32,984 nt of DNA from Nitrospirota bacterium (GTDB taxonomy: Bacteria > Nitrospirota > Thermodesulfovibrionia > UBA6902). The notes under the pieces were generated by a model. It ran no database searches, was not told where the DNA came from, and saw nothing but the letters and a program-made list of their open reading frames with translations. Numbering within the stretch: the stretch's first letter is position 1; the number at the start of each line of letters is the position of its first letter. Of the stretch, positions 1 to 32,984 are shown piece by piece. The DNA lies in NCBI GenBank assembly GCA_016222915.1, contig JACRQA010000156.1:1-32984 (forward strand). Direction: 5' to 3'. Made by a program: the position numbers and the translations under genes.

Positions 1-491
1 TACATATACCGATGGAGGCGGCAAAACCTCTCAAGCTGGGTAAAGGGGGCCTGTATACATGGATGACCGACAGGGAAATATCCCAGACACTGGAAGAGGA
101 CATGCGGTCTGTCCCTCATGTAAAAGGGGCGAATAACCATATGGGCTCGTTATTTACCAGGGACGAAAGGGTGATGAGTACTTTTATTTCAGGGCTTAAG
201 AAACACAGGCTTTTCTTCCTTGACAGCCTGACCACCCCGGAATCGGTCGGTCATAAGCTTGCAAAGGCGCAGGGGATAAAGACCTTGAGCCGTGACGTAT
301 TTCTTGATGATTCCGATGACCCCGGGGACATCAAGCTCCAGTGGGACCGGCTTGTCAAAGAAGCGAAACAAAGAGGGCATGCCGTCGCGCTCGGTCATCC
401 CAGAAAAAATACGATAGAATTTCTGCAAAAGGCCCTGAGTAACAACAAGGAAGTTACCATTGTGCCGGTCACGGAATTAATGAGTGACTAA
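1..491 (+). CDS. Divergent polysaccharide deacetylase (YibQ/DUF610 family), 5'-truncated
   Basis: The reading frame is open from base 3 and has no start inside the window, so only the C-terminal ~160 residues are present. The residues HIPMEAAKPLK just before the ORF-track Met look like the family's conserved (H/L)xPMEP segment. They are followed by GANNHMGSLFT, LFFLDSLTTPESV, RDVFLDD and VALGHPRKNTIEFL, which in this order are typical of the YibQ/DUF610 branch of the NodB-fold deacetylases. Members are usually exported and are predicted to act on cell-envelope or secreted polysaccharide; the substrate is not known. Any signal peptide would lie upstream of the window. The Met at base 12 used by the ORF track is internal. 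Family assignment is firm and the function is family-level only. Confidence 0.85.
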   Translation, partial: HIPMEAAKPLKLGKGGLYTWMTDREISQTLEEDMRSVPHVKGANNHMGSLFTRDERVMSTFISGLKKHRLFFLDSLTTPESVGHKLAKAQGIKTLSRDVFLDDSDDPGDIKLQWDRLVKEAKQRGHAVALGHPRKNTIEFLQKALSNNKEVTIVPVTELMSD

Positions 492-537
492 CCCTTAAGG
501 CCAAACAATTTATAATATTAATATCGAATTTATATTT

Positions 538-566
538 TTGACATTTGAGAAGGATTGATATAGATT
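538..566 (+). promoter_or_regulatory. Putative sigma-70-type promoter upstream of the small-protein genes
   Basis: A perfect -35 hexamer TTGACA is followed after 17 bases by TAGATT (4 of 6 matches to TATAAT), in an AT-rich 119-base gap after the deacetylase. A full TATAAT lies 6 bases further on, but at 23-base spacing. It would drive the 63-aa gene, the EF-Tu-like gene and the NusG-like gene. This is sequence match only. Confidence 0.4.
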
Positions 567-610
567 TATAATTACTCAATTAACTAAATTCATCCTCAGG
601 AGGGCTTATC

Positions 611-802
611 ATGGATATTAACTATATGCTAAAAGTTCAGGACGCAAAGGCTGTGGACATCCAGAAGGCGCTGAAGGCGGCCGGGATAACAGTCACCAGC
701 ATTATCGAGGTCCACAAAGAACAGGGCAGAGGCTGTAACGACATCTTAAGATCAGGTAGCCGGGATTTCGCACGGATTGTCTCTCCCAATATAAAGAGCT
801 GA
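611..802 (+). CDS. Hypothetical small protein (63 aa)
   Basis: I do not recognise this protein. It is supported as a gene by a strong ribosome binding site (AGGAGG with about 7 bases before ATG) and by its place at the head of a short co-directional group with a promoter-like TTGACA upstream. The product is soluble, with no signal peptide or membrane segment. It starts with a likely helix (MDINYMLKVQDAKAVDIQKALKAAG) and then a VTSIIEVHKEQGRGC segment that could be a strand-helix unit. The next gene starts 23 bases after its stop, so co-translation is likely. Confidence 0.55.
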   Translation: MDINYMLKVQDAKAVDIQKALKAAGITVTSIIEVHKEQGRGCNDILRSGSRDFARIVSPNIKS

Positions 803-825
803 GAGGGCAGTCTTCTTATGAAAAT

Positions 826-1077
826 ATGGAAGTCCTTGTCGGAAAAGTAATTAATTATTACAGAACGATAGGCGTGGCAAGCATTAAGTTGAATGACTGT
901 CTGGAGCTTGGCCGGCAGATCCATATTAAAGGACACACTACCGATTTTGAACAGGTCGTAGAATCACTCCAGGTCAAACACCGGCATGTGACCAGTGTGT
1001 CCGCAGGTGAAGTAGCGGGACTGAAAGTAAATGACTATGTCAGGAAACACGATTGTATTTTCAGAGTTGAAGATTAA
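826..1077 (+). CDS. Translation elongation factor-like small protein (EF-Tu domain II-type barrel)
   Basis: This 83-residue protein is made of a single beta-barrel domain resembling domain II of EF-Tu/EF-G. The pattern is VGKVINYYRTIGVASIKL, then GRQIHIKGHTTDF, then VESLQVKHRHV, then GEVAGLKV and VRKHDCIFRV, as in the small proteins annotated 'translation elongation factor-like' and in the C-terminal barrel of U32 peptidases. It has no GTPase domain, so it cannot be an elongation factor itself; a role in binding RNA or a partner protein is inference. The ATG at 818 is in another frame, so 826 is the only good start. It sits between the 63-aa gene and the NusG-like gene, all on the plus strand with short gaps. 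Confidence 0.7.
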   Translation: MEVLVGKVINYYRTIGVASIKLNDCLELGRQIHIKGHTTDFEQVVESLQVKHRHVTSVSAGEVAGLKVNDYVRKHDCIFRVED

Positions 1078-1110
1078 TCGAATAAATCAAAGAGGGGGAC
1101 AGGAGAATAA

Positions 1111-1629
1111 ATGGAGCAGAAATATGAGCCGGGGCCAGAGTGGTATGCGGTCCATTTAAAGTCACGGCATGAATTTAAGGTTGCCGACAGGCTTGCAATG
1201 AAAGGGATAGAGGCCTTTCTGCCGCAGGTTGAGAGGGTCAGAAAATGGAAAGACAGAAAGAAACTGATAACCTTTCCTCTTTTCCCCGGTTATATCTTTG
1301 TCCATACCACCAGTGAATCAAAAAATCTATTAAGTGTCCTGAAAGTCGCCGGTGTTGTCAGGATAATCAGCACAATTCCGGGGGAACCTGACCCTATCCC
1401 TGAGGAGCAGATACTATCGCTGAAAAAACTTGTTGAAAACAAGGGAGAGCTAGATCCATATCCATATCTGAATGAGGGGCAGAAGGTAAGGATAACAAAA
1501 GGCCCCCTGAACGGAGTCGAAGGGATACTTGTTGAAAAACTGGACAAACACGTCCTCGTCCTTTCCGTCGATGTCCTGCGTCAGGGCGTGGCCCTGACAA
1601 TAAATGCCGCTGATGTTGAAAAAATATAG
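1111..1629 (+). CDS. NusG/RfaH-like transcription antitermination protein (UpxY family)
   Basis: The 172-residue protein has an NGN domain (about residues 8-105: EWYAVHLKSRHEFKVADRL, IEAFLPQVE, FPLFPGYIFV, VLKVAGVVRIIS) followed by a KOW domain (about 120-172: LNEGQKVRITKGPLNGVEG). Length and order match the specialised NusG paralogues UpxY/LoaP/RfaH, which bind RNA polymerase and suppress termination in long operons, often for surface polysaccharides. The usual housekeeping neighbours of nusG (secE, rplK) are absent, favouring a specialised paralogue. An AGGAG site precedes the ATG. The target operon is not visible here, though the deacetylase upstream could belong to a polysaccharide region. 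Confidence 0.85.
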   Translation: MEQKYEPGPEWYAVHLKSRHEFKVADRLAMKGIEAFLPQVERVRKWKDRKKLITFPLFPGYIFVHTTSESKNLLSVLKVAGVVRIISTIPGEPDPIPEEQILSLKKLVENKGELDPYPYLNEGQKVRITKGPLNGVEGILVEKLDKHVLVLSVDVLRQGVALTINAADVEKI

Positions 1630-1657
1630 AGGAGGCATATTGCCTGATTTAAGCATT

Positions 1658-1691
1658 CAAAGGCGACATGGTTGATTGGGACGCCTTTTTG
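1658..1691 (+). terminator. Rho-independent-type terminator after the NusG-like gene
   Basis: A stem CAAAGGCG / CGCCTTT(TTG) with a 16-base loop ends in a run of five T, 28 bases after the stop codon. A smaller hairpin (AGGCA / TGCCT) lies just upstream at about 1632-1645. The long loop makes this a moderate call. Confidence 0.5.
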
Positions 1692-1742
1692 TTCTCTATT
1701 GCCTTTCCACAAATCCATCCCTTATAATTTTTATGTTAAAAG

Positions 1743-1797
1743 AAAACCCGGTGCGTCTCCAAGTTGGAAGGGGAGACGCAAAAGGGCGGGCTTTTTT
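1743..1797 (+). terminator. Strong structured element ending in T6, upstream of yebC
   Basis: A perfect 9-bp stem TGCGTCTCC / GGAGACGCA (11-base loop) is nested inside an outer arm AAAACCCG that can pair with CGGG(C)TTTT, and the element ends in TTTTTT. This has the form of an intrinsic terminator with a two-tier stem. It lies 34 bases before the yebC start and 114 bases after the NusG-like gene. It may be a second terminator, an attenuator for yebC, or the end of a small RNA. Confidence 0.5.
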
Positions 1798-1830
1798 CAG
1801 ACTCAATTAATCAAGGAGAAAATATAACAT

Positions 1831-2583
1831 ATGTCCGGACATTCAAAATGGGCAGGGATCAAGCATAAAAAAGCCATTGTCGACGCGAAAAGAGGCAAGG
1901 CCTTTACAAAGGTTTCAAAGGAGATAACCGTAGCGGCAAAGATAGGCGGCGGCAGCCCGGACATGAACGCCAGGCTGAGGCTCGCGATTGAAAAGGCCAA
2001 GGAAGTAAACATGCCCGCAGACAACATCAAACGCGCGATCATGAAAGGCACAGGTGAACTGCCGGGCGTTGTTTATGAAGAAACCACATACGAAGGCTAC
2101 GGCCCCGGGGGAGTCGCTCTGATCATTGAGGTCATGACAGATAATAAAAACAGGACGGTAGGGGAAATAAGGCACACGCTTACCAAACATAACGGCAATA
2201 TGGGTGAGACCGGCTGCGTCTCATGGATGTTCAAGAAAAAGGGCTACATCCTGGTTGATAAAAAGGCCCTTGATGAAGACACGTTAATGACCTACGCCCT
2301 CGATGCAGGGGCCGAGGATTTCAAGAACGATCCCGGTGAAGAAAATTACGAGATCACGACCGCCCCTATGGATTTTAATACGGTCAAAGAAGCCCTCGAA
2401 AAAAACAACATCAAACTGTCCCACGCGGAAGTGACCATGGTCCCCCAAAATTATATAAAGCTCGAAGGCAAGGAAGCGGAAAAGATGCTCAGATTGATGG
2501 AAGCCCTTGAAGACCATGACGATGTCCAGAATGTCTACGCCAATTTCGATATCCCGGACGAAATCATGGCGAAGATGGGGTGA
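1831..2583 (+). CDS. yebC: YebC/PmpR family regulator (TACO1-type translation or transcription factor)
   Basis: The protein has the full-length (250 aa) YebC architecture. The N-terminal three-helix part begins [23 protein letters not shown], followed by the [17 protein letters not shown] segment. Two further domains include [29 protein letters not shown] and a C-terminal half ending in [11 protein letters not shown]. The family was described as DNA-binding regulators; recent work on YebC and its mitochondrial homologue TACO1 points to helping ribosomes translate proline-rich stretches. Start at 1831 is set by AAGGAG about 10 bases upstream. yebC is normally followed directly by ruvC, and here the order is kept but a repeat-flanked gene sits between them and ruvC is broken. 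Confidence 0.95.
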
Positions 2584-2605
2584 AGTGAGAAAGAAGAAGG
2601 GAACA

Positions 2606-3036
2606 GGGGCACAGAGGCACAAAGGCACAAAGTAAACACATACAGGGATTTAATTGTATGGCAGAATGCCATGCTGTTTGTAACCCTAATTTATTCATTA
2701 ACCAATAAGCTTCCTAAAGAAGAATCTTTCGGATTAATCTCACAAATCAGGCGAAGTTCCGTCTCTATTCCAAGCAATATAGCAGAAGGTTATGGTAGAA
2801 ATTCAAGCAACGATTATATTAGATTCCTTCAAATATCAATTGGTTCTCTGTACGAATTGCAGACCCAGCTAGAAATCTGCCTTAATCTAAAATATGTATC
2901 ACAGCAAAGGTTTGATGATATAAATGAAAAGAGCAGAGAAATAGAACGTATGCTTAGCAGTTTAATAAACAAAATAAATCCGAAGAGATGAACTCGACGA
3001 CTTTGTGCTTTTGTGCCTCAGTTACTCTGTGCCTTG
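2606..3036. mobile_element. IVS-like unit: four-helix-bundle gene enclosed by inverted repeats
   Basis: The left arm (2606-2633) is built of GGCACAGA / GGCACAAA / GGCACAAAG units. The right arm (3000-3036) reads ACTTTGTGCTTTTGTGCCTC, then TGTGCC. The reverse complement of the left arm matches the first 20 bases of the right arm at 19 positions (the mismatch would be a G-U pair), and six more bases match after an 8-base insertion. The enclosed gene is of the family coded inside intervening sequences of bacterial 23S rRNA, which are also excised hairpins with the gene in the loop. Here the unit is outside rRNA, exactly between yebC and the ruvC remnant. No target duplication is obvious. Mobility is inference. 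Confidence 0.5.
2671..2991 (+). CDS. Four-helix-bundle protein (23S rRNA intervening-sequence protein family)
   Basis: The sequence fits the S23/IVP four-helix family: YSLTNKLPKEE, SFGLISQIRRSSVSIPSNIAEGYGR, DYIRFLQISIGSLYELQTQLEIC. These proteins form small pentameric helical bundles; some are coded in 23S rRNA insertions and related ones (Avd) serve diversity-generating retroelements. No reverse transcriptase or variable repeat is seen nearby. The family normally begins M-x-x-x-Y-R-D-L-I-V-W-Q, and here in-frame codons just before the ORF-track Met read TYRDLIVWQNAM. The real N-terminus therefore lies about 13 residues upstream, but no ATG, GTG or TTG exists in that frame back to the stop at 2581. 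Either ATT at 2653 is used, or the start codon has been lost and the gene is decaying. Confidence 0.8.
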   Translation: MLFVTLIYSLTNKLPKEESFGLISQIRRSSVSIPSNIAEGYGRNSSNDYIRFLQISIGSLYELQTQLEICLNLKYVSQQRFDDINEKSREIERMLSSLINKINPKR

Positions 3037-3043
3037 TATTAAT

Positions 3044-3465
3044 ATGCGCATAATCGGGATTGACCCCTGAACTGTTACCTGTGGTTATGGTGTTGTGGAA
3101 TTGACCGGCGGGAAGCGGGAAACGAAATATTTAACTGCCGGCGAAGTGAGATTAATAAGCCTGACCTGCTGTGCCTGGAAAAAATTTTCTATCACAAAAG
3201 CATCCGTTCGGCCTTTGCCCTGGGCTCTACACGCGGCGTGGTCCTGCTTTTGTCCGCGCAGAACAATCTCCCTGTATCGGAATACAACCCTACCGAAGTA
3301 AAAATGGCCCTGACCGGCTATGGGAGGGCCGAGAAAAGACAGGTACAAGACATGGTCAAGATAATCCTTAATCTCAAATCCTCGACCCGGAAATTCAGCG
3401 AAGACAGCACCGACGCCCTCGCCCTCTGCATCTGCCACATCAATTCATCAACGTTTAAATTCTAA
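3044..3465 (+). pseudogene. ruvC: ruvC remnant (Holliday junction endonuclease), stop codon plus internal deletion
   Basis: From the ATG at 3044 the frame reads MRIIGIDP, then TGA, then TVTCGYGVVE. RuvC normally has GIDPG here, so a Gly codon (GGA) has become a stop. The same frame continues to about TAGEVR, after which homology moves to another frame: KPDLLCLEKIFYHKSIRSAFALG, SEYNPTEVKMALTGYGRAEK and DSTDALALCICH, ending at 3465. The roughly 25 residues that normally link these parts are missing. The acidic residues of the active site (Asp in GIDP, Glu in LEKIF, the Asp pair in DSTDA) are still recognisable, so the loss looks recent. ruvA and ruvB do not follow. The long ORFs of the track here (3085-3438 minus, 3095-3301, 3238-3465) are pieces or shadows of this remnant. 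Confidence 0.85.
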
Positions 3466-3530
3466 AGATATAAAAGCAGTAGTCCGAAGATGATACATGA
3501 CTTATCAATCATTTATGAAAGGGGAACATC

Positions 3531-4025
3531 ATGAAATTATTTCTGTCCGTCTTGCATATATTATTAGTTGTGCTTTCCCCGAATACTGCGGCGTATGCTT
3601 CTGATATTGTGTTGAACGGGTCCGTTTACTTTAAGTGCAATTTCATATCGAGTTACATGGAAAAACATGGCTATGTCCTTGTTGAAAAGAACTTATATAT
3701 AAGAGAGCTAAAGACAGACCGGTACGCCGCAAATGATGCAGAGGTTGTTATAAAGAACCTGAACAATACTGTTATAGGGACAGGTAAAACAGATGAAGCA
3801 GGTAAATTCTCAATCCCCGTGCCTGAGAACCAGAGTTACCGGATGGTCATCCGGTTTCACGGCCGTGAAATAGAAGAAGCGGTGTCCTATTCAGACTCAG
3901 CAAATATCAAGGCTGATATGGGTTATTTCGACACGGAGCAAGTGGGCAGCTGGATACCTACACCTCCCCTGCAGTATTGCTACGCTTGTAACATCAGATA
4001 CCTGGAAACAAAAAAGAGTCTTTAA
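3531..4025 (+). CDS. Secreted protein with a carboxypeptidase-regulatory-like (Ig-type) domain
   Basis: A signal peptide is clear: MKLFL, a hydrophobic core LHILLVVL, and a likely cut after AAYAS. The mature part of about 140 residues contains a segment (about 65-130) with the pattern of CarboxypepD_reg/transthyretin-like beta domains: DAEVVIKN, IGTGKTDEAGKFSIPV, YRMVIRFHGREI. A C-terminal CYACN pair of cysteines could form a disulfide or bind metal. I do not recognise a specific family. The start is set by AAAGGGGAAC before the ATG. It is convergent with the DUF885 gene; the MITE-like element lies between them. Confidence 0.6.
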   Translation: MKLFLSVLHILLVVLSPNTAAYASDIVLNGSVYFKCNFISSYMEKHGYVLVEKNLYIRELKTDRYAANDAEVVIKNLNNTVIGTGKTDEAGKFSIPVPENQSYRMVIRFHGREIEEAVSYSDSANIKADMGYFDTEQVGSWIPTPPLQYCYACNIRYLETKKSL

Positions 4026-4056
4026 CTCAACCCGGATTACGCATTTGGTCGCGGCA

Positions 4057-4207
4057 GGTAACGGAGGCAGTTCTGAAAAACGAATTTGGAGCGGGGCGTC
4101 CGGTACAGACATGAAAATGTGTTGTGTATAAATCAGAGGTTATGTTACCAGTCTTATAAAAGACCTGTCCCGCATTTAATTCGTTTTTCAGAACTGCCTC
4201 TGTTACC
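4057..4207. mobile_element. MITE-like element with 30-bp terminal inverted repeats
   Basis: Bases 4057-4086 (GGTAACGGAGGCAGTTCTGA...) and 4178-4207 (...TCAGAACTGCCTCTGTTACC) are inverted copies agreeing at 29 of 30 positions, 91 bases apart. Just inside, GCGGG and CCCGC add a further short pairing. There is no coding sequence inside: the 69-aa minus-strand ORF crossing it has no support. The form, about 151 bp with long terminal inverted repeats, fits a non-autonomous transposable element. I see no target-site duplication. It also sits between convergent genes, so it could act as a two-way terminator, though the loop is long for that. Confidence 0.55.
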
Positions 4208-4208
4208 T

Positions 4209-5906
4209 CTATAGCCGGGACTTTCTCTCTATCCATTCTTTAATCATACTGTCCAGTATATATAAAGGCAGTGCCCCGTTTTCAAGAAGCCGGTCGTGAA
4301 ATTCCTTTATATCGAAAGCGGGACCAAGGGACTTCTCCGACTCTTCCCGCAGCTCAATTATTTTCAGCTCACCTGTCTTATACGCAAGCGCCTGTCCGGG
4401 CATTGCAATGTAACGGTCCACTTCAACCTCTATCTCATGCTCTTCGAGGCCGGTGTTTTCTTTACAGTAATTTATGGTCTCATCCCTGCCCCATTTATAA
4501 AAGTGCAGACCCGTGTCCACTACAAGCCTGACGGCCCGCCATATTTCATTGTTCAGTCTCCCGTATTCAGAGAAGACGTCCTGATAAAACCCCATCTCCT
4601 TTGCAAGCTTCTCAGCGTATAAGGCCCAGCCTTCGATAAAGGCGGTGGACCCGCTGTATCTGCGGAAATCCGGGATGTCTTCAAGCTCCTGCATGATCGC
4701 AATCTGGAGGTGATGGCCCGGCACTGCCTCATGACAGGCAAGGGCTTCCATGTCGAATTTAGGCCGCTGTTCCGGCTTGTATGTATTGACATAAAAATAT
4801 CCGGGTCTCGAAAAATCCCTGGGCGGGGAGTAGTAATACGCGGCAGGCGCTGCCTGTTCCCTGTACTTTTCGATCTCCTTGAGGTCATATTTCGCGCGGG
4901 GCAGTCTTCCAAAATACTCAGGGAGCTTCTCGTCCATGCGTGCCAGGATGTCCCTGTAGCCCTGCATGATCTCCTCTGCAGACTGAGGGTACAGCTCCTT
5001 TTTCCCCTTGATGTAGGCCGCGAACTCCCTGACGCTTCCGCTGAATCCGAGCCCCTTCATTAATTTAATAATCTCGCCGCTGATCCGCTCCACTTCACGC
5101 CTGCCTGTCTCGTGTATCTCTTCAGGAGACAGGTCTGTCGTGGTGTGGTACTTCACGTAGAAGCGGTACATGTCGATGCCATCCGGAAGCGGCCAGATAC
5201 CCTCTTTTTCCCTGCATCGCTTCATATATTCTTTGCTGAGATAGTGATGCAGTTTCTTATATGCAGGAGTAACACCCGAGGAAATCGCGTCCCTGACCTG
5301 ATTACTTATATCCTCGATGTCCTGATTTGAAAACCCGTCTTTCAATTTTCGCACAGGGGAGTACAGCGGGCTGTCTTCGGGAGTGAACTTTGTAAAAGTA
5401 TCAACCTGCATCAGGACATGTTCAATTATATTTTTGAAGGCCGTTATTCCGTTCTCCGTCCCTTTTTGAAAAAGTACGATGACCTGGTCTATCTGGCAGG
5501 TAAATGTCTTTAATCTCAAAATATAATCTTCAATGTCCTTATGCGTCTTAAAAGGGTGAAACTCAATGATCTGGGGGAAGTCGATATGCGGCCCTTGCAT
5601 GTGATCAAGCGGGAGATAGTGCGTCCTGTACCGGAACATGCTGATACTATTTGTAAGTGTATTGATAAGGAGTTTGCGGTTCAGATTGTTCCCCTCAGTA
5701 AGCAATGCTTCATCAACCTTTTCTGTCTTAACAAGAAGGTCTTTGAAGTATTCATTCTGCGCTGAAAGCGCCCCTTCGGACAAATCCTCAAGCGCGTAAT
5801 TGTACCGGTGGTCTCCGATATATGTGGCAAAGGTCGGATTGTGTTTTAAAACAAATTCCCAGTAGTCTCTGAGATAATCCTGCAGTTGATCGTCGGCATT
5901 ATTCAT
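4209..5906 (-). CDS. DUF885 family protein, putative zinc metallopeptidase
   Basis: The 565-residue protein matches the DUF885 family over its length. The hallmark is the metal-binding helix ACHEAVPGHHLQIAIMQE (about residue 390), an HExxPGHH variant of HExxH, followed by the conserved FIEGWALYAEKLAKEMG about 30 residues later, whose Glu is a likely third ligand. The C-terminal MPGQALAYKTGELKIIELR segment is also family-typical. Relatives are predicted zinc peptidases; the substrate is unknown. No signal peptide is seen (MNNADDQLQDYLRDYWE), so this copy is probably cytoplasmic, although some relatives are exported. Its ATG overlaps the stop of the upstream methyltransferase gene by one base (TAATG), pointing to translational coupling. 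Confidence 0.88.
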   Translation of the reverse strand: MNNADDQLQDYLRDYWEFVLKHNPTFATYIGDHRYNYALEDLSEGALSAQNEYFKDLLVKTEKVDEALLTEGNNLNRKLLINTLTNSISMFRYRTHYLPLDHMQGPHIDFPQIIEFHPFKTHKDIEDYILRLKTFTCQIDQVIVLFQKGTENGITAFKNIIEHVLMQVDTFTKFTPEDSPLYSPVRKLKDGFSNQDIEDISNQVRDAISSGVTPAYKKLHHYLSKEYMKRCREKEGIWPLPDGIDMYRFYVKYHTTTDLSPEEIHETGRREVERISGEIIKLMKGLGFSGSVREFAAYIKGKKELYPQSAEEIMQGYRDILARMDEKLPEYFGRLPRAKYDLKEIEKYREQAAPAAYYYSPPRDFSRPGYFYVNTYKPEQRPKFDMEALACHEAVPGHHLQIAIMQELEDIPDFRRYSGSTAFIEGWALYAEKLAKEMGFYQDVFSEYGRLNNEIWRAVRLVVDTGLHFYKWGRDETINYCKENTGLEEHEIEVEVDRYIAMPGQALAYKTGELKIIELREESEKSLGPAFDIKEFHDRLLENGALPLYILDSMIKEWIERKSRL

Positions 5907-6451
5907 TAGCTCACCTCAGTCTTTCTAAGTCTTGCAAATCTTGTGAATATATTTTTATGCTCCATTTCCTTTTCAAAACCCGCGTCGGTAAACAAGCGGA
6001 CGGTCTCAATCATGTCTTTTTCCCCGACTTCGACACCCGGCTCATAGATGGAAACATATCCGCCGCTCTTTACGGCGCGGGTGATGTTTTTAACAGCCGC
6101 AGGTTTGTCGGCAACTTCATGAAAGCAGTAATACAGGAGGCACACATCCGCAAACGGCGCATCTGTCTGATAGACTGCGATATCAGCCGTGACCGTCTCG
6201 ACCTTGCCTGCAAAGCCCGATATCCTTTTTCTCAGCTTCCTGACCATCCCTTCCTGTAATTCCACAACTACCACTTTCTTAGCGTGACCGGCTATTGCTT
6301 CTGTAAGAAAGCCGTTACCCGCCCCGATTTCAAGCACGATGCTGTCTTTTGTGATACCGGATTCATGCAGGATTTTACCCCTGTCCGATAACCTCTTCCT
6401 GATCGGGTTATAGAGTATAAATGAAAGCCATGAGGGGCAGACATGGCACAT
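5906..6451 (-). CDS. Class I SAM-dependent methyltransferase
   Basis: The Rossmann methyltransferase core is clear: motif I VLEIGAGNGFLTEAI (about residues 40-54), the acidic motif II VVVVELQEGMVRKLR, a motif IV-like ADVCLLYYCFHEV, and a later GGYVSIYEPG strand. The N-terminal MCHVCPSWLSFILYNPIRKRL resembles small methyltransferases whose start reads PWWLSYLFDNPLR. The CHVC pair may be chance or a metal site. The substrate cannot be told. It is the first gene of a two-gene minus-strand unit with the DUF885 peptidase and is divergent from the phosphofructokinase gene, so the 180-base gap probably holds promoters both ways. Confidence 0.8.
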   Translation of the reverse strand: MCHVCPSWLSFILYNPIRKRLSDRGKILHESGITKDSIVLEIGAGNGFLTEAIAGHAKKVVVVELQEGMVRKLRKRISGFAGKVETVTADIAVYQTDAPFADVCLLYYCFHEVADKPAAVKNITRAVKSGGYVSIYEPGVEVGEKDMIETVRLFTDAGFEKEMEHKNIFTRFARLRKTEVS

Positions 6452-6511
6452 GTGTTTTCCTCCTGAGTGAAATTACTTTTAAGAATATGATACCATGCTT
6501 CCGCTTTTTCC

Positions 6512-6541
6512 TTGAAAATAGCCACATACGTTGCTTATGAT
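6512..6541 (+). promoter_or_regulatory. Putative promoter for the phosphofructokinase gene
   Basis: TTGAAA (5 of 6 matches to the -35 consensus) and TATGAT (5 of 6 matches to -10) are separated by 18 bases in the divergent gap between the methyltransferase and phosphofructokinase genes. Transcription would start near 6549, leaving a leader of about 80 bases that contains the repeated TTTCCGGG dyads. Confidence 0.45.
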
Positions 6542-6580
6542 ATTGGACAGCTACAAATAATGTTCCAATCAGATTGTTTA

Positions 6581-6607
6581 TTTCCGGGCCCGGAAAATAT
6601 TTCCGGG
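6581..6607 (+). promoter_or_regulatory. Overlapping dyads (TTTCCGGG / CCCGGAAA / TTTCCGGG) in the pfk leader
   Basis: Three 8-base arms lie in a row: A (6581-6588), its exact complement B (6589-6596), and A again (6600-6607) after a 3-base ATA spacer. B can pair with either A copy, giving two mutually exclusive hairpins ending 17 bases before the AGGAG site of the phosphofructokinase gene. It could be a tandem operator for a dimeric repressor, or an RNA switch. The function is inference. Confidence 0.45.
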
Positions 6608-6630
6608 CTTACAATTGCACATACGGAGGA

Positions 6631-7872
6631 ATGACCTTGGGAAAAAATCTCGGTATCGTTGTAGGCGGCGGACCTGCTCCAGGCATAAACGGTGTAATAA
6701 GCGCCGCGACTGTGGAAGCCCATAACCGGGGCATAAATGTCATAGGCATCCTGGACGGTTTCAAATGGCTCTTCCGGGGAGACGCGGGCAAGGTCATCAA
6801 GCTTGACCATAAAAACGCCTGGCCCGTGCACAGCAAGGGCGGCTCCATCCTGAGGATATCGAGAGACTTTCCTGATAATCCTGAAGAGAGTTTCCAGGCC
6901 ATGATAAAGACATTAAAGAAACTGCAGATCCACTACCTCATTACCATCGGCGGTGACGGGACGTCCTTTGTTGCAAGAGAGATAGAGAAGAGAACGGACG
7001 GGGCCATCTCCGTTGCCCATGTGCCGAAGACCATTGATAATGATCTCCCTTTGCCCGGTGGCGCGCCGACCTTCGGTTATGAGACCGCCAGGCACTGGGG
7101 CACAAAAATCGTCAGAAATATTATCGAAGATGCCCGAACGACGGGCCGGTGGTATTTTATTACGACCATGGGAAGGAATGCGGGGCATCTCGCCCTTGGC
7201 ATAGGGAAGGCGGCAGGAGCAACGATAACCGTTATCCCGGAAGAATTCAGGGAGGCGAAGCTCAAATTCTCCAAGGTGGCGGACATTCTTGAAAGCACGA
7301 TCATCAAGCGGCTCTCACAGGGATATGCTTACGGCGTCGCAATACTGGCGGAGGGGGTCGCCAGCAAGATAGATATCAAGGAATTATCTCAATACGAGCT
7401 TCCCGAAAGTGACGAAAGAGGGGCCTTGAGACTCTCGGAAATTCAGCTCGGCAGAATTCTCCAGCGCTTTGCAAATAAAGAATTTGAAAAGCGCAAGGTA
7501 AAAATCAAGATCGTGCATAAGACCATAGGATATGAATTAAGGGCCGCTGATCCCATTCCTTTTGACGCGGAATATACAAGAAACCTCGGGTACAGCGCGG
7601 TCAAGTTCCTTATGGAAGGCGGATCAGGCGCGCTGATATCTTTTTATGACGGCAAGGTAAAGCCCATCCCTTTAAAGGACATCATCGATCCTGTCACGAA
7701 AAAGACAAGAGTCAGATTTGTAAATACCAAAGCAGACCCATACATCGTCGGCAGGCAGTACATGATAAGGCTGGAAAAGGAAGACCTCTCTCCCCCGACC
7801 ATTGAAAAGATAGCAAAGGCGGGACGATATACCCCGGATGAGATCAGGAAGAGATTTTCCTATCTGGTGTAA
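6631..7872 (+). CDS. 6-phosphofructokinase, ATP-type by active-site residues
   Basis: This phosphofructokinase A-fold protein (413 aa) carries the phosphate-binding loop GGGPAPGING, the nucleotide loop IGGDGTSF, the catalytic PKTIDND and the MGRNAGHLAL segment. It phosphorylates fructose 6-phosphate in glycolysis. Residue 104 (E. coli numbering) is Gly in GGDGT, which goes with ATP use, whereas residue 124 is Lys in PKTIDND, as in PPi enzymes and in the ATP enzymes of trypanosomatids. I infer ATP as donor. I chose the ATG at 6631, preceded by CGGAGGA, because the ORF-track start at 6574 adds a non-conserved stretch made from the leader dyads. It is convergent with a second, PPi-type enzyme. 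Confidence 0.9.
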   Translation: MTLGKNLGIVVGGGPAPGINGVISAATVEAHNRGINVIGILDGFKWLFRGDAGKVIKLDHKNAWPVHSKGGSILRISRDFPDNPEESFQAMIKTLKKLQIHYLITIGGDGTSFVAREIEKRTDGAISVAHVPKTIDNDLPLPGGAPTFGYETARHWGTKIVRNIIEDARTTGRWYFITTMGRNAGHLALGIGKAAGATITVIPEEFREAKLKFSKVADILESTIIKRLSQGYAYGVAILAEGVASKIDIKELSQYELPESDERGALRLSEIQLGRILQRFANKEFEKRKVKIKIVHKTIGYELRAADPIPFDAEYTRNLGYSAVKFLMEGGSGALISFYDGKVKPIPLKDIIDPVTKKTRVRFVNTKADPYIVGRQYMIRLEKEDLSPPTIEKIAKAGRYTPDEIRKRFSYLV

Positions 7873-7877
7873 CTAAA

Positions 7878-7993
7878 AGAGTTCTAAGAGTTAAAAGAGT
7901 TTTAGGGGTTAAAGGAGTTAAAGACACTCACTCCATAACTCTGTAAACTCCTGGAACTCTTTAAACCCTTTAGACCCTTTAAACTGTTTTAGT
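7878..7993. repeat. Inverted array of degenerate 9-bp repeats between convergent phosphofructokinase genes
   Basis: The left half has five 9-base units (AGAGTTCTA, AGAGTTAAA, AGAGTTTTA, GGGGTTAAA, GGAGTTAAA; 7878-7922). The right half, about 7936-7993, has about six units of the complementary type (CTGTAAACT, CCTGGAACT, CTTTAAACC, CTTTAGACC, CTTTAAACT, GTTTTAGTT). The two halves can fold into a long imperfect hairpin filling the 125-base gap. It may serve as a two-way terminator. Confidence 0.7.
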
Positions 7994-7997
7994 TAAG

Positions 7998-9206
7998 TTA
8001 CATCGACCGTTCGGTCCTGTGCTCTTCAATAAGTTCAGCCTTAAATTCAACCGGCTTACGTCCGAAGCAGGTGCCCAGGCTTTCAAAAAGGGCAAGCTCT
8101 CTGATGTCCACTTCCCTTCGCTTTATGGCCTCTGCCGTCGGCATATACAAAATCTTATGCCCCTCGACTCCGGTCACGGTTTTACCGGTTTTACCCTCAC
8201 GCAGGAGGACCACGGCGGCGGCCCCTGTCTTATAACCGAAGTTAACGTCATATGCTGATGAATGCCCGGAGCGTACCAGATGCCCGGGTGTAACTTCTCT
8301 GACCTCAGGGATGACGTAAATACCAGGGACATACATTCCGGTCCTCTTCATAAACGCCTGAACATCAGGATCAGCCTTTAATCTTTTTTCCAATTGCTGC
8401 CGGATATACTTCCCGGCGCCGGCAAGTTTTTTATGGCCGAAGGCATCAACCCCCGCGGATTCGTCATATAGCATTTCACCGCTTGAGGTCTTCAGGCCTT
8501 CCGCTACAACGATTATATAAGTGCCAGCCCGCACATCGCTTCTCTCTATTCTTGCAAAGTAAGTGGTCTTCATGTGTTCGTAAAGTATGTCAAAGTCAAC
8601 AGGCACCTCAGGGATAAGGATAGCGTCAGCCTCAGCCCCGATGCCTCCGCGAAATGCCGTGTGGCCGACATATCTGCCGAAAACCTCGATCACGAGGATA
8701 CGATTGTGACTTAATCCAGTAGTCTTAAGGTCTCTCGCAAACACCGATATCCTGTTGATGGCGGAATCGCCGCCTACGCTGTAAGGCTGGAGGTCAAGGT
8801 CCATTGTCTTGGGGACGTGGACACAGGGAATGCCCTGAGAGGTCAGATCAACAACAACGCTCCCGGTATCATCTCCGCCGCTTATTATAAGACCGTCTAT
8901 GTTAAATTTCTTGAGCCCTTTCTTTATCCGCTCATATTTTTCAGGGTCCGCTATCTTGCTGATTTTTACCCTGGAATGACCGGCCTCAGACCCTGCAAGA
9001 GAGGCCTCAATCTTGCTCACTCTCTCAGCGTTAAGTACCACTACGCTTTCAAGATCAACAAGGTTATAAAGACCCGCATATCCATTGGGGATCACAACAG
9101 TTTCTATTCCAAGCGCATATGCCTTGCGCGCTATGCCTTTGATAACGGCGTTAAGCCCTCCGCAGTCGCCACCGCTTGTAATGACTCCTATTCTCTTGAT
9201 CTCCAT
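7998..9206 (-). CDS. Phosphofructokinase family protein, PPi-type by active-site residues
   Basis: The 402-residue protein has the phosphofructokinase signature: ITSGGDCGGLNAVI, ISGGDDTGSVV, VPKTMDLDL and EVFGRYVGHTAF. Residue 104 is Asp (GGDDT) and residue 124 is Lys (PKT), the pair that marks pyrophosphate-dependent enzymes, which run reversibly between glycolysis and gluconeogenesis. The catalytic TIDND is changed to TMDLD but keeps both Asp residues. The ORF track extends to 9521; I place the start at 9206 because AAGGAGG lies 8 bases before this ATG and the upstream 105 residues are unlike the family and hydrophobic. It is convergent with the ATP-type gene and divergent from vapB. Confidence 0.88.
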   Translation of the reverse strand: MEIKRIGVITSGGDCGGLNAVIKGIARKAYALGIETVVIPNGYAGLYNLVDLESVVVLNAERVSKIEASLAGSEAGHSRVKISKIADPEKYERIKKGLKKFNIDGLIISGGDDTGSVVVDLTSQGIPCVHVPKTMDLDLQPYSVGGDSAINRISVFARDLKTTGLSHNRILVIEVFGRYVGHTAFRGGIGAEADAILIPEVPVDFDILYEHMKTTYFARIERSDVRAGTYIIVVAEGLKTSSGEMLYDESAGVDAFGHKKLAGAGKYIRQQLEKRLKADPDVQAFMKRTGMYVPGIYVIPEVREVTPGHLVRSGHSSAYDVNFGYKTGAAAVVLLREGKTGKTVTGVEGHKILYMPTAEAIKRREVDIRELALFESLGTCFGRKPVEFKAELIEEHRTERSM

Positions 9207-9319
9207 AAGATAGTCCTCCTTATAATGAATTCTCTTGGGATAATTAACAGTAAGACACGGTAATATTAACACATTATCTTTAAGGCTGCCATAGTTTTTT
9301 GTCCTCAAGAATAGTTCTG

Positions 9320-9351
9320 TTGAATGGCAGCGCAACATTATGTAATAATGT
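9320..9351 (+). promoter_or_regulatory. Promoter and palindromic operator of the vapB-vapC locus
   Basis: TTGAAT and AATAAT are spaced by 18 bases, and the -10 region is covered by a perfect dyad ACATTAT-GTA-ATAATGT (9335-9351), 31 bases before the vapB start. VapB antitoxins normally repress their own operon through such sites overlapping the promoter, so this is the likely operator. Confidence 0.5.
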
Positions 9352-9381
9352 GTGTAAACCAATGGGTAACAGGAGGTAATA

Positions 9382-9585
9382 GTGCCAACCAATCTTGCCA
9401 TAGATGAAAATCTTTTAAAGACAGCCCAAAAGGTGGGTGGCCATAAAACCAAGAAGAGCGCGGTCAATGAGACCTTGAAGGAATACATCGTGAGAAGAAA
9501 GCGTAGGGGCATTTTATCCATGTTTGGGAAAGTAGAAATTGAGCCGTCTTATGATTATAAGAAAGAGAGAAAGTCGGTCAGGTGA
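9382..9585 (+). CDS. vapB: VapB-type antitoxin
   Basis: The 67-residue protein matches short VapB antitoxins with a ribbon-helix-helix-like N-terminus: MPTNLAIDENLLKTAQKVGGHKTKKSAVNETLKEYIVRRKR, followed by a flexible toxin-binding tail ILSMFGKVEIEPSYDYKKERK that resembles the usual (D/N)WDxDYDYK ending. It starts with GTG, supported by AGGAGG 7 bases upstream. Its stop overlaps the GTG start of vapC (GTGA), the normal coupling of such pairs. The partner vapC is broken, so this antitoxin appears to be an orphan kept after loss of toxin activity. It could still act as a repressor. Confidence 0.85.
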   Translation: MPTNLAIDENLLKTAQKVGGHKTKKSAVNETLKEYIVRRKRRGILSMFGKVEIEPSYDYKKERKSVR

Positions 9586-9988
9586 AAATTCTGCTCTACA
9601 CTTCTGTTTGGTCTCTTGCCTCAGGAGACGGTCCGGCACAGTTAACGTTGAGGCTGTTGTTCTTAAGACGCTGATAGAGCAGGGAGACGATAGCTGGCTT
9701 CTTGGCATAATACTTCAGGAAATCCTTCAGGGGATAAAACAACCGAAAGATTTTCAAATGCTTAAGAAATATTTCGATTCATTCCCTATCATCAATCCGG
9801 ACAGGGCGGAATATATTAAAGCGGCGGAACTAAAGAATCATCTTATTAAAAAGGGCAAGCAGGCAAGTACGGTTGATGTCCTCATTGCGTCATCCGCGAT
9901 TTCGCATAACTGCCATCTTTTTACAACTGATGAAGATTTTTTGCATATAGCGGAGCATTCTAAATTAAAACTGTTTAACATCCATTAG
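9582..9988 (+). pseudogene. vapC: vapC remnant (PIN-domain toxin), frameshift and lost catalytic Asp
   Basis: From the GTG at 9582 the frame reads VKILLYTSVWSLA and then runs into a stop. One base later the frame that continues the family sequence reads LRRRSGTVNVEAVVLKTLIEQGDDSWLLGIILQEILQG and on to TVDVLIASSAI and FTTDEDFLHIA. Intact VapC would read DTSVWSLALRRR, so one C near 9620 has been deleted. The first catalytic Asp (DTSVW) is Tyr here (YTSVW); the later acidic residues (ILQE, TVD, TTDED) remain. PIN-domain RNases need this first Asp for metal binding. Two independent lesions make inactivity likely. The ORF-track entry 9539-9988 is the shifted body with an unrelated start. Confidence 0.85.
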
Positions 9989-9997
9989 GAGAAAAAG

Positions 9998-10270
9998 ATG
10001 AAGTTGAGTAAAGAAGAAAAATCATTGCTTGATTCAGTTGAGAAAGGCGAGTGGAAGTCTGTGCAGGGAGTAAAGGGGAGAATTAAAAAATATCGGGAGT
10101 ATGCCAAAGCTACCTTTCGTAAGGACAAGAGAGTAAATATCAGAATGTCCCAGAAGGACGTGGCTAATATCCAGAAGAAGGCAATTGAAGAAGGACTTCC
10201 ATATCAGACCCTGATATCGAGTGTGCTTCATAAGTTCTTAGCTGGACGACTAATTGAGCGGAAGTCTTAA
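9998..10270 (+). CDS. CopG-type antitoxin of a type II toxin-antitoxin system, without toxin
   Basis: The 90-residue sequence fits the CopG_antitoxin family: MKLSKEEKSLLDSVEKGEWKSV, KKYREYAKATFRKDKRVNIRMSQKDV, then IQKKAIEEGLPYQTLISSVLHKF. The C-terminal part (RVNIRMS, then two helices) is a ribbon-helix-helix DNA-binding unit, in which the MxxxD(V/L)xxIQKKA pattern is typical. Such genes usually follow a RelE/BrnT-like toxin gene; here the upstream gene is the vapC remnant and downstream is rsgA, so no partner toxin is seen. AGGAG precedes the ATG by 6 bases. It may be a stranded antitoxin or may have joined the vap promoter. Confidence 0.8.
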   Translation: MKLSKEEKSLLDSVEKGEWKSVQGVKGRIKKYREYAKATFRKDKRVNIRMSQKDVANIQKKAIEEGLPYQTLISSVLHKFLAGRLIERKS

Positions 10271-10306
10271 ATCGGGGTATACCAACCAGTCGGTGCAAAA
10301 AAAGAC

Positions 10307-11365
10307 ATGGAATTGACAGATCTTGGCTTTAACTCATGGTTTCAGGACTTCGCAACAGAACTGCATCAACCGGAGCACCAAATTGCCCGGGTTACAGCGG
10401 TTGATCGGGGCGGCGGCCTTATTCGAAATGAAAATGGTGAGGTGCCTTCCGAGTTAGCAGGGAAGCTACGGTTCTCAACTCATGCATCAGCTGACTTGCC
10501 TTGCGTCGGGGATTGGGTATTTGTGCAATATCACAATGCCGGCGCGTTAGCGATTATACATGGGGTTTTTTCGCGCAAGACATTCCTGCGTCGTAAGTGC
10601 GCCGGTAAAACTGTGGACTTTCAGATGATTGCGGCAAACATCGACATTGCCTTCATTGTCCAATCATGTCATTACGATTTTAATCTGCGTAGATTCGAAC
10701 GTTACCTTGTGATGGCCAATGAAGGTCATATTGAGCCGATCCTTGTGCTGACCAAGACGGATTTGATCACCAATGATGAGTTGGACCGGAAAGTTAAAGC
10801 AATCAGGGAATCGGGCATCACCACCAAAATTCTCACTCTCAGCAATACCACCGGGGCCGGGCTCGATGACCTTCGTCAATTCCTGGTGTCCGGAAAGACA
10901 TACTGCCTGCTTGGGTCATCCGGTGTTGGTAAGACAACGATTATTAACCGCCTCATCGGTCGGAATGAATTCGAAACAAAGGCAGTCAGCGGGACCGGAG
11001 AGGGCATACACACAACTGCGCGACGCCAACTTATTCTTCTTGATAACGGTGCAATGTTTATCGACACGCCTGGAATGAGAGAGTTAGGCGTCTTGGCTTC
11101 CAGCGATGCCATTGAAGATAGTTTTAATGACATTCATACGATGGTCGCTAATTGTAAATATACCAATTGCAGCCATATCCGGGAGAAAGGCTGTTCAGTT
11201 CTTGAGGCAGTTAAAAACGGGAGCTTGAGCGAAGACCGCTATAAAAGCTATCTCAAGTTAAAAAAAGAATCCGAGTTTCATGAACTATCCTACGTGGAGA
11301 AGCGCAAGAAGGATAAGGCCTTCGGGAAATTCATCAAATCGGCAAAGGCGCAACTAAAAAAATGA
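10307..11365 (+). CDS. rsgA: Ribosome small subunit-dependent GTPase A
   Basis: RsgA helps the last steps of 30S subunit maturation and is a circularly permuted GTPase. The 352-residue protein shows the permuted motif order: an N-terminal OB-fold (about 20-100), then G4 LTKTD, then G1 [17 protein letters not shown]2 near THTTAR, and G3 [10 protein letters not shown]-terminal zinc knuckle is [14 protein letters not shown], followed by a lysine-rich tail. The segment [28 protein letters not shown] is also typical. The ribosome binding site is poor. The gene stands on the plus strand after the antitoxin and is followed 22 bases later by a YbjQ gene. Confidence 0.93.
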
Positions 11366-11387
11366 ACGATACCCAATAGGAGGAATC

Positions 11388-11708
11388 ATGCAATTAACAA
11401 CAACCCCAAGTATTGACGGTAAGCGCATCACCAAATACTGTGGTGTCATTGCCGGTGAGGCAATTCTCGGCGCAAATTTGTTCAAGGACCTCTTTGCCGG
11501 AATCCGCGACCTGGTTGGCGGGCGTTCCGCAACCTACGAGAAAGAGCTTCAACATGCGCGGGAAATCGCACTTCAGGAACTTCAGGAGCGCGCCCAGGCC
11601 CTGGGAGCAAATGCAGTGGTCGGCATCGACCTTGATTATGAGGTGCTCGGCCAGGGCAACGGCATGCTGATGGTCTCCGCGAGCGGGACTGCGGTATTTG
11701 TTGAGTAA
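11388..11708 (+). CDS. YbjQ/UPF0145 family protein (heavy-metal-binding-like fold)
   Basis: The 106-residue protein fits the YbjQ (UPF0145) family: [70 protein letters not shown], and a final [11 protein letters not shown] strand. The family forms small pentameric alpha/beta rings; the biochemical role is not established. The start is well supported (AGGAGGAATC before ATG). It lies just after rsgA on the same strand. No membrane segment is seen. Confidence 0.88.
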
Positions 11709-11800
11709 TGGTCCGGGATAATCGGGATTAAAGAGATAATGCAATTGTGACGAAAACATAACTGCAAATAAGTTTCCCGGCAAAACCGCAAAGGAGATAA

Positions 11801-12901
11801 ATGGACGGCATTATTGAACAATTCAACCAAGTTCTTACCGAGGGCGTACAATTGAAAGCGTCTGATGTCCACCTCTGTGTCGGCTCCTCCTGGAAATACA
11901 GGATTAACGGAAACATAACCTCACTTGATATCAAACCGCTCGAAATGGGCGAATGCCAGACCATAGTAAGACATATCTTATTAACGTCCCCCAGCTTCTC
12001 TGAAGAGAATATTGATAAGGTCATCAACAGTCTCCAGGACCGGGACTGCTCCTATATGCTCCCCGGAGTTTCACGTTTCCGTGTAAATATCTGCAGGCAG
12101 AGAGGGTCTTTTTCAGTTGTATTGAGGGTCGTCCCCTTCTCGGTCCCGACCCCGGAATCACTGGGACTGCCGCCCGTCATCAGGGACATCGCGCTTGAAG
12201 AAAGAGGGCTTATCCTCGTAACCGGTATTACCGGCAGCGGCAAATCCACCTCACTGGCTGCGATGATCAATATCATCAACCAGATGAAACCCTGCAAGAT
12301 CGTAACTATCGAAGACCCGATTGAATATCTCCATAAGGAAATCAAAGCCTCCATCATCCAGCGGGAGGTCGGCCTTGACACAGAGAGTTTCTCAATCGCC
12401 CTGCGCGCTGCACTGCGCCAGGACCCGGATGTAATACTTGTGGGCGAGATGAGAGACACAATTACTATTGAGATAGCATTAAAGGCCGCGGAAACAGGGC
12501 ACCTCGTCTTGTCAACCGTTCACACAACCGACGCGCCCAAGACAATCCACAGGATAATCAGCGCGTTTGATCTGAGTGAACAGCAGGCGGTAAGACTCAG
12601 AATGGCTGACGCCCTTCGGGCCGTGATCTCGCAACGCCTCCTCCGCAGGAAAGACAACAATGGCAGGGTGGCGGCGGTAGAGATCATGCGCAATACCCTG
12701 ACTATCAAGGACTGCATCGAGAACCCGGAGAAGACCGATTTTATAAAGGACTATATGAAATCCGGCAGGGACCAATACGGAATGCAGACCTTTGATCAGC
12801 ATTTGATGGACCTGTTCAACCAGGATGTGATTGACCTTGAGACAGCCAAGGCCGCGGCCACGAGTGCTTCCGACTTTCAGCGCAACGTATTGTTCACGTA
12901 A
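11801..12901 (+). CDS. PilT/PilU-type type IV pilus retraction ATPase
   Basis: This 366-residue protein is a secretion-type hexameric ATPase that powers pilus retraction in the cytoplasm. It has an N-terminal PAS-like part (about 1-110, ASDVHLCVGSSWKYRING), the Walker A motif GITGSGKST, the Asp box VTIEDPIEYLH, the Walker B region VILVGEMRD and the His box HLVLSTVHTTDA, followed by QRLLRRKD near the C-terminal domain. The PilT hallmark AIRLNQLV-like region is not obvious, so PilU cannot be excluded. No other pilus genes are in the window. AAAGGAG precedes the ATG. A palindromic repeat lies 16 bases after the stop. Confidence 0.88.
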   Translation: MDGIIEQFNQVLTEGVQLKASDVHLCVGSSWKYRINGNITSLDIKPLEMGECQTIVRHILLTSPSFSEENIDKVINSLQDRDCSYMLPGVSRFRVNICRQRGSFSVVLRVVPFSVPTPESLGLPPVIRDIALEERGLILVTGITGSGKSTSLAAMINIINQMKPCKIVTIEDPIEYLHKEIKASIIQREVGLDTESFSIALRAALRQDPDVILVGEMRDTITIEIALKAAETGHLVLSTVHTTDAPKTIHRIISAFDLSEQQAVRLRMADALRAVISQRLLRRKDNNGRVAAVEIMRNTLTIKDCIENPEKTDFIKDYMKSGRDQYGMQTFDQHLMDLFNQDVIDLETAKAAATSASDFQRNVLFT

Positions 12902-12916
12902 TATATGACCACGAAG

Positions 12917-12943
12917 GTAGGGCATGGCGCGCCATGCCCCTAC
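12917..12943. repeat. GGCGCGCC-centred palindrome, intergenic copy
   Basis: Arms GTAGGGCATGGCG and CGCCATGCCCCTAC form a near-perfect palindrome (one G shorter on the left) in the 104-base gap after the pilT-like gene. It is the only clearly intergenic member of the family also found inside cbiH, cbiG and cbiET. It may also work as a terminator, though no T run follows. Confidence 0.75.
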
Positions 12944-13005
12944 ATCTCCCTCCTGTCATCCACAAATTTGATACTTCACTCCATCATAGAGTATGATTAG
13001 TAGTC

Positions 13006-14019
13006 ATGTTCAAGGCATTTAGCACAACAGGCATAGGCAGTTTGCCCCATACCGATCCGGTTGAGGCGTGTAATGTCATCCTGGAATCGGTAGATATCCC
13101 CTTCTGGCCCCAGCTTCCCCACAGGAGCTTTCGTGAGTCTATGGGGCCTCAGTATTCTGAAGGTTTTCCATTTGTCCGGATTGAGGGCGAAAACCTGCAT
13201 GTTGAACAGGCTGAGGACGCAGCATCCGCCGCATTTTATGAGGCCATTGCAGGCAGGACTGGTTTCCCGATCTCAGCGGAGTATGCAGCGGGCCTGCATG
13301 CGTTCATCGATATACTGAAACAAAAAAATAAGCGCTTTGACGCTATAAAAGGCCACATCACCGGACCTCTGACCTTTGCCCTGTCCCTTACCGATAAACA
13401 GAAACGTCCCATTTTTTTTAACGACGAGATGAGAGAGCTTTCCCTGGAACTGCTGAAAGGCAAGGCAAGCTGGCAGATAGATATATTAAAGCCATTTGCG
13501 GAAAAGGTCTTGATCTTTGTAGATGAGCCGATCCTCACAGCACTCGGGACCTCCACATATATCGGGGTCAGTAATGAAGAGGCTTCTAGGATGTTACAGG
13601 AGATAGTCAATTATATCCATGAGTGCGGAGGTCTTGCGGGTATCCATTGCTGCGGCAAGGCTGACTGGCCTCTTGTTCTTTCTTCCGGGATTGACGTGTT
13701 TAATTTCGACGCCTTTGATTACGGGGAAACTCTTGGTATGTATCCCGAAGAGATTACGTCCTTTCTAAATAATAAAGGTCATATAGCCTGGGGTATTGTT
13801 CCCACTACGGATGCGATAAAGGATGTTGATTTCCGGCTTTTAAGAGAAAGGCTCGATAACGGCCTGACCTCTCTTGAGAAGCTCGGCATCCCAGGGAAAA
13901 TGCTCAGACAGCAGGCCCTCATTACCCCTTCCTGCGGGACCGGCTCGCTGGAAGTCAAAGATGCGCTGAAGGTATTCTCACTCCTGAAGGATTTAAGAAA
14001 CAGTTATGTCAAGGGTTAG
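13006..14019 (+). CDS. Methionine synthase-like (MetE C-terminal/UROD-fold) protein
   Basis: The protein of 337 residues resembles the cobalamin-independent methionine synthase C-terminal (UROD-like TIM) superfamily: STTGIGSLPHTDP at the start, IKGHITGPLTFAL, KVLIFVDEPILTALG, GLAGIHCCGKADW and ALITPSCGTGSLE. The His and Cys of IHCCG and the Cys of PSCG correspond to the zinc ligands that bind the thiol substrate in MetE. It lacks the N-terminal half of MetE, so it could be a methyltransferase for another thiol or corrinoid. The exact substrate is unknown. It overlaps tmk by 14 bases, so the two are probably translated together. Confidence 0.75.
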   Translation: MFKAFSTTGIGSLPHTDPVEACNVILESVDIPFWPQLPHRSFRESMGPQYSEGFPFVRIEGENLHVEQAEDAASAAFYEAIAGRTGFPISAEYAAGLHAFIDILKQKNKRFDAIKGHITGPLTFALSLTDKQKRPIFFNDEMRELSLELLKGKASWQIDILKPFAEKVLIFVDEPILTALGTSTYIGVSNEEASRMLQEIVNYIHECGGLAGIHCCGKADWPLVLSSGIDVFNFDAFDYGETLGMYPEEITSFLNNKGHIAWGIVPTTDAIKDVDFRLLRERLDNGLTSLEKLGIPGKMLRQQALITPSCGTGSLEVKDALKVFSLLKDLRNSYVKG

Positions 14020-14629
14020 GGGATTCATATCCTTTGAAGGCATAGAGGGATCAGGCAAAAGCACCCAGGTAAAACTCCTCGCTGAATATCTCCGGACCAA
14101 AGGCCATACCGTCATTGAAACCGTAGAGCCCGGCGGCACAAGGATCGGCAATAAAATAAGGTCGCTGCTCCTTGATCCCGAGAACCAAATGGACCCGCTC
14201 GCTGAGCTGCTTCTTTATTATTCCGCAAGGGCGCAACATGTGCGGGAGGTAATTTATCCGGCGGTCCTGCGAAACGCCATTGTAATAACCGACCGCTTTA
14301 CCGACTCCACGGTGGCCTATCAGGGTCACGCAAGGGGAATTGATTTGTCGCTCATAGACACGTTGAATGAAATAGTGGTCCCTGACATGAGGCCCTATCT
14401 TACCTTTCTTCTTGATCTTGATGTAGAAGAAGGCCTCAGAAGAAACAAGGACGCCGGGAAGATGGACAGGTTTGAACAGGAAACAGTAGATTTTCATAAC
14501 CTGGTCAGGCAGGGCTTTCATCAGATTGCCAGAGCAGAGCCTGATCGTGTAAAAGTGGTTGATTCCTCAAAAAGCAAAGAAGAAGTCTCAAAGGAAATTA
14601 TAAGGACCATAGAGGAAGCATGGCGCTGA
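14006..14629 (+). CDS. tmk: Thymidylate kinase
   Basis: dTMP kinase makes dTDP for DNA synthesis. The 207-residue sequence has the P-loop FEGIEGSGKSTQ, the substrate segment VEPGGTRIGNKIR, the DRFTDSTVAYQG motif and LLDLDVEEGLRRNKDAGKMDRFE. The start ATGTCAAGGG lies inside the end of the upstream gene and the stop overlaps holB by 10 bases, so this is a tight operon. The tmk-holB-PSP1 order is also seen in Firmicutes (tmk, holB, yaaT), supporting the call. Confidence 0.95.
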   Translation: MSRVRGFISFEGIEGSGKSTQVKLLAEYLRTKGHTVIETVEPGGTRIGNKIRSLLLDPENQMDPLAELLLYYSARAQHVREVIYPAVLRNAIVITDRFTDSTVAYQGHARGIDLSLIDTLNEIVVPDMRPYLTFLLDLDVEEGLRRNKDAGKMDRFEQETVDFHNLVRQGFHQIARAEPDRVKVVDSSKSKEEVSKEIIRTIEEAWR

Positions 14630-15678
14630 AAGATGTTATCGGACAGGACAGGCCTGTAAATATTCTGAAAGGCTGCATCGCGAAAGAGCGTGTCCCTCAT
14701 GCCCTTTTATTTGCCGGTGATGACGGAATCGGCAAAAGGCTGACGGCTGTCAATTTCGCAAAGGCCCTTAACTGTCAGGGAATGACAAGGGAAGAGTCCC
14801 AGGTGACCGGCGGCTTTCTGTTTGAAGTCCCGGAACCAGAAGTTCCCTCCCCTGAACTTGAGACCCGGAATGACGCTTGTGATCAATGCCCGTCCTGTAA
14901 AAAGATAGACAGCAGAAATCATCCGGACGTCTTTATTATCGGCCCTGAAGGTGAGGGCGGACAGATCACGGTCCAGGCAATAAGGCAGCTTGAAGAGGCC
15001 CTTTCATTTAAACCGTTTGAGGGGCAGTGGAAGATAGCCATTGTCGATGAGGCGGACAGGCTCAACCAGTCAGCGGCCAACGCCTTTTTGCAGACGCTTG
15101 AAGAACCGTCCGCGCACAGCATTTTAATATTGATATCTTCAAGGCCGGACCTGCTCCTTCCCACGATACGTTCGAGGTGCCAGAGGATAAGCTTCTCGCC
15201 ATTGCCTGTTGACGTTATGGGTCGTCTGCTGAAGGAAAAGTTCGGAGAGATGGACGATGAACAGGCGAGACTCGTGGGTGTGCTTTCCGGCGGGAGGCTT
15301 GGGTATGCCCTCAGTGATAATCTGATGGACCAGAGAGAACAGTGTTTCAGCATATTCAGACAGATGCTGGAAAGTCTTGAAGAAGAGCCATGGGAAGACA
15401 AAGAAACCATGGAAGGCTGGTTTGAATGGAGCCAGCTTCTGCTGCGTGACATGGCGGTTTATTCGGCTACGGGGCAGGAGGAATATCTGATGAATACGGA
15501 CCATGCGGAATATATAAAGGCCGTTTCCCATGGCGCAGGGCTTAAAGATATATTAAATTTAGCGCGTGAGCTTTATAATATAAAAAGACGGCTGGCATTT
15601 AATCTAAATAAACAGCTTACATATAACTTTGTGAGTTTGCTGCTGAGAAATAATCTCGGGCAAAGCGGACGACAATAA
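14620..15678 (+). CDS. holB: DNA polymerase III delta' subunit
   Basis: Delta' is part of the clamp loader. The 352-residue protein shows DVIGQDRPVNILKGCI, PHALLFAGDDGIGKRLTAVNFAKALNC, zinc-site cysteines CDQCPSCKKI, HPDVFIIGPEGEGGQITVQAIRQL, the IVDEADRLNQSAANAFLQTLEEP box and ISSRPDLLLPTIRSRCQ. The P-loop GDDGIGKR is a degenerate Walker A, usual for delta'. About 33 residues (from GMTREES to ELETRND) lie between the first zinc-site Cys (LNC) and the CxxC pair and are longer than normal and rich in Glu and Pro, which looks like an in-frame expansion. Confidence 0.92.
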   Translation: MALKDVIGQDRPVNILKGCIAKERVPHALLFAGDDGIGKRLTAVNFAKALNCQGMTREESQVTGGFLFEVPEPEVPSPELETRNDACDQCPSCKKIDSRNHPDVFIIGPEGEGGQITVQAIRQLEEALSFKPFEGQWKIAIVDEADRLNQSAANAFLQTLEEPSAHSILILISSRPDLLLPTIRSRCQRISFSPLPVDVMGRLLKEKFGEMDDEQARLVGVLSGGRLGYALSDNLMDQREQCFSIFRQMLESLEEEPWEDKETMEGWFEWSQLLLRDMAVYSATGQEEYLMNTDHAEYIKAVSHGAGLKDILNLARELYNIKRRLAFNLNKQLTYNFVSLLLRNNLGQSGRQ

Positions 15679-15708
15679 CAAATGAATATGTATTTTTAAG
15701 GACAATAA

Positions 15709-16797
15709 ATGATGGAAAACAATAATGCAGTAGAGATACCCAAAGAGCCGGAAGCCATTAATAGTTGTACGGTAGTCGGCATCAGGTTCCGTAACTGCGG
15801 CAAGGTTTACACCTTTGACGTTGGCGACATCGACACGGTCCCAGGTTCCAAAGTGGTTGTCGACTCGGAGCTGGGACTAAGCCTCGGGCATGTCGTAACG
15901 CCGAAGCGCATCATAGAGAAAACGCGGGAGCCGCTTAAAAAAATCCTCCGGCTGGCAAATGACAGTGACTATGAGACCATGCGTAACAACCGGGAATTGG
16001 AGAATGAGGCCAGGCTGTTTTGCGCTGAAAAGGCAAAGGCCATGAACCTCCAGATGAAGATCGTGTCAACAGAGACGACCCTGGACAAAAAGAGGCTCAC
16101 CTTTTATTTTACAGCCGACGGGAGGATTGATTTCAGGGAGCTGGTGAGGGACCTCGCAGCAAAGTTCAAGACCCGCATTGAGATGAGGCAAATAGGGGTG
16201 AGGGACGAAGTGAAATTGCTCGGGGGCTTCGGCTGCTGCGGCAGACAGACGTGCTGCAGCCTGTTCCTCACGTCCTTTGCGCCCATAACAATAAGGATGG
16301 CCAAAGAGCAGTCCCTGTCGATAAATCAAAGCAAGCTCTCAGGTATTTGCGGCAGGCTTATGTGCTGCCTTGGTTATGAACAAAAGGACGCTCGCCAGGA
16401 AGAAGCTGTGTCGCCGTCGCCTGATGAAGCCATCATTACTGTTATCGAAGAGCCCGCAGAAAATAATCTTCTGATTGTAGATTCAGCAGCCATTTCTGAA
16501 GGGCCGGGGGTCTTGCAGCCTGAGATGGCGACCCTGGGCGATAATGTTAATGAGGGGAAATCTAAAGACGTCCGGCCCCAGCAGCCGCATGAAAAGACTT
16601 CTGAAAGACACAGGCGTTTTAATCGGGACCGCAGGTGGAAAAAGAAGCACCAGACGGAGAAGCCCCCTGCTGAAGGCGCGCCTGCAAAGCAGCCGCAACA
16701 GGCTGCCCCCGCTGACACTGCCGGGCAGCCCGAATCAAAAGGCAAGGGGAAACCGCATAACAGGCGCAGGAAATTCTGGAAAAAGAAACAAGAATAG
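15709..16797 (+). CDS. PSP1 domain protein (RicT/YaaT-like)
   Basis: The core (about residues 18-225) matches the PSP1/YaaT family: VVGIRFRNCGKVYTFDVGDI, GLSLGHVV, FYFTADGRIDFRELVRDLA, RTRIEMRQIGVRDE-like text, and the Cys-rich GGFGCCGRQTCCSLFL and SGICGRLMCCLGYE. In Bacillus RicT works with RicA and RicF in a complex tied to RNase Y, and the cysteines bind an iron-sulfur cluster. The C-terminal ~130 residues are not part of the domain: an acidic linker followed by a Lys/Arg/Pro-rich tail (RRFNRDRRWKKKHQ and HNRRRKFWKKKQE), probably disordered and able to bind RNA. AGGACAATAA precedes ATG. metG starts three bases after the stop. Confidence 0.88.
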   Translation: MMENNNAVEIPKEPEAINSCTVVGIRFRNCGKVYTFDVGDIDTVPGSKVVVDSELGLSLGHVVTPKRIIEKTREPLKKILRLANDSDYETMRNNRELENEARLFCAEKAKAMNLQMKIVSTETTLDKKRLTFYFTADGRIDFRELVRDLAAKFKTRIEMRQIGVRDEVKLLGGFGCCGRQTCCSLFLTSFAPITIRMAKEQSLSINQSKLSGICGRLMCCLGYEQKDARQEEAVSPSPDEAIITVIEEPAENNLLIVDSAAISEGPGVLQPEMATLGDNVNEGKSKDVRPQQPHEKTSERHRRFNRDRRWKKKHQTEKPPAEGAPAKQPQQAAPADTAGQPESKGKGKPHNRRRKFWKKKQE

Positions 16798-16800
16798 AAA

Positions 16801-18777
16801 ATGGACCTGAAACCGTCGAATAAATTCTATGTCACCACCCCCATTTATTATGTGAATGATGTGCCGCACATCGGGCATGCATACACAACAATTGCCGCTG
16901 ACATCCTCTCGCGATACAACAGATTACTGGGTAAAGATGTATTCTTCCTGACCGGCACGGATGAGCACGGGCAAAAGGTCGAGAAGGCGGCGCAGGAAAG
17001 AGGCAAGACCCCGAAAGAGCATGCCGACCTGCTGGTGGGCAATTTCAGGTCACTCTGGGTAAAGCTCAATATCTCCAATGACGCCTTCATCCGCACTACC
17101 GACGCTGAGCATATCAAAACAGTGCAGGGACTCATACAGCTTCTCTGGGACAATGGCGAGATAGAGAAACGCCAGTACTCAGGGTGGTACTGCACGCCCG
17201 ATGAAAGGTTCTGGACGGAAAAAGACCTTGTTGACGGGAACTGCCCTGACTGCGGTCGCGCCGTCGAACAAATCCAGGAGGAGAACTATTTTTTCCTGAT
17301 GTCAAAATACCAGGAGAGGCTGATTAAATATATTGATGATAATCCCTCCTATCTTTTGCCTGAGACCCGGAGGAACGAGGTACTCGGCTTTTTAAAGAAC
17401 AACACACTGGGTGACCTTTGCATATCAAGGCCGAAATCAAGACTCGCATGGGGTATCCCTTTTCCCTTTGATGGAAATTTTGTGACCTATGTCTGGTTTG
17501 ACGCGCTGGTGAACTATTTTTCCGCAACGCGTTATCTTGCCCCGCATGCCGAGAGGGCGGGATTAGGTGATTTCTGGTGGCCGGCGGACCACCACCTCGT
17601 AGGCAAGGACATCCTGACCACCCATGCGGTATACTGGTCCACGATGCTCATGGCCCTTAAACTTCCCTTGCCGAACAACATCTTCGCACACGGCTGGTGG
17701 ACGGTTGACGGGAAGAAGATGTCAAAGTCCGTAGGCAATGTCGTAGACCCGAACAAAATGATTGAGAAGTACGGAGCGGACGCCTTCAGGTATTTTCTCT
17801 TCAGGGAAGTGACCTTCGGCCTGGACGGGGATTTCTCCGAAGATGCCCTGATCAAGCGCATCAATACAGAGCTTGCAAATGACCTTGGAAATCTGCTGAG
17901 CAGGTTTATGACTATGGCGGAGAAGTATTTCAGCGGCGCTATTGAGATACCCTCAGGGAGCACAACAGCTCTCAATCCATTTGCAAGGGAATGTATAGAT
18001 GCAATGCTATCCGCAATGAATGATATTCCTCATCGCCACTGGTCAAATTTAAGATTCAATGTCATCCTCGATCACATATGGGAAATTATAAGAGCCGGTA
18101 ATAATCATATCGCCCAGAAGGAACCATGGAAGCTCGCCAAAACAGATATTAAAGAACTGAAAGATGTTATGTTCAATCTCTGGAATGCGCTCAGGCTCAC
18201 TGCCGTTTCGCTATATTCTTTTATGCCTGAAACGTCGGAGAAGATGTGGAAGCAGTTGGGATTAAAATCATTGGTTGTCGAGACAAAACTGAGTTTGCCG
18301 GAGGGTGACGACAAATATCCAGGCATTTATGAATGGGATTGGAAACCGGATTATGAAATTAAGGTATTAAAGGGAGAACAGTTGTTCCCGAGGATTGATT
18401 TGACAAAGGAAATTATAAAAGAAAAGGAACCTCAACCGATGACATCAGAAGATAGCCTGATAGCAATAGATGATTTTGCAAAGGTCAAATTGAAGATCGG
18501 CAAGATACTCCAGGCCGAGCGCGTGCCGAAATCAAAGAAGTTGATAAAGCTCCAGGTTGATACCGGCGAGCAAAGGCAGATCGTAGCGGGGATAGGTCAT
18601 GCTTATGCCCCGGAGGAACTTGTCGGCAAACGAATCGCGGTTGTGACCAATTTACAACCTGCCAAACTTATGGGGGTTGAATCAAATGGCATGCTGTTGG
18701 CCGCCACAGACAACGAAGGCGTGTTGTCGATACTGACCCCGGAACGGGACGTGAAAGAAGGGGCTGTTATAAAATGA
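16801..18777 (+). CDS. metG: Methionine-tRNA ligase with C-terminal tRNA-binding domain
   Basis: MetRS charges tRNA-Met for initiation and elongation. The 658-residue protein begins KFYVTTPIYYVNDVPHIGHAY with the HIGH box, has a zinc-knuckle region YCTPDERFWTE...NCPDCGR (the usual second Cys is Asp), the LVGKDILTTHAVYWSTML segment and the KMSKS loop GKKMSKSVGN. The last ~110 residues (FAKVKLKIGKILQAERVPKSKKLIKLQVD and VTNLQPAKLMGVESNGMLLAA) form the EMAP/Trbp111-type tRNA-binding dimerisation domain. It overlaps the MOSC gene by four bases (ATGA). Confidence 0.96.
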   Translation: MDLKPSNKFYVTTPIYYVNDVPHIGHAYTTIAADILSRYNRLLGKDVFFLTGTDEHGQKVEKAAQERGKTPKEHADLLVGNFRSLWVKLNISNDAFIRTTDAEHIKTVQGLIQLLWDNGEIEKRQYSGWYCTPDERFWTEKDLVDGNCPDCGRAVEQIQEENYFFLMSKYQERLIKYIDDNPSYLLPETRRNEVLGFLKNNTLGDLCISRPKSRLAWGIPFPFDGNFVTYVWFDALVNYFSATRYLAPHAERAGLGDFWWPADHHLVGKDILTTHAVYWSTMLMALKLPLPNNIFAHGWWTVDGKKMSKSVGNVVDPNKMIEKYGADAFRYFLFREVTFGLDGDFSEDALIKRINTELANDLGNLLSRFMTMAEKYFSGAIEIPSGSTTALNPFARECIDAMLSAMNDIPHRHWSNLRFNVILDHIWEIIRAGNNHIAQKEPWKLAKTDIKELKDVMFNLWNALRLTAVSLYSFMPETSEKMWKQLGLKSLVVETKLSLPEGDDKYPGIYEWDWKPDYEIKVLKGEQLFPRIDLTKEIIKEKEPQPMTSEDSLIAIDDFAKVKLKIGKILQAERVPKSKKLIKLQVDTGEQRQIVAGIGHAYAPEELVGKRIAVVTNLQPAKLMGVESNGMLLAATDNEGVLSILTPERDVKEGAVIK

Positions 18778-19220
18778 GCGCTAAGATCATCTCCATCAAC
18801 ATAAGCCCCAAAAAAGGGATGAGAAAGAAGGCCGTAGATTCCGCTGTCCTGAAGGACAACTTTGGAATAGAAAATGACGCTCACGCCTCGGATAAATGGC
18901 ACAGGCAGGTAAGCCTTCTGGCCATTGAAAGCATAAAGAAAATGCAGGACAAGGGATTGAAAGTCGGTCCCGGTGACTTTGCGGAAAACATCACGACCGA
19001 GGGTGTTGATCTGCCCATACTTCCTATCGGGACAAAGATGATAATAGGTAAGGACATTGAAGTTGAAGTCAGCCAGATCGGCAAGCTGTGCCATTCCCGT
19101 TGCGCCATATTTGAGCAGGCCGGGGATTGCGTAATGCCGAGAGAAGGTATTTTTGTTAAAGTGCTTAAAGGCGGTGTAATCAAAACAGGAGACGAGATCA
19201 AGGTGGTAGGGGCGGGGTAA
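18774..19220 (+). CDS. MOSC domain-containing protein
   Basis: The 148-residue MOSC domain (C-terminal domain of molybdenum cofactor sulfurase) is complete: KIISINISPKKGMRKKAV, the DAHASDKWHRQVSLLAIESI segment, VGPGDFAENITTEGVDL, QIGKLCHSRCAIF and the conserved Cys in GDCVMPREGIF. MOSC proteins are thought to bind or transfer sulfur or molybdopterin. The next gene is mogA, so a role in molybdenum cofactor handling is likely. The last codons and the stop (GTAGGGGCGGGGTAA) lie within a degenerate copy of the GTAGGGGC palindrome, so its C-terminus may have been reshaped by the repeat. Its start overlaps metG (ATGA). Confidence 0.88.
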   Translation: MSAKIISINISPKKGMRKKAVDSAVLKDNFGIENDAHASDKWHRQVSLLAIESIKKMQDKGLKVGPGDFAENITTEGVDLPILPIGTKMIIGKDIEVEVSQIGKLCHSRCAIFEQAGDCVMPREGIFVKVLKGGVIKTGDEIKVVGAG

Positions 19221-19232
19221 TCGCGCCCTTAC
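19206..19232. repeat. Degenerate copy of the GTAGGGGC palindrome at the end of the MOSC gene
   Basis: GTAGGGGCGGGG and CGCGCCCTTAC are imperfect inverted arms around TAAT. The ends match the GTAGGGGC...GCCCCTAC family, while the GGCGCGCC centre is altered. The MOSC stop codon TAA falls in the middle. Confidence 0.5.
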
Positions 19233-19247
19233 GTTGCATGCGATAAA

Positions 19248-19766
19248 ATGATCAAAGTTGCGGTCCTTACATTAAGCGATAAAGGCTCAAAAGGCCAGCG
19301 TGAAGACACAAGCGGTCCCGCTATTGAGAAGCTTGTAAAAAAGATAGGCGCTGAAGCCGTCAGTTACGACATCCTTCCGGATGAGAAGGGCCTGATTAAA
19401 AAGAAACTCATTTCACTCTGTAAAAAAGCTGACCTCATTCTCACTACAGGCGGCACCGGAGTTTCTTCGAGAGATGTAACACCTGACGCAACGAAAGAAG
19501 TTATTCAGTACGAAATCCCCGGCATCGCCGAAGCCATGCGCGCCGCAAGCCTGAAAAAAACACCCTATGCGATGATATCGCGGGCGGTAGCAGGGGTCAG
19601 GGGTGAGACTTTGATCATCAATCTCCCAGGCAGTCCCAAAGCTGTAAAAGAGAACCTTTCCGTAGTTATCCCGGTCCTTCGGCATACTATTGAAAAGCTC
19701 CAGGGAAGCACGGCGGATTGCGCATTTCAAAAAGATAAGGACAAGAAATCAAGATGTCACAAATAG
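19248..19766 (+). CDS. mogA: Molybdopterin adenylyltransferase-type protein (MogA/MoaB)
   Basis: The MoaB/MogA fold is complete in the first ~160 residues: VAVLTLSDKGSKGQREDTSGPAIEKLV, the LTTGGTGVSSRDVTPDAT active-site loop, IPGIAEAMRAASL, and INLPGSPKAVKENL. MogA adenylates molybdopterin before molybdenum insertion. The TGGTG and PGSP motifs for substrate binding are intact. The first 20 residues have the SDKGS motif. The gene follows the MOSC gene and overlaps ccdA by 13 bases. The lysine-rich end KDKDKKSRCHK is short and not conserved. MoaB-type regulatory members cannot be told apart with certainty. Confidence 0.9.
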   Translation: MIKVAVLTLSDKGSKGQREDTSGPAIEKLVKKIGAEAVSYDILPDEKGLIKKKLISLCKKADLILTTGGTGVSSRDVTPDATKEVIQYEIPGIAEAMRAASLKKTPYAMISRAVAGVRGETLIINLPGSPKAVKENLSVVIPVLRHTIEKLQGSTADCAFQKDKDKKSRCHK

Positions 19767-20485
19767 GCTACATCACAGCTTTCCTGGGAGGCCTGCTCTC
19801 ATTTCTTTCCCCGTGCGTACTGCCGCTTATCCCGTCTTATGTCTCCTTCATAACAGGGATATCTTTTGATGACTTCAAGCACGGCGACAAGGCAAGGATA
19901 AGAAGGCTCACGTTAATCAATTCCTTTGCCTTTGTCTTTGGGTTCTCAACGGTATTTGTACTTCTTGGGGTATCTTCCTCTTACATCGGGAGATTATTCT
20001 CGGTCTATTACGATCACATAAGAATAATCGGCGGGATAATAATTATAGTGTTCGGACTTTATGTGATGGGGGTTTTGAAGCTTAATTTCCTGGCGTCAGA
20101 CAAGAGGGTCCACCTTCATTCCAAACCCAGGGGGCATTTCGGTTCTTTTGTCGTAGGCCTGACCTTCGGGGCCGGCTGGACCCCCTGTATCGGTCCTATT
20201 CTCGGCTCAATCCTCCTCATTGCCAGCACAACCGGCTCTGCCATGCAGGGGTTTAAGCTCCTGCTTGTTTACTCCCTCGGGCTTGCCATCCCTTTTATGG
20301 CAACTTCACTTGCTATTAACTCATTTCTGAGCCATTACAGCTCGGTCCAGAAATATATGAGAATAATAATGGTCCTGAGCGGACTCCTGCTCATGGGTTT
20401 TGGAGTGATTTTGTTGACCGACAAGGTACACTTGCTGCTGAGCATTGCCCCGGATTTAGGGGTGGAGGATTTGGTCACTCATTAG
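19754..20485 (+). CDS. ccdA: Cytochrome c biogenesis protein CcdA (thiol-disulfide transporter)
   Basis: This inner-membrane protein passes reducing power from cytoplasmic thioredoxin to periplasmic thiol proteins. About six membrane helices are visible in 243 residues. The two redox cysteines sit in the usual places: FLSPCVLPLIPSYVSFITGIS in the first helix and GAGWTPCIGPILGSIL in the fourth. Other family text includes FAFVFGFSTVFVLLGVSSS and KLLLVYSLGLAIPFMATSL. The start overlaps the mogA end, so coupling is likely, although a functional link to molybdenum is not evident. It is convergent with manC after a 27-base gap. Confidence 0.93.
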   Translation: MSQIGYITAFLGGLLSFLSPCVLPLIPSYVSFITGISFDDFKHGDKARIRRLTLINSFAFVFGFSTVFVLLGVSSSYIGRLFSVYYDHIRIIGGIIIIVFGLYVMGVLKLNFLASDKRVHLHSKPRGHFGSFVVGLTFGAGWTPCIGPILGSILLIASTTGSAMQGFKLLLVYSLGLAIPFMATSLAINSFLSHYSSVQKYMRIIMVLSGLLLMGFGVILLTDKVHLLLSIAPDLGVEDLVTH

Positions 20486-20512
20486 GACCGGGGGAGAAAC
20501 AACTCCTCACCA

Positions 20513-21925
20513 TTACCCCCGCCCAAAATCATCATCATATCGCACAATATCATCTTCCTCAAGATAAGGCCCGATCTGGACTTCGATTAAGTGAAGCGGC
20601 ACCTTGCCGGGGTTTTCAAGGCGGTGGCGTGTGGTCTTGGGCACATAGGTAGACTGGTTTTCTTCCAGGAAGATCACCTGGTCGCCGTTAACGATCTTTG
20701 CTGTGCCATGGACCACTATCCAATGTTCGCTCCTGTGGTGGTGCATCTGCATGGACAGTTTGGCGCCCGGATATACGACGATCCTTTTAATCTTTGTGTT
20801 TCCGTTTTCCTCCAGGATCGTATACGTTCCCCATGGACGATATACTTTTAAATGCGCCTTGCACTCTTTTCGTCCCTGTTTCTTAAGATCATTGACTATC
20901 GACTTGACGTTTTTGCTGTTGTGTAGGCCCGAAACGAATACGGTATCCGGTGTTTCGACTATGACTATTTCTTTAAGATCATTTGCCACGATAAGCCTGT
21001 TGTCGGCCCTTATGAAGCAGTCACGTGTCTCCTGGAGAATGACGTCTCCTTCCACTACATTATTAAAATCGCCTTTTGGCAGGAAATCATAGAGAGACTT
21101 CCAGGAGCCTATATCGCTCCATCCGAAATCGGAAGGGAGCACCACCCCCTTCTTCGTCTTCTCCATTATGGCGTAATCAATCGATATATCGGGCAGTTCA
21201 CAATATTGCGCTGCTGAAATTTTGGGACCGGCGGAGACAATCTTTTGCATCTTTTTAAGCATCGCCGGCTCGTACTTCCTGAATTCACTGATCATCACCG
21301 AGGCCTTGAAGGCAAACATCCCGCTGTTCCAGAAAAAGTTCCCGGCCTTGATATACTTTGCAGCGGTCTTTTCATCGGGCTTCTCTACAAACCGTTTGAC
21401 TTCAAAGGCGTCTTTGTCTGCGGGCTTGCCCCCTTCAATATATCCATAGCCCGTTTCGGGGGCGTCCGGTTTTATGCCGAAGGTCACTATATAATTCTTT
21501 TGGGCAAGAGCGACGGCTTTCTTTAAACGCTCACGAAACCGCTCCGCATCCCGGATAACATGATCGGATGGAAATACCAGCAGCACGGCGTCCTTTTCCT
21601 TTTTCAAAATATTCATCACGGCAAGCAATATGGCAGGGGCGGTGTTTCGTCCGCAGGGCTCACTGATTATCTTGCCGGCTGCCGGCACATTGATTTCATC
21701 GAGGTGTCTTGCTATCTCATAGAAATGCTCTTCACCGCATACGATTCTTACGTTGGCCGCATCAAGCTCCGGAAGCAGTCTTTTGATAGTGGCCTGGACC
21801 AGTGAATCAGCCCCGACGAAATTGACAAGCTGCTTCGGGTAAAGCTCTCTGGAAATCGGCCAAAGCCTCGAGCCTGTCCCGCCCGCAAGTAACACGGAAT
21901 ATACTTCTGTCCCCTGTTTCGGCAT
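20513..21925 (-). CDS. manC: Mannose-1-phosphate guanylyltransferase / mannose-6-phosphate isomerase
   Basis: This 470-residue bifunctional enzyme makes GDP-mannose for surface polysaccharides. The nucleotidyltransferase half (about 1-340) shows LLAGGTGSRLWPISRELYPKQL, VFPSDHVI, ETGYGYIEGG, VKRFVEKPDEKTA, WNSGMFAF and the FGWSDIGSW segment. The isomerase half (about 355-470) is the cupin VYRPWGTYTILEENG, KLSMQMHHHRSEHWIVVHGTA, YVPKTTRHRLENPG and LIEVQIG. Length and domain order match ManC/AlgA/XanB type enzymes. No other polysaccharide genes surround it. It ends 27 bases from convergent ccdA. Upstream is a 249-base gap with a long hairpin. Confidence 0.95.
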   Translation of the reverse strand: MPKQGTEVYSVLLAGGTGSRLWPISRELYPKQLVNFVGADSLVQATIKRLLPELDAANVRIVCGEEHFYEIARHLDEINVPAAGKIISEPCGRNTAPAILLAVMNILKKEKDAVLLVFPSDHVIRDAERFRERLKKAVALAQKNYIVTFGIKPDAPETGYGYIEGGKPADKDAFEVKRFVEKPDEKTAAKYIKAGNFFWNSGMFAFKASVMISEFRKYEPAMLKKMQKIVSAGPKISAAQYCELPDISIDYAIMEKTKKGVVLPSDFGWSDIGSWKSLYDFLPKGDFNNVVEGDVILQETRDCFIRADNRLIVANDLKEIVIVETPDTVFVSGLHNSKNVKSIVNDLKKQGRKECKAHLKVYRPWGTYTILEENGNTKIKRIVVYPGAKLSMQMHHHRSEHWIVVHGTAKIVNGDQVIFLEENQSTYVPKTTRHRLENPGKVPLHLIEVQIGPYLEEDDIVRYDDDFGRG

Positions 21926-21991
21926 TTATAGGTCCCTCTTCATTTGGAATTATATTTAAGATTGATGCATTCTAATTCAGGTAATGGTCAT

Positions 21992-22039
21992 GAAGGGCAT
22001 AAAAATTTCGGTCTGTTATCCGGAATTCTTATGCCCTTC
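21992..22039. repeat. Long stem-loop between the 98-aa gene and manC
   Basis: Arms GAAGGGCATAA (21992-22002) and TTATGCCCTTC (22029-22039) are exact complements, and the inner bases AATTTCGG and CCGGAATT extend the stem with one G-U-type mismatch around an 8-base loop. The stem is about 19-20 pairs. No T run follows on either strand, so a plain terminator is doubtful. The 101-aa plus-strand ORF crossing it has no support. The rest of the 249-base gap shows nothing I can name. Confidence 0.55.
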
Positions 22040-22174
22040 GTGTTTTCGTATTATAGTAATACAGAATCCGGAAGGTCAATAAACGGAATAGTAAAGCATA
22101 CCCGATTGAATCATCAATCAGGGGGTTTCATCGGGACTATTACGATAAATGAAAATCCGGGGAAGAATTTCGGG

Positions 22175-22471
22175 TCACCCCTCAAAGTCATTCCAGCAAT
22201 CGGCATTCTCTATATTCAAATCCAGTATTCTCAGCAACTGATGCTCTGACGATGTGCCGTCTTTACTCAGACTCTCCAGGAAATTCCTCGGAAATTCTAT
22301 CATGCACATCTTGTCCTTTTTTATCAGTTGGAACCTGAAGATACGTGAATTAAAGAAATAGTATACCCGATATATAATAATCGTATTATCAATCGCTTTT
22401 ATCTTTTCTTCAATAATGTTGAACGAAGGTACGTCTTTTTCTTCTACCACAGGGTCGTCCGGATCATCCAT
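22175..22471 (-). CDS. Hypothetical protein (98 aa)
   Basis: I do not recognise this protein. It is likely real because AGGAG lies about 7 bases before its ATG and it fills the space divergent from the NUDIX gene. The sequence starts with an acidic stretch (MDDPDDPVVEEKD), then alternating hydrophobic strands (KIKAIDNTIIIYRVYYFFNSRIFRFQLIKKDKMCMIEFPRNFLE) and an acidic, helical end. The shape suggests a small alpha/beta domain that is cytoplasmic, with no signal peptide. It could be co-transcribed with manC, though the 249-base gap argues for separate control. Confidence 0.55.
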   Translation of the reverse strand: MDDPDDPVVEEKDVPSFNIIEEKIKAIDNTIIIYRVYYFFNSRIFRFQLIKKDKMCMIEFPRNFLESLSKDGTSSEHQLLRILDLNIENADCWNDFEG

Positions 22472-22662
22472 ATTTACTCCTATTGGCCGGCACCGGCCAG
22501 CCGTTTGTTAAGGTAAGATAATTGTACAGGTATTTAATCCATTTGTCACCAAAAAAATAGCGACCAGTATTTTACCTGACCGGCGCGTCTGTTGTAAATA
22601 AACCGGGCATTATGTTACCCTTTGAAAGCCATAAATTCCCATATCTATGAGGAGATATAGCC

Positions 22663-23295
22663 TTGTCAGAGCAGGTTTTAGTCATTCAAAACAACCTCTT
22701 AACCAATCATATCCCAAGTAAAACAGGCTGTCTGATTACGGTACAGAAAGAGCAGATATTTGATAACATACTGGTAAATCAGGGGTTTATGCCGAGAGAC
22801 GAAGCTGAATATGACCTGGAGCACAAACAGGTCATCCCATATGTAATTATTCGTAACGGGAATAATTATCTCCTTTTGAAAAGATTGACCGGCCAAACCG
22901 AGAAGAGGCTCCACAATAAGTACTCTCTCGGTATCGGCGGACATATTAATCCCGACGCCTCAATGAGCGGAGAGAATATCGTGCTCACGGGATTACATAA
23001 AGAACTCAATGAGGAAGTATCGGTTGATGACCCTGCTGACCTGAATTTTATAGGGATAATAAATGATGAAAGCAACAGCGTCAGCAAAGTGCATTTGGGA
23101 CTGCTGTTTGAGCTTCAGGCAAAATCCCCTGGATACCGTGTATTGGAAACAGAGAAAATGTCCGCCCAGTGGGTGAACGAGGAGAAATTAAGGGAAGTCT
23201 ACGATGGACTGGAAACCTGGTCGCAGATTGTATTTGATCAATATATCATGAAAGCTAATTATGGAACCCAGAGACCGCATAATCCTTGCCCTTGA
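22663..23295 (+). CDS. NUDIX-type predicted phosphoesterase (COG4112-like)
   Basis: The 210-residue protein matches the COG4112-like group of predicted MutT-family phosphoesterases: EQVLVIQNNLL, QVIPYVIIRNGNNYLLLKRLTGQTEKRLHNKYSLGIGGHINP, and a Nudix-box-like GGHIN...GLHKELNEEVSV holding the metal-binding ExxEE. The substrate is not known. The start is TTG at 22663, preceded by GAGGAG; no ATG gives a better N-terminus. The 3' end overlaps pyrF by 35 bases, an unusually long overlap that makes shared expression likely. The last residues (NYGTQRPHNPCP) lie in the overlap and are probably not functional. Confidence 0.8.
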   Translation: MSEQVLVIQNNLLTNHIPSKTGCLITVQKEQIFDNILVNQGFMPRDEAEYDLEHKQVIPYVIIRNGNNYLLLKRLTGQTEKRLHNKYSLGIGGHINPDASMSGENIVLTGLHKELNEEVSVDDPADLNFIGIINDESNSVSKVHLGLLFELQAKSPGYRVLETEKMSAQWVNEEKLREVYDGLETWSQIVFDQYIMKANYGTQRPHNPCP

Positions 23296-23980
23296 CGTGT
23301 CTGAGTATGAAGACGCCATTGAAATCGTCAGGAAGTTCAAGGGTCATATAGACACTTTCAAAATCGGCTCTGAGCTTTTTACCTCTGTCGGCCCACGGAT
23401 CGTTAAAGAAATCCATTTGATGGGGAAGAAGGTGTTTCTTGACCTGAAGTTTCACGATATTCCAAATACAGTCGCCAAATCAGCTCTGGCAGCTGCAAAT
23501 CTTGGTGTGTTTATGTTTAATGTACATACCCTTGGGGGCCTTGCAATGATGAAGCATACTGCTGAAACTCTCAACAGATTTTGCCTTGAACAAAATATGG
23601 ACAGGCCTAGGCTTATCGGAGTGACAATACTGACCAGTATAAACCAGGAAGCGCTCCGGGATGAACTCAGTGTCCCTGTGCATATGAATACACAGGTCAA
23701 GCATCTTGCCGGACTGGCGCAGAGGGCGGGACTGGACGGGGTGGTAGCTTCTCCACAGGACGCGGAGATGATCCGGTCGCGTTTCGGCAAGGGGTTTCTG
23801 ATAGTCACCCCCGGGATCAGGCCTTCATGGTCTGAAATGGATGATCAGAAGCGGGCCATGACCCCAAGAAAGGCCATCCAGCAGGGGGCCGATTATCTTG
23901 TAATCGGAAGGGCCATTACATCCCAGCCTGATCCAATCGGCGCTTTGAGAAGAATTGAAGAAGAGATAGCCGATCTTTAA
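23261..23980 (+). CDS. pyrF: Orotidine 5'-phosphate decarboxylase
   Basis: This enzyme makes UMP in pyrimidine synthesis. The 239-residue TIM barrel is complete: RIILALDVSEYEDAIEIV, the DTFKIGSELF strand, the catalytic VFLDLKFHDIPNTV (Lys and Asp charge network), FNVHTLGG, GVTILTSI, DGVVASPQDA and TPGIRPSW, ending in DYLVIGRAITSQPDP for phosphate binding. Group I (bacterial) OMP decarboxylase signatures are intact. The start ATGGAACCC lies within the end of the NUDIX gene. A 50-base gap separates it from the chorismate enzyme gene, where only a ten-codon ATG frame is seen. Confidence 0.95.
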   Translation: MEPRDRIILALDVSEYEDAIEIVRKFKGHIDTFKIGSELFTSVGPRIVKEIHLMGKKVFLDLKFHDIPNTVAKSALAAANLGVFMFNVHTLGGLAMMKHTAETLNRFCLEQNMDRPRLIGVTILTSINQEALRDELSVPVHMNTQVKHLAGLAQRAGLDGVVASPQDAEMIRSRFGKGFLIVTPGIRPSWSEMDDQKRAMTPRKAIQQGADYLVIGRAITSQPDPIGALRRIEEEIADL

Positions 23981-24030
23981 TTTAATCGGGAGCGGACCTC
24001 GTACCATGCCAATGAAAATTCCAAAACCCA

Positions 24031-25518
24031 ATGCTTAATTTCTCCCCATCCAGAATTGAATTCGCAACAAGAGCGAGTAGCGGCAATATTTCCCCTGTCT
24101 ACACGGAATTGCCTTTCTCATCACCGCAACGGATTTACGAGCAACTAGATGCCCCATTCAGTGTCCTCCTTGAGAGCATTAAAGGTCCGGAGAAAATCGC
24201 CAGATACTCTTTTATCGGGACAGGACCGTTTCTAGTTTTCAAGGCAAAGGACGGGAAGGTTGAAGTAAGCTGTAAAGGCAGGGAGACCGAATATTCCACA
24301 CACCCTCTTAGAAAACTGAAAGACCTGATGGACCGTTACAGGAGCAATGCGCCTGAAGACCTCCCTCCATTTGCCGGAGGAGCAGCCGGGATGATCAGCT
24401 ATGATTTTGTCCACTATTTTGAAAAACTGCCGAAGACCGCCATTGATGACCTTAATATCCCGGACGCGCATTTTATGATGTTTGATACCATCATTGCCTT
24501 TGACCATAAGCTCAGTAAGACATATATCCTGTCTTGTCCTGCCGCCGCTGAACTTGTCACCGGGTCCGTTTCAAATATAGATGACTGGGGTCTTTATTAT
24601 GATAAGGCCTGTGAAAAAATCAGCAGTCTTCACAAAAAGATTCTATTCGGAACAGCGAAGGATAGTATAGCCGGAGGCAAACTGAACACCTCGATTGAAA
24701 TCCGGCACGAGATGGGGAAAAAGAATTACATGGACATAGTCAAGCGGGCAAAGGAATACATAAAGGCAGGGGACATATTCCAGGCAAACCTTTCACAGAG
24801 GGTATCAGCGCACATAGGAGATGTGAAGCCCTGGCAGATATACAAAGTCTTAAGCGGGATTAATCCGTCCCCGTTTGCCGGATATATGAATATTGGAGAT
24901 TACAGCATCGCAAGCTCATCTCCTGAGAGGCTGGTAAGGGTCACCGGCAATATCGTAGAAACAAGACCGATTGCAGGGACACGACCGAGGGGAGAGAACG
25001 CCGAGGGCGACATGCGCATGAAGACCGACCTCTTGCTGAATGAGAAAGAAAGAGCGGAACATCTCATGCTGATTGACCTTGAGCGGAACGACCTGGGCAA
25101 GATTTCGGATTACAGCACAGTAGAAGTTGATGAGCTTATGATTACGGAAGAATATTCCCATGTCATCCATATTGTTTCAAACATTAGGGGTGTTCTGGCA
25201 AAAGGCAGGGATTGCTTTGATGCCATAAAGGCCACATTCCCCGGGGGCACAATAACGGGGGTACCCAAAGTACGGTGCATGGAAATCATTGACGAGCTTG
25301 AACCGGTTGTTCGGGGGCCCTACACCGGCTCTATCGGGTATATAAGCTTCACCGGCGATATGGACCTGAACATAATCATAAGGACGTTTGTGATAAAGGA
25401 CAATGTCGCCTATGTACAGGCAGGCGCGGGCATAGTGGCTGATTCAGACCCGGAGAGGGAGTATTATGAGACGCTGAAAAAGGCGGAGGCACTGATAAAG
25501 ACGCTGGAAGTCCTTTAA
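24031..25518 (+). CDS. Anthranilate synthase component I family (TrpE or PabB)
   Basis: The 495-residue protein is a full chorismate-binding enzyme. The N-terminal domain has NISPVYTELPFSS and FSVLLESIKGPEKIARYSFIG, where LLES-x-RYSF is the tryptophan-feedback region in TrpE. The catalytic domain has AGDIFQANLSQRVSAH, the GTRPRGE loop, LIDLERNDLGK, VEVDELM, FPGGTITGVPKVRCMEIIDELEP and QAGAGIVADSDPEREYYETL. FPGGTITG is closer to aminodeoxychorismate synthases, whereas LLES fits TrpE, so I do not choose. No trpG/pabA glutaminase or other trp genes are nearby. It converges with the BPL_N gene, their ends overlapping by four bases. Confidence 0.88.
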   Translation: MLNFSPSRIEFATRASSGNISPVYTELPFSSPQRIYEQLDAPFSVLLESIKGPEKIARYSFIGTGPFLVFKAKDGKVEVSCKGRETEYSTHPLRKLKDLMDRYRSNAPEDLPPFAGGAAGMISYDFVHYFEKLPKTAIDDLNIPDAHFMMFDTIIAFDHKLSKTYILSCPAAAELVTGSVSNIDDWGLYYDKACEKISSLHKKILFGTAKDSIAGGKLNTSIEIRHEMGKKNYMDIVKRAKEYIKAGDIFQANLSQRVSAHIGDVKPWQIYKVLSGINPSPFAGYMNIGDYSIASSSPERLVRVTGNIVETRPIAGTRPRGENAEGDMRMKTDLLLNEKERAEHLMLIDLERNDLGKISDYSTVEVDELMITEEYSHVIHIVSNIRGVLAKGRDCFDAIKATFPGGTITGVPKVRCMEIIDELEPVVRGPYTGSIGYISFTGDMDLNIIIRTFVIKDNVAYVQAGAGIVADSDPEREYYETLKKAEALIKTLEVL

Positions 25519-26849
25519 GTCAATAATGAAAATAACAACTTATCAATCTCATCAAGCAACTCCTTGAATTTCCCGCCGTGACTTTTTGACTCGGAGAATA
25601 ATTCTATCCTTAATTTTTTGATCTCCGGGTCATCACATCTTTCATAGGTAATGTGTCCTTTTTGTAATGCATGGCGTTCAAGAAGCAGAAGCTTTTTGGC
25701 CTTCTCCACAAAGGGCACGAGTACATCTTTTATTTCATCAAGTTGTTTGTCTGTTATCTGTGCCCTGTGTTCTGCAATCTGCACACTAATCGCTTTCATC
25801 ATTATGTATAACGTATTGTATTCAAGCCCCCGGACACCGCGCCGCCATTGAAGGAGCATGGAATTTCTCCAGAACCAGAGGAAATTCCGCTCCCCGAGAG
25901 AGATCAACTCAGCGCACATTGTGAAAAATTCCGGCACCCCGTCACATCCCCCCCTGCCCCCCTTTTCTAAAGAGGGGATGAACCGGCTGCGTCCGTGTTC
26001 TGTGCTCTGTGTTCTGTTGTCCGTCTGTTCTCCTGTCAGATATTCCCACAAATTCAATAACACATGCTGCCCGTTAATATCGTCGGGAGTATCAAAATGC
26101 ACAAGGGATAAAATGACCTTCCCTTTACCATACATGCCTTCAATGACAGCCGGCTCATTTTTAAGTCTGTTGGGATTAAGGTTTATCTGATAAACTTTTT
26201 CGAGCTCTTCCCACCGGCTGTCAGACCCGACATCTCCGACATTCAAATCCGAACTGAAGGCATCCGGCAGGGCGTCGCCGTACTTTGCGAGTATCTTTAT
26301 GTTGTCATCATCGATTATAAATTGCGACGGCCACCAAGCGTGAAACACGAGTTTAGAGTTCGGAGTTCGGAGTTCGGAGTTGCTCCCCCCCTTAATAAGG
26401 GGGGGCTGGGGGGGTAGTTTATCCCACATCGTATGCTTAGTAATATTCAGACATATTTTCCCGCTGAAACTCGGCACTCTTTCCTTGGTCGGTCTTCGCT
26501 TGATATTCAACAAACCGATGCCGTCTTTGCCTGTCGTCGCCAGCCCTGCGCCGCCGCAGAAACCAAGATAACTGCCGCCATCGGAGACGAAATCCCGGAT
26601 GGCCGCTGCGCCGGTTTCACCGAGCGCCTTGATTTTATTGGATGCCCACCCACCCGGTACAAAAAGCATTTTATATTTATTCAGTGCCCCGGTCTTTATG
26701 TCTTCAGCTCTAATAAGATCAAAGGGAAGGCCAAGACCTGTCAGTGCCCTATATGCCATGAGGCCCCAGAGGAATGATTCGTCCCAGAGAAAGGCGACCT
26801 TATGAGTTGAGAGTTGGGAGTTAGAAGTTAAGAGTTCTGAATCTTGCAT
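25515..26849 (-). CDS. BPL_N domain (biotin-protein-ligase N-terminal, glutamine amidotransferase-like) protein, rich in inserted repeats
   Basis: The recognisable body is the BPL_N domain: KVAFLWDESFLWGLMAYRALTGLGLPFD, MLFVPGGWASNKIKAL, FVSDGGSYLGFCGGAGLA and later VFHAWWPSQF, KGKVILSLVHFDTPDD. The Cys of GFCGG is at the amidotransferase nucleophile position. A C-terminal helical region of about 130 residues ends in ELLDEIDKLLFSLL. Between these parts are insert-like segments made by repeats (PPQPPLIKGG, SELRTPNSKL, PSLEKGGRGG, TQSTEHGRSR, AEHRAQITD). The ORF track begins at a TTG at 26855; I prefer ATG 26849, but the start itself lies in a heptamer array. It follows cbiH by a short gap and likely belongs to the cobalamin operon; the function is unknown. 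Confidence 0.7.
   Translation of the reverse strand: MQDSELLTSNSQLSTHKVAFLWDESFLWGLMAYRALTGLGLPFDLIRAEDIKTGALNKYKMLFVPGGWASNKIKALGETGAAAIRDFVSDGGSYLGFCGGAGLATTGKDGIGLLNIKRRPTKERVPSFSGKICLNITKHTMWDKLPPQPPLIKGGSNSELRTPNSKLVFHAWWPSQFIIDDDNIKILAKYGDALPDAFSSDLNVGDVGSDSRWEELEKVYQINLNPNRLKNEPAVIEGMYGKGKVILSLVHFDTPDDINGQHVLLNLWEYLTGEQTDNRTQSTEHGRSRFIPSLEKGGRGGCDGVPEFFTMCAELISLGERNFLWFWRNSMLLQWRRGVRGLEYNTLYIMMKAISVQIAEHRAQITDKQLDEIKDVLVPFVEKAKKLLLLERHALQKGHITYERCDDPEIKKLRIELFSESKSHGGKFKELLDEIDKLLFSLLT
25751..25782. repeat. CTGTGNT-type heptamer repeats inside the BPL_N gene
   Basis: CTGTTAT, CTGTGCC, CTGTGTT, CTGCAAT and CTGC follow one another at 7-base steps and are translated as AEHRAQITDKQ on the minus strand. 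The copies are degenerate. Confidence 0.5.
25945..25980. repeat. C-run/G-run palindromic repeat, copy 1, inside the BPL_N gene
   Basis: CATCCCCCCCTGCCCCCC, a TTTTCTAAAGA centre and GGGGATG form an inverted structure with the same plan as the copy at 26385-26415 but in the other orientation. On the coding strand it reads IPSLEKGGRGG in frame. Confidence 0.6.
25989..26034. repeat. CTGTGNT-type heptamer repeats inside the BPL_N gene, second array
   Basis: Units such as CCGTGTT, CTGTGCT, CTGTGTT, CTGTTGT and CCGTCTG run at 7-base steps. The coding strand reads EQTDNRTQSTEHGRS in frame. The unit matches the array at 25751. Confidence 0.6.
26352..26382. repeat. GAGTTCG heptamer repeats inside the BPL_N gene
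   Basis: TTTAGAGTT is followed by three CGGAGTT units. The coding strand reads SELRTPNSKL in frame. It directly abuts the C-run/G-run palindrome. Confidence 0.7.
26385..26415. repeat. C-run/G-run palindromic repeat, copy 2, inside the BPL_N gene
   Basis: CCCCCCCTTA and TAAGGGGGGG are perfect 10-base arms around one A, followed by CTGGGGGGG. The coding strand reads PPQPPLIKGG in frame. Confidence 0.7.
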
Positions 26850-26878
26850 CTTCAATGTTGAATGTTAAATTTTATACT
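26804..26878. repeat. AACTCnn/AACATTn heptamer array covering the BPL_N start codon
   Basis: On the minus strand the series AACATTC, AACATTG, AAGATGC, AAGATTC, then AACTTCT, AACTCCC, AACTCTC, AACTCAT runs at near 7-base steps from just after the cbiH stop into the BPL_N coding sequence. Both candidate start codons (TTG 26855, ATG 26849) lie inside it. Confidence 0.6.
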
Positions 26879-27653
26879 TCGTTGAATATCCCCTCGGCGT
26901 CACCATCCGGCCCTGCCATGTGAATGTGTTCGTGTTGCCGATGATGACTGTGCTCTGCATGTCTATTTCGTTATCGAGCATATTTTGCAGGTCTGTCACG
27001 GCCACTGTTTCATTCTCTCTTGAAGCGCCTGTCACAATCCCGACCGGGGTCTCAGGACTTCTATGCTTTAGAATAATGTCCCTCGCCTTTTTAATATGGT
27101 CCTGCCTGCCCTTGCTCTTTGGATTATAAATGACGATCACAAAGTCAGCGGAGGCAGCTGCTTCAAGCCGCTTCTCGATTAATTCCCATGGAGTAAGGAG
27201 GTCGCTTAAACTAATTGAAGCGAAGTCGTGCATTAGAGGCGCACCAAGTCGTGAAGCACAGGCAGAAAGCGCAGGGATGCCGGGGATGATTTCAATATCG
27301 ACTTGCGGTAGGGGCACGGCGCGCCGTGCCCCTACAACCTTTTGCTGACCAAATACTATCTCAAACACCAACCCCGCCATTGCATAAATTCCCGGATCAC
27401 CGCTGCAGATGACAGCGACTGTTTTCCCGTCCTGCGCAAGTTCCACTGCCTTCGCGCACCTGTCCACTTCCTGCCGCATGCCGGATGACATTACCTTTTT
27501 CTCCTTGATAAGGTCCTGTATCAGATCGAGATATGTTTTATAGCCGACTATGATATCTGCGTCTTGGATTGCCTTTTTTGCAGCGGGTGTAATATGGTCC
27601 GGACTGCCGGGCCCTATCCCTACAACGTTAATTTTGCCTTTGCGATTGCTAAT
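26865..27653 (-). CDS. cbiH: Precorrin-3B C17-methyltransferase type (CbiH/CobJ), non-canonical start
   Basis: CbiH/CobJ methylates C17 and contracts the corrin ring. The ORF track begins at an internal Met (27491), but the frame carries the family N-terminus upstream: KINVVGIGPGSPDHITPAAKKAIQDADIIVGYKTYLDLI. Later motifs are VAVICSGDPGIYAMAGLV, EIIPGIPALSACASRLGAPLMHDFASISLSD, FVIVIYNPKSKGR and VGIVTGASRENE. No ATG, GTG or TTG exists between the preceding in-frame stop and KINVVG. An ATT at 27653 with AAGGGGG about 8 bases upstream is the best candidate start; it lies inside the cbiG end (34-base overlap). A palindrome inside adds VGARRAVPL in frame near residue 115. Confidence 0.85.
   Translation of the reverse strand: MSNRKGKINVVGIGPGSPDHITPAAKKAIQDADIIVGYKTYLDLIQDLIKEKKVMSSGMRQEVDRCAKAVELAQDGKTVAVICSGDPGIYAMAGLVFEIVFGQQKVVGARRAVPLPQVDIEIIPGIPALSACASRLGAPLMHDFASISLSDLLTPWELIEKRLEAAASADFVIVIYNPKSKGRQDHIKKARDIILKHRSPETPVGIVTGASRENETVAVTDLQNMLDNEIDMQSTVIIGNTNTFTWQGRMVTPRGYSTKYKI
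27308..27335. repeat. GGCGCGCC palindrome inside cbiH
   Basis: Perfect 28-base palindrome of arms GTAGGGGCACGGCG and CGCCGTGCCCCTAC. It is read in frame on the minus strand as VGARRAVPL, between VFGQQKV and the conserved EIIPGIPALSA, where the family has no such segment. Confidence 0.9.
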
Positions 27654-28681
27654 GTTACATTCCCCCTTTTTACTTTTGGAATAATTACATCGACCCTGTC
27701 AGACACCTGTCTCGCCGCCAATACAGCGGCAGGCTCGGATACCGCAACTGCACCGGTTGCGGCTTTGACCAGTTTCGATCCTTTAATGCCCATCTCAGTA
27801 GCCACTGTATTCAGTGTGTCTCCCGGGAAAAAGCTGAGCGGAAGTCTATTGTATTCAGCGAACTCAAGCAATCCCTTTTCATCATTCTTCAGATCGATGG
27901 AGGCAATGCCTGTTATGGAATGAGCGGACAGCCTGCTTTTTTTCAGAAGCGATGTGAATTCATTTTGGATTTCTTTTTTTGTTGTGCCTCTGTTGCAGCC
28001 TATACCCGCGAAAAGGTTCCGGGGTCTCAGGTAAAGGGCCTTCCTTTTGTATAGTTCTTCAGAAATTATTATTTCAGCTTTATCCGATGATTCAACGATG
28101 TTAAATTCGTCCGGCGCTTCCGGCAGGAAGATGGAATTGCCTGTATACACCTTTACGCTCTTACCGTTTACAATCTTCGCGCTCAGCTGCTTAAGCCTCT
28201 CACAATCCTCCACATAAAGGCCTCTCTCATTTGCCCATATATCCAGCGCTATCTTGCTCTGCACGTCCGAAGCAGTTGTGATCACTGCCTGAGCGCCAAG
28301 GAAGTTCGCTATCTCTCCAGCCAGTTTGTTTGCCCCGCCAAGATGACCGCTCAGGAGACTGATGGCATACCGCCCCTTTTCATCAAGGACAATAACCGCA
28401 GGATCAGTCTTTTTATCTTTCAGTAGCGGGGCTATTGTTCTGATGACAATACCCGTTGCCATGATAAAGATGAGGTTCTTGCACTCATGCCATTGTAGGG
28501 GCACGGCGCGCCGTGCCCCTACGGACGTAAATTTGACAATCCGAGCGTCAGGGTAAAGTCCTTTCAGTTTCTGGGCTAACTTTAAGCCGTTGTCCGTAAT
28601 AAAAAAGATACTGGTAGGGGCAATCGTTTTTCTGACCCCTGACCCCTGATCCCTGACCCCTTTTTTATTTCCTGTACTCAT
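27620..28681 (-). CDS. cbiG: Cobalt-precorrin-5A hydrolase (CbiG)
   Basis: CbiG opens the lactone of cobalt-precorrin-5A and releases acetaldehyde in anaerobic cobalamin synthesis. The 353-residue protein has the N-terminal domain (IFFITDNGLKLAQKL), the middle LIFIMATGIVIRTIAPLLKDKKTDPAVIVLDEKGRYAISLLSGHLGGANKLA, and the C-terminal cobalamin-synthesis G domain LFAGIGCNRGTTKKEIQ and LPLSFFPGDTLN. Two repeat insertions are in frame: GVRDQGSGVRKT near the N-terminus, from TGACCCC heptamers, and VGARRAVPLQW from the 28-base palindrome. Conserved motifs flank both without interruption. It overlaps cbiF by 17 bases and cbiH by 34. Confidence 0.93.
   Translation of the reverse strand: MSTGNKKGVRDQGSGVRKTIAPTSIFFITDNGLKLAQKLKGLYPDARIVKFTSVGARRAVPLQWHECKNLIFIMATGIVIRTIAPLLKDKKTDPAVIVLDEKGRYAISLLSGHLGGANKLAGEIANFLGAQAVITTASDVQSKIALDIWANERGLYVEDCERLKQLSAKIVNGKSVKVYTGNSIFLPEAPDEFNIVESSDKAEIIISEELYKRKALYLRPRNLFAGIGCNRGTTKKEIQNEFTSLLKKSRLSAHSITGIASIDLKNDEKGLLEFAEYNRLPLSFFPGDTLNTVATEMGIKGSKLVKAATGAVAVSEPAAVLAARQVSDRVDVIIPKVKRGNVTLAIAKAKLTL
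28495..28522. repeat. GGCGCGCC palindrome inside cbiG
   Basis: The same perfect 28-base palindrome as in cbiH, base for base, read as VGARRAVPL between RIVKFTS and the conserved CKNLIFIMATG. Confidence 0.92.
28632..28660. repeat. TGACCCC heptamer array inside cbiG
   Basis: Units TGACCCC, TGACCCC, TGATCCC and TGACCCC. The coding strand reads GVRDQGSGVRK in frame, eight codons after the start. Confidence 0.85.
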
Positions 28682-29423
28682 GTTTAAAGTCCTTATGATA
28701 AAGCTTCGATTCTCTCCCCAGCTTTTCTTCAGATGCCCTCAATGCTTCGCCAACATAAATCAATGCGGTCTTTTTGATCCCGGCTTCTTTGACTTTCTCT
28801 GCAATGTCCCTTAAAGTTCCACGTACGAGCCGTTCTTCCGGCCATGATACCCTTTCAATTACAACAACAGGGGTATCTTCAGGATAACCTTCAAGCAGTT
28901 CATCTCTGACTTTTTCAATCATGCCCGCGCTTAGAAATATCACCATCGACGCCCCGTGCTTTGCCAGAGCGGAGAGTTTCTCTTTTTCCGGCACGGGAGT
29001 TCTTCCCTCAATGCGTGTAAAGATCACAGTCTGGCTGATTTCAGGGATAGTCAGCTCCTGCCCTAAAAGCGCCGCGCCTGCCATAGCAGATGACACGCCG
29101 GGAACAACTTCGTAAGGGATATCAAGTTCACGGAGCCTTTCTATCTGCTCTGAGATCGCGCTGTAAAAGGACGGGTCGCCGGTGTGGAGCCTTACAATAA
29201 GCTTCCCCTGATTTTTCTGAATCACATTTATTATCTCATCCAGCGTCATGCCCGCAGAGTCATGTATTTCTGCTCTGATTCCATCCAGAAGGGCAGGGTT
29301 CACCAGGCTCCCTGCGTAAATCACGACATCCGCCGTGTCAAGCAGCTTCCTGCCCCTGACGGTAATCAGCTCAGGATCACCAGCGCCTGCGCCTACAAAG
29401 TATATTTTATTTTTCTTCGTCAC
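28665..29423 (-). CDS. cbiF: Precorrin-4 / cobalt-precorrin-4 C11-methyltransferase
   Basis: CbiF/CobM adds the C11 methyl group from SAM. The 252-residue tetrapyrrole methylase has IYFVGAGAGDPELITVRGRKLL, DVVIYAGSLVNPALL, VRLHTGDPSFYSAISEQIERL, VVPGVSSAMAGAALLGQELTIPEISQTVIFTR and a final MVIFLSAGMIEKV. These are family hallmarks of CbiF, including the AGSLVNP segment. No insertion repeat is seen here, in contrast to its neighbours, apart from its last bases near the cbiG start. It overlaps the HD-domain gene by 17 bases and cbiG by 17. Confidence 0.96.
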   Translation of the reverse strand: MTKKNKIYFVGAGAGDPELITVRGRKLLDTADVVIYAGSLVNPALLDGIRAEIHDSAGMTLDEIINVIQKNQGKLIVRLHTGDPSFYSAISEQIERLRELDIPYEVVPGVSSAMAGAALLGQELTIPEISQTVIFTRIEGRTPVPEKEKLSALAKHGASMVIFLSAGMIEKVRDELLEGYPEDTPVVVIERVSWPEERLVRGTLRDIAEKVKEAGIKKTALIYVGEALRASEEKLGRESKLYHKDFKHEYRK

Positions 29424-30204
29424 TGTTTAACCTCTGGGATATGTATTCCCTCAAGACCTGCGCTGCAGCCAGAATATCTTCAGTCTGAGGAAGCTTGTTA
29501 ATAATACTATTCACATAATTTCGTTCCTGTAAAAGTCTGACAGACTCTTTGAAATGCATATCATATACCCATGACAACTTCATCAATTTGAAATCATTCA
29601 CACTTCTGATATTTGAATACGAAGCAACATGCTTATTGATTATGCATGAAATCATGACCTTTGAATATTCAGGGACATCAGGCATCCTGAAAGCGGTAGC
29701 GGACGCCCTCTTTTCAACAGGGCTTTCATAATACTCGATGAAGACACGGAAGATGTCCACCTTGTCCGCGTCACGGATGAGCTTCAGAAACAAAACCACC
29801 TCGCTGTCCAGCACAGTCGGTATTGCAAATGCATTGTGAAACTTCACGGCCTGAATTATCAATTGCTGTTCATCAACGGGAAGCCGTTGCAGGACCTTCT
29901 CCTCAACCAGTATCCTTGATCCGAGCAGTCCGTGATTAAGAGAAATAGAGTCCCTGAATGTTTTGTATTTCGTATATTGCCGGAACCTCCCGACATCATG
30001 GAAAAGGGCCACAGCTTCAGCCAGTCTCACCTGGTTGCCGTCAAGTGACGAGCCCTCGGCAATTTTGACGATATTCCTGCATACATTATCAGTATGCTCC
30101 ACCTTCAGTAGTATGTTCTTCTGGTCTTCGTTATCAGGGGAATAATAAGACCGGGTGTAATCCGCAAACCAGCTTTTAAAATATATCAGGTCATCCTGTG
30201 TCAT
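29407..30204 (-). CDS. HD-domain phosphohydrolase
   Basis: The 265-residue protein has the HD superfamily metal site in order: His in KVEHTDNVC, the HD pair in VALFHDVGRFRQYTKYKTF, and a later Asp in LKLIRDADKVDIFRVFIEYY. NHGLLGSRILVEE is also typical of HD phosphohydrolases. HD proteins cleave phosphate monoesters or diesters, including nucleotides; the substrate here cannot be read. It sits in the middle of the cobalamin genes, overlapping cbiL by four bases (ATGA) and cbiF by 17, so it is a fixed part of the operon. No repeat insertions are seen. Confidence 0.85.
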   Translation of the reverse strand: MTQDDLIYFKSWFADYTRSYYSPDNEDQKNILLKVEHTDNVCRNIVKIAEGSSLDGNQVRLAEAVALFHDVGRFRQYTKYKTFRDSISLNHGLLGSRILVEEKVLQRLPVDEQQLIIQAVKFHNAFAIPTVLDSEVVLFLKLIRDADKVDIFRVFIEYYESPVEKRASATAFRMPDVPEYSKVMISCIINKHVASYSNIRSVNDFKLMKLSWVYDMHFKESVRLLQERNYVNSIINKLPQTEDILAAAQVLREYISQRLNSDEEK

Positions 30205-30947
30205 TTTCTCACGATCACCATTGAAAAGTAATTTAATCCTTCCTGTTTTATCTTCGTGATGTCCCGGTATATTATTTCATCCTCCATGCCGGCCCTTGAA
30301 ACGCAGACAGCCCTGCCTATGAGGCCCATTTCACGAAGCAGCTTTGTTATTTCATCGAGCACCTTGTTCACCTTCATGAGCACCACGGTATCGAACATCT
30401 CCAGGGTCGCCTTCAGGTTGTCCAGGTAATTTGCCGGGAGAATAGCGATCCTCTCATTCCCAAGCCCCAGGGAAATATTCGCCCTCGCAGCTGATGCATT
30501 TATGGAAGATACGCCGGGAATTATCTGAATGCTCAGGTCAGGCTGGAGTTCAATGAGTTTATCGTATAGATAAAAAAACGTGCTGTAGATCGTGGGATCG
30601 CCGAGCGTTAGAAAAGCGATATCATTTCCTTTCCTGAGCCTGCTCAAGATTGTTTCAGATATTTGATGCCATTTATCATCAAGATTCAAATCTGGATTAT
30701 CTAATCCTTGACCCTTGCCCCTTGACCCTTGCCCCATAGTTTTTTTCATAGGAAAATGCGCCTCAATAATCTCCTTCCCCTCAAGACTCACCGCCCTTTC
30801 AACAATCGACAGGGCAAGGCTGCTGCCTTCCTCCCGGCCTTTCGGGACGCAGAGCACAGGGGATTCCTTAATTATCCTCACAGCCTTCAGGGTCAAAAGT
30901 TCCGGGTCACCGGGGCCTATGCCGATTACGCTTAGTCTGCCTGTCAT
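30201..30947 (-). CDS. cbiL: Precorrin-2 / cobalt-factor-2 C20-methyltransferase
   Basis: CbiL/CobI adds the C20 methyl group early in corrin synthesis. The 248-residue sequence has LSVIGIGPGDPELLTLKAVRII, VLCVPKGREEGSSLALSIVE, DIAFLTLGDPTIYSTFFYL, IIPGVSSINASAARANISLGLGNERIAILP and VVLMKVNKVLDEI. The N-terminal GDPELLTLKA and the later GDPTIYST are the cofactor loops. A repeat array adds MGQGSRGKGQGLDN in frame before the LDDKWHQISETIL region, where other CbiL proteins have a short loop. It overlaps its neighbours (1 base with cbiET, 4 with the HD gene). Confidence 0.95.
   Translation of the reverse strand: MTGRLSVIGIGPGDPELLTLKAVRIIKESPVLCVPKGREEGSSLALSIVERAVSLEGKEIIEAHFPMKKTMGQGSRGKGQGLDNPDLNLDDKWHQISETILSRLRKGNDIAFLTLGDPTIYSTFFYLYDKLIELQPDLSIQIIPGVSSINASAARANISLGLGNERIAILPANYLDNLKATLEMFDTVVLMKVNKVLDEITKLLREMGLIGRAVCVSRAGMEDEIIYRDITKIKQEGLNYFSMVIVRK
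30706..30735. repeat. TTGACCC/TTGCCCC heptamer array inside cbiL
   Basis: Two TTGACCC and two TTGCCCC units alternate at 7-base steps. The coding strand reads GQGSRGKGQG in frame. Confidence 0.85.
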
Positions 30948-32251
30948 TACACTTTCTCTCCGATGACGATGAATATCGGGTTCAATGCGCTCATATGCAT
31001 TTTCCCGCCGATTGCTTTTGATCTTGAAACTGAGATCTCCGAAACATCGACCTTGAATCCATTTCTCTCAAGAGACTGCACCGCTTCATGCAATGTCTCG
31101 ATTGTCGCTGCGTTTATAACTGCAATTCCCGAAGGCATCCGCTCATTGATATAATCCACAATATCATTTAACCTGCCGCTGCTGCCGCCGATGAATACCC
31201 TGTCCGGCGCAGGCAGTTGCAGGAGTGACTCAGGGGCATGGCCGCCGACAATTTCGATATTGACCGCTTCATACCTGTTTTTATTCTCCCTGATATTGAC
31301 AACCTGTTCTTCATCTTTTTCAATTGCGTATATTTTTAAATCCGGACGCAGGAGAGAAGCTTCAACTGACACAGAACCTGAACCTGCTCCGATGTCCCAG
31401 AGCATGCCTGTCTTTGGTAATCTCAATTTATGAAGTGCCACAGCCCGGACTTCGTCTTTAGTGATCAAACCTCTTGAATGCCGGATCTCGTCTTCTTTGA
31501 GACCGAAGACGGGGGTTGGGGGTTGGGGGTTGGGGGTTAGTAGGGGCATGGCGCGCCACGCCCCTACGGGTGCATTCTTAATGATCACCACATTAGGATG
31601 CTCGAATGATTTAATTGAAATCTCTTGAGGCGTCCCTTCCGTGACTTTTTCGTCGTCATAACCAAGCTTTTCGCAGACGTACATCCGCAATGAATTCTGG
31701 GGCGAGATGACCTCGCCCCTACAAATTACGTTCGCAATCGCTTCAGGACTGTTGACCTTATCAGTCAATATCGCAATCTTGCTGTGTCTATTGAGAAGCC
31801 TCGGCACGTCCGCAAGCTCATACTCAAGCTTTCTCCTCTTTTCGGGATCAGGGCCTCCGTGCAGGCTTATCAGAAGTGCATTATTGGACGTCTCTTTTAT
31901 CCTGGAGAAGGCTACCTGGATACTTGAAAGGTCCGGGTACACTTCTGCCGCGTCTTTTCCCAGTCTCTCTATCACCAGCCTGCCTCTGCCGAAGAACATC
32001 GTATCACCTGCAGCCAGGAGCGCTATCTTCTTTGTCTGATAATTGTCTGCGATATAATCGAGCATTTCATAGACGTTGCCGTGGGTAATGATCCTATCCT
32101 TCACTTCACCATATTCCGCGTAATTCTCAAAGACACCGAGAAGGCGGTCATTAACAAGGACAACGTCTGAATTCAGAAGCGCCCTTTCTGCCTTCGTGTC
32201 GAGAGGCCTGAAGCCAATTCCTATTATCCGGACCTTATTCACTTGATGCAA
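30947..32251 (-). CDS. Precorrin-6Y C5,15-methyltransferase/decarboxylase, CbiE-CbiT fusion
   Basis: This 434-residue fusion adds methyl groups at C5 and C15 and decarboxylates C12. The N-terminal CbiE domain has [31 protein letters not shown] and a [10 protein letters not shown] loop (usually GDPxxFG). The C-terminal CbiT domain has [50 protein letters not shown] and [17 protein letters not shown]. The linker between the domains carries the heptamer product TPNPQPPTP and the palindrome product [10 protein letters not shown], and the CbiE part carries CRGEVISPQ from another inverted repeat. All are in frame. It overlaps cbiD by 17 bases. The fusion is also called CobL in aerobic bacteria. Confidence 0.93.
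31511..31539. repeat. GGGGGTT heptamer array (G-quadruplex-type) in the cbiET linker
   Basis: Four GGGGGTT units in a row on the plus strand (the non-coding strand). The coding strand reads [10 protein letters not shown]. Four runs of five G with 2-base loops meet the usual G-quadruplex pattern. It directly abuts the palindrome at 31540. Confidence 0.9.
31540..31567. repeat. GGCGCGCC palindrome inside cbiET
   Basis: Arms GTAGGGGCATGGCG and CGCCACGCCCCTAC, one step diverged from the copies in cbiH and cbiG. It is read as VGAWRAMPL in the same frame as those copies. Confidence 0.9.
31699..31723. repeat. GGGGCGAG/CTCGCCCC inverted repeat inside cbiET
   Basis: Arms GGGGCGAG and CTCGCCCC around ATGAC, followed by TAC as in the GTAGGGGC family. 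It is read in frame as CRGEVISPQ in the CbiE domain. It may be a distant member of the palindrome family or a separate one. Confidence 0.5.
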
Positions 32252-32984
32252 TTATCTCCCCTTCATATGATACAAGATATGCGGTAACGGGAATCCGTCC
32301 CGCTATTGCTTCAGCATAATTTTTCGCGGCATTGCAAACTGCTGCAAAGGGGTTGGGGGTCAGGGGTTGGGTGTTAGCGTTGATTAAATCAAATATCTCT
32401 CTTGCAGTATTAAACTCATAACCCTTAACTCCTAACTCTAAACTCAGATTATGCAAAAAATCTCTCGCCTTCTTAATATCTATCGCCCCGAACTTCACAT
32501 GCGTCTGCGGAGTTGCCATGGCTATTTTAACCATCTTGGCCCACTGGGCGCAAAGGTGGATTTTCTTGAAGCCGTGCTTCACGGCCTCTTTCAATGAATA
32601 TTCAAGATAATCTCCCATAAGGACGTAAACTTCTTCGGGCAATTTATATTTCTTCATGTGCGCTTTTTCTGACGAACGCCCTGCAGAGATAACTATCTCT
32701 TTATGCCCCATCGCCTTTGCAACGTCCATGGATGATGAAATGGTCGCTGTCCACGCCTCTGTTGAAACAGGTTTGACAATGCCTGTGGTGCCGAGGATTG
32801 AAATGCCGCCGACGATGCCGAGACGGTAGTTCAACGTCTTCTTAGCAAGCTCTTCACCGTTTGGGACGGAGATGGTGATTTCAAGAAGGGGCAAGGATTT
32901 AAGATTTGCAATCGATTCATTCTTGTTTGACCCTTGACCCCTGACCCCTGACCCCGCTGTAATAGCTTCCATCACCGCCTCTTT
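32235..32984 (-). CDS. cbiD: Cobalt-precorrin-5B C1-methyltransferase (CbiD), 5'-truncated by the window
   Basis: CbiD methylates C1 in the anaerobic pathway. The frame is open to the window edge (KEAVMEAIT before the track's Met), so about the first third of the protein is outside. Family segments are [53 protein letters not shown] and [15 protein letters not shown]. Three repeat insertions lie in frame: [11 protein letters not shown] near the edge, [12 protein letters not shown] and [12 protein letters not shown] in the C-terminal part. It is the first gene visible in the minus-strand operon and overlaps cbiET by 17 bases. The operon start, and any cobalamin riboswitch, would be beyond the window. 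Confidence 0.93.
32349..32377. repeat. GGGGGTT/GGGGTCA heptamer array inside cbiD
   Basis: GGGGTTG, GGGGTCA, GGGGTTG and GGTGTTA run at 7-base steps. The coding strand reads NTQPLTPNP in frame. Confidence 0.8.
32413..32447. repeat. AACTCnn heptamer array inside cbiD
   Basis: AACTCAT, AACCCTT, AACTCCT, AACTCTA and AACTCAG run at exact 7-base steps. The coding strand reads [12 protein letters not shown] in frame. Confidence 0.85.
32928..32955. repeat. TGACCCC heptamer array inside cbiD
   Basis: Units TGACCCT, TGACCCC, TGACCCC and TGACCCC. The coding strand reads GSGVRGQGS in frame, between [10 protein letters not shown] and the SVPNGEE region. Confidence 0.88.

What the first reader, a model, noticed from the sequence alone, without database searches (positions are those of the whole stretch)
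2606..3036. Free-standing IVS-like unit inserted between yebC and ruvC
A four-helix-bundle gene of the 23S rRNA intervening-sequence protein family is held between inverted repeats of GGCACAAA-type units, so a transcript would fold into one hairpin with the gene in the loop. That is the plan of the rRNA insertions, but here it sits in protein-gene DNA, splitting a normally adjacent gene pair. Similar arms around other members of this family would mark a mobile element in its own right.
Basis: partly seen in the sequence, partly recalled or inferred. Interest (0 to 1): 0.65.

Follow-up and report, generated by a model that had tools for sequence, protein, structure and literature searches.

The report
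Hairpin-armed IVS-like gene units
A small gene of the family once known from extra segments in ribosomal RNA sits here between two ordinary genes inside a long hairpin made of short repeats, and the same gene-in-a-hairpin plan recurs in several bacterial phyla, which suggests a little-described class of compact mobile DNA whose way of moving is unknown.

Summary
A PF05635 (23S rRNA intervening-sequence protein, IVP) gene at 2611-2991 lies between inverted arms 2600-2633 / 3000-3033, between yebC and a broken ruvC. In a sister species ruvC starts directly after yebC, so the unit (about 2584-3043) is an insertion. Across 158 distinct IVP loci (mostly Nitrospirota and Bacteroidota) 68% have strong inverted arms, against 1.5% of displaced and 4.6% of shuffled-pair controls. 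The arms are arrays of 7- or 8-nt repeats whose sequence follows the gene lineage, not the host genome: related IVPs in different phyla share arms, different IVPs in one genome do not. Units sit in sense orientation, about 2 nt after one stop codon and 7 nt before the next start, without target duplications. A second family (PDDEXK_3/GxxExxY) uses the same plan and the same gap. Best reading: a free-standing IVS-like hairpin element. That gene and arms travel together is well supported; how they move and what the protein does are inferred. The window copy lacks a normal start codon and may be decaying.

The parts
2584..3043 (+). whole inserted unit between the yebC stop and the ruvC start codon
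   Evidence: comparison with the empty site of G002
2600..2633 (+). 5' arm: purine-rich array of about 8-nt units (GGCACAGA GGCACAAA GGCACAAA)
2611..2991 (+). IVP-type four-helix-bundle frame (PF05635), open back to the yebC stop; no ATG/GTG/TTG start before the conserved N-terminus
2671..2991 (+). part of the same frame from its first ATG; this would lack the first part of helix 1
3000..3033 (+). 3' arm: pyrimidine-rich inverted copy (CTTTGTGC TTTTGTGCC ... CTCTGTGCC)
1831..2583 (+). yebC, upstream neighbour, intact
3044..3465 (+). ruvC pseudogene (in-frame stop and 70-nt deletion relative to the intact gene of G002)

Best explanation
The unit is one member of a widespread class of single-gene hairpin elements: a PF05635 four-helix-bundle gene flanked by inverted arrays of 7-8-nt repeats. 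Shown by comparison: gene and arms belong together as a lineage across phyla, different lineages have different arms, units occupy the gap between adjacent same-strand genes in the sense direction, and sites are found occupied, decayed or empty. Inferred: the unit has no promoter of its own and is expressed from the host operon's transcript, which folds into one long hairpin with the gene in its loop and is probably cut in the stem by RNase III, as rRNA IVSs are. Also inferred: spread is through an RNA or single-stranded hairpin intermediate, with the IVP protein (homologous to the retroelement accessory protein Avd) binding the arms and helping. Gene-less hairpins would be deletion derivatives or non-autonomous copies. 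The window copy is probably old and decaying.
For: Arms: 158 distinct IVP loci, arm score >=16 in 68%, displaced controls 1.5%, shuffled pairs 4.6%; yebC flanks as control 0 of 29 at score >=14. Period: 24-nt stretches >=75% self-identical at lag 7 or 8 in 17-23% of flanks against 2% or less in controls; lag 6 at most 1.9%, lag 9 2-4%, lags 10-13 at most 1.3%. Lineage link: Mantel r=0.56, 0 of 1000 permutations, and arm similarity still rises with protein identity in pairs with unrelated outer flanks; arm similarity 0.094 between phyla at IVP identity >=60% versus 0.006 within one genome at identity <50%; IVPs closest to the window's in Desulfobacterota, Planctomycetota, Kiritimatiellae and KSB1 carry GGCAC-type arms. 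Own-arm pairing beats cross-locus pairing within the GGCAC-type group (0 of 10000 permutations). Placement: upstream neighbour on the same strand in 90 of 94 loci where one was found, arm starting a median 2 nt after the stop and ending 7 nt before the next start. Site history at yebC-ruvC: intact IVP (G000, G004, G010, G032), IVP remnant (G031), gene-less hairpin (G045), clean (G002 and others). No target duplication and no IS66-like ends around IVP units. Genomes with a GGCAC-armed IVP hold more GGCACAAAGGCAC copies (p=4e-6).
Against: Transposition was never observed, and no free or circular form was sought. Gene-less hairpins outnumber gene-bearing ones of this repeat. In G008/G020 many of the copies examined are about 150-bp MITEs with IS66-like ends and, where legible, 8-bp duplications, so the copy-number correlation is partly confounded. 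Orthologous intergenic sites can carry hairpins of unrelated repeat families, so site preference or in-place turnover also operates. Some sharing between phyla is transfer of a whole operon (cas1-cas2 in L061 and L065). The window IVP lacks a normal start codon. Absence of an own promoter was not tested. Sense orientation may reflect selection for expression rather than an RNA intermediate.
Confidence: 0.68

Rival explanations
1. The arms are ordinary host hairpin repeats (REP- or MITE-like, spread by host transposases) and IVP genes are passengers caught between two repeat copies.
For: Gene-less hairpins are frequent; in G008/G020 they carry IS66-like ends and 8-bp duplications; at the C158 site, four of five related species carry hairpins or arrays of four different repeat families between the same flanks.
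Against: None of 158 IVP units shows those ends, and there is no excess of flanking duplications; arms follow the gene lineage across phyla and differ between IVPs in one genome.
Confidence: 0.17
2. The unit is a static accessory gene: the arms act as RNA processing or stability hairpins, and copies spread by homologous recombination and transfer of surrounding operons.
For: Same-site inheritance at yebC-ruvC, in Flavobacterium and at cas1-cas2.
Against: Related IVPs with similar arms occur at unrelated sites in different phyla; empty site in the close relative G002.
Confidence: 0.1
3. The unit is a recent escape from a 23S rRNA IVS of the host.
For: Same protein family and same stem-loop plan as the published IVS (PMC4990558).
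Against: No rRNA fragments in or near the loci tested; the repeat-array arms are general to free-standing members.
Confidence: 0.05

Closest known systems
23S rRNA intervening sequences (IVS) of Leptospira, Coxiella and others
   Same: Same protein family, same plan of one gene inside an inverted-repeat stem, inferred horizontal spread; the Coxiella paper calls the IVS selfish and its functionality and origin unclear (PMC4990558)
   Different: Here in operon gaps between protein genes; arms are arrays of 7-8-nt units; gene-less derivatives exist. Whether rRNA IVS arms are also built of such units was not tested
Avd, accessory protein of diversity-generating retroelements
   Same: Homologous family: PHROG Avd E=1.3e-10, weak bAvd and DivGenRetAVD matches; homology noted in PMC10053308
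   Different: DivGenRetAVD score 28.9 against cut-off 80; a dedicated search for a nearby reverse transcriptase was not made
REP sequences with RAYT (REPtrons), and MITEs
   Same: Palindromic repeats around a gene, with many gene-less copies elsewhere (comparison from memory)
   Different: Protein is PF05635, not a Y1 transposase; no terminal ends or target duplications around IVP units
PDDEXK_3 / GxxExxY genes
   Same: Also between inverted repeat arms, same placement, and in the same yebC-ruvC gap in other genomes
   Different: Nuclease-superfamily protein; spacing of repeats looser, about 8-11 nt by eye, without the clear 7-8 period

Membership tests
23S rRNA IVS | ORF of the IVP (PF05635) family | tested here: met
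23S rRNA IVS | inverted-repeat stem enclosing the ORF | tested here: met
23S rRNA IVS | located inside an rRNA gene | tested here: not met
   lies between yebC and ruvC; no Rfam match in the window
23S rRNA IVS | excised from the transcript by RNase III | not testable with these tools
   needs RNA experiments
DGR Avd | scores as Avd above curated cut-off | tested here: not met
   28.9 bits against 80
DGR Avd | neighbouring reverse transcriptase and template/variable repeats | not tested
   no dedicated RT or repeat search was made
MITE / DDE transposon derivative | terminal inverted repeats with target-site duplication | tested here: not met
   0 of 158 units with IS66-like ends; no excess of flanking duplications in 106 units
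REP/RAYT | Y1-type REP transposase gene | tested here: not met
   the only gene in the unit is PF05635

The most novel reading that the evidence does not exclude
A categorically new class of mobile element with no transposase, integrase or reverse transcriptase of its own: a four-helix-bundle (or PDDEXK-like) protein spreads a hairpin of self-similar 7-8-nt repeat arrays in sense orientation into operon gaps, and the rRNA IVS is its rRNA-resident branch.
Probability: 0.35. Interest if true: 0.88.

Novelty: new variant of a known kind. Interest (0 to 1): 0.7.

Why it matters
How rRNA intervening sequences arise and spread is described as unresolved, and their protein has no established function (PMC4990558). 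If the free-standing units are the same element in protein operons, the question becomes testable in genomes where sites are polymorphic. It would also help explain why IVP genes turn up next to unrelated systems: two loci here have an IVP unit between cas1 and cas2, and the family appears among the domains named in a survey of CRISPR-linked systems (PMC10910872, figure legend) and as a frequent Pfam in a search for immunity systems (PMC10053308).

Tried and rejected
Literature searches for the repeat and for IVP or GxxExxY hairpin units found no description, in a library limited to open-licence papers. Looked for rRNA around IVP loci: none by k-mers in the loci then held, no rRNA by Rfam in 20 loci. 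Looked for target duplications and transposase ends: none. Considered that arms reflect a genome-wide habit: rejected because IVPs in one genome have different arms while related IVPs in different phyla share them. Considered that the copy-number correlation shows mobilisation by IVP in trans: not claimed, because MITEs confound it in G008/G020. Considered a free-standing DGR Avd: below cut-off.

Full report
Observation. The window holds a PF05635 frame at 2611-2991 (+), between inverted arms 2600-2633 and 3000-3033, 34 nt and 82% complementary, which pair as RNA at about -50 kcal/mol. The window is contig 124 of a 3.0-Mb draft genome. The frame is open back to the yebC stop but has no ATG, GTG or TTG before the conserved TYRDLIVWQ, so this copy may not be translated normally. 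In the nearest relative with the same unit (G004; contig of the same length as JACQXG010000060, a groundwater Nitrospirae bin) a GTG inside an arm unit could serve as start (read from the sequence). In G002, whose yebC is 97% identical, ruvC begins directly after the yebC stop and is intact; in the window ruvC is broken by an in-frame stop and a 70-nt deletion.

Arms around other members. I collected IVP loci from 61 relatives, from public genome contigs across phyla and by place. For 158 distinct loci the best complementary match between 200 nt upstream and 200 nt downstream scored >=16 in 68%, against 1.5% for displaced pairs of flanks in the same loci and 4.6% for upstream flanks paired with other loci's downstream flanks (first pass). 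Flanks of yebC gave 0 of 29 at >=14. Among the 25 lowest scorers shown, many still have visible arrays. The arrays have period 7 or 8, with multiples at 14 and 16; lag 6 is at most 1.9%, lag 9 is 2-4% and lags 10-13 at most 1.3% of flanks.

Gene and arms travel together. Arm similarity rises with IVP identity (Mantel r=0.56, 0 of 1000 permutations) and still does so when the outer flanks are unrelated. Between phyla, pairs with IVP identity >=60% share arm 6-mers (mean 0.094; 33% of pairs >=0.1), whereas different IVPs in one genome (identity <50%) do not (mean 0.006; none >=0.1). The 24-member clade around the window's IVP includes members from Desulfobacterota, Lentisphaerae, SAR324, Planctomycetota, Kiritimatiellae, KSB1 and Nitrospirota, and most have GGCAC-type arms. 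Within the GGCAC-type group each unit's own arms match one another better on average than arms of other units (0 of 10000 permutations); for ten Flavobacterium loci at one shared site the same test gave p=0.016. The three confirmed IVPs of this genome (C124, C88, C39) have three different arm sequences; the C39 arms were read by eye. The sample leans to Nitrospirota and Bacteroidota (83 and 53 of 158).

Placement. In 124 armed loci the upstream neighbour was on the same strand in 90 of the 94 where one was found, and the downstream neighbour in 73 of 84; the 5' arm starts a median 2 nt after the upstream stop and the 3' arm ends a median 7 nt before the next start. GxxExxY units show the same (median 0 and 7 nt, all on the same strand). 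No flanking duplications or IS66-like ends were found around IVP units.

The yebC-ruvC site. Among relatives it is clean (G002 and many others), holds an intact IVP unit (G000, G004, G010, G032), an IVP remnant between arms (G031), a gene-less hairpin (G045), fragments of arrays (G044, G027), or a GxxExxY gene between other repeats (G012, G039, G043; decayed in G042). By coordinates GxxExxY also follows yebC on G004:C39 and G035:C129; G004 thus has both kinds on different contigs, which may be an assembly or strain mixture. The yebC-site IVPs of G000, G004, G010 and G032 group together, with G008/G020 nested among them, at modest support, which fits old inheritance at this site with repeated loss. 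The three kinds of arms at this gap point to separate insertions.

Gene-less hairpins. GGCACAAAG hairpins without a gene occur at several places in this genome and in relatives, and a second repeat family is also common. Four such sites were compared in four sister species with flanks joined in a single query. At C126 two sisters share the GGCAC hairpin. At C158 four of the five species carry hairpins or arrays of four different repeat families. In G008/G020 many of the copies examined are MITE-like with ends GTAACTAYTCAGG; 8-bp duplications are legible in several (for example L353, L356). Genomes with a GGCAC-armed IVP have more copies (p=4e-6), but the MITEs confound this.

Interpretation. 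The comparative case that gene plus arms form one heritable, spreading unit is good. Expression from the host transcript, RNase III cutting, an RNA or single-stranded intermediate and a role for the protein are inferences by analogy with rRNA IVSs (PMC4990558) and Avd. Relatives with solved structures are 2GSC and 2RLD. No structure prediction was made here.

Noticed in passing
window 3044-3465: ruvC is a pseudogene in this genome, intact in sister G002.
   Followed up: yes
window 4056-4208: 40-nt inverted repeat ends (AGGTAACGGAGGCAGTTCTG...CAGAACTGCCTCTGTTACCT) around 73 nt: MITE-like palindrome.
   Followed up: no
window 32326-32978: GGGGTCA/TGACCCC repeats in inverted arrangement lie inside an open reading frame (apparently cbiD), read as in-frame insertions such as GVRGQGS and TQPLTPN; a similar stretch lies in the neighbouring ORF.
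   Followed up: no
L150, L153, L157, L168: RuvC of relatives carries in-frame low-complexity inserts after GYGIVE, resembling translated intergenic repeats.
   Followed up: no
L061, L065: IVP unit between cas1 and cas2 in a Nitrospirae and apparently also in a Planctomycetota genome.
   Followed up: partly
L343-L382 (G008, G020): About 150-bp MITE-like elements with IS66-like ends and GGCACAAAG arrays inside.
   Followed up: partly
L043 and L233 (G052): Two IVP copies with identical scores and one internal stop each in a single-contig genome.
   Followed up: no
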